This document shows, piece after piece, positions 1 to 64,000 of a stretch of DNA of 64,000 nt (positions are counted from its first letter, which is position 1; each line of letters begins with the position of its first letter). The DNA lies in NCBI RefSeq assembly GCF_021952865.1, contig NZ_CP040792.1:3100001-3164000 (forward strand). The letters are read 5' to 3'. A program made the translations under genes and the position numbers. The DNA is from Clavibacter californiensis (GTDB lineage: Bacteria > Actinomycetota > Actinomycetes > Actinomycetales > Microbacteriaceae). The notes below the pieces were generated by a model that saw nothing but the letters and a program-made list of their open reading frames with translations, searched no databases and was not told where the DNA came from.

Positions 1-309
1 GGTCTTCTGCAGCGCCGCGAAGAACGCGGCCATGGCCTTGGTGTGATCGGCCGCCGACGGCACGAACCCGAACTGCTCCGGGTAGTAGACGCGCGACTGG
101 TCGCCCACGACGGCGGCGGCCGAGGCGGGCGGCGCCGCGGCGGGTGCGGCGACGGATGCGGCACCAGCGGTCGCGCCCACGGCGGCGAGGAAGACGGCGC
201 GGCGACCGAGGAGCGGCGGCCTCTCGGCGGGCGCCGGGGCGTCCTGGGCGAGCGCCTCGGCGGGCAGATCGGTGAGGGGCGCAGGCGCGTGCGCGCGTGA
301 CTGGGACAA
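1..309 (-). CDS. Tat-exported protein, N-terminal part only
   Basis: Read on the minus strand from a TTG codon at 309, with a GGAAGG ribosome site about 7 bases upstream; the gene runs off the left edge, so only 103 codons are visible. Residues about 40-65 form a twin-arginine signal (G-R-R-A-V-F-L followed by an Ala-rich hydrophobic stretch), so the product should be exported folded. After the signal comes V-Y-Y-P-E-Q-F-G-F-V-P and an Asp/His-Thr-Lys stretch. This resembles the opening of right-handed beta-helix (pectate-lyase-like) proteins, but too little is present to name a family. The start is inferred from the ribosome site, since no ATG precedes the signal in frame. Confidence 0.6.
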   Translation of the reverse strand, partial: MSQSRAHAPAPLTDLPAEALAQDAPAPAERPPLLGRRAVFLAAVGATAGAASVAAPAAAPPASAAAVVGDQSRVYYPEQFGFVPSAADHTKAMAAFFAALQKT

Positions 310-538
310 GGGGGAGCCTTCCGGGTGGGCCGTGCTGACGGGCGCGGTCGGGCGGCGACGATCCGCTCCCCCGAGCACCGGACGCCCCACGCTGGATAGG
401 GCAAGGGTGCTGCCTGCTGCCGGCCGGATCGTACCCCCAGTTCGGGGAGGCGCGATGGCGGGTGTGCACCGCGTCCGATCCGCATGGCCATGCGGATGCC
501 GCCGCCCGCCGGACCTCGGCCACCGAGCAGGCGATGCG

Positions 539-796
539 ATGCTGGATCCCATGAGCATGCAGGCCGACGAACTCGTGATCGCGATGCTGACCGCCGAGGA
601 GACGAGCGAGCGCTACGACCTGCTGAAGAGCGCGCTCGAGGAGCACGACGACCGGGGTGTGCAGTACCTCTCGGGCGTCGTCGGGCGGCTGCTGGCCTAC
701 ATCGACGGGCTGCGCGAGCCCGAGGAGAACCGGATCGCGCTCGAGCGGTACACGCAGCGCGTCGCGTTGCAGTGGGCGCAGGAGGACGAGGGCTGA
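539..796 (+). CDS. small hypothetical protein, 85 aa
   Basis: A short acidic, helix-rich protein (M-Q-A-D-E-L-V-I-A-M-L, then charged helices rich in Glu and Arg, ending Q-E-D-E-G). I do not recognise a family. ATG codons at 539 and 551 are both possible starts; neither has a strong ribosome site. A perfect 15-bp hairpin directly follows the stop, which supports a real transcription unit ending here. The amphipathic helices suggest a small soluble protein, possibly acting with a partner; no function can be assigned. Confidence 0.6.
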   Translation: MLDPMSMQADELVIAMLTAEETSERYDLLKSALEEHDDRGVQYLSGVVGRLLAYIDGLREPEENRIALERYTQRVALQWAQEDEG

Positions 797-803
797 TGGA
801 CGT

Positions 804-837
804 GGAGCCCCCGTCACCGGGCGGTGACGGGGGCTCC
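804..837. terminator. strong hairpin terminator, probably bidirectional
   Basis: Perfect 15-bp stem (804-818 with 823-837) and a GGGC loop, between the stop of the small hypothetical gene and the convergent secreted-protein gene ending at 885. No long T-run follows, as is usual in high-GC actinobacteria. Confidence 0.8.
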
Positions 838-884
838 ATGAGCTAGCCGGATGCGTTCATCGGGTCGCTCGGATGGGATCTGCG

Positions 885-2015
885 TCAGCCGATCCTCACC
901 CAGTCGCCGCAGCGCTTGGTATTGAAGGCCACATCAGATGGGCTGATGGTGACCACGCTCGCGTTCGTGGTGATGTCGTTGGCGATGATGTCGTCCAGGG
1001 ACCCGCTGAACCCGGAGAGCCGCTCCCAGTAGCACCAGTCCTGGTTCCCGTCCGAGCGGTAGGTCCCGGGGCTGATGTCACGGTTGACGACGAGGACTCC
1101 CGAGTCACCCCCGAAACGCGACGTCCTGATGCTCGGCTGCGGGAATCCCGCAGCACGCCATTCGTCGTAGGAGACCGCCCGGTTCATCCCCGGACCCGCG
1201 TAGATGATGGAGGCGCTGCCCGTGTTCCGATAGAACTGGTCGCCGTTGATGCGCTGCACGACCTGCGGGGTCGGGAATGCCTCCGCCTGCCACTCTCCGT
1301 ATCCGAGCTTGTATCCCTGCCCTCTGCTGACCGAGGTCATGCGCACGATGTCGCCCGTCCAGGAGAGCCGCATGAATCCCTCATCGGCGCGGTCCACGAA
1401 GGGCCGGTAGTTCATGTCGCGCCACTCGGCCCCCGTGAGGCGGTGATTCACGCCGTCCTCACCCTCGACGAGGATGTCCGCGGACGTACCCCACTTGTAG
1501 ACGTAGCTGTTGACGATGTACCCGGCGTTCCTGACGCTGGGGAATCCCGCGCGAGCGAACTGGTCGTACCCGAGGCGCGTCCACTGCCAGGCCCTCTCCC
1601 CACCGGGCCAGAAGGTGACCGCGTAGACGGTCGGGGACCAGGCGTACTTCACGAAGTTCGTGTCGGCAGCGCGGGGAGTGCGGAAGTCGTACACGTCGCG
1701 CCACGTCTCGTAGCTCAGCGCTCTCGGGCTCTGACCGTCGACGAGCTCGTAGATGCGACCGTCGAACGAGGTCTTGTAGAGCTGCCACCTGCCCTGATCC
1801 TTCGGCGGCACTGGGGTCGGCGCAGGAGTGGTCGGAACAGGTGTCGGCGCGACTGTCGGCGTCGGCGCGGGCGTCGGCTCGGCCGTCGGCGCGGGCGTCG
1901 GCTCGGCCGTGGGGGCCGGCGTCGGGACGGGCTCGACGGAGGCGGTCGCCGCCTGGGCCGGGAGGAGCAGCGAGACGGCGAGCACGGCCGCCGTCACGAG
2001 GGGAATCGGGCGCAT
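885..2015 (-). CDS. secreted protein with PT-rich linker, aromatic repeats and C-terminal module
   Basis: 376 aa. Residues 1-25 are a Sec signal peptide (M-R-P-I-P-L-V-T-A then a hydrophobic stretch ending A-Q-A). Residues about 28-70 are a Pro/Thr/Ala linker of P-T-P-A-P-T-A-E type repeats. About 75-300 holds roughly five copies of a loose 40-50-residue unit rich in Trp/Tyr with L-S-Y-E-T-W or V-S-Y-D-E-W cores followed by G-F-P. The last 75 residues form a separate module with P-G-T-Y-R, C-Y-W-E-R and D-D-I-I-A-N and two Cys that could pair. I know this type of C-terminal module from secreted actinobacterial proteins but cannot give it a function. Two adjacent ATG codons exist; the one at 2015 is better spaced from GAAGGA. 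Probably extracellular or cell-wall associated. Confidence 0.75.
   Translation of the reverse strand: MRPIPLVTAAVLAVSLLLPAQAATASVEPVPTPAPTAEPTPAPTAEPTPAPTPTVAPTPVPTTPAPTPVPPKDQGRWQLYKTSFDGRIYELVDGQSPRALSYETWRDVYDFRTPRAADTNFVKYAWSPTVYAVTFWPGGERAWQWTRLGYDQFARAGFPSVRNAGYIVNSYVYKWGTSADILVEGEDGVNHRLTGAEWRDMNYRPFVDRADEGFMRLSWTGDIVRMTSVSRGQGYKLGYGEWQAEAFPTPQVVQRINGDQFYRNTGSASIIYAGPGMNRAVSYDEWRAAGFPQPSIRTSRFGGDSGVLVVNRDISPGTYRSDGNQDWCYWERLSGFSGSLDDIIANDITTNASVVTISPSDVAFNTKRCGDWVRIG
1861..1908. repeat. 24-bp tandem repeat, two perfect copies
   Basis: 1861-1884 and 1885-1908 are identical, and shorter degenerate copies flank them. They encode the P-T-P-A-P-T-A-E linker of the secreted protein. Such in-frame tandem repeats can vary in copy number between strains. 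Confidence 0.85.
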
Positions 2016-2110
2016 CATTTCCTTCGGTTGGGTAATTACCTTCACCGTAGGGTCACGACGCCCGCGCTCCCCCACCCACTTCGGGGGTGCGCCCGCCTGC
2101 CGACGAGGCG

Positions 2111-3031
2111 CTAGAAGCCCGTCGCCCGGATCCCCCAGCTGAGGGTCCACTCCTCGCCGGGCGCGAGGCGGCGCACGCCGACGCCGGAGTTGAAGGCGTC
2201 CGCCGGCGCGGTCATCGGCTCGATCGCGACCGCCTGGCGCCCGTGGGTCGGGAACTCGCGCGGCGTGTAGACCTGCAGGAACCCGAAGGACGCGTCGGCC
2301 CAGAGCTCGACGCCGCGGCCGTCGGGCGCGGTGAGGCCATGGCGGCTCGTGCCGCCCTCCACGTGGACATCGCCGTAGCCGGTGTTGAGGTCGAGGTCGC
2401 CGACGGTGCGGCCCGTGCGGAGGTCCTCTGCGGCGCCGTCGACCGGATGGTCGGCGACGGGGATCAGCGCGTCGTCGACCTCGGACCACGTGTCGGCGCG
2501 GACCGTGAGCGTGAGCTCCGCGGAGGGGACCCCGCCGATCGCGAGGTACGGGTGCGCGCCGACCGCGACGGGGGCGGCCGCCTCGGAGTCGTTGCGGATC
2601 CGGTGCGTGACGACGAGGCCGTCGTCGGTGAGCCGGTAGGTGACGGAGGTGTCGAGGAGGAACGGGTAGCCGTGCTGCGGGAAGACGGTGGCGGAGAGGG
2701 TCACGCGGTCGTCGGCGCGGTCGGACGCCGCGTAGCCGGTGTTGCGGAGGAGGCCGTGGGACGCGTTGCCGAGCGACGGCTCGGAAACGTCGAGCGCCTG
2801 GGCCTTCCCGTCGAGCTCGTAGCGGGCGCCGCGGATCCGGTTCGGCCACGGCACGAGGACCATGCCGGCGCCCATCGGCGCGACGACGTCGTCGCCGTAG
2901 GGCTCGACGAGGTCGACGCCGTCGAGGGTGAGGCCGCGGATCGCGGCGGCGAGCTGCACGACCGTGGCTCGGAGCTCGCCCGACGGGCCGGCGTGGACGA
3001 GGTGGTGCTGCTCTCCGGTGACGGGTCTCAT
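2111..3031 (-). CDS. galM: aldose 1-epimerase (mutarotase) family protein
   Basis: 306 aa from the ATG at 3031 (a GTG three codons earlier at 3040 is possible). Predicted to interconvert alpha and beta anomers of galactose or glucose in the cytoplasm, feeding galactokinase. Visible family features are the early V-P-W-P-N-R-I-R-G motif, the H-G-L-L-R segment with a conserved His, G-A-H-P-Y-L carrying the second catalytic His, and the late A-I-E-P-M-T region with the catalytic Glu. Length is normal for this family. It starts just after the stop of the DeoR-type regulator (TAA at 3042-3044), so the two are almost certainly cotranscribed, and it sits next to galT and galK. It could instead act on another hexose. 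Confidence 0.85.
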   Translation of the reverse strand: MRPVTGEQHHLVHAGPSGELRATVVQLAAAIRGLTLDGVDLVEPYGDDVVAPMGAGMVLVPWPNRIRGARYELDGKAQALDVSEPSLGNASHGLLRNTGYAASDRADDRVTLSATVFPQHGYPFLLDTSVTYRLTDDGLVVTHRIRNDSEAAAPVAVGAHPYLAIGGVPSAELTLTVRADTWSEVDDALIPVADHPVDGAAEDLRTGRTVGDLDLNTGYGDVHVEGGTSRHGLTAPDGRGVELWADASFGFLQVYTPREFPTHGRQAVAIEPMTAPADAFNSGVGVRRLAPGEEWTLSWGIRATGF

Positions 3032-3041
3032 GGGATCCACG

Positions 3042-3869
3042 TTACGGCCGCGCGGCCGCGGACGGCCCGCCCGCCGCGGCGACGACGCGCAGCCCGGCGT
3101 CGCGCAGCCGGCGGACCTCGTGCCGATCCGCGTCGGCGTCGGTGAGCAGCGTGTCGACGAGGTCGAGCGGCGCGACGGATCCGAGGTGCGTGCGCCCGAG
3201 CTTGGCCCCGTCGGCGACGACCACCGTGCGGGCGCTCGCGGCGACCATCCGCCGCTTCACCTCGGCCTCGGGCAGGTTCACGTTGGTGATCCCCCGCTCC
3301 ACGTCGACGCCGTTGCAGCCGATGATCGCGAGGTCCGGGTGCAGGCGGTCGAGCACGACGGTGGCGAGCGGATCCACGAGGCTGTGCTGCAGCGCCCGGA
3401 GCGTGCCGCCGGTGACGACGACGGTGAAGCGCGGCATGGCCCGCTCGAGCTCGAGCGCCAGGGTGAGGCCGTTCGTGATGACGGTGACGTCGACGAGGTC
3501 CTCACGCGCCACGAGCGCGCGCGCCACCTGGAGCGTCGTGCTGCCGACGTCGAGCAGCACGCTCTGGCCGCTCTCGACGAGGTCGGCGGCGGCCCGGCCG
3601 ATGGCGCGCTTGGCGTCCGCGGCCGACTCGAGCGTCACCTCGAGGCTCTGCTCACGCGCACCGAGGCCGGAGCGGAGGACCGCGCCACCGTGCACGCGCT
3701 GGACGGCGGCGGAGTCCGCGAGCGCGTCGAGGTCGGCGCGGATCGTGACGGCGGAGACGCCGGCGTCGGCCGCGAGCTCGGCGACGGTCGCGAAGCCACG
3801 GTCGGCGAGCCGCTCGAGGATGCGCGACCGGCGGGTCGCCGCGGGGACGGATGCGGTGTCGTCGGCCAT
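3042..3869 (-). CDS. DeoR-family transcriptional regulator of the gal locus
   Basis: About 275 aa from ATG 3869 (preceded by a GAGG ribosome site; an upstream TTG at 3896 is less likely). The N-terminal 55 residues form the DeoR helix-turn-helix, with R-R-S-R-I-L-E-R-L, F-A-T-V-A-E-L-A and V-T-I-R-A-D-L-D-A-L; the V-H-G-G-A-V signature follows. The rest is the sugar-phosphate-sensing domain, with D-V-G-S-T-T and V-I-T-N-G-L. Members usually repress neighbouring sugar genes and are released by a phosphorylated sugar. It is divergent from galT-galK and upstream of galM, so control of galactose catabolism is the natural inference. A 7-bp inverted repeat in the 92-base divergent gap is the likely operator. 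Confidence 0.85.
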   Translation of the reverse strand: MADDTASVPAATRRSRILERLADRGFATVAELAADAGVSAVTIRADLDALADSAAVQRVHGGAVLRSGLGAREQSLEVTLESAADAKRAIGRAAADLVESGQSVLLDVGSTTLQVARALVAREDLVDVTVITNGLTLALELERAMPRFTVVVTGGTLRALQHSLVDPLATVVLDRLHPDLAIIGCNGVDVERGITNVNLPEAEVKRRMVAASARTVVVADGAKLGRTHLGSVAPLDLVDTLLTDADADRHEVRRLRDAGLRVVAAAGGPSAAARP

Positions 3870-3887
3870 CCCGCGAGCCTCGCCCAC

Positions 3888-3907
3888 CGCTTGCAAGAAC
3901 GCAAGCG
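3888..3907. promoter_or_regulatory. candidate operator in the divergent gal promoter region
   Basis: Inverted repeat CGCTTGC-N6-GCAAGCG with perfect 7-bp arms, between the DeoR-type gene start (3869) and galT (3962). Its position, about 40 bases upstream of the galT -10 box and just ahead of the regulator start, fits a shared operator. No binding data can be inferred from sequence alone. Confidence 0.5.
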
Positions 3908-3946
3908 GGCCCTTTCGCCGACGCAGATCCGACGCCCGCGAGCCCG

Positions 3947-3962
3947 TAGGATCGAGGGATCA
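3947..3962 (+). promoter_or_regulatory. galT promoter -10 box; leaderless start likely
   Basis: TAGGAT at 3947-3952 lies nine bases before the galT ATG at 3962, and there is no ribosome site between them. Transcription would begin at or very near the start codon. I see no clear -35 element. Confidence 0.6.
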
Positions 3963-5100
3963 TGCATGCCGACCAGACCGTCACGACGTCGCCGTCCGGG
4001 ATCACGCAGCGCCGCACGCTGCTGTCCGACGGCCGCGAGCTCGTCTACTTCGACGACGCCGACACGGCCCTCCCGCCCGAGCGCGCCGCCGACGCCCGCC
4101 CCGCGGCACCCCGCCCGCCCACCGCGACGATGCGGCAGGACGTGCTCACGGGCGAGTGGGTGTCCATCGCCGCCGCGCGCCAGAATCGCGCGCACCTCCC
4201 GCCGGCGGAGCTGGATCCCCTCGCCCCCGCGAGCCCGACCAACCCCTCCGAGATCCCGAGCATGTACGACGTCGCGGTCTTCGAGAACAAGTCGCCGTCG
4301 TTCGGCCCCGCGCTCGCGGACGCGGAGGGCGTGGACGCGCCCGTCGACGACGACGACCTCACGTCCATCGGCTTGGAGCGCACCCGCACCTCGGTCGGAC
4401 GCTGCGAGGTCGTCTGCTTCAGCCCCGCGCACACCGGCTCGTTCAGCGGCCTCACGCCGTCGCGCGCCCGCACCGTGGTGGAGGCGTGGGCCGAGCGCAC
4501 GCGCGCCCTCTCGGCGCTGCCCGGGGTCCGCCAGGTGTTCCCGTTCGAGAACCGCGGCGAGGCCATCGGCGTCACGCTGCACCACCCGCACGGGCAGATC
4601 TACTCGTACCCCTACATCACGCCGCGCACGCGCCGGCTGGTGGAGTCGATCGAGCGGTTCGGGCCGGGACTGTTCCGACGGATCCTCGAGACCGAGCAGG
4701 CGTCCGAGCGCGTCGTGCTCCGCGGCGAGCACTTCACGGCGTTCGTGCCGTTCGCGGCGCGCTGGCCCGTGGAGATCCACATGCTCCCCCACCGCCACGT
4801 GCCCGACCTCGCCGAGACGACCGAGGCGGAGCGCGACGAGCTCGCGACGATGTACCTGAAGCTGCTGCAGGGGATGGACCGGCTCTACGACACCCCGACG
4901 CCCTACATCTCCGCCTGGCACCAGGCCCCGGTGGACGCGCACCGCGACGAGATCCGGCTGATGCTGCAGATCACGTCGCCGCGCCGTGCGGCCGACAAGC
5001 TCAAGTTCCTGGCCGGATCCGAGGCGGCCATGGGCGCCTGGATCGGCGACGTGCCGCCGGAGAAGGCGGCCGAGATGATCCGCAAGGCAGTGGAGGACGC

Positions 5101-5104
<4 letters not shown>
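3962..5104 (+). CDS. galT: galactose-1-phosphate uridylyltransferase
   Basis: 380 aa. Transfers UMP from UDP-glucose to galactose-1-phosphate, the second step of the Leloir pathway, in the cytoplasm. The H-P-H-G-Q motif at residues 208-212 carries the nucleophilic His210. Other family marks are E-N-K-S-P-S-F at about 108-114, C-F-S-P-A-H at about 152-157, F-P-F-E-N-R-G near 193-199, and a second His cluster (M-L-P-H-R-H) in the C-terminal half. Length is normal. The gene overlaps galK by 4 bases (ATGA), so they form a translationally coupled operon divergent from the regulator. The promoter structure suggests a leaderless message. Confidence 0.95.
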
Positions 5105-6261
<1,157 letters not shown>

Positions 6262-6289
6262 GGGCGGGCCTCCCCCTAGGCTCGGCGGC

Positions 6290-7204
6290 ATGCGACCACC
6301 GGCGGGACTGACCGAGATCGCTGACGACCGGGACGGGGACATCCGCGACATCGCGCGCGCCCTGTCCACGTGGTTCCCCGCGTCGACGCACCCCGGAGGA
6401 TTCGCGTGGGAGGCATCCACGGGGCAGCTACCGGAGCGGATCGCCGTGGTCCGCGACGACGCGGGCGCCGTGATCGGCTGGGCCGCCTACTCGGCGGACG
6501 ACGCACGCGTCGAGTGCGCGCCCGGCGACGACGGCACGACCGACCTCCTGGCAGCGTGGCTCCTCGACGCCGCCGGGGACGCGCCCGTGAGCATCGCCGT
6601 GCACCGCAGCCAGGACCGGCTGCGCGGGATCCTCGCGGCCCGTGGCTTCGTGGACGAGGCGATCCCGCTCGCCGGGCTCCGTCACGCCGCCCGCGACACG
6701 GGAGCGCGCCCGCCCGCGGGGTACCGCATCCGCCCGGTCGCGGAGGGCGAGGAGCAGGCCAAGGTCGACGCGCACCGCCGGGCCTGGAAGCCGGTCGAGC
6801 TGCCCTTCACCGACGGATCCGGCGAGGGCATCGACCCGGATGCCGAGAGCCGCTTCGACGCCGACGGATATGCCGCCATGCAGACCGCCGCCGTGTACCG
6901 GCGCGAGCTCGACCTCGTGGTCGAGGCCCCGGACGGCACGCTCGCGGGGACGTGCACCGCGTGGCTCGACCCGGCGACCGGCTGGGCGGAGCTCGAGCCG
7001 CTCGGCATCGTGCCCGCGCACCGCCGCCTGGGGCTCGCGCAGACCCTCGCGCTCGACGTCTGCCGCCGCGTCGGCGAGCTGGGCGGCCACGACGTCTTCA
7101 TCAACGCCTCGCCGCTCCCCCACTACCGCGCCCCGTGGGACGCCTACGTCGCCGCGGGCTTCGCGCCGATGGAGCGGGGCACGCGGATGCGCCCGCGCGC
7201 CTGA
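6290..7204 (+). CDS. GNAT-family N-acetyltransferase (two-domain)
   Basis: 304 aa. Residues about 155-300 form a recognisable GNAT domain: a beta-strand segment with L-E-P-L-G-I-V-P-A-H-R-R-L-G-L-A-Q, the acetyl-CoA pyrophosphate-binding loop, then the C-terminal helix and Y-V-A-A-G-F strand. The N-terminal 150 residues look like a second, degenerate GNAT fold (V-V-R-D-D-A-G-A-V-I-G-W-A and G-I-L-A-A-R-G-F). Tandem-GNAT proteins of this size acetylate small molecules or antibiotics, but the substrate cannot be read from sequence. TAGGCT lies seven bases before the ATG, so the message is probably leaderless and independent of galTK. Confidence 0.8.
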   Translation: MRPPAGLTEIADDRDGDIRDIARALSTWFPASTHPGGFAWEASTGQLPERIAVVRDDAGAVIGWAAYSADDARVECAPGDDGTTDLLAAWLLDAAGDAPVSIAVHRSQDRLRGILAARGFVDEAIPLAGLRHAARDTGARPPAGYRIRPVAEGEEQAKVDAHRRAWKPVELPFTDGSGEGIDPDAESRFDADGYAAMQTAAVYRRELDLVVEAPDGTLAGTCTAWLDPATGWAELEPLGIVPAHRRLGLAQTLALDVCRRVGELGGHDVFINASPLPHYRAPWDAYVAAGFAPMERGTRMRPRA

Positions 7205-7226
7205 CCCCGCGGCCTACCCTGTCGGC

Positions 7227-7814
7227 ATGACCGTCGATCCCCAGGCCACCGTCCGCGCGCTCCCCGGATCGCCCGCGCCCGACATCGCGCCCGACGCCCT
7301 CGTGGCGGCGGGCGCGCGCATCGTCGGGCGGGTGACGCTCGCCGCGGGATCCAGCGCGTGGTTCAACGCCGTGCTGCGCGCGGAGGCCGCCGACATCGCG
7401 ATCGGCGCGGGCTCGAACCTCCAGGACAACGTGAGCTGCCATGTCGACGAGGGCTTCCCGCTCACGGTCGGCCGGGGCGTGAGCGTCGGCCACAACGCGG
7501 TGCTGCACGGCTGCACGGTCGAGGACGACTGCATCGTGGGCATGTCCGCCACCGTGATGAACGGCGCCGTCGTCGGCCGGGAGTCGCTGCTCGCGGGCGG
7601 CACCGTCGTGCTGGAGGGGCAGGTGATCCCGCCGCGCTCGCTCGTCGCGGGCGTGCCCGGCAAGGTGCGGCGCGAGCTCACCGACGAGGAGGTGGCGGGG
7701 CTCCGCGCCAATGCCGCGCACTACGTCGAGAACGCGCGGCTGCACGCGGGCGCCATCCCGACGCCGGCGGTCCTGCTCGGCGCGGCCCCGGGACGCGAGG
7801 AGGGGACGGCCTGA
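7227..7814 (+). CDS. gamma-carbonic-anhydrase-like hexapeptide-repeat protein
   Basis: 195 aa left-handed beta-helix protein of the YrdA/PaaY type. Repeated I/V-G hexapeptides run through residues about 20-150, and the metal-binding His residues are visible in S-C-H-V-D-E-G and in V-G-H-N-A-V-L-H-G. Likely a trimer with metal ions between subunits; carbonic anhydrase or thioesterase activity has been reported for relatives, and which applies here is unknown. TACCCT lies six bases before the ATG, so a leaderless transcript is likely. The 3' end of the gene lies inside a hairpin terminator. Confidence 0.85.
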   Translation: MTVDPQATVRALPGSPAPDIAPDALVAAGARIVGRVTLAAGSSAWFNAVLRAEAADIAIGAGSNLQDNVSCHVDEGFPLTVGRGVSVGHNAVLHGCTVEDDCIVGMSATVMNGAVVGRESLLAGGTVVLEGQVIPPRSLVAGVPGKVRRELTDEEVAGLRANAAHYVENARLHAGAIPTPAVLLGAAPGREEGTA

Positions 7815-7829
7815 CCGGCCGTCCCCTCC
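7799..7829. terminator. hairpin terminator overlapping a stop codon, bidirectional
   Basis: Perfect 13-bp stem (7799-7811 with 7817-7829) and a 5-base loop that contains the stop codon of the hexapeptide-repeat gene. It also lies downstream of folD, which converges from the other side. Confidence 0.75.
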
Positions 7830-7877
7830 TCCGTCACCGCCGCACGCTCGAGTCGAGCGCTGTCGCGGCGAGCGCCG

Positions 7878-8780
7878 TCAGCCGCGGAGCTCGGCGGCGA
7901 GGCGCGCGTCGCGCTCGGCGGCCTGCACCACGTTGGCGAGCAGCATCGCGCGGGTCATCGGCCCGACGCCGCGCGGGTTCGGCGACAGGTGCCCGGCGAC
8001 CTCTGCGACGGCCGGGTCGACGTCGCCCGTGAGGCGCGCCTTGCCGGTCTCGGGATCCACGACGCGCGTGATCCCCACGTCGAGCACCGCGGCGCCCGGC
8101 TTGACCCACTCCGGCAGGATGAGGTGCGCGACGCCCACGGCCGCGACCACGATGTCCGCCCGGCGGACCTCCTGCTCGAGGTCGCGCGTGCGGGAGTGCG
8201 TGAGCGTGACGGTGGCGTCGAGGCCCTTGCGCGTGAGCAGCAGGCCGAGCGGCCGGCCCACCGTGAGGCCGCGCCCGACGACGACCACGTGCTGGCCGGC
8301 GATCGGCACGTCGTAGCGCTGGAGCATCTCGACGATGCCGGCGGGCGTGCACGGCAGCGGCGAGGTCAGCTCGCCCTGCACGCCGAGCACCAGCCGCCCG
8401 AGGTTCGTCGGGTGCAGGCCGTCGGCGTCCTTGGACGGGTCGATGAGCTCGAGCATCGCGTTCTCGTCGATGCCCGCCGGGAGCGGCAGCTGCACGATGT
8501 AGCCCGTCACGGCCGGATCCGAGTTGAGCCGCTCGATCGCCAGGCGCACGTCGGCCTCGGTGGCGTCGGCCGGGAGGTCGACGCGGATGGACTCGATGCC
8601 GACCTCGGCGCAGTCACGGTGCTTGCCGGCGACGTAGGAGCGGGATCCCGGGTCGTCGCCCACGAGGAGCGTGCCGAGGCCGGGCACGAGGCCCTGCTCG
8701 CGGAGGGCGCGGATCCGCACGGCCAGCTCGGACTTGACGGCCGACGCGGTGGCGACGCCGTCGAGCACGACCGCGGTCAC
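7878..8780 (-). CDS. folD: methylenetetrahydrofolate dehydrogenase / cyclohydrolase
   Basis: 300 aa from a GTG at 8780 that overlaps the glyA stop (GTGA), so it is translationally coupled to glyA. Bifunctional enzyme converting 5,10-methylene-THF to 10-formyl-THF with NADP. Key features are S-Y-V-A-G-K-H near residue 50 with the catalytic Lys, the V-Q-L-P-L-P signature near 97, D-G-L-H-P-T-N, and the nucleotide-binding [10 protein letters not shown]. It lies second in an operon controlled by the ZTP riboswitch, so it should respond to the folate-starvation signal together with glyA. Confidence 0.95.
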
Positions 8781-10054
8781 TGGGTGAGGCCCTCGTAGAG
8801 CGGGAAGCCGTCGGTGAGCGTGAGCACGCGCGCACGCAGGGCGGCGAGGTCGCTGCCGGGCTTCAGGGTCTCGGCGATGATGTCGGCCACCTCGGTGAAC
8901 TCGGCCTCGCCGAAGCCGCGCGTCGCGAGCGCGGACGTGCCGATGCGGACGCCGGACGTCACCATCGGCGGGCGCGGGTCGAACGGCACCGAGTTGCGGT
9001 TGACCGTGATGCCGACCTCGTGCAGCGCGTCCTCCGCCTGCTTGCCGTCGATGGGCGAGTTCCGCAGATCCGCGAGCACGAGGTGCACGTCGGTGCCTCC
9101 CGTGAGGACGGAGACGCCGGCCTCGGTGGAGTCGGCCGCGACGAGGCGCTCGGCGAGGATCTGCGCGCCCTGGATGGTGCGACGCTGCCGGTCCGCGAAC
9201 TCCTCGGTGGCCGCGATCTTGAACGCCGTTGCCTTGGCCGCGATGACGTGCATGAGCGGCCCGCCCTGCTGCCCCGGGAAGACGGCGGAGTTGAGCTTCT
9301 TGGCGAGCGCGGTGTCGCGGCTGAGGATCACGCCGGACCGGGGGCCCGCGAGGGTCTTGTGCACCGTGGAGGAGACGACGTCGGCGTACGGCACGGGCGA
9401 GGGGTGCACGCCCGCGGCGACGAGCCCGGCGAAGTGCGCCATGTCGACCCAGAGCTTGGCGCCGACCTCGTCGGCGATCGCGCGGAACGCGGCGAAGTCG
9501 AGGTGGCGGGGGTAGGCCGACCACCCGGCGATGATCACCTGCGGGCGGTGCGCGAGCGCCTTCTCGCGCACGACGTCCATGTCGATGAGGAAGGTGTCGG
9601 GATCCACGCCGTACGCGGCCGCGTCGTAGAGCTTGCCGGAGAAGTTGAGCTTCATGCCGTGCGTGAGGTGGCCGCCGTGCGCGAGCTCCAGGCCGAGGAT
9701 CGTGTCGCCGGGCTGCGCGATGGCGGCGAGGACGGCCGCGTTCGCGGTGGCGCCCGAGTGCGGCTGGACGTTCGCGAACTCGGCGCCGAAGAGGCTCTTC
9801 GCCCGGTCGATGGCGAGCTGCTCGGCGACGTCGACGAACTCGCATCCGCCGTAGTAGCGGCGGCCCGGGTAGCCCTCCGCGTACTTGTTGGTGAGCACGG
9901 ATCCCTGCGACTGCAGCACCGCGCGCGGGACGAAGTTCTCGCTGGCGATCATCTCGAGGGTGCCGCGCTGACGGCCGAGCTCCTGCTCGAGGACCGCCGC
10001 GATCTCCGGGTCGACCTCGGAGAGGGGGGCGTTGAAGGACTGGTCGACGGGCAT
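8777..10054 (-). CDS. glyA: serine hydroxymethyltransferase
   Basis: 425 aa PLP enzyme that interconverts serine plus THF with glycine plus methylene-THF, the main source of one-carbon units. The start ATG at 10054 has a good AAGGAG ribosome site. Recognisable parts are S-E-N-F-V-P near the N terminus, [21 protein letters not shown], the active-site [12 protein letters not shown] with the PLP Lys, and F-P-G-Q-Q-G-G-P. It is the first gene of an operon with folD. The 5' leader of about 110 bases contains a ZTP riboswitch. Confidence 0.97.
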
Positions 10055-10092
10055 GGGACTCCTTGAGCACGGTGGACGAATGGATGCGTCGT

Positions 10093-10168
10093 GGCCCAGG
10101 CGTACGGCCACCAACCGTGTGAGTCGCTCCCCGATGGTGACCCATCCGAACGCCAGTCGCGACGGGTC
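10093..10168 (-). ncRNA. ZTP (pfl-type) riboswitch in the glyA leader
   Basis: On the minus strand the leader shows the full pfl motif. The 5' core is GUCGCGACUGGCG; a small hairpin AUGG-GUCA-CCAU follows; then the conserved GGGGAGCGAC, whose GCGAC pairs back with GUCGC to close P1. Next is a GUGGCC...GGCCAC hairpin holding CGCCUGGGC, whose CGCC can pair with GGCG of the 5' core as the pseudoknot. This class binds ZTP or ZMP, the signals of 10-formyl-THF shortage, and usually activates glyA, folD and purine genes. The aptamer ends about 38 bases before the glyA start; I do not see a clear terminator, so control of ribosome access is possible. Confidence 0.9.
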
Positions 10169-10170
10169 CG

Positions 10171-10176
10171 ATCCTA
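10171..10176 (-). promoter_or_regulatory. -10 box of the glyA-folD operon
   Basis: TAGGAT on the minus strand directly before the riboswitch, placing the RNA start at about 10164, so the aptamer begins almost at the 5' end of the message. Confidence 0.6.
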
Positions 10177-10294
10177 CCCGTGCGGGCGCGCGCCCGCGAG
10201 GCGCGCGTGCGCTCGCGGGCCCGCCGCCTGGCCGCGGGGCGAGGGGATCCGGTGTGCCCGAAGCGTTCGGGCGGTCATGCGCCCCGCCCGCCCG

Positions 10295-10300
10295 TAGGAT
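10295..10300 (+). promoter_or_regulatory. -10 box of the amylosucrase-like gene
   Basis: TAGGAT on the plus strand, about 48 bases before the ATG at 10349; a GAGGAAGGA ribosome site lies within the short leader. Divergent from the glyA promoter, which is about 120 bases away. Confidence 0.5.
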
Positions 10301-10348
10301 CAGGGAGTCGGGCGACGGTGCCCGGAGGATGCCGAGGAAGGACCGAGC

Positions 10349-11965
10349 ATGGAGAGCGCAGCGCTCAGTACCGATCCCGCGGCAGTCGGAGACGACCGCT
10401 CCCCTGACCTCGCCCCCGCTGACGCGGCCTCCGCGCCCCCGATCGACCGCGACGCCCTCGCCGCCGACCTCCGCCCGCTCGCGGGCGACGACGCCGATGC
10501 GCTGGCCGACGCGCTGGCCGCCGACCTCGGCGACACGCGCCCCCGCAGCGCCTCGGCCGCCAGCGCCCCCGCCGACCTCGACCTCGCCGGCCGCACGGGC
10601 GGCGTCTGCTACGTCGACCGCTACGCCGACGACCTCCGGGGACTCGTCGCGCGGATCCCCGCCCTCCGCGACCTCGGCCTCACGCACCTGCAGATCACCC
10701 CCGTCGCCGCGCGCGCGGACCACGGCGCCGATGCCGACGGCCTCCTCGCGCCGGGCGTGCGCGTGCGCGCCGGCCTCGGATCCGCGGCCGACCTCGGCGA
10801 CCTCGCCGACGCCCTGCACGACGCCGGCCTCACGCTCGCGGTCGACCTCTCCCCCGCCGACGCCGACGCGCCCCTCGCCGACCGGATCCGCGGCGCCGTC
10901 CGCGAGGCCGTCGCCCTCGCCGCCGTCGGGGCCGACGTGATCCGCGTGGATTCCGTCGACGTCCTCGGCGAGCACCGCGACGCCGACCGGGCCGCGCTCC
11001 TCCGCGTCATCGCCACGCTCGGCCGCCGCGCCTCCCCCGCGCTCGCGCTGGCCGTCGTCGCCGATGCCGACCCGCGCGGATCCGCGGAGCTGCTGGACGG
11101 CGACGCCGTGCGCCTCGCCGACGACCCGGCGCTCACCGCGCTCGTCTGGGAGGCGCTCGCCACCCGATCCGCCGCCCTGCTCGCGCGCGCCCTCGAGCGC
11201 CGCGGCGACGTGCCCGCCGGCTCGGCCCGCACCGCGCGCGTCCGCAGCCACGACGCCCTCCGCTTCTCCTTCGACGACGGCGACGCGCGCGCCCTCGGCA
11301 TCGACCCCGACGAGCACCGCCGCTTCCTCGCCGAGTACCACGTGGGCGGGTTCCCCGGCAGCCACGCGCGCGGCATCCGGCACCCGGGCGGCGCGGTCGC
11401 CGGCACCACGGCGTCCCTCGCGGGCCTCGAGCAGGACGACCCGGGCGCCGTCGAGCGGATCCTGCTCGCCCACTCCATCGCGCTCAGCACGGGCGGCCTG
11501 CCGCTGATCGTGCTCGGCGACGAGGTCGGCCAGCTGAACGACTACGGCTACGACGACGTCCCCGCCCACGCCGACGACAGCAGGTGGGTGAACCGCCCGC
11601 TCTACCCGTTCGAGCGCTACGACCAGCGCGACGACCGCACCACGAGCACGGGCGTCATCCACGCCGGGATCCGTCGGCTCGTCGCGGTCCGCCGCGCCAC
11701 GCCCGCGCTCGGCGGCACGCGGGTCGTCGGCTTCGACGCGAACGACCCGCACGTGCTCGGCTACCAGCGCCCGCACGACGACGGCACGGTCCTCGTGCTC
11801 GCGAACCTCGGCGACGAGCCGGCGACGGTCTCCGCGGAGACGCTCGGCGGGTTCGCGGAGCACGCCGTGGACCTCGTGCGCGACGAGCGGCTCCGCCTCA
11901 CCAAGGGGATCGTCCTCAGCCCGCGCACGTTCGTCTGGCTCCAGGCGACTCACGACCTCGCGTGA
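10349..11965 (+). CDS. amylosucrase-like GH13 protein with altered active site
   Basis: 538 aa, shorter than the roughly 630-650 aa of true amylosucrases. The C-terminal half follows amylosucrase closely: R-S-H-D near 299-302, A-L-G-I-D with H-R-R-F-L near 315-330, then [23 protein letters not shown] and a final beta domain. The nucleophile-position Asp is kept (R-V-D-S, residue 201), as is the Asp of R-S-H-D (302). The acid/base Glu expected near 235 is absent (A-L-A-V-V-A), the second Asp after the His is Ala, and the loop that normally carries N-H-T-S is replaced by V-D-L-S-P-A. The first 75 residues are low-complexity Ala/Asp. Probably a cytoplasmic carbohydrate-binding or regulatory relative, or an enzyme with changed chemistry. 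Confidence 0.75.
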
Positions 11966-12005
11966 CACACTCGCGGTCACTGGCGGGTCGGCACGGAGGA
12001 ACGGC

Positions 12006-12506
12006 ATGAGCGACGAGGGACGCGGCACGGACGAGCCCAGGGAGGGCGCGCGCGCCGCATCCGGGTTCGCCTGGCCCATGTGGGTCAACATCGGCTGGAT
12101 CGCGCTCGGCGCGTGGCACGTGCTCGCTCCCGTCAACGACGCGTCCGGCTGGCTCGGCATGTTCCAGATCGGCGTGGGCGCGTTCGGCATCATCGCCTCG
12201 CGCCGCCGCGCGCGCCGGCTCGCCGAGGCGGAGGCCGAGGCGCTGCCGCTCGAGGCGGCCACCCGGATCCCCGCCGACGTCGACGACGAGCGCGCCCGGC
12301 TCGACGAGGCCGCCGCCGCGCACGCGGAGCTGGACGCCCGGCTGCGCGCGCTCGCGATGCAGCTCGAGCAGCCCGGCACACCCGGCGCGGATCCCGACAA
12401 GCCCGAGCCGCCGCACCAGCCGACCGGCCGGGGCCGCGGCCGTGGGCGCAGGGACCGTGCGCGCGAGGCCTGGCCCGACGACCTGCCGCCCGTCGCCCGC
12501 TGGTAG
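12006..12506 (+). CDS. small membrane protein with charged tail
   Basis: 166 aa, with a GGAGG ribosome site before the ATG. Two hydrophobic segments (about 20-42, starting F-A-W-P-M-W-V-N-I, and about 48-64, containing [10 protein letters not shown]) are followed by an Arg-rich stretch, a Glu/Ala-rich coiled-coil-like helix (about 75-120) and a Pro/Gly/Arg tail ending P-V-A-R-W. I do not recognise a family. It lies 40 bases downstream of the amylosucrase-like gene and may be cotranscribed. Confidence 0.7.
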
Positions 12507-12536
12507 CGGCGGCCACCACTCGTCAGCTCACGCCGG

Positions 12537-13394
12537 TCAGCTCGCGCGCGTCACCCCGCGCGACATGATCGCCGAGGTCAGCGCCTCGATGGACGCGCGC
12601 GGCCCGGCGGGGTTGTCCATCAGCACGTAGTCCACCTCGTCGAGCTCGGGCAGGCCGAGCCGCGATGTCACCTTCACGAGGTCCGTCGGGATCAGCGCCT
12701 GCGGGAGCACCGCGACCCCCATGCCGGCGCGCACGGCGGCGAGCACGCCGTTCACGTCGCGCGTGCTGCACGTGATCCGCCAGGTGCGGCCCGCCCGCTC
12801 GAGGGCGTCCATCGCCATCTGCCTGCTGATGCTCGGCGCGCGGTACGCGATGAGCGGCACGGTGGCGCCCGGCTCCACGAGCGTGCGCTCGAGGCCCACC
12901 CACACCATCCGGTCGCGGCCCACGAGGCGCGCGGTCGGCTGCTCGTCGACCGTGGTCTTGGTGAGGATCAGGTCGAGCTGGCCCGCGAGCAGGCGCCGGT
13001 GCAGCGGCCCGCTCTGCGTCACCGTGAGCTCCAGCTCGATCTGCGGGTGCAGCTGCCGGAAGTGGCGGAGGATCCGCGGCAGCTGCGTGATGGCCAGGTC
13101 GTCCGCGGTCCCGAAGCGCAGGCGGCCGCTCACCTCGGATCCGCCGAAGTAGCTCTCCGCCGCGCGGTGCGCCGCGAGGATCGTGCGCGCGAAGCCCGCC
13201 ATCGCGTCGCCCGCGTCGGTGAGTCGCATGGCGCGGGTGTCGCGCGCGATGAGCGTGCGGTCGACGGCCCGCTCGAGTCGCCGCACCTGCTGGCTCACGG
13301 TCGGCTGGCTGATCCCGAGGCGCGCTGCCGCCTGCGTGAAGCTGCGGGTGTCGGCGACGGCGAGGAAGGTCGCGAGCAGGGTCGGATCGAGCAC
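12537..13394 (-). CDS. LysR-family transcriptional regulator
   Basis: 285 aa from a GTG at 13394 with GGAGG just upstream, giving the usual [14 protein letters not shown] opening; an ATG at 13409 is the alternative. The helix-turn-helix is clear ([23 protein letters not shown]). The C-terminal part is the two-lobed substrate-binding domain ([21 protein letters not shown]). It is divergent from the MFS transporter at 13550, so control of that transporter in response to a small ligand is likely. The effector is unknown. Confidence 0.88.
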
Positions 13395-13549
13395 GGCGCC
13401 TCCGGTCATTCGAGGATGTGATGGGACTCATCATGTCGAGACGGGATCCGAATGGGAAGCCGGCGGGTAGCGTCGGTCGCGGCTCGACGCCGAGCCGCAT
13501 CCATGCAGAACCGACGCCACCCATACGCAACCGCCACCGCAGGAACACC

Positions 13550-15016
13550 GTGACCCCGCCGAACGCCTTCCCCCCGACCGCCCCGCTCCCGATCCAGACC
13601 CGCCGCCCGCCGTGGCGTCACACGCTCATCGCCCTGAGCGTGCCGAACTTCCGCCGGTTCACGGCGTCCAACGTCATCGCCATGACCTCGGGCTGGATGC
13701 AGCGCATCGCCCAGGACTGGCTCGTGCTCGAACTCACCGGCAGCGTCACCGCGGTCGGCATCACGGTCGCGATGCAGTTCGCGCCGATGCTGTTCTTCGG
13801 CCTGCTCGGCGGCGTCATCGTCGACCGGTGCTCGAAGCGGATGCTGATGATGATCACGCAGGGCACCTACGCGCTCCTCAGCGCGCTCCTCGCCGTGCTC
13901 ACGCTCTCGGGCGCGGTCGAGGCGTGGCACATCTTCGCCATCGCGTTCGCGACCGGTCTCGTGACGGTGATCGACAACCCGGCGCGCCAGGTGTTCGTCA
14001 CCGAGATCGTGGGGCAAAAGCACCTGCGGAACGCCATCAGCGTCAACTCGTCGGCGTTCCAGCTCGGCGGCATGGTGGGGCCCGCGCTCAGCGGTGTCCT
14101 GCTGCTCGCGGTCGGCGCCGGCTGGTCGTTCGCGATCAACGCGCTCGCGTGCGTCGTCGTGGTCCTCACGCTGTGGAGCCTGAGGACCCGCGACCTGATC
14201 CGCATCCCGCCCGCCCCGCGCCGCCGCGGCCAGCTCGCGGAGGGCCTCCGGTACGCGCGCTCGAAGCCGACCATCCTGTGGCCCGTCGTGCTCGTGGCGG
14301 TGTTCAGCGTGTTCGGGCTCACCATGCCCGTGCTCCTCGCGGCGTTCGCGAGCCAGGTCTACGACGTGGGCGCCGGAGGCTACGGGTTCTTCAACTCGAT
14401 GGTCGCGATCGGCGCGCTCACGGGCGCGCTGCTCTCGACCCGTCGCGCGACCGTGCGGCTGCGGACCATCGTGGTCGGCGTCGGGATCACCGGCCTGCTG
14501 CAGGCGGCCGCGGGGCTGATGCCCGGGATCGCGCCGTTCGCGGTGCTGCTCGTCACGGTCGGCATGGCGTCGCTGCTGTTCCAGACCGCCGCGAACTCGC
14601 TCGTGCAGCTCTCCAGCAACGTCGCAATCCGCGGACGCGTGATGAGCGTCTACGTGCTCGTGCTGCTCGGCGGCCAGGCGATCGGCGGTCCGCTGATGGG
14701 CGGGATCGTCGAAGCGTGGGGTGTGCACGCCGGCATGGTCGTGTCCGGTGGGATGCCGGCGCTGGCCGCGGCGGTGGTGGCCGTGATCCTCGCCCGCCGC
14801 GGCCAGCTGACCCTCGAGGTCGTGGTGCGCCGGCACGTGCCGCGCGTGCGGATCACGCCCCGGGAGCCGGGTGCCGGCCGCCCCCGCGTCGCCGGAGCTG
14901 GCGAGGGGACGACCGGCGGCGGGCTCAGCCGCGCACGTCGATCGCGCGGTGGCGCTGCTGCACGCCGGCCGGGCCGTACGGGTAGTCGGACACCACGGGC
15001 GCGCTCACCGCGCTGA
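13550..15016 (+). CDS. MFS transporter (enterobactin-exporter-like, MFS_3 type)
   Basis: 488 aa from a GTG at 13550 with AGGA upstream. Twelve hydrophobic segments run from about residue 25 to 425, starting R-H-T-L-I-A-L-S-V-P-N-F-R-R-F. The loop between helices 2 and 3 has G-G-V-I-V-D-R-C-S-K-R, the MFS motif A form, and N-P-A-R-Q-V-F-V-T-E-I-V is typical of the EntS-like drug or siderophore exporters. The last 60 residues are a polar Arg/Gly/Pro tail whose coding DNA overlaps the end of the antisense aldo/keto reductase gene by 92 bases, so the true C terminus may be shorter if a base is wrong here. Divergent LysR gene suggests inducible expression. Confidence 0.85.
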   Translation: MTPPNAFPPTAPLPIQTRRPPWRHTLIALSVPNFRRFTASNVIAMTSGWMQRIAQDWLVLELTGSVTAVGITVAMQFAPMLFFGLLGGVIVDRCSKRMLMMITQGTYALLSALLAVLTLSGAVEAWHIFAIAFATGLVTVIDNPARQVFVTEIVGQKHLRNAISVNSSAFQLGGMVGPALSGVLLLAVGAGWSFAINALACVVVVLTLWSLRTRDLIRIPPAPRRRGQLAEGLRYARSKPTILWPVVLVAVFSVFGLTMPVLLAAFASQVYDVGAGGYGFFNSMVAIGALTGALLSTRRATVRLRTIVVGVGITGLLQAAAGLMPGIAPFAVLLVTVGMASLLFQTAANSLVQLSSNVAIRGRVMSVYVLVLLGGQAIGGPLMGGIVEAWGVHAGMVVSGGMPALAAAVVAVILARRGQLTLEVVVRRHVPRVRITPREPGAGRPRVAGAGEGTTGGGLSRARRSRGGAAARRPGRTGSRTPRARSPR

Positions 15017-15956
15017 GCGACGCGATCTCGTCGGCCGTGAGCTCGAGGTCGGCCGAGGCCATGTTGTCCTCGAGCTGCTCGACGGTGCGGGCGCCGAGGA
15101 TCACGCTGGTCACGGCCGGCTGCGCCTCGAGCCACGCGAGCGAGACACGGGCCGAGCTGGATCCGTGGGCGTCGGCGACCCGGCGCACCTCGTCGAGGAT
15201 CGCCCACGTGCGCTCCTGGCCGTTCCGCGGCGTGAACGCCTCCATGCCGCGCGCCGGGTCCTCGCCGAGGCGGGTCGCTCCGGTGGGCATCTCGTCGCGG
15301 CGGTACTTGCCGGTGAGCCAGCCGCCCGCGAGCGGCGACCAGGGCAGCAGGCCGATGCCCGCATCCAGCGACGCCGGCACGATCTCCGACTCGATCTCGC
15401 GCACGAGCAGCGAGTACTGCGGCTGCAGTGTGACGGGCGGCGTGAACCCGAGCGCCTTCGCGAGCCCGACGGCCTTCGTCAGCTGCCAGCCCAGGTAGTT
15501 CGAGAAGCCGTAGTACGAGATCTTGCCGGCGCGGACGGCGTCGTCGAGGAAGCGCAGGGTCTCCTCGAGCGGGGTCACGGCGTCCCAGGCGTGCATCTGG
15601 TAGAGATCGATCGTGTCGACGCCGAGGCGGCGGAGCGAGTCGTCGAGCGCGCGGGTGAGGTGGCGGCGCGAGGTGCCGACGTCGTTGTTGCCCTCCCCCA
15701 TCGGGAAGCGGCCCTTCGTCGCGACGACGAGCTGGTCGGCCTCGGTCGGGTGCGCCTGCAGCCAGCGGCCGACGATCTCCTCCGAGACGCCCGACGTGTA
15801 GACGTCCGCCGTGTCGATGAACGTGCCGCCGCCTTCGACGTACGCCTCGAGGATGCGCCCCGAGGTCTCCTCGTCGGCCTCCGCGCCGAAGGTCATGGTG
15901 CCGAGCGCGTAGGTCGAGACGACCGCGCCGCTGTTCCCCAGATTCCGGTAGTGCAT
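14925..15956 (-). CDS. aldo/keto reductase
   Basis: 343 aa, with a GGAGG ribosome site before the ATG at 15956. NADPH-dependent TIM-barrel oxidoreductase. Visible features are the N-terminal Y-R-N-L-G-N-S-G, F-I-D-T-A-D-V-Y with the catalytic Asp and Tyr, V-V-A-T-K-G with the catalytic Lys, the M-H-A-W-D segment with the catalytic His, Y-Y-G-F-S-N-Y, the P-W-S-P-L-A-G-G-W-L-T-G-K-Y loop, and a C-terminal V-I-L-G-A-R-T-V-E-Q-L cofactor site. It resembles the YajO/Tas-like AKR group; the substrate is not known. Divergent from mntR. Confidence 0.9.
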   Translation of the reverse strand: MHYRNLGNSGAVVSTYALGTMTFGAEADEETSGRILEAYVEGGGTFIDTADVYTSGVSEEIVGRWLQAHPTEADQLVVATKGRFPMGEGNNDVGTSRRHLTRALDDSLRRLGVDTIDLYQMHAWDAVTPLEETLRFLDDAVRAGKISYYGFSNYLGWQLTKAVGLAKALGFTPPVTLQPQYSLLVREIESEIVPASLDAGIGLLPWSPLAGGWLTGKYRRDEMPTGATRLGEDPARGMEAFTPRNGQERTWAILDEVRRVADAHGSSSARVSLAWLEAQPAVTSVILGARTVEQLEDNMASADLELTADEIASLSAVSAPVVSDYPYGPAGVQQRHRAIDVRG

Positions 15957-16073
15957 GTGGTTCCTCCATCGGATCCGCCGCGGGCGTCGCTGCCCGCGGT
16001 CCCGTCCAGCTTGCACCGCCCGGGCACGCGGCGTGACAGCGGGCCCCACCGGGCCGCTCGGTACCATGGAGGC

Positions 16074-16748
16074 ATGTCCGTCGACGAGCTCTCCAGCGCC
16101 GCGCAGGACTACCTCAAGCTCATCTGGTCGGCGACAGAGTGGACCGACCAGCCGATGACCGTCAGCCGCCTCGCGGAGCGCCTGGGGATCCGGCCCGCGA
16201 CCGCCTCCGACGGGATCCGCCGCCTCACCGCGCAGGGCCTCGTGGAGCACCGGCCGTACGGCAGCATCGAGCTCACCGACGACGGCCGGCGCCACGCGAT
16301 CCAGATGGTGCGCCGCCACCGCCTGCTCGAGACGTTCCTCGTGGAGGTGCTCGGCTACGGCTGGGACGAGGTGCACGACGAGGCCGAGGTGCTCGAGCAC
16401 GCGGTCTCCGACGACTTCGTGGCGCGCATCGACCAGCACCTCGGGCACCCGTCGCGGGATCCGCACGGCGACCCCATCCCCTCGGCCGACGGCGAGCCGC
16501 ACCTGCCGGACGCGACCGTTCTCGCGGACGCGGCCGCCGACCGGCCCATGCGCGTGCGCCGCATCTCCGACGAGGACCCGCGTCTGCTGCGCGAGCTCGC
16601 CGAGCACGGCATCGGGCTCGACGCGACGCTCGTGCGCGAGGCCGCATCCGGCTCTCCCGGCGCCGTGCGCGTGACGGTCGACGGATCCGCAGCGAGGCGG
16701 CTCACGCCCGCCGCCGCCTCCGCGGTCTGGGTGTCCGACGCCGGCTGA
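16074..16748 (+). CDS. mntR: DtxR-family metalloregulator, manganese type
   Basis: 224 aa. The N-terminal winged helix (L-A-E-R-L-G-I-R-P-A-T-A-S-D-G-I-R-R-L) is followed by the dimerisation/metal domain (V-H-D-E-A-E-V-L-E-H-A-V-S-D) and a C-terminal SH3-like/FeoA-type domain. Two ligand positions match manganese sensors rather than iron sensors: Asp12 in the first helix (Q-D-Y-L-K) where DtxR has Met, and Glu in D-E-A-E-V-L-E-H where DtxR and IdeR have Cys. The ATG follows TACCAT by six bases, so the message is probably leaderless. It converges with the mntH-type transporter gene, whose promoter carries a matching box. Confidence 0.9.
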   Translation: MSVDELSSAAQDYLKLIWSATEWTDQPMTVSRLAERLGIRPATASDGIRRLTAQGLVEHRPYGSIELTDDGRRHAIQMVRRHRLLETFLVEVLGYGWDEVHDEAEVLEHAVSDDFVARIDQHLGHPSRDPHGDPIPSADGEPHLPDATVLADAAADRPMRVRRISDEDPRLLRELAEHGIGLDATLVREAASGSPGAVRVTVDGSAARRLTPAAASAVWVSDAG

Positions 16749-16769
16749 CGCCCGGCCGACCCGCGTGCG

Positions 16770-18020
16770 TCAGCCCGTGAAGGTCAGCACCACGAGCGCG
16801 ACGTTCAGCACCACCACGAGCGACACCGCGACCCACGCCGCGATGCGCGTGAGCGGCCGGTCGACGTGCTCGCCCATCACGCGGCGGTCGCCCGTCAGGC
16901 GGATCAGCGGGACGAGCGCGAACGGGATCCCGAGGCTCAGGACGACCTGGCTGGTCACGAGCGCCGTGGTCGGGTCGACGCCGACGGCGAGGATCGCGAG
17001 CGCGGGGATCAGCGTCACCACGCGGCGCGCGAGCAGCGGCACCTTCACGTGCAGCAGGCCGCCCATGATCGCCGCGCCCGCGTAGGCGCCCACGGACGTC
17101 GACGCGAGCCCCGACGCGAGCAGCCCGACCGCGAACACCACGCCGACGACCGGCCCGAGCGACGCCGTGATGGCCGCGTGCGCCCCCTCGATCGAGTCGG
17201 TGCCGGGCACGCCGCCGAGGCTCGCGGCCGCGATGAGGAGCATGGAGATGTTGACGGCGCCGGCCACGGCGAGCGCGGTGATCACGTCCCAGCGCGTCGC
17301 GGTGAGGAGCCGCCTCAGCACGCCCGGGTCCCTCTGGACGCCGTGCCGGTCGCGGCTGAGCGACGAGTGCAGGTAGACCGCGTGCGGCATCACGGTGGCG
17401 CCGAGCATGCTCGCAGCGAGCAGCACGCTGTCCGGCCCGTCGAAGCGCGGCACGAGACCGCCCGCGATGCCGGATCCCGACAGCGGGCTCACGACGAGGC
17501 CGGTGAGGAAGCCCACCGTGATCACCACGAGGAGCGCGCCGATCACGAGCTCGAACGGTCGCTGCCCGTGCCGCGACTGCACGGCGAGGAGGCCGATCGA
17601 GATGAGGCCGACGATCACGCCGCCCGCGACGAGCGGGATCCCGAACAGCAGGTGCAGCGCGATCGCCCCGCCGATGACCTCCGCGAGGTCGGTGGCCGCC
17701 GCGATCAGCTCGGCCTGCACCCAGAAGGCGCGGCGACGCGTGGCCGGCAGCCGCTGGCCGAGGAGCTCGGGGAGGCTGCGGCCCGTGACGAGCCCGAGCT
17801 TCGCCGACTGGTACTGCACGAGCACGGCGATGAGGTTCGCGGCGACGAGCACCCACACCAGCAGGTAGCCGTAGCGCGCGCCCGCGGTCAGGTTCGCGGC
17901 GACGTTGCCGGGATCCACGTACGCGATGGCCGCGACGAACGCCGGTCCCAGCAGGAGCACGAGCCGCGGGCCCGTGACGGGCCGACGCGCGCGGGCGCGC
18001 TCGGGGGCGGTGCGGGTCAT
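16770..18020 (-). CDS. mntH: Nramp-family manganese/divalent-metal importer
   Basis: 416 aa with 11 hydrophobic helices. The metal-binding sequence of helix 1 is present (D-P-G-N near residue 37), as is the M-P-H motif of helix 6 (near 228), both required for Mn2+/Fe2+ binding in Nramp proteins. Helix 1 opens G-P-A-F-V-A-A-I-A-Y-V. A GGAGAGG ribosome site precedes the ATG. Proton-coupled manganese uptake across the cytoplasmic membrane is the expected role, repressed by MntR when manganese is plentiful through the box 20 bases upstream of the start. Confidence 0.93.
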   Translation of the reverse strand: MTRTAPERARARRPVTGPRLVLLLGPAFVAAIAYVDPGNVAANLTAGARYGYLLVWVLVAANLIAVLVQYQSAKLGLVTGRSLPELLGQRLPATRRRAFWVQAELIAAATDLAEVIGGAIALHLLFGIPLVAGGVIVGLISIGLLAVQSRHGQRPFELVIGALLVVITVGFLTGLVVSPLSGSGIAGGLVPRFDGPDSVLLAASMLGATVMPHAVYLHSSLSRDRHGVQRDPGVLRRLLTATRWDVITALAVAGAVNISMLLIAAASLGGVPGTDSIEGAHAAITASLGPVVGVVFAVGLLASGLASTSVGAYAGAAIMGGLLHVKVPLLARRVVTLIPALAILAVGVDPTTALVTSQVVLSLGIPFALVPLIRLTGDRRVMGEHVDRPLTRIAAWVAVSLVVVLNVALVVLTFTG

Positions 18021-18039
18021 GGCGGCCTCTCCATCGAAG

Positions 18040-18057
18040 TGTTAGCCGAGGCTAACA
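18040..18057. promoter_or_regulatory. MntR/DtxR-type operator before mntH
   Basis: Perfect inverted repeat TGTTAGCC-GA-GGCTAACA, located 20-37 bases upstream of the mntH start. The TTAGCC/GGCTAA core is the known form of actinobacterial DtxR/MntR boxes. Its position would block transcription or early elongation. Confidence 0.85.
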
Positions 18058-18078
18058 TCCGTTCGCGCGCACGCGGAA

Positions 18079-18104
18079 GGGCCCGTCCGGAAGCGGACGG
18101 GCCC
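18079..18104 (-). terminator. hairpin terminator after the HAD gene
   Basis: Perfect 10-bp GC stem (18079-18088 with 18095-18104) and a 6-base loop, between the HAD gene stop at 18150 and the mntH operator. Confidence 0.7.
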
Positions 18105-18149
18105 CAGGGTCCTGCGGGTCGTGCGGGGCGCAGCGAACGCCCGGTCGGA

Positions 18150-19070
18150 TCAGCTCGCGCCGCGCCCCGGCGCGAGGAACGCGGAGTCGTCATCGGCCTC
18201 GCCGCGCACGATGCGCACCCACTGCGCGAGCAGCGCGGCGCCCGCCTCGTCGTGGATGAGGTCGCCCGCGGTGAGCACGGGGTACGGCGTCGCGGGGATC
18301 CCGTCGGCCGGCCGCACGTCGACGTGCGCGACCTCGTGCCCGTTCTCGTGCAGCCACCTGGCCATCGCGTAGTCGGTGCGCGAGTCGCCGACCGTGCGCC
18401 AGCGCAGCGGCAGCGGGCCGCTGTCGGCGAGGAGCTCCAGGGCGCGGGCGGCGCCGAGGTCCTTGCCGAGGCGGATCGACTCGACGTCGGTCGAGATGAT
18501 CGTCGGGTCCACGCGCACCTGCACCTCGCCGTGCGCGTCCGGCACCTCGACGCCCTCGAGCACCGAGCCGAGGCCGTGCGCCGTGAGGATCTCGACGGCG
18601 CGGGCGTCGAGGTCGGGCTGCAGCCGGAGGTAGTCGGCGGACGGGACGCTCGTGAGCTGCTCGACCGAGACCATGGCGTGCTTGGTGGTGTCGAAGAACA
18701 TCGAGTCGGCGAAGCGCTCGGCGACGAGCCGCTCCATGTCGCGCATGTACGCCTCGGGCAGCGCGAGCGAGCGGTCGACGTGCACCTCCCCCGCGCCGTC
18801 CGCCGTGATCGAGAACCAGGACGCACCCTTCTCGCACACGGCGTGCACGCGGGCCCCTGCGGGGAGACCTGCCGCGAGCAGCGGGCCGACGACCTGCTCG
18901 CGGATGAAGGCATCCGAGCGGCCCGTGTTGAAGACGACCGGGACGCCCGCGGCCGCGAGCTCCACGAGGTCGGCGGCGATGCTCGGGATGGCGAGGGTGC
19001 GGGTGATCGGGCTGGCGATGGGGCCGTCGACGTCGAGGAGGAGGCCGAGGGGCGCGGGGGTCGTGGTCAC
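18150..19070 (-). CDS. HAD-superfamily sugar-phosphatase-like hydrolase
   Basis: 306 aa from GTG 19070 (GGAGG nine bases upstream; an ATG at 19079 is also possible). The N-terminal L-L-L-D-V-D-G-P-I is HAD motif I with the nucleophile Asp; F-N-T-G-R-S near residue 48 is motif II; T-V-G-D-S-R-T-D-Y near 245 is motif IV. The large C2-type cap between them and T-D-Y-A-M-A fit the Cof/trehalose-phosphatase-like group. Cytoplasmic dephosphorylation of a sugar phosphate is likely but the substrate is unknown. No obvious operon partner. Confidence 0.8.
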   Translation of the reverse strand: MTTTPAPLGLLLDVDGPIASPITRTLAIPSIAADLVELAAAGVPVVFNTGRSDAFIREQVVGPLLAAGLPAGARVHAVCEKGASWFSITADGAGEVHVDRSLALPEAYMRDMERLVAERFADSMFFDTTKHAMVSVEQLTSVPSADYLRLQPDLDARAVEILTAHGLGSVLEGVEVPDAHGEVQVRVDPTIISTDVESIRLGKDLGAARALELLADSGPLPLRWRTVGDSRTDYAMARWLHENGHEVAHVDVRPADGIPATPYPVLTAGDLIHDEAGAALLAQWVRIVRGEADDDSAFLAPGRGAS

Positions 19071-19110
19071 GGCTCCCATCCTCCCGCAGGCACGAGGCAC
19101 CCTGTTGCGA

Positions 19111-19136
19111 CTGGGGAGGGCGGACGGCCTCCCCAG
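19111..19136 (-). terminator. hairpin terminator after the second MFS gene
   Basis: CTGGGGAGG pairs perfectly with CCTCCCCAG around an 8-base loop, downstream of the MFS gene stop at 19194. A degenerate second copy of the same sequence follows at about 19151-19180. Confidence 0.6.
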
Positions 19137-19193
19137 GCCGAGGGCGCCCCGATGCGACTGGGGACACCGACGGCCTCCCGCAGGTGCCCGGCC

Positions 19194-20498
19194 TCAGGCA
19201 GCCTCGCGCGCGGCAGCCGCGCGACCCCGGGCGGCCCGGCCCGCGGATCCCACGACGAGCACGACCGCCACCGCCATCACCGCGAGGAACGCCCCCGGCA
19301 GCGACGCGATGCCGAGCCCGTCGAGCAGCGCGCCGCCCACGAGGGCGCCGCCGCCGATCCCGACGTTGAACGCGGTCGTGTAGAAGGAGCTCGCGGTGTC
19401 GCGGAACGACGGGTGCGCGGCGTGCAGCATGCGGGTCTGGAGCAGGGTCGGGATCGCGCCGAACGCGAGGCCCCAGAGGAGGAAGCCGGGGATCGCGACG
19501 ACCCAGAGGCCGGGCACGAACGCGAGGGCGCTGACGCCCGCCGCCGCCGCCGCGAGCCCCGCGAGCACGCCCAGCTGCGGTCGGCTCGCGAACACGGTGC
19601 CGGCGATGAGGAGCCCGACCGCGCCGGCGATCCCGTAGCCGAAGAGCATGGCGCTGAGCTGCTGCTCGGGGATCCCCATCACGCGCGTGACGAACGGGTC
19701 GACGTACGTGTAGAAGCCGTAGTGGCCGATCATGATCACCATCGCCGTGAGGCACACGAGGAGCACGCCGCCGAGGCCCTGCCCGGCCATGCGCTGCCGG
19801 ATCCCGACGCGACCACCCGCGGGCGCGTCGACCGGCGCCTCGCGCTCGGGCCGCCCCACCGCCGGCAGGAAGCGCCAGACCAGCACGATGCCGAGGAGCG
19901 TGAGCACCCCGATCCCCGCGAACGCCGCCCGCCAGCCGAACGCCTGCCCGGCCGCGGTGCCGAGCGGCACGCCGAGCACGAACGCGAGGCTTCCGCCGCC
20001 GACCGTCAGCGCGACCGCCCGGCCGATGAGCGCGGGCGGCACCAGGTGCGCCGAGTACGCGCCGACGACCGCCCAGAACAGGCCGTGCGCGAGGCCGCCG
20101 AGCACGCGCGTCGCGGTGACGAGCTCGAACGTCGGCGCGAGGGCGGTGAGGAGGTTGCTCGTCGCGAAGACCGCGAGCACCCCGAGCAGCAGCGCGTGCC
20201 GCGGGACGCGGCGGGTGAGGGCCGCGAGCGGCGCGCTGGAGACGACCACCGCGACCGCGAACACCGAGACGAGCAGGCCCACGCGCGACTCCTCGACGCC
20301 GAGGTCGCCGCTCATCTCGCTGAGGAGGCCCGTGGGCAGCATCTCGCTCGTGACGCTGAGGAACACGCACGCGGCGAGCGTGAGGATCCCGACCCAGGGG
20401 AAGCGGAAGGACGGGTCGACGCCCGGTGCCGGGCGCCGACGACCGGAGCGCTCGGCGCGCTCGAGGTCGGGCAGGAAGATGGGGGAGGTGTTCGTCAT
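19194..20498 (-). CDS. MFS transporter (DHA1 drug/arabinose-efflux-like)
   Basis: 434 aa with 12 predicted helices starting near residue 37 (G-I-L-T-L-A-A-C-V-F-L-S-V-T-S-E-M-L-P-T-G-L-L). This E-M-L-P-T-G-L-L form is typical of the YdhP/AraJ sub-family of DHA1 exporters. The loop with R-R-V-P-R-H is motif A-like. The short tail is Ala/Arg-rich. Export of sugars or drugs is known for relatives; the substrate is unknown. It is divergent from purU with a gap of 78 bases. Confidence 0.85.
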   Translation of the reverse strand: MTNTSPIFLPDLERAERSGRRRPAPGVDPSFRFPWVGILTLAACVFLSVTSEMLPTGLLSEMSGDLGVEESRVGLLVSVFAVAVVVSSAPLAALTRRVPRHALLLGVLAVFATSNLLTALAPTFELVTATRVLGGLAHGLFWAVVGAYSAHLVPPALIGRAVALTVGGGSLAFVLGVPLGTAAGQAFGWRAAFAGIGVLTLLGIVLVWRFLPAVGRPEREAPVDAPAGGRVGIRQRMAGQGLGGVLLVCLTAMVIMIGHYGFYTYVDPFVTRVMGIPEQQLSAMLFGYGIAGAVGLLIAGTVFASRPQLGVLAGLAAAAAGVSALAFVPGLWVVAIPGFLLWGLAFGAIPTLLQTRMLHAAHPSFRDTASSFYTTAFNVGIGGGALVGGALLDGLGIASLPGAFLAVMAVAVVLVVGSAGRAARGRAAAAREAA

Positions 20499-20576
20499 GG
20501 AGACCCACAGGACGTCGACGGCGGGAGTGCTCCCGGGGCCGGCGGGATCCGCTCAGCCAGGGAATAGCCTAGACGG

Positions 20577-21449
20577 ATGACCGATCAGGCCACCCCCGCG
20601 CGTCCGCCGCACCGCGTCCTCGTCTTCTCCTGCGACGACCGACCGGGCATCGTGCACGCCATCGCGGGCGCGATCGTCGAGGCCGGCGGCGACATCACCG
20701 AGTCGCAGCAGTTCTCGAGCGCCGACACGGGCCGGTTCTTCATGCGGCTGCAGATCCAGAGCGCGGCCGACGACGACCGGCTGGCCGACGCGCTGGCCGC
20801 CGTGGTCGAGCGGTACGACGCCACGTGGCACCTCGACGAGGTGGGCCGGCCGCTGCGCACGCTCGTGCTGGGATCCACCGCCGAGCACTGCGTCAACGAC
20901 CTGCTGTTCCGGCAGCGCGCGGGCCAGCTGCCCGTCGAGATCCCGCTGGTGCTCAGCAACCACGGGAGGCTGGCCGATCTCGCGGGCTTCTACGGCGTGC
21001 CGTTCGAGCACGTGCCCGTCACCGACGACGCGTCGAAGCGGGCGTTCGAGGAGCGCGTGATCCGCGCGGTCGAGGAGCACGACATCGAGCTGGTGGTGCT
21101 CGCGCGCTACATGCAGATCCTCTCCCCCGAGCTCTGCGCGCGCCTCGGCGGCCGGATCATCAACATCCACCACTCCTTCCTGCCCGGCTTCAAGGGCGCG
21201 AACCCCTACAAGCAGGCGCACGCGCGGGGCGTCAAGCTCATCGGCGCGACCGCCCACTTCGTCACGAGCGACCTCGACGAGGGCCCGATCGTGGAGCAGA
21301 ACGTCGTGCGGGTCGACCACTCGCGCAGCGCCCGCGAGCTCATGGCCATCGGCCAGGACGAGGAGTCGCGCACTCTCACGCAGGCCGTGCGCTGGTTCGC
21401 GGAGCACCGCGTGCTGCTCGACGGCGCGCGGACGATCATCTTCCGCTGA
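20577..21449 (+). CDS. purU: formyltetrahydrofolate deformylase
   Basis: 290 aa. Hydrolyses 10-formyl-THF to formate and THF, balancing the one-carbon pool. An N-terminal ACT domain (residues about 12-85, V-L-V-F-S-C-D-D-R-P-G-I-V) is followed by the formyltransferase-like catalytic domain, with L-S-N-H-G, the I-N-I-H-H-S-F-L-P-G-F-K-G signature and H-F-V-T-S-D-L-D-E-G-P-I containing the Asn/His/Asp set. TAGCCT lies six bases before the ATG, so a leaderless message is likely. It acts in the same metabolic circuit as glyA and folD upstream and purN downstream in this window. Confidence 0.95.
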   Translation: MTDQATPARPPHRVLVFSCDDRPGIVHAIAGAIVEAGGDITESQQFSSADTGRFFMRLQIQSAADDDRLADALAAVVERYDATWHLDEVGRPLRTLVLGSTAEHCVNDLLFRQRAGQLPVEIPLVLSNHGRLADLAGFYGVPFEHVPVTDDASKRAFEERVIRAVEEHDIELVVLARYMQILSPELCARLGGRIINIHHSFLPGFKGANPYKQAHARGVKLIGATAHFVTSDLDEGPIVEQNVVRVDHSRSARELMAIGQDEESRTLTQAVRWFAEHRVLLDGARTIIFR

Positions 21450-21499
21450 CGCGCCGACCGGGACGCACGCGGCCGGGACACGCCTGGCCCGGACGCCGA

Positions 21500-21531
21500 G
21501 AGGGGCGGGCGCCTCCCGGCACCCGCCCCTC
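21500..21531. terminator. hairpin terminator between purU and the first subtilase gene
   Basis: Perfect 10-bp stem GAGGGGCGGG / CCCGCCCCTC with a 12-base loop, in the 106-base convergent gap. It can serve both genes. Confidence 0.75.
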
Positions 21532-21555
21532 CGCGGTGGTCCTACGTCAGCCGGA

Positions 21556-25167
<3,612 letters not shown>

Positions 25168-25234
25168 GAACACGTCCTTCAGATGGGGATGAGTGGCCCG
25201 CGCGCACCCCTTGCGACACGCGCGAATTCTCAAC

Positions 25235-25247
25235 ATACCCCGGGTAT
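25235..25247. promoter_or_regulatory. palindrome in the first subtilase promoter region
   Basis: ATACCC-C-GGGTAT, perfect 6-bp arms about one base, 68-80 bases upstream of the start codon. The minus-strand TATGTT overlapping its end could be a -10 box. Possible regulator site. Confidence 0.4.
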
Positions 25248-25267
25248 TCGCCCTGAGAACGGATCGG

Positions 25268-25285
25268 TGTTACCGCCGTGTAACA
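25268..25285. promoter_or_regulatory. inverted repeat TGTTAC-N6-GTAACA upstream of the first subtilase gene
   Basis: Perfect 6-bp arms with a 6-base spacer, about 100-118 bases before the start. AT-rich for this genome, and with the neighbouring palindrome it makes a plausible two-site control region for the protease gene. No such pair is seen in front of the second subtilase gene. Confidence 0.45.
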
Positions 25286-25433
25286 GTTGCGGCCGGTGGC
25301 GGATCCCCACCAGGACGGCCATCCCGCTGCGACCTCGGGCCGCCCGCCGCATCGGCCCACCGCCTTCCGCACGGATGCCTTTCAGGCACGGCCACCCCAT
25401 CTCGTGTAGGGGTCGGATGCCGCGCGCACGACG

Positions 25434-25465
25434 GAGGGCGGGTGCCATCCGGCACCCGCCCTCCT
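25434..25465 (-). terminator. strong hairpin terminator after the second subtilase gene
   Basis: Perfect 14-bp stem (25434-25447 with 25452-25465) and an ATCC loop, about 45 bases past the stop. It separates the two subtilase genes into independent transcription units. Confidence 0.85.
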
Positions 25466-25473
25466 GTGGTCGC

Positions 25474-25515
25474 TCGCGCGATCAGCGCGATCCGCGCGGC
25501 TCGCGCGATCAGCGC
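25474..25515. repeat. 26-bp spaced direct repeat across a stop codon
   Basis: The 16-base sequence CTCGCGCGATCAGCGC occurs at 25474-25489 and again at 25500-25515. The second copy contains the TGA of the second subtilase gene (read on the minus strand). It looks like a small tandem duplication of the gene end. Confidence 0.7.
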
Positions 25516-28500
25516 ACGACGATCCTCTGCGCGCGGCTCGAGCCCCCGCCGACGAGGTCGTCGCCCGCGTACGACGCCTGCACCGTGCGGCTCCCCGGTG
25601 CGATGCCCGTGAGGTCCGCGCACCCGTCGCCCGAGCCGTCGAGGGGCACGTCGTGCTCCACGCCGTCCACGGTCACCCGCACCACCCCGGTGGCGGCCTG
25701 CTTCGCGGCCGACGTCACCGACACCTGCACGTGCACGCTCCCGCTCGCCGCGCCCCGCGGGTGCGTCGCCTGCAGGTGCACCGTCGCGACGTCCCGCGCG
25801 GTGATGGTCGGGCTCGTGGCGACGCCCGTCTGCCCGTCGGATGCGGTGGCCGTCACCTGGGCGGCGAGCGCCGTGCCCGCGACCGCCGAGGTCACGCGGA
25901 AGGTGGATCCCGTCGCCCCGGCGATCGGCGTGCCGTTGGACAGCCACTGCGTGGCCAGCGTGACGCCCTGCGGCGTCCACGCCCCCGTCGACGCCGTCAG
26001 CGTCCGCCCGACGTCGGGAGTGCCGCTGACCACGGGCGGCGCGCTCGACACGGGCGCGGCCGCCGCGGCCGGAGTCGTGACGTCGACCAGCGTCGTGGCG
26101 TCGGATCCCGCGTAGGACACCAGCCCGACGTAGTGCGCCCCCGCGTCGAGGCCCGACCACGACGCGCTGTACGTCGCCTTCCGTCCCGTCGTGACGGGCA
26201 GCTGCCGGGGCGTCACCCCGAAGGACCCCTGGCCGCCCGACGCGGTCACGTCGTAGCGGGTCAGGTCGACGTCCACCTGCTCTGCCGGCGCCGCGACCGA
26301 CTCCGTGGCCACCGACACGACGTACTGGCCCGCCGGGGCGTCCGGCACGACGATGCGCTCCGCGGCGGACGTGTTCGCCTCCAGGTCCAGCAGCGTGCGC
26401 GACCCGTCGGCGGCGACGCTCTCGAGCTGCATGGTCAGGTCGGATGCGCCGTCCCGCGGGGTCGCGTCGAGGACGAGCCCCTTCTCCCCCGCCGCGACGG
26501 TGATCGGCAGCGCGAACTGCTGCTCCGCCGCCATGGTCGCGGTGGGGCCCGACGGCGGGTCGGAGGGGTCGTGGAGCACGTGCCCCGCCGCCAGCCCCGC
26601 GGCCGTGAGGCCGATCCTGCCCGTGACGCCGGCGTCCACGGACACCGCCGCCTTCCCTGTGGTCCCGCTGCCCGACACCGACGCCGGCGCGTCGACCGCC
26701 TCCGGATGCACGGCCATCGGGCTGCGGACGGTGCCGCCGGGACCGGTCCAGGTGAGCGACCCGGTCGTCCAGCCGCCCGTCGGGACCCCGGCCTTCGCCG
26801 TGATGCGCACCTGGAAGGAGCGCGTCTGACCCGCCGCCGTGAAGGTCAGCTTCGCCGGGCTGATCCGCACGTCGGCACCGTCCACCCCCTGCACGGACGA
26901 GGTCCAGGTGCCCGCCGACTGCGAGGTCACGGTCCGCGTCACGGTCGTGCTCCCGATGAGCTTCCCGACCGCGATGCTCGGCAGGTTCAGCTGCGACACC
27001 GGCACCGCCGCCGCGGGATGCGGCAGCTCCAGGCCGGTCTGCGCGGCGTACCCCGCCCAGTCCTCCGGTCCGCTCGGGTACACGAGGCCCGGGTGCAGGA
27101 AGCGCGCCGGCGCGATCTGCCCGGCGCCCTGCGCGAAGGGATCCGCGGTGGCCTTCCCCTGGACGTCGAGGGTGTCCGTCGCCGTGGTCATCATCGCGGA
27201 CTTGATCTCCGACGGCGACGCCTTCGGGTGCACGCCGAGGTAGTCGAGCGCGAACCCGGCGATGTGCGGCGAGGACATCGAGGTCCCCGACAGCGTGGCG
27301 AAGCCCGGCTTCCCGGAGATGTCCGCGTACGCGGCGGGGATGCCGACGCCCGGCGCCGTGATGTCGGGCTTGATGATGTCCGAGCCGTCCGCCGTCTCGG
27401 GTCCGCGGGAGCTGAACCCGGCGACCTGCGGCGCCGGCTTCTCGACGCCCGTCGTGTTGCCGGGCGTGAGGGTCGCGGTGGCGCCGGCCTTCGCGGCGTA
27501 CGCGACGACCGCGGGACGCGCGTCGACGTCGAGGTGGACGGTCGGCACCGAGTGCGTGTCGAGGTCCTGGGAGGTCGCCGTCGTGTTCGTCAGGACCATC
27601 CCGATCCCGCCGGCCCGGAGGACCTCGGCGCTCTTGGCCACGCGGGCGCTGCCGCCGCGGTCGCACTGAACGATGCGTCCCTTCGTCTTGGCCGGGTCGA
27701 GAGTGCCCGTCCCGCACAGCTCGGGCTTCGCGGCGCCCGCGAGGCCCACCGCCGAAGCGCGGACGAACGGGCCGGAGACCTTCGTGGGGATCGTGACGGA
27801 TGCGCCCGCGAACTGCTGCCCGGATCCGAGCGTCAGCGTCGCGGAGTAGTTGGCCGGGACGCTGCTCGCGGCGACCGTGGTGATCCACGGGTCCAGGTTC
27901 GACACCGAGCCCGCCGCGGACCCCTCGTTCCCCGCGGCCGCGGCCACGAAGACCCCGGCGCTCGCCGCCCCCAGCAGGGCGCGCTGCTCGAAGTCCGGGG
28001 ACTTCCCGCTCCCACCCAGCGACATGTTGATCACGTCGGCGCCGTCGGCCGTCGCCTGGTCGATGGCCGCGACGATGTCGGAGATGACGCAGCCGTCGTC
28101 GGTCTCCTTCGTCAGGTCGGGTCCGGCCCAGCAGACCTTGTACGCGGCGATCTTCGCCGCGGGCGCGATGCCGGCGATGGTGTCGAGGGTCCTGCCCTGG
28201 ATCACGGCGGTGACGCCCGCGTCCCCTGCCGCGGTGCCCGCCGTGTGGGATCCGTGGCCCTCCGTGTCGCGCGTGGACCTCTTCTCCTGCGGCCCCAGGG
28301 GCTGACCGCTCGCGTCGCGTCCGGCGACGAAGGAGCGCGCGCCCACGATCTTCGTGGAGCAGTCGGACGCCGCGAACCCGTCGCCCGTCTCGCACGTCCC
28401 GTGGAACACGCTCCCGTCTGCCTTGCGGAACGCGATGCCCGTGCCATCGAGGTACGGCTCGCTCCCGGGCGTCGTCCCGAGGGGCGATCCCGCAAACGAC

Positions 28501-29105
28501 GCGTTGTCCGGGGCGATGCCCGTGTCGATGTCGGCGAGGACGGTCCCCGCACCGGCGCGGTCGGCCCCGCCGACGGCGTCCCAGAGGCCCCCGCTCTGCT
28601 CGAGCCCCAGGAAGCGCGAGTCGGGGTTCGACTGCGGGTGCACGGTCTGGTCGCGCTCGACGCTCAGCACGTCGGCGGACCGGCCGAGCGCGCGGACCTG
28701 CTCGGCGGTGAGCTCGGCCGAGAAGCCGTTCGTGGTGAGGGAGTACTCGTGCGTCGGCGTCACGCCGGCCGCGTCGGCGACCGAGCGATGCGCCGCGGCG
28801 AGGTGGTCGGCGTAGCGCTCGACGGCGTCCGACTGCGCGTCGAGACGGGCCCCGGCGTCGACCTTGGTGCGGGCGAGCCCGTCGAGGGTCCCGTCGTAGG
28901 TCGCGGCCGGCTGCTCCTTGAGCGTGACGAGGTAGTGGCCGTCCGTCGCGTCGAGCGGCACGGCCGCGTGCGGCAGGGCGGCCGCATCGGCCGCGGAGCC
29001 TCCGGCGGCGACGAGCGCGAACGCGAGGGCGCAGGCGGCAAGGGGATGTCCGGCGCGGAGCCGGCGCCTCCCGTCCGGCGGGAGCGGGTCTCGATGGATG
29101 GGCAT
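25509..29105 (-). CDS. secreted plant-subtilisin-like serine protease (S8A), second copy
   Basis: 1198 aa from ATG 29105 with an AGGAGGGA ribosome site. Same domain order as its neighbour: Sec signal (about 15-42), I9 pro-domain (about 55-155, H-Y-L-V-T-L), catalytic Asp194 (A-D-I-D-T-G), His284 (E-G-H-G-S-H), Asn393 (A-A-G-N-E-G) and Ser609 (S-G-T-S-M-S-S-P), a PA insert at about 445-535, and C-terminal beta domains ending R-I-V-V-R. The two proteins are clearly paralogous but well diverged, so the duplication is old. The terminator after this gene and the distinct upstream region of the first gene indicate separate control. Predicted extracellular protease; the substrate is unknown. Confidence 0.92.
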   Translation of the reverse strand: MPIHRDPLPPDGRRRLRAGHPLAACALAFALVAAGGSAADAAALPHAAVPLDATDGHYLVTLKEQPAATYDGTLDGLARTKVDAGARLDAQSDAVERYADHLAAAHRSVADAAGVTPTHEYSLTTNGFSAELTAEQVRALGRSADVLSVERDQTVHPQSNPDSRFLGLEQSGGLWDAVGGADRAGAGTVLADIDTGIAPDNASFAGSPLGTTPGSEPYLDGTGIAFRKADGSVFHGTCETGDGFAASDCSTKIVGARSFVAGRDASGQPLGPQEKRSTRDTEGHGSHTAGTAAGDAGVTAVIQGRTLDTIAGIAPAAKIAAYKVCWAGPDLTKETDDGCVISDIVAAIDQATADGADVINMSLGGSGKSPDFEQRALLGAASAGVFVAAAAGNEGSAAGSVSNLDPWITTVAASSVPANYSATLTLGSGQQFAGASVTIPTKVSGPFVRASAVGLAGAAKPELCGTGTLDPAKTKGRIVQCDRGGSARVAKSAEVLRAGGIGMVLTNTTATSQDLDTHSVPTVHLDVDARPAVVAYAAKAGATATLTPGNTTGVEKPAPQVAGFSSRGPETADGSDIIKPDITAPGVGIPAAYADISGKPGFATLSGTSMSSPHIAGFALDYLGVHPKASPSEIKSAMMTTATDTLDVQGKATADPFAQGAGQIAPARFLHPGLVYPSGPEDWAGYAAQTGLELPHPAAAVPVSQLNLPSIAVGKLIGSTTVTRTVTSQSAGTWTSSVQGVDGADVRISPAKLTFTAAGQTRSFQVRITAKAGVPTGGWTTGSLTWTGPGGTVRSPMAVHPEAVDAPASVSGSGTTGKAAVSVDAGVTGRIGLTAAGLAAGHVLHDPSDPPSGPTATMAAEQQFALPITVAAGEKGLVLDATPRDGASDLTMQLESVAADGSRTLLDLEANTSAAERIVVPDAPAGQYVVSVATESVAAPAEQVDVDLTRYDVTASGGQGSFGVTPRQLPVTTGRKATYSASWSGLDAGAHYVGLVSYAGSDATTLVDVTTPAAAAAPVSSAPPVVSGTPDVGRTLTASTGAWTPQGVTLATQWLSNGTPIAGATGSTFRVTSAVAGTALAAQVTATASDGQTGVATSPTITARDVATVHLQATHPRGAASGSVHVQVSVTSAAKQAATGVVRVTVDGVEHDVPLDGSGDGCADLTGIAPGSRTVQASYAGDDLVGGGSSRAQRIVVR

Positions 29106-29281
29106 GGCTGTTCCCTCCTGTCGCCGGCGTCTGCCGGCTGGTGGATCCGCGGGGCACGAGATGCGCAGGACGGCACGAGGCCCCTCGCGGAACCGCGTCA
29201 TCGACGCGATGGGCAGAACCGTAGGGAGGAAGCGACGGCGCCCGTCTGCCCTCTGCACACGCCAGGGGCGGTCCGTACGCA

Positions 29282-29318
29282 GAGAGGCCCCGCCCCCGGA
29301 TCGGGGGCGGGGCCTCTC
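29282..29318 (-). terminator. strong hairpin terminator after icd
   Basis: Perfect 16-bp stem (29282-29297 with 29303-29318) and a 5-base loop, between the icd stop and the start region of the second subtilase gene. Confidence 0.9.
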
Positions 29319-29351
29319 GGCGTGCGGCGGCGTCGCCAGACGCCCGCGGGA

Positions 29352-30566
29352 TCAGGCCAGGCGCGTCTGCAGGTTGTCCGCGAGCGACGCGAGGAACTCC
29401 TCGGTCGTCTGGTACGGCTGGTCGGGTCCGACGAGGAGCGCGAGGTCCTTCGTCATCTTGCCGCTCTCGACCGTCGTGATGACGACGTCCTCGAGGGTGT
29501 CCGCGAAGGTCTTCAGCGCGTCGTTGCCGTCGAGCTTGGCGCGGTGCGCGAGGCCACGGGTCCAGGCGTAGATGGACGCGATCGGGTTCGTCGACGTGGG
29601 CTTGCCCTGCTGGTGCTGGCGGTAGTGGCGCGTGACGGTGCCGTGCGCGGCCTCCGCCTCGACGACCTTGCCGTCGGGCGTGGTGAGCACGCTCGTCATG
29701 AGGCCGAGCGAGCCGAAGCCCTGCGCGACGGTGTCGGACTGCACGTCGCCGTCGTAGTTCTTGCAGGCCCAGACGTAGCCGCCCTCCCACTTGAGCGAGG
29801 CGGCGACCATGTCGTCGATGAGGCGGTGCTCGTACGTGAGGCCGGCGGCGGCGAACTGGTCGGCGTACTCGGCCTCGAAGACCTCCTGGAACAGGTCCTT
29901 GAAGCGGCCGTCGTAGGCCTTGAGGATCGTGTTCTTCGTGGAGAGGTACACGGGGTAGTTCCGGGCGAGGCCGTACGAGAGCGACGCGCGCGCGAAGTCG
30001 CGGATCGAGTCGTCGAGGTTGTACATGCCCATGGCGACGCCGGATCCGGGGCTCTGGAACACCTCGAACTGCTGCGGCTCGGAGCCGTCCTTGGGCGTGA
30101 AGGTCATCGTGAGCGTGCCCTCGCCCTCGAAGCGGAAGTCGGTGGCGCGGTACTGGTCGCCGAACGCGTGGCGGCCGACGATGATCGGCTTGTTCCAGCC
30201 GGGCACGAGGCGCGGGATGTTGCTGATGATGATGGGCTCGCGGAAGATCGTGCCGCCCAGGATGTTGCGGATGGTGCCGTTCGGCGAGCGCCACATCTTC
30301 TTCAGGCCGAACTCCTCGACGCGCGCCTCGTCGGGCGTGATGGTCGCGCACTTGACGCCGACGCCGTGCTTCTTGATGGCGTTCGCCGCGTCGATCGTGA
30401 TCTGGTCGTCGGTCTCGTCGCGCTTCTCGATGCCCAGGTCGTAGTACTCGAGGTCGATGTCGAGGTACGGGTGGATGAGCGTGTCCTTGATGGACTGCCA
30501 GATGATGCGCGTCATCTCGTCGCCGTCGAGCTCGACGACGGTCCCCTCTACCTTGATCTTCTCCAC
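29352..30566 (-). CDS. icd: NADP-dependent isocitrate dehydrogenase
   Basis: 404 aa, GTG start at 30566 after a GAGGAGG ribosome site. Oxidative decarboxylation of isocitrate to 2-oxoglutarate in the TCA cycle. The sequence is of the eukaryote-like homodimeric type: it opens [18 protein letters not shown], and has [10 protein letters not shown] for substrate binding, Y-D-G-D-V-Q-S-D with the metal Asp residues, and the cofactor region [10 protein letters not shown]. Length matches this type (about 405 aa), not the E. coli type or the 740-aa monomeric type. Confidence 0.96.
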
Positions 30567-30799
30567 GAAGTCCTCCTCATGCTCGTCGGTCGCCTCCGTG
30601 CGCGTCTCCGTCGGCGCGCGCCGGGTCCGGCTCGTCGCCGGTGGATCCGTGGGCCAGCCTACCCGGCGGGCCCTGTCTCTCGACATCGAGACATCGGCGG
30701 GTCCGGGTCGCATCCGCGCCCCGGCGCCGCGCCCCGACGCCGCCTCGGACCTGCCCGGCGCACCTGGCCCGACGGAGGCCCGCCCGATACCCTGTGCCC

Positions 30800-31252
30800 A
30801 TGAGCGACATGACACTCGAAGAGCTGAGCGCCCGCACGATCGTGGCGGCCAACACGCTGACGCTCAAGCCGGGCCAGGAGGCCTTCGTCGCCCCCGTGTC
30901 GCACTCCATCGCCGAGGCCTACGTCAACCCGACCACCGCATGGCCGCGCGTGGTCCTGGAGGACGACGAGGTCGTCGGGTTCATCATGGGCAACTTCGAC
31001 CCCGAGGCCCACGAGGAGATCTTCCGCAGCTGCATCTGGCGCATCAACGTCGACGCCGATGCGCAGGGCCACGGCGTGGGCCGGTTCGCGGTGCTCGCGC
31101 TCGCGGACGAGGCGCGCTCGCGCGGCTTCGACCGGCTCACCGTCGTGTGGGAGCCGGGTGAGGACGGACCGGAGGAGTTCTTCACCCACGTCGGCTTCGA
31201 GGTCATCGGCGAGACCCAGTACGGCGAGGCCATCGGCGCGCTGGCGCTCTAG
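30800..31252 (+). CDS. GNAT-family acetyltransferase (spermidine-acetyltransferase-like)
   Basis: 150 aa single-domain GNAT. Residues 60-100 contain the acetyl-CoA site ([16 protein letters not shown]), and the late E-F-F-T-H-V-G-F strand is typical of the fold. The early N-P-T-T-A-W-P and [10 protein letters not shown] segments resemble the Bacillus PaiA/SpeG-like group acting on polyamines or amines. TACCCT lies six bases before the ATG, so it is probably leaderless. The next gene starts 3 bases after its stop, so the two are coupled. Confidence 0.82.
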
Positions 31253-31255
31253 CGC

Positions 31256-31576
31256 GTGGCCGTCTTCGCCACCCCGGGCGAGTTCACCGACCGCGTGCTC
31301 GAGGTCGTCGCCGAGATCCCGTCGGGCCGCGTCATGACGTACGGCGACGTCGCCGCCGTCTTCGGCCGACGCGGTGCCCGAGCGGTCGGCATGGTGCTGC
31401 GCTACCACGGCGCCGGGCTGCCCTGGTGGCGCGTGCTCCGGGCCGGCGGGCACCCGCCGACCGGGCTCGCCGACGAGGCCCGTCCCCGCTACGAGGCCGA
31501 GGGCACGCCGCTGGTCGACGCCCCCACCGACGCGGGCTATCGCGTCGACCTCGAGGCGGCACGCTGGTTCCCGTGA
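31256..31576 (+). CDS. alkyltransferase-like DNA-binding protein (ATL)
   Basis: 106 aa from a GTG three bases after the upstream stop. It is the DNA-binding half of O6-alkylguanine-DNA alkyltransferase: F-T-D-R-V-L-E-V-V-A-E-I-P-S-G-R-V-M-T-Y-G-D-V-A near the start and the Arg-finger helix R-G-A-R-A-V-G. The active-site P-C-H-R-V of the enzyme is replaced by P-W-W-R-V, so the methyl-accepting Cys is Trp. ATL proteins flag alkylated guanine for nucleotide excision repair rather than repairing it themselves. Pairing with an acetyltransferase gene is odd and may be only positional. Confidence 0.88.
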   Translation: MAVFATPGEFTDRVLEVVAEIPSGRVMTYGDVAAVFGRRGARAVGMVLRYHGAGLPWWRVLRAGGHPPTGLADEARPRYEAEGTPLVDAPTDAGYRVDLEAARWFP

Positions 31577-31706
31577 TTCGCTGACCGCTCGCCGCTCGCC
31601 TCGTGGCCGCCGTCCCCCTGGCGGCCGAGCGCAGGTCATGCTGCGGGACCAGGGTCGGGGCCTCGCGGCCGATGCGCGGCGGGCGCGGCCCCGCTGGACT
31701 GGGAGC

Positions 31707-32144
31707 ATGCCCCGTCGCCCGTCCGCCCGCTCCCTCGCCGCCGCCCCGCTCACGATCCTCGTCGTCCTGATCCTCACCGGCTGCGGCGCCGCGAGCACCG
31801 TCGGCGGGATGACCACGCCCGCGGATGCGCGCGTCTACGCCACGGCGGCGGACGCCGACGGACGCATCCCGACGTGGATCCCCGCGGACGCGACCGACAT
31901 CCGCATCAAGACCTCGCTACGGGGCGAGGGCGCGATCCTCGGGTTCCGCTCCGCGACGCCGGCGGACCGGCTGGGCTGCGACGCCGCGCCCGCCGACGCT
32001 CCCCCACCGACCGTGCAGGACACCTGGTGGCCGGATCCGTCCCCCGCCGCGGCCATGGCGTGCGGCGACGGCTGGCTGGCCGCCGCGGACGGCGACGCCG
32101 TGCACGCGTGGCTGCCCGCGGGCTCCCCCGCGCTCGACCTCTGA
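31707..32144 (+). CDS. small lipoprotein
   Basis: 145 aa. A signal peptide (P-R-R-P-S-A-R-S-L-A then a hydrophobic stretch) ends in the lipobox L-T-G-C, so the mature protein would be lipid-anchored on the outer face of the membrane. The mature part contains two further Cys (G-C-D-A-A and M-A-C-G-D) that may pair, R-V-Y-A-T-A-A-D, W-I-P-A-D-A-T-D-I-R and D-T-W-W-P-D. I do not recognise a named family, though similar short lipoproteins with this layout are common in Microbacteriaceae. Confidence 0.8.
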   Translation: MPRRPSARSLAAAPLTILVVLILTGCGAASTVGGMTTPADARVYATAADADGRIPTWIPADATDIRIKTSLRGEGAILGFRSATPADRLGCDAAPADAPPPTVQDTWWPDPSPAAAMACGDGWLAAADGDAVHAWLPAGSPALDL

Positions 32145-32166
32145 CGGCACGGTGTCCGGACGCGGC

Positions 32167-32201
32167 GCGGCCCGACGCCTCCCCGCGGGGAGGCGCCGGG
32201 C
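32167..32201. terminator. hairpin terminator between lipoprotein and ABC exporter genes
   Basis: CGCCTCCCC pairs with GGGGAGGCG around a 2-base centre, extended by outer GGCCCG/CGGGCC pairs. Located in the 75-base convergent gap and able to serve both strands. Confidence 0.75.
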
Positions 32202-32219
32202 CGTGACCGCGCGCCGAAG

Positions 32220-34028
32220 CTAGACCAGCGACTCCCGCCACGCCGCGTGCAGCTGCGAGAACCGGCCGGTGCCCTGGATGAGCGACTCCGGCGTCCCGTC
32301 CTCGACGATGCGCCCCTGCTCCATCACGAGCACGCGGTCCGCGATCGCGACGGTCGAGAGCCGGTGCGCGATGATGATCGCCGTCCGGTCCGCGAGCAGC
32401 GTGGTGAGGCCCTGCTGCACGAGCCGCTCGCTCGGGATGTCGAGCGAGCTCGTCGCCTCGTCGAGGATCAGCACCGCCGGGTCCGCGAGGAACGCGCGCG
32501 CGAACGAGATCAGCTGACGCTGACCCGCAGACACCCGGCCCCCGCGCTTGTTCACGTCGGTGTCGTAGCCATCGGGCAGCGACTCGATGAACGTGTGCGC
32601 CCCCACGGCCTCCGCGGCCGCCTGGATCTCGCCCCGGGTCGCGTCCGGCTTGCCGATCGCGATGTTGTCGGCGACGGATCCGGAGAAGAGGTAGGCCTCC
32701 TGCGTCACCATGACGATGGCGCGCCGGAGGTCCTTCGGGTGCAGGTCGCGGAGGTCGATCCCGTCGAGCGCCACGCGGCCGCCGGACGGGTCGTAGAACC
32801 GGGAGATCAGCTTCGCGAGCGTCGTCTTGCCCGCCCCGGTGGATCCCACGAGCGCGATGGTCTGCCCCGCCGGCATGTCGAGGTCGAAGCGCGGCAGGAT
32901 CGTCTTGCCCTTCCCGTAGCCGAACTCGACGCCCTCGAAGGAGACGTGACCGGTGGACTCCCACAGGTCGACCGGCGTCACGGGATCCGGCACGCTCGGC
33001 TCCTCCTCGAGCACGCCCGAGATCTTCTCGAGCGCGGCCGAGGCCGACTGGTAGCTGTTGTAGAACATCGCCATGTCCTGCGCCGGCCCGAAGAACTGCC
33101 GCGTGTAGAGCACCACCGCGAGCAGCGCGCCGATGCCGAGCTGCCCGTCCGCGACGCGCAGGCCGCCCACCAGGAGCACCACGGCGACCGTGACGTTGCC
33201 GATGAGGATGAGGCCCGGGTCGAAGATGCCGAAGACCTGGATCACGCGCATGTTGGTGTCGCGGTACCCCTCGACGTGCTCGGAGAACTCCTCCGCGTTG
33301 CGCTTCTCCTTGCGGAACGCCTTCACCGCGCGGATGCCCGTCATGGTCTCGACGAAGTGCACGATCAGCCGCGCGGACTTCACGCGGGTCTGGCGGAACA
33401 GCGCCTGCGACTTCACGGCGAACCAGAGGCTCAGGAAGAACAGCGGCACGAGCGCCGCGAGCAGCACGAGGCCGGAGACCCAGTCGAACGAGAACAGCGC
33501 GATCGCGGTGAACGCCATGTAGAGCGCGCCCTGCACGAGCTGGTTGATGCCGCCGTTGAGGAGCTCCCGGATCGAGTCGAGGTCGCTCGTCTGGCGGGAG
33601 ATGATCCGGCCGGACGTGTACGTCTCGTGGAACTCCAGGCTCAGCTTCTGCGTGTGCAGGAACATGCGCTTGCGGAGGTCGAGCAGGATCTCCTGCGCGA
33701 TGCGCGCGGACATCACCTGGTACTTCGCCACCAGCACGGCGCCCGTGACCGCGACCAGGACGTACGCCCCGATGACGAGCGCGAGCATCGTGGGGTCGCC
33801 CGTGCCCAGCAGCGACGGCAGCGCACGGTCGAGCCCGACGCCGATGAGGGCGGGGCCCGCGACGTTCGCGGCGGTGGCCACGAGGATCGTCGCGGCCGTG
33901 AGGATCAGCGTCCGCTTGACCGGCTGGATGGTGCTGACGAGCAGCCTGGTCGAGCGACGGCGGATCTGCTTGCTCTCCTCGCGGGAGAAGTCGTCGCGCT
34001 CCTCGCCGGTGACTCCGGTGACGCTCAT
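32220..34028 (-). CDS. heterodimeric ABC exporter subunit (canonical ATPase site)
   Basis: 602 aa fused half-transporter: an exporter-type transmembrane domain with six helices (about 40-330) and a nucleotide-binding domain (about 365-602). Walker A is G-S-T-G-A-G-K-T-T, Walker B is V-L-I-L-D-E-A-T with the catalytic Glu present, and the H-loop is I-A-H-R-L. The signature is V-S-A-G-Q rather than L-S-G-G-Q. It overlaps the upstream ABC gene by 4 bases (ATGA). The canonical Glu here and the Asp in the partner are the usual pattern of a heterodimeric exporter with one degenerate site, like the BmrCD/TM287-288 group. Substrates are probably drugs, lipids or peptides. Confidence 0.9.
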
Positions 34029-35872
34029 GCGCCCACCTCCTCGCGCACGGTGTTCCCTTCCACGTCCAGGCTCGAGATGACGAACCGGTAGTGCTCGCTC
34101 GTGGCGAGCAGGTCGGAGTGCCGGCCGACCGCGGTGATGCGGCCGTCCTGCATGAGCGCCACCCGGTCCGCGAGCATCACGGTCGAGGGGCGGTGCGCGA
34201 CGATCAGCGCGGTGGTGGAGGCGAGCACGCGGCGCAGCGCCGCCTCGACGAGCGCCTCCGTGTCGACGTCGAGCGCCGACAGCGGGTCGTCGAGGACGAG
34301 CACGTCGGGTGCCGCGGCGACCGCGCGCGCGAGGGCGAGCCGCTGCCGCTGCCCGCCGGACAGGCTGAGCCCCTCCTCGCCGACGGTCGTGTCGACGCCG
34401 TCGGGCAGGTCGCGCACGAAGCCGGCCTGCGCGATGTCGAGCGCCTCCTGCAGCACGCGCTCCGCCTCGGGGCCGCCGTCGGCGAGGTCGGGGCGGCCGA
34501 GCAGCACGTTGTCGCGGACGCTGGAGGAGAACAGCGTCGCGTCCTCGAAGGCCATGGCGATCCGGCTCCGCAGCTCCTCGAGGCCCAGGTCGCGGATGTC
34601 CACGCCGTCCAGCTCGATGCTCCCGCCGGTGACGTCGTAGAGCCGGGTCGTGAGCGCCGTGAGCGTGGACTTGCCGCAGCCGGTGACGCCGACGAGCGCC
34701 ATGGTCTCCCCGGGCTGCAGGTCGAGGTCGACGCCGTCGATGAGGTCGGCCTGGTCGGCGGCCGCGTCCTGGTAGCGGAAGCGGGCGCCCCGGAAGACGA
34801 GGTGGCCGCGGGGCTCCCGGATCCGCACGGGGTCCGCGGGATCCGTGATCACGTCCTCCTCGTCCATCACCTCGAAGTAGCGGTCGATGGCCGTCCGCGC
34901 GTCGAAGGTCATCGACAGCAGGAAGCCCACCGACTCGATCGGCCACCGCAGCACCGCGGCGGTCGCGAAGAAGGCCACGAGGTCGCCCACCGAGATCTGC
35001 CCGCCGGCCGCCAGCAGCACGCCGCCGAGCAGAGCGAGTGCGAAGGTCAGGTCGGGCACCAGCAGCAGCCAGAGCCAGATGCCGGCGATGGCCTTCGCCT
35101 TCTTGATCTCCGTGCCGCGCAGCTCCTCCGCCTGCTCGGCGAACGCGTCGTGCATGTGCTTGCCGCGCCCGAACGCCTTCAGCACGCGGATCCCGTGCAC
35201 CGACTGCTCGACGCTCGTGGCGAGGTCGCCGGACTGGTCCTGGCTGAGACGCGCCACGGACGAGTACTTCTGCTCGAAGAGGTAGCCGTAGACCCACAGC
35301 GGGATCGAGCACACGAGGAAGCCGAGGCCGAGGCGCCAGTCGATGGAGACCAGGAAGCCGATGCCCACCAGGATCGTGAGGATGTTGACGATGAACAGCA
35401 CGAGGCCGAACGCCATCCAGCGGCGGATGAGGTTCAGGTCGCTGACCATGCGCGACAGCAGCTGGCCGCTCTGCCACCGGTCGTGGAACGCCACGGGCAG
35501 CCGCTGCAGCTTCCTGTAGAACGCGTTCCGCATGTCCGCCTCCATGAGCGTGCCGGGCTTCAGCACGAACCAGCGGCGGAGCGCGATCATGGCGGCCTCG
35601 AGGATCCCGAGGCCGAGGATGAGGAGCACCGCGGGCGCCACGGCGGCCGAGTCGCCGTCGCCGAGCGGGCCGTCCACGAGGCCGCGGAGGATCTGCGGGA
35701 TGACGAGCGACAGCAGCGAGCCGACGAGCGCGACCACCATGCCCGCGATGATGCTGGGCATGGCGGGCCGGGCGAACGGCAGCAGCCGCATGAGCACGGC
35801 GATGGTGCCGGGCCGAGGGCCGTGCCGCTCGGACGGCGCCTGGTCGGACGATGCGGGCGGTGAGGTGGACAC
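34025..35872 (-). CDS. heterodimeric ABC exporter subunit (degenerate ATPase site)
   Basis: 615 aa from GTG 35872 with AAGGA upstream. Six-helix exporter domain (about 30-330) and a nucleotide-binding domain (about 370-600). Walker A is G-V-T-G-C-G-K-S-T, signature L-S-G-G-Q, Walker B V-L-V-L-D-D-P, so the catalytic Glu is Asp, and the H-loop is V-A-H-R-P. This Asp is typical of the non-hydrolysing site in heterodimeric exporters. First gene of a two-gene operon. Its leader of about 290 bases holds a possible 31-aa reading frame and, further upstream, an inverted repeat. Confidence 0.9.
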
Positions 35873-36161
35873 GTGTCATTCCTTCTGTGATCGGCCGATG
35901 CGCGGCCGGGAGTGCGGGGCGACCGCGCGCGTCAGCACGCGCACAGCGGAGAATTGGGGGTGGATGGATCTCGGGGCGGGCCGAGCAGCCGCCCGGCGAG
36001 ACGTGAGCGGTGGAGCAGACCGGGGATCCGGTCGGGCGCCGCGGGTACGAAAGGCGATCCGCATGCAGACGCGGACGGTCGGTGAGCCCGAGCCGCGCGT
36101 CCGAGCCGACCGCTCCCGCTCGCCCGCCGCGCGCCCGACGTCGGGGCGCCGACCGGGGAGG

Positions 36162-36257
36162 TCAGCTTGCGGCGCGGGAGGCCGGGGACGCGGTCACGGC
36201 CGCCTCGTCGATCCGGTGCGAGACGGTGCGTGCGTATGTCGTCGATGTCGTGGTCAT
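36162..36257 (-). CDS. possible 31-aa leader peptide upstream of the ABC exporter
   Basis: ATG at 36257 is preceded at ideal spacing by GGGAGGG, one of the best ribosome sites in the window. The product (M-T-T-T-S-T-T-Y-A-R-T-V-S-H-R-I-D-E-A, then Ala/Ser-rich) has no signal peptide. It ends 289 bases before the exporter start on the same strand. Leader peptides control several drug exporters of this type by translation-dependent attenuation (BmrCD with its leader is the known case), so a regulatory role is plausible. It could also be a chance frame; only the ribosome site and position support it. Confidence 0.4.
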   Translation of the reverse strand: MTTTSTTYARTVSHRIDEAAVTASPASRAAS

Positions 36258-36282
36258 GACACCCTCCCTGGCTGCGTATGCG

Positions 36283-36318
36283 ATTCACGTGTGGGCCGCA
36301 CCGGACGACCACGTGAAT
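36283..36318. promoter_or_regulatory. long-spaced inverted repeat upstream of the mini-ORF and exporter
   Basis: ATTCACGTG and CACGTGAAT, perfect 9-bp arms separated by 18 bases, ending 25 bases before the mini-ORF start. Each half contains a CACGTG palindrome. Could be a regulator operator or an RNA hairpin. Confidence 0.45.
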
Positions 36319-36368
36319 GGCAGCCCCAGGCAGCCTTCCAGGATATGGACCAGCAGCCGGACGCACAA

Positions 36369-36404
36369 GAGCCCGGCCCGCATCCGAGGATGCGGGCCGG
36401 GCTC
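36369..36404 (-). terminator. strong hairpin terminator after the membrane-DDAH gene
   Basis: Perfect 17-bp stem (36369-36385 with 36388-36404), about 50 bases past the stop at 36457. It separates that gene from the ABC exporter unit. Confidence 0.85.
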
Positions 36405-36456
36405 GAGCGGTGCGGTGCTGACGCGTCCCGCGCTGCGGACGCGCGGGACGAGGACG

Positions 36457-37797
36457 TCAGCCGATGCGGACCGACAGGCAGGTGACGCAGCCCTCGAGCT
36501 TCTCGAACTCGCTGATGTCGACGGCGACGACCTCGTAGCCCAGACCGCGGAGCAGGTCAGCCGTGCGAGGAGCGGCGGCCGACAGCAGCAGGGTGTCGTC
36601 GTCGAGCGCGACGACGGCCACGCCCTCCGCCTCCGGGACGGGGAGGAAGGACGGGAACAGCCGCGGCGCGTCGACCAGCGGCTCGTACCCGATGACCGTG
36701 CCGTCCGGCAGTGCCGTGACCTGCGACTTGAGGTGCAAGGTCCGGCTGACGGGGACGCCGACCACGGCGTATCCGAGGGGCCGGGCGATCTCGCGCAGCC
36801 GCTGGATCCCCGCCGCGTTGGTCCGGCTGCTCGCACCGACGTAGAGCGTGCGCCCGACCTCCAGCACGTCACCACCGTCGAGGGTCGCGGGCAGGTCGAT
36901 GGACGTCACCGACAGGTCCATGTCCTCGAGCGCACGCTCGACGCCGGTGCGCTCCCCGCGGCGCGAGTCCGCCCCGGACGTGAGCAGGACGGCTGTGGTG
37001 CCGAGGACGAGCACGGCGTCCTCCACGAACACGGAGTCCGGGTGGTCGTCGGCCGGCGGCACCTCGCGGGTCGACCATCCGCGCTCCTCGAGCGCGAGCA
37101 CGTAGCGCTCCCACTGCTGGTCCGCGAGCTCGGCATCCACGGGCCGGCGGTCCAGGTGCGTCAGCTCGCCTTCGGCGAGCCGCGATGACGGGATCCGAAC
37201 GAGGGCGATGCGCTCCCGCTCGACCTCCCCGTCCCCCGCGGCGACGAGTCGGGCCCAGAGCCGACGGCCCAGGAGGATGGACGCCAGCGCGACGCCGAGG
37301 ATGAACATCAGGTTGAGGCCGAGGAGCGTCTCGAGCAGCGGGCCGACGATGTCGCCGCTGACGGTGGCGCCCTGCCCCAGGGCGCCGACGAGGCTCCCGG
37401 CGAGCGCGCCGACCACCGCCGCAGCGACGGATCCGAGGATCGACGTCCACAGCCGCCGGTGCATGCCCACCCCCGCGAGTGCGGCGAGGAGGACGAAGGC
37501 GACGAGCGTGTGCACCGTCCAGTAGTCCAGGAGCGTCACCAGCACGGCAGCGCTCGGCTGGTTGGAGCTGAAGAGCGTCAGGACGCTGAAGAGCAGGCCG
37601 ATGATGGCCGAGACGCCCGCGGACACGAGGGCCGCGGAGAGCGCCCTGCCGAGGGGAGCGTTCGACATCCCTGTGCGCGGTGAACGCACCGCCGATGGGC
37701 GGACGCCGGCGGACGTCGCTCGAGTGGTCGACGGTCCACCGTCAGCGGAGTCGACGGGCTGGCCGGGTGTGCGGTCGTTCTCGCGGGATTCGGTCAC
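36457..37797 (-). CDS. membrane-anchored dimethylargininase-like enzyme
   Basis: 446 aa fusion. After a 45-residue polar Ser/Thr/Pro start, residues about 48-180 contain four hydrophobic helices. The rest (about 185-446) is an amidinotransferase/DDAH domain: D-D-H-P-D-S-V-F-V-E-D near 255, L-D-G-G-D-V-L near 305, the catalytic-His segment R-T-L-H-L-K-S-Q-V near 355, and the C-terminal G-C-V-T-C-L-S-V-R with catalytic Cys440. DDAH hydrolyses methylarginines to citrulline; an arginine-deiminase activity is the alternative. The normal enzyme is soluble and about 260 aa, so the membrane domain is an added part. TATCGT lies eight bases before the GTG, suggesting a leaderless start; an ATG at codon 44 is possible. 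Confidence 0.85.
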   Translation of the reverse strand: MTESRENDRTPGQPVDSADGGPSTTRATSAGVRPSAVRSPRTGMSNAPLGRALSAALVSAGVSAIIGLLFSVLTLFSSNQPSAAVLVTLLDYWTVHTLVAFVLLAALAGVGMHRRLWTSILGSVAAAVVGALAGSLVGALGQGATVSGDIVGPLLETLLGLNLMFILGVALASILLGRRLWARLVAAGDGEVERERIALVRIPSSRLAEGELTHLDRRPVDAELADQQWERYVLALEERGWSTREVPPADDHPDSVFVEDAVLVLGTTAVLLTSGADSRRGERTGVERALEDMDLSVTSIDLPATLDGGDVLEVGRTLYVGASSRTNAAGIQRLREIARPLGYAVVGVPVSRTLHLKSQVTALPDGTVIGYEPLVDAPRLFPSFLPVPEAEGVAVVALDDDTLLLSAAAPRTADLLRGLGYEVVAVDISEFEKLEGCVTCLSVRIG

Positions 37798-37885
37798 GAA
37801 CCACGACGATAACGGCAGCCCTTATGACCGGCATGTGAGCGGGCTGACAGGCACGCGCCCCGAGCGACGGGGGTAGCTCGCGTGT

Positions 37886-37917
37886 TAACGCAGGAAGGCC
37901 CGCCGCACGATGTGCGA
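37886..37917 (-). terminator. rRNA operon terminator
   Basis: AGGCCCGTCGCAC and GTGCGGCGGGCCT pair with one mismatch around a short loop, about 30 bases past the 5S 3' end on the minus strand. Confidence 0.7.
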
Positions 37918-37945
37918 CGGGCCTCCCCGATCATTCTCAAGTTAA

Positions 37946-38063
37946 GTCCGGCGGTGTCCTACTCTCCCACAGGGTCCCCCCTGCAGTACCATCGGCGCTG
38001 AGAGTCTTAGCTTCCGGGTTCGGAATGTGACCGGGCGTTTCCCTCTCGCTATGGCCGCCGAAA
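37946..38063 (-). rRNA. rrf: 5S ribosomal RNA
   Basis: The minus strand starts GTTTCGGCGGCCATAGCG and ends with GGTAGGACACCGCC-like sequence, the conserved closing stem of actinobacterial 5S RNA. About 118 bases, 120 bases downstream of 23S. End positions are approximate to a few bases. Confidence 0.93.
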
Positions 38064-38184
38064 CACCCCATACACACCCCCAACGAGGGCATGAAATCTG
38101 TGATGAATCGACCAGTCAAGCTGGTTGTTCAATTAGCACCCGACCGTATATCGGGAACCACATAGTGGACGCAAGCAAAGTGTT

Positions 38185-43248
<5,064 letters not shown>

Positions 43249-43615
43249 ATGCTTAAACGCACGACCACCCGAAAGCGATCGGCACATCTAAAGCCAGACG
43301 TGAACGGGAATCGAACACGAACCAGCAAGTTTGAAACCGACAGAACAAATCATTACTGACTTGCTTGTTTGTTTAAATGTATTCCAAAGGAATCCGAAAC
43401 GAGCATCCGAAGGACACCCGCAACGGGCATTTGGCATTTGACATTGTGCACGCTGTTGAGTTCTCAAGGAACGGACGCTCCCGACACCGACCATCACAGC
43501 CAGCCATCGGAGCTCACACTCCACCGCTCCCCGTGGGAGTGATCCAGACCAGAAGGCCCAGCACTCACGTCAGAAGCAGAATCAGACCCTAGCTCAGTTG
43601 ATGGTAAACACGCAA
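43249..43615 (-). promoter_or_regulatory. rRNA operon promoter and leader
   Basis: On the minus strand TTGCGT (43615-43610) and TAGGGT (43591-43586) are spaced by 18 bases, a good -35/-10 pair giving a start near 43579. The 330-base leader contains CTTGAGAACTCAACAGCGTG (complement about 43455-43475), the conserved actinobacterial leader element that pairs with spacer sequences during 16S processing. There is no protein gene in the leader. Confidence 0.75.
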
Positions 43616-43786
43616 CCCTTCAGGGCCACGGCAACTTCTGTTTCACCAGGATCCAGAACACCAGAACAGCTCCGGAAGCTTCTCAGCTCCCCGCCCGTTC
43701 CGGCGACAAGAGGAGACATTACGCGGACCACCCCACCCCCGCAAAACCACGCACATCCCGGGCGTGTCGCGACGGCCTGCCTCGAC

Positions 43787-43821
43787 GGCATGGCGGCGGC
43801 CCCGGGGTGCGCCGCCATGCC
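43787..43821 (-). terminator. hairpin terminator after purH
   Basis: GGCATGGCGGCG pairs perfectly with CGCCGCCATGCC (12 bp, 11-base loop) immediately after the purH stop. It separates purH from the rRNA promoter region. Confidence 0.85.
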
Positions 43822-43823
43822 GG

Positions 43824-45449
43824 TCAGTGGAAGAAGTGGCGCTCGCCCGTGAAGTACATGGCGACGCCTGCGGTGCGGGCGGCCTCGACGACCTCCTCGT
43901 CGCGCACGGATCCGCCGGGCTGGACCACGGCGCGGACGCCGGCGTCGAGCAGGACCTGCAGCCCGTCGGCGAACGGGAAGAAGGCGTCGGACGCCGCCAC
44001 CGATCCGGACGCCCGGTCGCCCGCGCGCTGGACGGCGAGTTGGCACGAGTCCACCCGGTTGACCTGTCCCATGCCCACTCCCACGGACGCACCGTGGTGG
44101 GCGAGCAGGATCGCGTTCGACTTCACCGCCCGGCAGGCCTTCCACGCGAACTCGAGGTCCGCGAGCGTCTGGTCGTCCACGGGCTCGCCGGTCGCCAGGG
44201 TCCACGACGCCGAGAGGCGCGCGCCGTCGGTCGGGAACGCGTCACCGGACTGGACCAGGTACCCGCCCGAGATCTGCCGCGCCTCCAGGAGCTCGCGGTG
44301 GTAGCCCTCCGGGAGCGTCAGCAACCGCAGGTTCTTCTTCGTCTTCAGGAGCGTGAGCGCGGCGTCGTCGAACCCGGGGGCGACGAGGACCTCGGTGAAG
44401 ATCTCCTTCACCGTCTCCGCCATCCCCAGGGTGACCGTGCGGTTCGCCGCGATGACGCCCCCGAACGCCGAGACCGGATCGCAATCGTGCGCGCTGCGGT
44501 GCGCGGAGGCGATCGCGTCCACCGCGCGGGGCGCTGCCACGGCGATGCCGCAGGGGTTCGCGTGCTTGATGATGGCGACCGCCGGCTCCGCGAAGTCGTA
44601 GGCGGCGCGGACCGCCGCATCCGCGTCGACGAAGTTGTTGTAGGACATCTCCTTGCCGTGCAGCTGCACCGCCTGGGCGATGCCCGCGCCGTCCGGCCGT
44701 CGGTAGAGCGCCGCGTCCTGGTGGGAGTTCTCGCCGTACCTGAGCACCTGGGCGAGCTCGCCCGCGACGTCCCAGCTGGTGGGCCAGGCGGGGGCATCCG
44801 GCTCGGAGGACCCCGTGCCGACGACCGTCGACCGGAAGTAGTCCGCGACGGCCCGGTCGTAGTCGGCCGTGTGCGCGAACGCCGCTGCCGCGAGACGTCG
44901 TCTCTGCTCGAGGGTGGTCCCCCCCTCGCGCACGGACGCGATCACCTCGCCGTAGCTCGACGGGGACACGACGATGGCCACGTTGGCATGGTTCTTGGCG
45001 GACGCGCGCACCATGGCGGGGCCGCCGATGTCGATCTGCTCGATCACGTCCGACGCGGGGGCTCCCGACGCCACCGTCTCCACGAACGGGTAGAGGTTCA
45101 CGACCACGAGCTGGAACGGGGAGATGCCGAGCTCCGCGAGCTGCACCTCGTGCGACTCGAGCCGGAGGTCGGCGAGCAGACCGGCGTGCACCGCAGGATG
45201 CAGCGTCTTGACGCGTCCGTCCAGCGCCTCCGGGAATCCGGTCACGTCCTGCACCGGCGTGACCGGGAAGCCCGCGTCCGCGATGGTGCTGGCGGTGGAT
45301 CCGGTGGAGACGATCTCGACCCCGGCCTCCACGAGCGCAGCGGCCAGCTCGAGCAGACCCGTCTTGTCGCTGACGGAGACGAGGGCGCGCGCCACCTCGA
45401 TGCCGTCTCGATCGCGGAACAGGGACGGGTCGTGACGGGGTCCGCTCAT
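43824..45449 (-). CDS. purH: AICAR transformylase / IMP cyclohydrolase
   Basis: 541 aa bifunctional enzyme for the last two steps of IMP synthesis. The N-terminal MGS-like cyclohydrolase domain (about 20-165) has [23 protein letters not shown] and I-D-I-G-G-P-A-M. The AICAR transformylase part has [18 protein letters not shown] with the catalytic Lys-His, A-F-G-G and [10 protein letters not shown]. It uses 10-formyl-THF, tying it to the folate genes in this window. The start overlaps the purN stop by 4 bases, so the two are translationally coupled. Confidence 0.97.
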
Positions 45450-46039
45450 GCCGGGGACAGCTCCTTGAGGTCGATGGTGCCGAGGGATATCGCGCGCACC
45501 GTGTCGACGAGGAGCCTGCGCTCCACGACCTTGATGCGCTCGTGCAGGGTGTGCTCGGTGTCGTCCGGCTCCACGGGCACGCGCTCCTGCGCGAGCACCG
45601 GCCCGGTGTCGACCCCGGTGTCGACGACGATGATGGAGGCCCCGGAGCTCGTGGCCCCGGCGGCGATGGCGTCCCGGACCGCGTGGGCCCCGGGGAACTC
45701 CGGGAGGTACGCCGGATGGGTGTTCACGATGTGGGGCGCGAAGGCCGCCACGGCGCGCGGCGGGAGGAGCCGCATGAATCCGCTGAGGACCACCAGGTCG
45801 GGCTCCCACCCGGCGATCGCCGCCGCCAGCTCGTCGCCCCAGGAGGCGCGATCGGGGAAGCTCGCGAACGGCACGGTGAAGGTGGGGATGCCCCGCTCCT
45901 CGGCGAAGCGGAGGCCGTCGGCGTCGCGATCGGCTCCCACCGCGATGACGCGCGCCGGGTACTCCGCGTGGTCGGCCGCCTCGAGGAGGGCGCGGAGGTT
46001 CGTCCCGCTGCCGGAGATGAGGACGACCACGTTGAGCAC
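45446..46039 (-). CDS. purN: phosphoribosylglycinamide formyltransferase
   Basis: 197 aa from the GTG at 46039 (another GTG at 46045 adds two residues). Third step of purine synthesis: GAR plus 10-formyl-THF to FGAR. It opens [17 protein letters not shown]; the catalytic region has [23 protein letters not shown] and [16 protein letters not shown] box (46051-46046) overlaps the end of the upstream gene and lies six bases before GTG 46039, so an internal leaderless promoter is possible in addition to readthrough. Confidence 0.95.
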
Positions 46040-46048
46040 GCGCACAGC

Positions 46049-47329
46049 CTATCCGCGTCCCTCGGGGCTGCGCCGGACGAGGGGGGCCATGAGGCCCGAG
46101 ACGAACATGCCCGCGACGGACGCCACGCCGAGCTCGAAGAACGCGACGAGGAGGATCCATCCGCCCGCCGGGCCGACGTCGGCCAGGCGCCCGGGTCCGG
46201 CGGCACCGCCGGAGAGGACCGCGAGCAGGGCGAGCACCCCCGCGCCGACGAGCCCCATGCCGAGACCCGCGACAAGGAACCACGGCCAGCGGCGCGCCTC
46301 GGGCTCGGGGATCCGGGCGACCCGCGGGGACAGCGCGACCGCGGCGACGAAGGACACGACGACCGGCACCAGGATCCCCAGGTACCCGAGGTCGAACGCA
46401 CCCTGCGGCAGGATGCCCAGGACCGGGACGGACGGGATCGGGCCGACGGTCGTGCCGAGCGGTGAGACGGACGATCCGGTGCCGAGGGCGAAGCCGGGTC
46501 CGATGAGCCACGACGCAGCCCACATCACCAGGTTCGGCAGGAGCGCGATCTGTGCGAGCGTGAGGGCGACGCCGCCGACGATCCCCGTCTGCAGCGTCTC
46601 GTAGAGGGTGATCACGGTCGCGTACTGCAGACCGAGCAGCACCGCGACGACCACGGCGGAGATCGCGACGACGCCGAAGGCCGCGGCCGCTCCCCCGCGG
46701 ACGGCCGTGGCCGCCACGGAGGCCGCGCCGTTAGGGAGGCGGTCGAGGGCATCGCGAACGCCCCGGATGGAACCGGCCGCCCGCCCGGACGACAGGGATC
46801 CCCACCACCTACGGGCCCGCGCGCGATCGGCGCGTGCGATGCCGCCGACGAGGAGGCCCAGCGCGAGGACCAGGGTCGGGAGGACGGTTCCGCGGACGAC
46901 GGCCGGGGAGACGCCGTCATGCTGCGCCGCGAGCGCGAGGCCGAGGGACAGCACGGCGGTCGTGGCGACGGCGGAGAGCGCGCCGACGCCGGGGTGGTCG
47001 GTCTCGACGATGCGGCGGCCGGCGCGGATCCCGAGGAGCAGCGTGAGGAGCGCGAAGCCCAGGGGCGCCAGCGTGAGCACGAACGGCGCGTCGACGCCCG
47101 GAAGGCCGAGGGACGAGGCGAGCGACGGATCCAGCGACGCCGTGAGCGGCACACCATGACCGAGGAGCCACAGGTCGACCGCGGTGCGCGCGAAGACGCC
47201 CCAGTCGATCTGCAGGTCGTACTGGCCGGCCCACAACGCCGTGAGCGGCACGAGGGGCAGGGCGACGCCGACCCCCACCACCAGGAGCGCCTCGAGTGCC
47301 GCGAACAGGGCGGTTGCGTGTCGGTTCAT
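46049..47329 (-). CDS. multi-pass membrane protein (DUF6350-like)
   Basis: 426 aa with about ten hydrophobic helices from residue 5 to 415. Features are the opening [16 protein letters not shown], a [19 protein letters not shown] segment, and late [19 protein letters not shown]. This pattern is that of the actinobacterial DUF6350/PerM-like membrane family, often found beside purN-purH and sucCD in actinobacteria. No catalytic motif is visible. TAGGGT lies nine bases before the ATG, suggesting a leaderless start. Its stop is about ten bases ahead of purN, so it probably heads a three-gene operon. Confidence 0.8.
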
Positions 47330-47425
47330 GCCTCGACGACCCTACCGGCCGGGCCATGCGCGACCCGTCCGGTGCCGGGCGCGCCGGGGCATCCGCGGGT
47401 CGATCCGCACAGGGAGGACCCGGGA

Positions 47426-47468
47426 ACGACGACGGCCCGCATCCACAGGGGATGCGGGCCGTCGTCGT
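47426..47468 (-). terminator. strong hairpin terminator after sucD
   Basis: Perfect 19-bp stem (47426-47444 with 47450-47468) and a 5-base loop, about 20 bases past the sucD stop. The longest terminator stem in the window. Confidence 0.9.
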
Positions 47469-47489
47469 GCGCTCGCGAGCGCGGGGTCG

Positions 47490-48377
47490 CTACAGGGCGG
47501 CGAAGACCTCGCGGAGGAGGTTCGCCGTCTCGGTCGGCGTCTTGCCGACCTTGACGCCGGAGGCCTCGAGGGCCTCCTTCTTGCCCTGGGCCGTCCCGCT
47601 GCCGCCGGAGACGATGGCGCCTGCGTGGCCCATGGTCTTGCCCTCGGGGGCGGTGAAGCCCGCGACGTACGCGACGACCGGCTTGGTGACGTGCGCCTTG
47701 ATGTACTCGGCCGCGCGCTCCTCGGCGTCGCCGCCGATCTCGCCGATCATGACGATGGCGCGCGTCTCCGGATCGGCCTCGAACGCCTCGAGGGCGTCGA
47801 TGTGCGTGGTGCCGATGATCGGGTCGCCGCCGATGCCGATGGCGGTCGAGATGCCCAGGTCGCGCAGCTCGAACATCATCTGGTACGTGAGGGTGCCCGA
47901 CTTCGACACGAGGCCGATGGGGCCTGCCTCCGTGATGGTGGCGGGGATGATGCCGGCGTTCGACTTGCCGGGGCTGATGATGCCGGGGCAGTTCGGGCCG
48001 ACGATGCGCGTCTTCCCGCCCGTGCTCTTGGCGTGCGACCAGAACTCGGCGGAGTCCTTGACGGGGATCCCCTCGGTGATGACGACCGCGAGCGGGATGG
48101 CCGCGTCGATCGCCTCCACCACCGCGCTCTTGGCGAAGGCCGGCGGGACGAAGATGACCGACACGTCGGCACCCGTCTCGGCCATGGCCTCGGCGACCGA
48201 GCCGAAGATCGGGAGCTCGACGCCCTCGATGGTGACCGTGCTGCCGGCCTTGCGCGGGTTGACGCCGCCGACGACCTTGCTGCCGGACGCGAGCATGCGG
48301 CCCGCGTGCTTGGTGCCCTCGGAGCCGGTGAGGCCCTGGACGATGATCCTGCTGTTCTCGTCGAGAAGAATCGACAT
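47490..48377 (-). CDS. sucD: succinyl-CoA synthetase alpha subunit
   Basis: 295 aa. CoA-binding and phospho-His subunit of the TCA-cycle enzyme. V-Q-G-L-T-G-S-E-G and G-V-N-P-R-K-A-G form the CoA site; G-P-N-C-P-G-I-I and S-K-S-G-T-L-T-Y are family signatures; M-G-H-A-G-A-I-V near residue 255 carries the phosphorylated His. It lies 27 bases downstream of sucC, in one operon. Confidence 0.97.
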
Positions 48378-48404
48378 CTATCTGTTCCTGTTCTCTCTCG
48401 GGAG

Positions 48405-49568
48405 TTAAGCGGCGGCCAGCTCGGCGGCCTTGTCGGCCGCCTCGTCCATGGTGCCGACGACGGTGACGAGCGGGTGGGCGCGCTCCTCGAGGATGCGGCG
48501 GCCCTCCTCGACGTTGTTGCCGTCGAGACGGACGACGAGCGGCTTGGTGGCGGCGTCGCCCAGCTTGTCGAGCGCGCCGACGATGCCGTTAGCGACCGCG
48601 TCGCACGACGTGATGCCGCCGAAGACGTTGACGAAGACGCTCGTGACCTGCTCGTCGCCGAGGATGACGTCGAGACCGGCGGCCATGACCTCGGCCGACG
48701 CTCCGCCCCCGATGTCGAGGAAGTTCGCCGGACGCACACCGCCGTGCTGCTCGCCGGCGTAGCTGACGACGTCGAGCGTCGACATGACGAGGCCCGCGCC
48801 GTTGCCGATGATGCCGACCTGGCCGTCGAGCTTCACGTAGTTGAGGTCGGACTCCTTGGCCTTGGCCTCGAGCGGGTCCGCGGCGGCCGCGTCCTCGAGG
48901 GCAGCGTGGCCCTCGTGGCGGAAGCCGGCGTTCTCGTCGAGCGTGACCTTGCCGTCGAGCGCGATGATGTCGCCCGACTCGGTGAGCACGAGCGGGTTGA
49001 CCTCGACGAGGGTCGCGTCCTCGTCGCGGTAGACCCACCAGAGGCGCTCGAAGACGGGCGCGACCTTGGCGATGAGCTCCTCGGGGAACGAGGCGGCGCG
49101 CGCGATCTCCTCGGCCTTGGCGGCGTCGATGCCGGCGACCGGGTCGATCTCGATGCGGGCGAGCGCCTCGGGACGCGTGACCGCGAGCTCCTCGATCTCC
49201 ATGCCGCCCTCGTAGCTGGCGAGGCAGAGGTAGGAGCGCTCGGCGCGGTCGAGGAGGATCGAGAAGTAGAACTCCTGCGCGATGCGGGCGCCGGCCGCGA
49301 CCATCACGCGGTGCACGGTGTGGCCCTTGATGTCGAGTCCGAGGATGCCCTCGGCGGCCTCGAACGCCGCGTCGGCGCTCTGGGCGACCTTGACGCCTCC
49401 GGCCTTGCCGCGGCCGCCGGTCTTCACCTGCGCCTTCACGACCACGGTGCCGCCCAGCTTCTCGGCCGCGGCGCGCACCTCCTCGGCGGTGTCGGCGACG
49501 ATCCCCGGGAGGACCGGGACGCCGTAGGACTCGAAGAGGTCCCTGGCCTGGTATTCGAAAAGATCCAC
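48405..49568 (-). CDS. sucC: succinyl-CoA synthetase beta subunit
   Basis: 387 aa from GTG 49568, giving the usual start [11 protein letters not shown]; an in-frame ATG at 49577 would add three residues. ATP-grasp nucleotide-binding domain with [18 protein letters not shown]; metal ligands in V-E-V-N-P-L-V-L and [10 protein letters not shown]-terminal N-I/V-F-G-G-I-T region. Cotranscribed with sucD. The leader of about 150 bases has a TAGGCT box at 49732-49727 on the minus strand. Confidence 0.96.
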
Positions 49569-49726
49569 GCGTGTCATCCCATCCGCACCCGCGCTCGGCG
49601 GTGATGTGCGTCGTTCGAGGCTGCGGTGCCACGACCGTCTGGCGGCGGCACCCGGTGTGTTGCGGCTGGCCGACGCGCCCGCCGCCCACCTGCGTGGGCC
49701 GACCCGCCGCGTCGACGACCGTGGAG

Positions 49727-49732
49727 AGCCTA
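49727..49732 (-). promoter_or_regulatory. possible sucCD -10 box
   Basis: TAGGCT on the minus strand, about 160 bases before the sucC start. No -35 is clear, and the long leader between holds no recognisable motif, so this is a weak call. Confidence 0.35.
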
Positions 49733-49806
49733 TCGGGTCGCGGGTCGGCCGACCCGGGTGGGGAGCGGCCGTGCGCCGATGCCCCCTGGGGAGGGAGACT
49801 GGCGGG

Positions 49807-50628
49807 ATGAGCCCGAGGATGCATCCCGCGCGCCGGCGCGACGGGTCGATCCGGGACATCGCGGGCGAGGGCATCCTCCTGGCGGCGGGAGCGCGGGCGA
49901 TCCTGCTGCAGGTCGCCGACCCGTCCGTCGCGCGCGGCGTCGCGGAGCACAGCGACTTCGCGACGCGCCCGCTCGACCGGCTCGAAGGCACGCTCGAATA
50001 CATCTACGCCGTGGTGTTCGGCTCCCCCGAGGAAGTCGCGCGCGCACGGCGGATCGTCGGACGCGCGCACGCTCCGGTCCGGTCGGTGGTGCCCGCGGTG
50101 GACGGCTCCGCGCCGGCCTACTCCGCCTACGACCCGGAGCTGCAGCTCTGGGTGGCGGCGACGGTCTACCAGTCGGCCGTCACGATGTTCGAGCTCTGCT
50201 TCGGCCCGCTGCACGAGGAGGCCGCGGACAGGATCCACCGGCAGTACGCGGTCCTCGGCACGGCGCTGCAGGTGCCGGAGGGGATGTGGCCCGAGGACCG
50301 CGCGGCGTTCCGCGCCTACTGGGACGAGCGGATCGCGACGCTCGAGCCGACGGCGGATGCGCGTCGGATCGCCCGGACCCTGCTGGAGGGCCGCGGCGCG
50401 CCCGCGGCGGCCCGCGCGTTCATGCCGCTCCTCGCGCTGGTGACGGCCGGGCTCCTGCCGCCGCGGATCCGGGCCGGCTTCGGGATGCGGTGGGACGCGC
50501 GGATCGAGCGCCGCCACGCGCGCCTCCTCGCCCCCGTCCTCGCCGTGTACCGGGCGCTGCCGCGCGTCGTCCGCGAGGCGCCGCGCGCGATCGTCACCCG
50601 CAGGTACCTCCGCCGCGACGCCGGGTAG
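49807..50628 (+). CDS. DUF2236 (latex-clearing/MpaB-like) family protein
   Basis: 273 aa, GGGAG upstream of the ATG. The sequence has the oxygenase-MpaB/DUF2236 pattern: an early [25 protein letters not shown] segment, [15 protein letters not shown] near 58-72, then [12 protein letters not shown] near 109-120 and a mostly helical remainder. The expected haem-ligand His set is only partly evident to me. Function in this organism is unknown; relatives include rubber-cleaving and oxygenase proteins. Confidence 0.75.
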
Positions 50629-50730
50629 CCGTCGCCCGGCCGCTCCTGCACATGTGCACGGCCGCGGATCCCGTCCCCGGCTCGCCGACCTGCGTGCCGC
50701 GGCGCCGCGGTCGACCCGCATTGTGCGGCC

Positions 50731-52725
50731 ATGACTCGGAACCCCTCGGACCCGCACCCCTCTCCTTCATCAGCGCGATCCACGAATGACCGCCCGCCCC
50801 GTCGTCCGCGCATCGCACGGCTCGTGTCGGCGCTCGTCGGCGTCGGCCTCGCGTTCGGGCTCGCGGCGAGCGCCGTGCCGCCCGCGCAGGCTATGAGCGC
50901 TGTCTCGCACGGAGTCGGCTTCGCATCGGGGCCGGATGGCCGCTGGCTGGGCTCGTACCGGATGGACGACGGTCGGCTCGGCTTCTGCATCGACGTCGGG
51001 CTCGCCGCGCCGCCCGGGCACGCGTACTCCCCGGTCGGGGACGCGGGTGCATCACCCGAGGACCGGGCACGGCTCGCCTACGTCTCGAGGCGCTGGGCCG
51101 GATCCGCGGATCCTGACACCGCCGCGGCGGGGCAGCTCGCCACGTGGAGCATCACGGGCCTCGGCGCGCACGACCTCTCCTGGTACGCGGCGCGCGCCGG
51201 CGATCACGCGGGCGCAGTCGAGTCCCGCGCGCGCGACATGCTGGCAGAGACCACGGCCCGCGCGTCGCGCTCGGTGTCCGCGTCCGCGACGGTGACCCTC
51301 GGCGACGACGGGCGCGGGTCCGTGCGCGTCGACCTGCGGGCCGACCTCGTGACGGGCTGGCCCGCGGACGTGCCGGCCGGATCCGAGACCGGCACCGTCA
51401 CGCTCGACGGCGCCGTGTTCGACGACGGGAGCACGACCGCGCAGGTGGCGAACGGCGCAGCGGTGCCGCTGCGGGCGACCGGATCGTCGGCGGCGCTGCA
51501 CGTGACGGCGAGCGCCGTCTTCTCCTCCCTCCCGTACGGCGACGCCCTCGACGCGGTGGGCGATGACGGGGCGTCGCAGCGGATGATCCTGGCCCGGCCC
51601 GCGGACGCCCGAGCGGAGGCGCGGGCGGACGCGCAGGCGCCGAGCCCGCTCCCCTTCGCCCCGCGTGTCGTCACGCGCACCTCGCGCGCCGTGGCGTCCG
51701 TCGGCGACGAGCTGACGGACTCGCTCCAGGTGTCCGCGGATCCCGCGGCGCCCGCCGAACATGGGAGACCGGCGACCTCGGCTGGCTGGGGGCTGACCCG
51801 CGGAGACGACGGGGCCCTGGTGCCCGTGCCCGTCACCGTCCGCAGCAGGCTCCTCGGCCCCTTCACGGAGCAGGTCGGACCCGAGCGCGAGGACATCCCC
51901 GCCGGCGCCCCGGAGGTCTGCGAGGTCGTGACCCGCATCGACCACGGCCCGGGGGACTACACCTCGCCCGCCTGCCGCCTCGCGGCCGGCGGCTTCTACA
52001 CCTGGGTGGAGTCCATCTCACCCGAGGACACGGCCGTGCCAGCCGGGCGGGCACGGGTCCTGCCCTGGCAGTCGACCTTCGGCGCATCCACCGAGACGAC
52101 GCAGGTCCCGCAGCCGCCGCGGATCACGACGACCATCGGGGCGTCGGAGATCACGACGGGCAGCTGCCAGACCGACACGCTGCACGCGACGTCGTTCGTC
52201 GGGGTGAGCCCCGTCCCCGTGCGCATCCGCCTCGCGGGTCCGTTCGCGACCGCGCCCGCCGAGGGCGAGGCGGTGGCCGTCCCGGAGGGTGGAGCCTCAG
52301 GAGGGCTGGAGTCCGACGTCGATGTCTCCGATGACGGGGATGCGACCACGCCCTGCATGCGCGTCCTGTCGCCCGGGTGGTACGTCGCCGTCCTCGACAG
52401 TCCGGGGCGTCCCGCCGGCGACACGGACGGGGCGGCCATCGCGCCGTTCGCCGACCACACGGCGCACGCGAGCGAGACCTTCCACGCGGGACCGCCGCCC
52501 GCCGTCGACGTCCCCGCATCGCATGGGCACGCCCAGCTGGCCATGACGGGCGGAGCACCGGGCATCGACGTGCCGGGACCCGGGGCGACGCAGCGGATCG
52601 GCGCGCTGCCGCTCGCGTGCGCCGCGACCGCCATCGGTGCGCTGGGTGTCGCCGGCATCGGCGTTCGTCACGCTGGACGCCGCCGCCGTGTCCCGGCTAG
52701 AGCTTCTCGATGGGCGCGATCTTGA
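50731..52725 (+). CDS. LAxTG-anchored surface protein with possible thioester domain
   Basis: 664 aa. A signal peptide ends near residue 54 (long basic start, hydrophobic stretch, P-P-A-Q-A). Residues 60-170 carry G-F-C-I-D-V-G and, about 50 residues later, A-G-Q-L-A-T-W, a Cys/Gln pair like that of thioester (TQXA-type) adhesion domains. The middle has three beta-rich domains, each with paired Cys (C-E-V-V...A-C-R-L; C-Q-T-D...P-C-M-R). The C terminus shows L-A-M-T-G, then a hydrophobic helix (P-L-A-C-A-A-T-A-I-G-A-L-G-V-A) and a basic R-R-R-R tail, the class E sortase signal. Likely a cell-wall surface adhesin. The start has a poor ribosome site; the end overlaps antisense pcrA by 29 bases. 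Confidence 0.8.
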   Translation: MTRNPSDPHPSPSSARSTNDRPPRRPRIARLVSALVGVGLAFGLAASAVPPAQAMSAVSHGVGFASGPDGRWLGSYRMDDGRLGFCIDVGLAAPPGHAYSPVGDAGASPEDRARLAYVSRRWAGSADPDTAAAGQLATWSITGLGAHDLSWYAARAGDHAGAVESRARDMLAETTARASRSVSASATVTLGDDGRGSVRVDLRADLVTGWPADVPAGSETGTVTLDGAVFDDGSTTAQVANGAAVPLRATGSSAALHVTASAVFSSLPYGDALDAVGDDGASQRMILARPADARAEARADAQAPSPLPFAPRVVTRTSRAVASVGDELTDSLQVSADPAAPAEHGRPATSAGWGLTRGDDGALVPVPVTVRSRLLGPFTEQVGPEREDIPAGAPEVCEVVTRIDHGPGDYTSPACRLAAGGFYTWVESISPEDTAVPAGRARVLPWQSTFGASTETTQVPQPPRITTTIGASEITTGSCQTDTLHATSFVGVSPVPVRIRLAGPFATAPAEGEAVAVPEGGASGGLESDVDVSDDGDATTPCMRVLSPGWYVAVLDSPGRPAGDTDGAAIAPFADHTAHASETFHAGPPPAVDVPASHGHAQLAMTGGAPGIDVPGPGATQRIGALPLACAATAIGALGVAGIGVRHAGRRRRVPARASRWARS

Positions 52726-55147
52726 TGAGCAGCCGCTTGCGACCGGCCGGTCCGTCGAACTGCACCTCGGCGATGCGCTTGCGTCCCTCACCCGTGACGC
52801 CGGTCACGCGGCCGTCGCCGAAGTCGGTGTGGCGGATGCGGTCGCCGAACGCGAGCTCGAGGTCGCCGTTGTCGCGCACCTGGCCGGTGACCGTGTTGGC
52901 CCACTGGGTCTTGGGCCGGGGTGGCGGCGGCAGCGCCGGATCCTCGAAGCCGCTCGACGAGCGCGAGCGCGAGCCATACCCACCTCCCTCGCGCCGGGCG
53001 TTGAGGGCGCGGGGTTGGGTGCCACCGCGGGACGTGGCCATGCCGGGCGACTGCTTCCAGTCGATGAGCTCGGCGGGGATCTCCTGCAGGTACCGGCTGG
53101 GCATGGCGACGTTGACCTCGCCGAACTGGGCCCGTGTCATCGCCAGGGATATGAAGAGGCGCCGTCGAGCGCGCGTGATGCCGACGTAGAAGAGGCGCCG
53201 CTCCTCCGCCGGGCCGCCGGGCTCGTTGGCCGACATGCGGTGCGGCAGCAGGTCCTCCTCCACGCCGGTGAGGAAGACCGAGTCGTACTCCAGGCCCTTC
53301 GCCGTGTGGAGGGTCATGAGGGACACGGTGCCGCTCGAGTCGTCGAGCTCATCCGCCGCGGCGACGAGCGAGACCTCCGTCAGGAAGTCCACCAGCTGGC
53401 CCTCCGGGTTGTTGCGCGAGAACTCCTTCGTGACGGCGACGAGCTCCTCGACGTTCTCCGCGCGGGCCTCGTCCTGCGCGTCCTTGCTCGCCCGGAGCGC
53501 TTGCACCAGGCCGCTCTTCTCCAGCAGCGTGGTCACCAGGTCGCCGACGGAGGTGCGTCCCTCTGGGCGGTCGGGATCCAGCAGGAGCGCCACCTCGTCG
53601 AGCATGCGGGAGAGAGTGAGGATCGCCTGCGTCACCTTGGGCCCGAGTCCCAGCTCGGACGCACGGCGCATCGCCTCCCGGAAGGTGACGCCGTGCGACT
53701 CGGCGAAGTTCGCGAGGGCGGTCTCCGTGGCCGGGCCGATGCCGCGCTTCGGGGTGTTCAGGATGCGGCGCAGCGCCAGCACGTCCGCGGGGTTGGCGAC
53801 GGCGATCAGGTACGCCATGGCGTCCTTGATCTCCGCCCGCTCGTAGAACTTCGTGCCGCCCATGATCCGGTAGGGCACGGCCGAGCGGATGAGGATCTCC
53901 TCGAGCGCTCGCGTCTGCGCGTTCGTGCGATAGAAGACCGCGATCTCCGAGTAGGCGGTGCCCTCCTCGTGCAGCTTCTGGATCTCGTCGGCGACGAACT
54001 GCGCCTCGTCGTGCCCCGAGTACCCCGTGAATCCGACGATCTTGTCGCCGTCGCCGATGGAGGTCCACAGCTTCTTGTCCTTGCGGTCGAAGTTGTTCGA
54101 GATGACGGCGTTGGCGGCGGTGAGTATGTTCTGGGTCGACCGGTAGTTCTGCTCGAGGAGCACGACCTTCGACTGCGGGAAGTCGCGCTCGAACTCGGTG
54201 ATGTTGCGGATGTCGGCGCCGCGGAAGGCGTAGATGGACTGGTCGCTGTCGCCCACGACGGTGAGCGAGGCCCCGTCGATCCCGCCCATGCCGTTCGTGG
54301 ACATGCGGGTGTCGACGGGCACGTCCTCGGGGGCCACGGCACGCGTCAGCTCGCGGATGAGCGAGTACTGGGCGTGGTTCGTGTCCTGGTACTCGTCCAC
54401 GAGCACGTGCCGGAAGCGCCGCTGGTACAGCGCCGCCACCTTGGGGAAGGCGCGGAAGAGGTAGACGGTCTGGCCTATGAGGTCGTCGAAGTCGAAGGCG
54501 TTGGCGGCAGCGAGGGAGCGCGTGTACTGCCGGAAGATCTCCACGAACATGGCCTCGGCCGGATCGTTGAAGTTCGCCGTGCGCGCGAACGTGTCCGCGT
54601 CCGACAGCTCGTTCTTGAGCTTCGAGATGCGGCCCGACACCGACGAGACGGTGAAGCCGAGCGTGTCCGCGTCGAGCTGCTTGATGATCCGCTTGATGAG
54701 CACGCGGCTGTCGGCGGAGTCGTAGATGGTGAAGTTCTGCGTGAAGCCGAACGCCTCCGCCTCGCGTCGGAGGATGCGCACGCACGCGGAGTGGAAGGTC
54801 GAGATCCACATGCCCTCGGACGCCTGCCCGAGGAGCGACTCGACGCGCTCGCGCATCTCGGCGGCGGCCTTGTTCGTGAAGGTGATGGCGAGGATCTGGC
54901 TCGGCCACGCCTCCCGGGACTCGATGAGGCTCGCGATGCGGTGCGTGAGCACGCGCGTCTTGCCGGAACCGGCGCCCGCCACGATGAGCAGCGCGGGACC
55001 CCGGTAGACGACGGCCTCCCGCTGCTCCGGGTTGAGGCCCTCCAGCAGCGGATCCTCCGGAGCCCCCGGCCCTCCAGCGGCACCCGACCGGCCGTCGAGG
55101 ATGATCGGCGTGCTGGAGGGGGAGATGGCGGCGGGGTCGGAACTCAT
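52697..55147 (-). CDS. pcrA: ATP-dependent DNA helicase PcrA/UvrD, left copy
   Basis: 816 aa superfamily 1A 3'-5' helicase for DNA repair and replication restart. Walker A is A-G-A-G-S-G-K-T at 57-64; other motifs are A-I-T-F-T-N-K-A-A (Ia), V-D-E-Y-Q-D-T-N (II), V-V-G-D-S-D-Q-S-I-Y-A-F-R-G-A (III), E-Q-N-Y-R-S (IV), T-L-H-T-A-K-G-L-E (V) and F-Y-V-G-I-T-R-A-R (VI). The C-terminal Tudor-like tail (G-D-R-I-R-H-T-D-F-G) is the RNA-polymerase-binding part. TAGGAT at 55163-55158 lies ten bases before the ATG, so a leaderless start is likely. Its first 298 codons recur in mirror orientation at 63106-64000. Confidence 0.96.
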   Translation of the reverse strand: MSSDPAAISPSSTPIILDGRSGAAGGPGAPEDPLLEGLNPEQREAVVYRGPALLIVAGAGSGKTRVLTHRIASLIESREAWPSQILAITFTNKAAAEMRERVESLLGQASEGMWISTFHSACVRILRREAEAFGFTQNFTIYDSADSRVLIKRIIKQLDADTLGFTVSSVSGRISKLKNELSDADTFARTANFNDPAEAMFVEIFRQYTRSLAAANAFDFDDLIGQTVYLFRAFPKVAALYQRRFRHVLVDEYQDTNHAQYSLIRELTRAVAPEDVPVDTRMSTNGMGGIDGASLTVVGDSDQSIYAFRGADIRNITEFERDFPQSKVVLLEQNYRSTQNILTAANAVISNNFDRKDKKLWTSIGDGDKIVGFTGYSGHDEAQFVADEIQKLHEEGTAYSEIAVFYRTNAQTRALEEILIRSAVPYRIMGGTKFYERAEIKDAMAYLIAVANPADVLALRRILNTPKRGIGPATETALANFAESHGVTFREAMRRASELGLGPKVTQAILTLSRMLDEVALLLDPDRPEGRTSVGDLVTTLLEKSGLVQALRASKDAQDEARAENVEELVAVTKEFSRNNPEGQLVDFLTEVSLVAAADELDDSSGTVSLMTLHTAKGLEYDSVFLTGVEEDLLPHRMSANEPGGPAEERRLFYVGITRARRRLFISLAMTRAQFGEVNVAMPSRYLQEIPAELIDWKQSPGMATSRGGTQPRALNARREGGGYGSRSRSSSGFEDPALPPPPRPKTQWANTVTGQVRDNGDLELAFGDRIRHTDFGDGRVTGVTGEGRKRIAEVQFDGPAGRKRLLIKIAPIEKL

Positions 55148-55172
55148 GTCGGCATCGATCCTAGGCGCTGCC

Positions 55173-55275
55173 CCCGACGCGGAGTCGGGCGCCGACCGGA
55201 GCCGGTCGCCGACGCCGAGCCGGGCCCCGACGCGGAGCCGGGCCGGTGCGGACGCAAGGCCGGTGCGGACGCAGG
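55173..55275. repeat. degenerate 18-bp hairpin repeats between phosphodiesterase gene and pcrA
   Basis: About six units with a 17-18-base period. The first is CCCGAC-GCGGA-GTCGGG, itself a perfect hairpin; later ones decay to GGTGCGGACGCA types. The cluster lies after the phosphodiesterase stop and just before the pcrA promoter, so it may act as terminator and insulator. The mirror copy is at about 62978-63080. Confidence 0.6.
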
Positions 55276-55296
55276 GCCGTGCCGATGAGACGCGCC

Positions 55297-56346
55297 CTAG
55301 CTCCCCGCGGCCGAGGCCCTCTCCCCCACGAGCCGGACCGCGAGATCCGGATGGTCGACGAATACGCCGTCGACACCCGCGTCGAGAAGCCGACCCCAGT
55401 GCGTGCCGAAGTCGCCGTGCGCGGACTTCGCATCGGGGCTGCGGAGGGACCGGGGCAGGAACGCGTTCTCGGGGCGCAGCGTCCAGGTGAAGACGGACAG
55501 GCCGGCCCGGTGAGCGCGCTCGACGAGGTCGGACACGGGAGCGGACTCGTCAGCTGAGCCGAAGCCGTCGGCCCGGCAGATGCGCTCGACGCCCACGCTG
55601 ATCCCATCCACCTCGGCGGCGAGCGCCGCGAGTCCCGCGTCGGTCAGCTGCTCCTCGAACGTGACGGCCGAGTCGCCGTGACGCGCGACCTCGTCGATCG
55701 CCGCGCCGCGCCCCTCGAGGAGGTACACGAGGCGCGCCGCGATGCCGTGCGCCCGGACGCCGAGGAGCGCGCTCCGCTCGAAGGACTCGATCGTGAGGCG
55801 CGACGCGTCGTCCGCCCACCCGTGCTCGCGGAGGTCGCGGGCGAGCAGCTCGTCGAGCGGCATGCCGAGCGCGGCGAAGTGCGTGGCGTGCTTGATCTCC
55901 GCGACCATGCCGAGCGGGCGACCGTGACGCGCCGACTCCTGGTCGATGATCCGCAGCAGGTCGGACAGGGAGAGCACGGTCTCCTCGTCGTCGTGGGCCG
56001 CGCTGTCCGGCCGGGCCGAGGGCACCCGCTCCCGGCAGCGGAGCGTGCGGATCTCGGCCCACGTCATGTCCTCCGTGAACCAGCCCGCGCGCTCCACGCC
56101 GTCGACGACGCGCGTGGCACGGCGGTCGGCGAACTCCGGGCGATCGGCGACGTCGGTCGTGCCCGACAGCTCGTTCTCGTGCCGGATGACGAGTACCCCG
56201 TCGGAGGAGGCGACGAGGTCGGGTTCGACGGCGTCCGCGCCCTGCGCGAAGCCGAGCCGCACGGCGGCGGCGGAGTGCTCGGGGCGGTAGCCGCTGGCTC
56301 CGCGATGGGCGATGACGAGGGGGCGGGGGCGAGGGGCGTGATCCAC
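55297..56346 (-). CDS. glycerophosphodiester phosphodiesterase, left copy
   Basis: 349 aa from GTG 56346, seven bases after TAGCGT (a GTG at 56355 would overlap that box). TIM-barrel GDPD enzyme cleaving glycerophosphodiesters to glycerol-3-phosphate and an alcohol. The N-terminal A-H-R-G-A-S-G-Y-R-P-E-H has the catalytic His and metal Glu; E-P-D-L-V-A-S-S-D-G-V-L-V-I-R-H has the second set; V-A-E-I-K-H and F-T-W-T-L-R-P-E-N complete the barrel. No signal peptide, so cytoplasmic. Likely leaderless. The protein matches the right-arm copy throughout. Confidence 0.93.
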   Translation of the reverse strand: MDHAPRPRPLVIAHRGASGYRPEHSAAAVRLGFAQGADAVEPDLVASSDGVLVIRHENELSGTTDVADRPEFADRRATRVVDGVERAGWFTEDMTWAEIRTLRCRERVPSARPDSAAHDDEETVLSLSDLLRIIDQESARHGRPLGMVAEIKHATHFAALGMPLDELLARDLREHGWADDASRLTIESFERSALLGVRAHGIAARLVYLLEGRGAAIDEVARHGDSAVTFEEQLTDAGLAALAAEVDGISVGVERICRADGFGSADESAPVSDLVERAHRAGLSVFTWTLRPENAFLPRSLRSPDAKSAHGDFGTHWGRLLDAGVDGVFVDHPDLAVRLVGERASAAGS

Positions 56347-56487
56347 GCCGGGCACGCTACATGCGCCGGGTGGACGGCGAGCGCGTACTCATCTGAGGAA
56401 ATGCACGGCCCACGCGAGTGGTCTCCCAGCCTGGCCAGCTAAATTGGTCATCAATCACGTTCAACCACCATTGAGAGTAGAAGGACC

Positions 56488-57294
56488 ATGGCCAACCCCA
56501 CGTTCTCCAACAACCCGGTCTTCAACGGCCGGGGTGCGACGCCCACGAGGGATGTGACCCCGGAGAGCCTCGACGAGCTGTACGCCCGCCCGTCCGCGAC
56601 GGCCTCCGAGACCGACCGGATGACCTTCGAGGACACGACCGTCAAGACGGTCAGCCTGCTCGCCATCGTCGTCGTGCTCGGCGCCGTCGCGTGGCTCTCG
56701 GGCCCGCTCGCCCTCCCCCTCGCCATGCTCCGGCGCCATCGGCGGCCTCGTGCTCGGCCTCGTCAACTCCTTCAAGAAGGAGCCGTCCGTCCCGCTCATC
56801 GTCGCGTACGCCGCGTTCGAGGGGCTATTCGTCGGCGGCATCTCGCGCGTCTTCGACAGCCTCTACCCCGGCGTCGCCACCCAGGCCGTCCTCGGCACCG
56901 CGGGCCGTTCTTCGCAACCGTCCTCCTGCTCTTCCGCAGCGGCAAGATCCGCGCCTCCGCCAAGGCCACCAAGATCTTCATGATCGCCATGGTCGGCTAC
57001 CTGGTGTTCTCGCTCGCCAACTTCGCGCTCACGGCCTTCGGGGTCTTCGACAGCCCGTTCGGCCTGCGCAGCGAGACCATCGCGGGCATCCCGCTCGGCG
57101 TCATCGTCGGTCTCTTCGTGGTGTTGCTGGCGTCGTACTCGCTGGTGCTCGACTTCGACTTCATCCAGCGCGGCGTCCGCGCCGGCGCTCCCCGCAAGTA
57201 CGGCTGGACCGCGGCCTTCGGCCTCGTCGTCACCATCGTGTGGCTGTACGTCGAGCTGCTCCGCATCTTCGCGATCCTGCGCGGCAACAACTAG
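56488..57294 (+). pseudogene. Bax-inhibitor-1/YccA-like membrane protein, frameshifted left copy
   Basis: Compared with the intact right-arm copy, this copy has an extra C at about 56730, an extra G at about 56903 and an extra T at about 56909. The first shifts the frame and the second pair restores it, so about 60 codons in the middle read as Arg-rich nonsense (R-R-H-R-R-P-R-A-R) instead of membrane helices, while both ends are normal. Each insertion lengthens a run of the same base, the usual form of a sequencing error. If real, the protein would lose about two helices and be non-functional. Confidence 0.85.
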
Positions 57295-57334
57295 CACCAC
57301 AGCAGGTCCCTGGCACAGCACCGCGGACCGGCAG

Positions 57335-57376
57335 CACGACGAAGGCCGCTCCCCTCGGGGAGCGGCCTTCGTCGTG
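57335..57376. terminator. bidirectional hairpin terminator, left copy
   Basis: A perfect long stem (CACGACGAAGGCCGCTCCCC with its complement, 20 bp) around a 2-base centre, in the gap between the convergent Bax-inhibitor-like and guaA genes. Confidence 0.85.
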
Positions 57377-57402
57377 TCAGCGCCGGAGCGCGAGCGGGAG
57401 GA

Positions 57403-58979
<1,577 letters not shown>

Positions 58980-58983
<4 letters not shown>

Positions 58984-59180
58984 GGGGTGGCCTCCGTGGT
59001 GGTGGTCGGGTCGATGGGTCGGGGGTCCGCGTCGTCGCGGTCGTCGCGGTCGTCGCGGTCGTCGCGGTCGTCGCGGTCGTCGCGGTCGTCGCGGTCGTCG
59101 GCGGACGTGCTCGCACGGCGGGGAGCCTCGAGCTTCGCGATGACCTCCCGCACCCGGCGGGCGATGCGCGCCTCGACGAC
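58980..59180 (-). CDS. C-terminal fragment of the gene upstream of guaA, with Asp-Asp-Arg repeat tail
   Basis: Minus-strand frame that ends at the TGA overlapping the guaA TTG. From the hinge it reads [27 protein letters not shown], then seven D-D-R units, then [16 protein letters not shown]. The helical charged part looks like real coding sequence. The N-terminal body is missing because the hinge of the palindrome cuts the gene. In actinobacteria a DUF3817 membrane protein often precedes guaA, but nothing visible here proves that identity. Confidence 0.6.
59032..59100. repeat. 9-bp tandem repeat, left side of the hinge
   Basis: Seven full TCGTCGCGG units plus a partial one, encoding D-D-R on the minus strand. 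Confidence 0.95.
59101..59174. other. unique hinge spacer of the giant palindrome
   Basis: About 74 bases present only once, between the two arms. It reads as coding sequence on the minus strand in frame with the gene upstream of guaA, and joins the right arm inside a GACGAC microhomology, so the crossover point cannot be fixed more exactly than within the repeat. Confidence 0.85.
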
Positions 59181-59225
59181 CGCGACGACCGCGACGACCG
59201 CGACGACCGCGACGACCGCGACGAC
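59175..59225. repeat. 9-bp tandem repeat, right side of the hinge
   Basis: Five D-D-R-coding units plus D-D on the plus strand, mirror of the left repeat but two units shorter because the hinge lies inside it. Confidence 0.95.
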
Positions 59226-59272
59226 GCGGACCCCCGACCCATCGACCCGACCACCACCACGGAGGCCACCCC

Positions 59273-60853
<1,581 letters not shown>

Positions 60854-60879
60854 TCCTCCCGCTCGCGCTCCGGCGCTGA

Positions 60880-60921
60880 CACGACGAAGGCCGCTCCCCG
60901 AGGGGAGCGGCCTTCGTCGTG
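60880..60921. terminator. bidirectional hairpin terminator, right copy
   Basis: Mirror copy of the 57335-57376 hairpin, 20-bp perfect stem, between guaA and the Bax-inhibitor-like gene. Confidence 0.85.
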
Positions 60922-60961
60922 CTGCCGGTCCGCGGTGCTGTGCCAGGGACCTGCTGTGGTG

Positions 60962-61765
60962 CTAGTTGTTGCCGCGCAGGATCGCGAAGATGCGGAGCAG
61001 CTCGACGTACAGCCACACGATGGTGACGACGAGGCCGAAGGCCGCGGTCCAGCCGTACTTGCGGGGAGCGCCGGCGCGGACGCCGCGCTGGATGAAGTCG
61101 AAGTCGAGCACCAGCGAGTACGACGCCAGCAACACCACGAAGAGACCGACGATGACGCCGAGCGGGATGCCCGCGATGGTCTCGCTGCGCAGGCCGAACG
61201 GGCTGTCGAAGACCCCGAAGGCCGTGAGCGCGAAGTTGGCGAGCGAGAACACCAGGTAGCCGACCATGGCGATCATGAAGATCTTGGTGGCCTTGGCGGA
61301 GGCGCGGATCTTGCCGCTGCGGAAGAGCAGGAGGACGGTTGCGAAGACGGCCGCGGTGCCGAGGACGGCCTGGGTGGCGACGCCGGGGTAGAGGCTGTCG
61401 AAGACGCGCGAGATGCCGCCGACGAATAGCCCCTCGAACGCGGCGTACGCGACGATGAGCGGGACGGACGGCTCCTTCTTGAAGGAGTTGACGAGGCCGA
61501 GCACGAGGCCGCCGATGGCGCCGAGCATGGCGAGGGGGAGGGCGAGCGGGCCCGAGAGCCACGCGACGGCGCCGAGCACGACGACGATGGCGAGCAGGCT
61601 GACCGTCTTGACGGTCGTGTCCTCGAAGGTCATCCGGTCGGTCTCGGAGGCCGTCGCGGACGGGCGGGCGTACAGCTCGTCGAGGCTCTCCGGGGTCACA
61701 TCCCTCGTGGGCGTCGCACCCCGGCCGTTGAAGACCGGGTTGTTGGAGAACGTGGGGTTGGCCAT
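60962..61765 (-). CDS. Bax-inhibitor-1/YccA-like membrane protein, intact right copy
   Basis: 267 aa, with an AGAAGGA ribosome site before the ATG at 61765. Residues 1-50 are polar (F-N-G-R-G-A-T-P-T-R-D-V-T-P), then seven hydrophobic helices from about 55 to 260. Recognisable segments are V-L-G-L-V-N-S-F-K-K-E, A-A-F-E-G-L-F-V-G-G-I-S-R-V-F near 115-130, and the late L-D-F-D-F-I-Q-R-G-V with its conserved Asp pair. The Bax-inhibitor-1 fold includes calcium-leak channels, but the role of the bacterial protein is not settled. This copy shows what the broken left copy should encode. Confidence 0.9.
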   Translation of the reverse strand: MANPTFSNNPVFNGRGATPTRDVTPESLDELYARPSATASETDRMTFEDTTVKTVSLLAIVVVLGAVAWLSGPLALPLAMLGAIGGLVLGLVNSFKKEPSVPLIVAYAAFEGLFVGGISRVFDSLYPGVATQAVLGTAAVFATVLLLFRSGKIRASAKATKIFMIAMVGYLVFSLANFALTAFGVFDSPFGLRSETIAGIPLGVIVGLFVVLLASYSLVLDFDFIQRGVRAGAPRKYGWTAAFGLVVTIVWLYVELLRIFAILRGNN

Positions 61766-61906
61766 GGTCCTTCTACTCTCAATGGTGGTTGAACGTGATT
61801 GATGACCAATTTAGCTGGCCAGGCTGGGAGACCACTCGCGTGGGCCGTGCATTTCCTCAGATGAGTACGCGCTCGCCGTCCACCCGGCGCATGTAGCGTG
61901 CCCGGC

Positions 61907-62956
61907 GTGGATCACGCCCCTCGCCCCCGCCCCCTCGTCATCGCCCATCGCGGAGCCAGCGGCTACCGCCCCGAGCACTCCGCCGCCGCCGTGCGGCTCG
62001 GCTTCGCGCAGGGCGCGGACGCCGTCGAACCCGACCTCGTCGCCTCCTCCGACGGGGTACTCGTCATCCGGCACGAGAACGAGCTGTCGGGCACGACCGA
62101 CGTCGCCGATCGCCCGGAGTTCGCCGACCGCCGTGCCACGCGCGTCGTCGACGGCGTGGAGCGCGCGGGCTGGTTCACGGAGGACATGACGTGGGCCGAG
62201 ATCCGCACGCTCCGCTGCCGGGAGCGGGTGCCCTCGGCCCGGCCGGACAGCGCGGCCCACGACGACGAGGAGACCGTGCTCTCCCTGTCCGACCTGCTGC
62301 GGATCATCGACCAGGAGTCGGCGCGTCACGGTCGCCCGCTCGGCATGGTCGCGGAGATCAAGCACGCCACGCACTTCGCCGCGCTCGGCATGCCGCTCGA
62401 CGAGCTGCTCGCCCGCGACCTCCGCGAGCACGGGTGGGCGGACGACGCGTCGCGCCTCACGATCGAGTCCTTCGAGCGGAGCGCGCTCCTCGGCGTCCGG
62501 GCGCACGGCATCGCGGCGCGCCTCGTGTACCTCCTCGAGGGGCGCGGCGCGGCGATCGACGAGGTCGCGCGTCACGGCGACTCGGCCGTCACGTTCGAGG
62601 AGCAGCTGACCGACGCGGGACTCGCGGCGCTCGCCGCCGAGGTGGATGGGATCAGCGTGGGCGTCGAGCGCATCTGCCGGGCCGACGGCTTCGGCTCAGC
62701 TGACGAGTCCGCTCCCGTGTCCGACCTCGTCGAGCGCGCTCACCGGGCCGGCCTGTCCGTCTTCACCTGGACGCTGCGCCCCGAGAACGCGTTCCTGCCC
62801 CGGTCCCTCCGCAGCCCCGATGCGAAGTCCGCGCACGGCGACTTCGGCACGCACTGGGGTCGGCTTCTCGACGCGGGTGTCGACGGCGTATTCGTCGACC
62901 ATCCGGATCTCGCGGTCCGGCTCGTGGGGGAGAGGGCCTCGGCCGCGGGGAGCTAG
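61907..62956 (+). CDS. glycerophosphodiester phosphodiesterase, right copy
   Basis: 349 aa, same protein as the left-arm gene, with the A-H-R-G-A-S catalytic motif near the N terminus. The start GTG and its TAGCGT box are mirrored from 56346. Confidence 0.92.
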   Translation: MDHAPRPRPLVIAHRGASGYRPEHSAAAVRLGFAQGADAVEPDLVASSDGVLVIRHENELSGTTDVADRPEFADRRATRVVDGVERAGWFTEDMTWAEIRTLRCRERVPSARPDSAAHDDEETVLSLSDLLRIIDQESARHGRPLGMVAEIKHATHFAALGMPLDELLARDLREHGWADDASRLTIESFERSALLGVRAHGIAARLVYLLEGRGAAIDEVARHGDSAVTFEEQLTDAGLAALAAEVDGISVGVERICRADGFGSADESAPVSDLVERAHRAGLSVFTWTLRPENAFLPRSLRSPDAKSAHGDFGTHWGRLLDAGVDGVFVDHPDLAVRLVGERASAAGS

Positions 62957-63105
62957 GGCGCGTCTCATCGGCACGGCCCTGCGTCCGCACCGGCCTTGCG
63001 TCCGCACCGGCCCGGCTCCGCGTCGGGGCCCGGCTCGGCGTCGGCGACCGGCTCCGGTCGGCGCCCGACTCCGCGTCGGGGGCAGCGCCTAGGATCGATG
63101 CCGAC

Positions 63106-64000
63106 ATGAGTTCCGACCCCGCCGCCATCTCCCCCTCCAGCACGCCGATCATCCTCGACGGCCGGTCGGGTGCCGCTGGAGGGCCGGGGGCTCCGGAGGA
63201 TCCGCTGCTGGAGGGCCTCAACCCGGAGCAGCGGGAGGCCGTCGTCTACCGGGGTCCCGCGCTGCTCATCGTGGCGGGCGCCGGTTCCGGCAAGACGCGC
63301 GTGCTCACGCACCGCATCGCGAGCCTCATCGAGTCCCGGGAGGCGTGGCCGAGCCAGATCCTCGCCATCACCTTCACGAACAAGGCCGCCGCCGAGATGC
63401 GCGAGCGCGTCGAGTCGCTCCTCGGGCAGGCGTCCGAGGGCATGTGGATCTCGACCTTCCACTCCGCGTGCGTGCGCATCCTCCGACGCGAGGCGGAGGC
63501 GTTCGGCTTCACGCAGAACTTCACCATCTACGACTCCGCCGACAGCCGCGTGCTCATCAAGCGGATCATCAAGCAGCTCGACGCGGACACGCTCGGCTTC
63601 ACCGTCTCGTCGGTGTCGGGCCGCATCTCGAAGCTCAAGAACGAGCTGTCGGACGCGGACACGTTCGCGCGCACGGCGAACTTCAACGATCCGGCCGAGG
63701 CCATGTTCGTGGAGATCTTCCGGCAGTACACGCGCTCCCTCGCTGCCGCCAACGCCTTCGACTTCGACGACCTCATAGGCCAGACCGTCTACCTCTTCCG
63801 CGCCTTCCCCAAGGTGGCGGCGCTGTACCAGCGGCGCTTCCGGCACGTGCTCGTGGACGAGTACCAGGACACGAACCACGCCCAGTACTCGCTCATCCGC
63901 GAGCTGACGCGTGCCGTGGCCCCCGAGGACGTGCCCGTCGACACCCGCATGTCCACGAACGGCATGGGCGGGATCGACGGGGCCTCGCTCACCGTCGTGG
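63106..64000 (+). CDS. pcrA: DNA helicase PcrA/UvrD, right copy, cut by the window end
   Basis: First 298 codons of pcrA, running off the right edge after I-D-G-A-S-L-T-V-V. Walker A, motif Ia and motif II (V-D-E-Y-Q-D-T-N) are present and match the left copy. Whether the palindrome continues through the whole gene cannot be seen. The TAGGAT box ten bases before the ATG is also mirrored. Confidence 0.93.
   Translation, partial: MSSDPAAISPSSTPIILDGRSGAAGGPGAPEDPLLEGLNPEQREAVVYRGPALLIVAGAGSGKTRVLTHRIASLIESREAWPSQILAITFTNKAAAEMRERVESLLGQASEGMWISTFHSACVRILRREAEAFGFTQNFTIYDSADSRVLIKRIIKQLDADTLGFTVSSVSGRISKLKNELSDADTFARTANFNDPAEAMFVEIFRQYTRSLAAANAFDFDDLIGQTVYLFRAFPKVAALYQRRFRHVLVDEYQDTNHAQYSLIRELTRAVAPEDVPVDTRMSTNGMGGIDGASLTVV

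What the first reader, a model, noticed from the sequence alone, without database searches (positions are those of the whole stretch)
54253..64000. Near-perfect giant palindrome of at least 4.8 kb per arm
guaA, a Bax-inhibitor-like gene, a GDPD gene and the start of pcrA appear twice as mirror images around a 74-base spacer. Perfect palindromes this long are normally unstable in bacteria, and the duplicated genes are ordinary housekeeping genes. The arms differ only by homopolymer-type insertions and repeat copy number as far as I can read. The hinge lies in a 9-bp repeat with microhomology. A fold-back long read, whole-genome-amplification chimera or assembler inversion explains this best. 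A real recent inverted duplication, possibly mid-amplification, is the exciting alternative.
Basis: partly seen in the sequence, partly recalled or inferred. Interest (0 to 1): 0.75.

Follow-up and report, generated by a model that had tools for sequence, protein, structure and literature searches.

The report
Fold-back error at a contig end
The giant mirror-image repeat is really in the deposited sequence, but it sits at the raw end of a contig from a bacterial chromosome that was not closed into a circle, and it is most likely a fold-back sequencing or assembly error rather than real DNA.

Summary
The palindrome is real as sequence and longer than reported: arms of about 6.3 kb, the second running to the last base of contig C1 (3,165,486 bases), 1,486 bases past the window. 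No unique DNA lies beyond it. The first 1,941 bases of the same contig are identical to window 57239-59179, then continue through a DUF3817 gene. That continuation is the arrangement in 17 of 17 other genomes of the genus (Clavibacter), each with one full-length match. So C1 looks like an unclosed circular chromosome with overlapping ends, and everything after 59179 is a fold-back overhang. At the switch point the last six bases, CGACGA, are complementary to a 9-bp repeat about 90 bases upstream, as expected of a 3' end that snapped back and primed on itself. The exact 25-base junction occurs once in this genome and in none of 17 relatives. Each arm has private indels that no relative examined shares, as in imperfectly polished long-read consensus. 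Best reading: a fold-back chimera at a contig end (0.93). A true tandem-inversion duplication would give the same contig ends and cannot be excluded without reads (about 0.04).

The parts
52769..59082 (+). Left arm: ordinary chromosome order pcrA (-), GDPD (-), Bax-inhibitor-like (+), guaA (-)
   Evidence: collinear with relatives
59174..64000 (-). Right arm: mirror copy, continuing 1,486 bases past the window to the last base of contig C1
59083..59173 (.). Loop between the arms (91 bases by strict pairing); genomic sequence from the 3' part of the DUF3817 gene
59174..59179 (.). Switch point: six-base overlap CGACGA shared by the true upstream sequence and the fold-back
   Evidence: of the 15 relatives that matched the hinge query at their own guaA locus, 14 matches stop at 59179/59180 and one (G017, 78%) runs to 59215
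59031..59099 (.). 9-bp tandem repeat (GTCGTCGCG, 7 units), coding a DDR repeat in the tail of the DUF3817 protein
59174..59225 (.). Mirror of the 9-bp repeat with 5 units
57239..59179 (+). Stretch identical to C1:1-1941, i.e. the overlap of the contig's two ends
57403..58983 (-). guaA (GMP synthase), left copy
   Evidence: mirror copy scanned
59273..60853 (+). guaA, mirror copy
56488..57294 (+). Bax-inhibitor-like gene, left copy; reading frame disturbed between two private indels
60962..61765 (-). Bax-inhibitor-like gene, mirror copy, open frame of 267 aa
55297..56355 (-). GDPD gene, left copy
61898..62956 (+). GDPD gene, mirror copy
52697..55147 (-). pcrA/uvrD-type helicase gene, left copy, 816 aa
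63106..64000 (+). pcrA mirror copy, cut off by the contig end before the stop codon; has two private extra bases beyond the window

Best explanation
This is not a feature of the chromosome. It is a fold-back (palindromic) chimera at the raw end of an unclosed long-read contig. Shown: contig C1 has overlapping ends, its start holds the normal arrangement, and the mirror arm runs to the contig's last base with no unique sequence beyond. Inferred: in one or a few library molecules a 3' end at window 59179 (ending CGACGA) snapped back onto a TCGTCG of the 9-bp repeat about 90 bases upstream and was extended, or a polymerase switched strand there during amplification. The molecule was then read through both strands, and the assembler used it to extend the contig by about 6.3 kb instead of closing the circle. 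That the assembly is from long reads is itself inferred from its two-contig state.
For: Arm ends exactly at the contig end. C1:1-1941 is identical to window 57239-59179 and then runs on through the DUF3817 gene. DUF3817-spacer-guaA-bax-GDPD is collinear in 17 of 17 relatives, with pcrA too in 15 of 17. One full-length match to guaA 5' end plus DUF3817 in each of the 17. No inverted self-match over 91 bases in the 17 relative stretches fetched. The exact junction 25-mer occurs once in this genome and in 0 of 17 relatives; 8 of 17 have a two-mismatch look-alike, each at another place than the guaA locus. Private indels on both arms: 0 of 15 relatives share the right-arm pcrA insertions, 0 of 17 the left-arm Bax insertions. 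dnaA lies at 0.407 Mb, so the contig was not rotated to start at the origin. Fold-back reads are documented: about 0.55-0.6% of ONT genomic reads (PMC12870357, passages) and 0.18-7.33% inverted repeats in nanopore ligation libraries (PMC13141652, abstract and passages). Near-identical overlaps at contig ends of circles are often found (PMC4699355, passages).
Against: No reads, coverage or assembly metadata could be seen, and the platform is unknown; PMC12870357 saw virtually no fold-back reads in PacBio HiFi data, so on that platform the artefact would be less likely. A tandem-inversion duplication would give the same two contig ends, and PMC4699355 warns that overlapping contig ends do not prove a circle, since contigs often break at repeats. 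The private indels are not confined to the overhang: the left arm has some too. The snap-back step rests on a six-base match inside a repeat that offers many such sites; the folded single strand is no more stable than shuffles (z 0.19). One relative (G017) gave a weak 78% match running past the switch point to query 115; I take it as chance similarity of GC-rich repeats and did not follow it up.
Confidence: 0.93

Rival explanations
1. A real tandem-inversion duplication (forward, inverted, forward copies), formed in the cell by the same snap-back priming and caught in the sequenced culture; the assembler could not pass the second junction, so one contig end shows the first two copies and the other end part of the third.
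For: Predicts the same contig-end layout: left flank plus copy plus inverted copy at one end, copy plus right flank at the other. The six-base switch with a short loop suits snap-back synthesis. Such structures are on record in Salmonella (Kugelberg et al. 2010, seen only as a reference-list entry and not held; its content is recalled).
Against: Needs a second junction that is not in the assembly's C1 ends. PMC5345009 states that even small inverted repeats are generally unstable in circular bacterial genomes (passage), and this genome has one SbcD homologue over the family cut-off (hairpin cleavage by SbcCD is recalled). No benefit from extra guaA or pcrA is evident. Absent from 17 relatives, though that says little about a recent event.
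Confidence: 0.04
2. A linear chromosome with a covalently closed hairpin end, read round the turn.
For: A palindrome at a contig end is what a hairpin telomere would give (recalled).
Against: The sequence is continuous through this point at the other end of the same contig and in 17 of 17 relatives; the loop is coding sequence of a conserved gene.
Confidence: 0.01
3. A stable natural large inverted repeat, like those at the replication terminus of Lactobacillus delbrueckii ssp. bulgaricus.
For: Natural large inverted repeats are reported: 38-76 kb at the terminus of 5 of 5 L. bulgaricus chromosomes, and smaller ones (repeats of 8.7 and 9.4 kb, not at the terminus) in a Streptococcus suis and a Magnetospirillum genome (PMC5345009, abstract and passages).
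Against: It lies about 405 kb from dnaA, far from the terminus expected opposite dnaA (no whole-genome skew was computed), its spacer is 91 bases rather than 1-8.8 kb, and it has no unique flank on one side.
Confidence: 0.01

Closest known systems
Fold-back / palindromic read artefacts of long-read libraries
   Same: Second segment maps to about the same place (within 200 bases) on the opposite strand; near-perfect mirror; no foreign sequence at the junction. [quoted passage not shown]
   Different: Here carried into an assembled contig end rather than seen in a read; platform unknown
Palindromes from whole-genome amplification, as corrected by Pacasus
   Same: Inverted copy next to its source (PMC6218980, abstract and passages)
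   Different: Nothing shows that this DNA was amplified; no second case at the start of C1 or in C2
Tandem-inversion duplication / inverted triplication
   Same: Forward-inverted-forward layout is compatible with the contig ends
   Different: Second junction not seen; no coverage evidence
Large terminus inverted repeats of L. delbrueckii ssp. bulgaricus
   Same: Large inverted repeat in a bacterial chromosome
   Different: Position, spacer length and missing outer flank

Membership tests
Fold-back read or assembly artefact | Mirror copy lies within 200 bases of its source on the opposite strand | tested here: met
   91-base loop
Fold-back read or assembly artefact | No unique sequence beyond the second arm (arm ends with the contig) | tested here: met
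Fold-back read or assembly artefact | The uninterrupted arrangement is present elsewhere in the same assembly | tested here: met
   C1:1-2338
Fold-back read or assembly artefact | Hinge supported only by symmetrical palindromic reads | not testable with these tools
   no raw reads available
Tandem-inversion duplication | Two junctions, one at each side of the inverted copy | tested here: inconclusive
   only one junction in the contig; the other would lie in the gap between contig ends
Tandem-inversion duplication | Raised copy number of the region | not testable with these tools
   no coverage data
Large terminus inverted repeat (L. bulgaricus type) | Located at the replication terminus | tested here: not met
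   dnaA at 0.407 Mb, palindrome about 405 kb away across the contig ends; terminus taken as opposite dnaA
Hairpin telomere | Chromosome ends at the hinge | tested here: not met
   the other contig end and 17 of 17 relatives continue through it

The most novel reading that the evidence does not exclude
The sequenced culture really carried a tandem-inversion duplication of a pcrA-GDPD-bax-guaA segment of at least 6.3 kb, born by snap-back priming at an expanded 9-bp repeat, with the second junction hidden in the contig gap.
Probability: 0.04. Interest if true: 0.5.

Novelty: not a real feature. Interest (0 to 1): 0.07.

Why it matters
As an artefact it matters only for data quality: about 6.3 kb at the end of this contig would be counted as second copies of guaA, a Bax-inhibitor gene, a GDPD gene and most of pcrA, and the circle was left open. 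A simple check (mirror arm ending exactly at the contig end, with overlapping contig ends) would flag such cases in genome scans. If it were real, it would be a natural example of an early step of inverted gene amplification in an actinobacterium.

Tried and rejected
Terminus inverted repeat: rejected on position. Hairpin telomere: rejected on the contig-end overlap and relatives. An inherited inverted duplication: rejected, 17 of 17 relatives have one full-length copy of the guaA-DUF3817 stretch. A strong DNA hairpin at the hinge driving the fold-back: the single strand up to 59179 folds no better than shuffles (z 0.19), so no support. Contig C2 has no overlapping ends and no repeated or inverted stretch at the sensitivity used, so it gives no second example. 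Inverted self-matches in the first 20 kb of C1 are only the 42-base palindrome and one place of 28 bases. A similarity search with the first 20 kb of C2 hit 44 plasmid records (26 Clavibacter, 14 Curtobacterium, 4 others), none covering 80% of the query; it did not name the strain. Paper searches: 15 of 208 listed; 15 of 630; 15 of 129; 10 of 32,456; nothing bacterial of use among those listed. Base composition over 50000-64000 showed nothing that I use.

Full report
Observation. The window lies at C1:3100001-3164000 of a two-contig genome (3,243,492 bases). The inverted arms are there as described. Contig C1 is 3,165,486 bases long, so only 1,486 bases remain after the window, and these continue the mirror copy: the palindrome runs from window 52769 to the last base of the contig. 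The arms are about 6.3 kb. Strict pairing ends at 59082 and 59174, with a 91-base loop; the 9-bp repeat has 7 units on the left and 5 on the right. Apart from the hinge there are four places of difference: an extra G at each of two sites in the right-arm pcrA copy, and one extra C plus a 2-base insertion with two adjacent changes in the left-arm Bax-inhibitor gene.

The other end of the contig. The first 1,941 bases of C1 are identical to window 57239-59179 and then depart. There the contig start goes on through a gene for a 198-residue DUF3817 protein, while the window folds back. The two ends of C1 therefore overlap as the ends of an unclosed circular chromosome do, and the part after 59179 is an overhang. 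dnaA is at 0.407 Mb, so the contig was not rotated to start at dnaA, and the palindrome is about 405 kb from dnaA, not at the terminus expected opposite it (no whole-genome skew was computed).

Relatives. In stretches taken from all 17, GDPD, bax, guaA, spacer and DUF3817 are collinear in 17 of 17. pcrA is in place in 15 of 17: L050 is a short contig that ends first, and L044 (G011) has no pcrA match in a stretch that reaches about 4 kb past its GDPD gene. None of the 17 stretches shows an inverted self-match longer than 91 bases; 16 show only a 36-43-base palindrome, and one (L044) a 90-base pair.

The junction. With the hinge (window 59101-59230) as query, 16 of 18 genomes match at E <= 1e-15, 15 of them relatives; G013 and G014 do not reach the threshold. 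Of the 15 relatives, 14 matches at the guaA locus stop at query 79 or 80 (59179/59180), and one, G017, is a weak 78% match to query 115; G005 has a second match to the repeat alone. The exact 25-base junction occurs once in this genome and in 0 of 17 relatives; 8 of 17 relatives have a copy with two mismatches, each at another place than their guaA locus. The genus is called Clavibacter because two named Clavibacter contigs have the same lengths as G003 and G013 contigs.

Which arm is odd. At the two pcrA sites 0 of 15 relatives share the right arm's extra base; at the two Bax-inhibitor sites 0 of 17 share the left arm's insertions. L044 has an extra base of its own nearby. So each arm has private frame-disturbing indels in conserved genes, which fits imperfectly polished long-read consensus. 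It does not show which arm came first, and it counts against a simple picture in which only the overhang is of low quality.

Mechanism. Shown: the switch lies at 59179/59180 with a six-base overlap, CGACGA, between the straight-on and the folded sequence. Its complement TCGTCG recurs through the 9-bp repeat upstream. Inferred: a 3' end snapped back about 90 bases and was extended, or a polymerase switched strand during amplification. The predicted single-strand fold is not unusually stable, so the short match permits the step rather than proves it. Fold-back reads make up about 0.55-0.6% of ONT genomic reads and can tangle assembly graphs, while virtually none were seen in PacBio HiFi data (PMC12870357, passages). 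Nanopore ligation libraries of microbial and human standards gave 0.18-7.33% inverted repeats (PMC13141652, abstract and passages). Whole-genome amplification gives palindromic reads too (PMC6218980, abstract and passages). Contigs of circular molecules often have near-identical overlapping ends, though such overlaps alone do not prove a circle (PMC4699355, passages).

What is left open. A genuine tandem-inversion duplication would also leave left flank, copy and inverted copy at one contig end, and copy with right flank at the other, so contig layout alone does not decide. I hold it unlikely (0.04) because fold-back reads are common on some platforms, no second junction is seen, even small inverted repeats are called generally unstable in circular bacterial genomes (PMC5345009, passage), and this genome has an SbcD homologue (the role of SbcCD is recalled). 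Mapping raw reads would settle it.

Verdict. Low interest beyond data quality.

Noticed in passing
window 59031-59099 (and C1:1793-1861): The 9-bp repeat codes a run of DDR units in the tail of the DUF3817 protein just before guaA. This genome has seven GTCGTCGCG units; the 14 of 17 relatives whose tail my pattern could read have none or one DDR by a simple count. It looks like a lineage-specific repeat expansion.
   Followed up: partly
window 21556-25236 and 25509-29258 (- strand): Two neighbouring genes for large subtilisin-like proteases (Peptidase_S8 with PA, I9 and fn3 domains), about 72% identical in DNA over 1.9 kb, presumably a tandem duplication.
   Followed up: partly
window 57335-57376 (mirror 60880-60921): A 42-base near-perfect palindrome between the convergent bax and guaA genes; a 36-43-base palindrome is found in 16 of 17 relative stretches, perhaps a two-way terminator.
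   Followed up: partly
window 56730-56908: The left-arm Bax-inhibitor gene has two frame-disturbing insertions that 0 of 17 relatives share, although the left arm belongs to the main part of the contig; the base quality of this assembly near its end seems limited.
   Followed up: partly
L044 (G011:C2:569000-578500): In this one relative no pcrA match lies next to the GDPD gene although the fetched stretch reaches about 4 kb past it; a rearrangement, loss or assembly break there.
   Followed up: no
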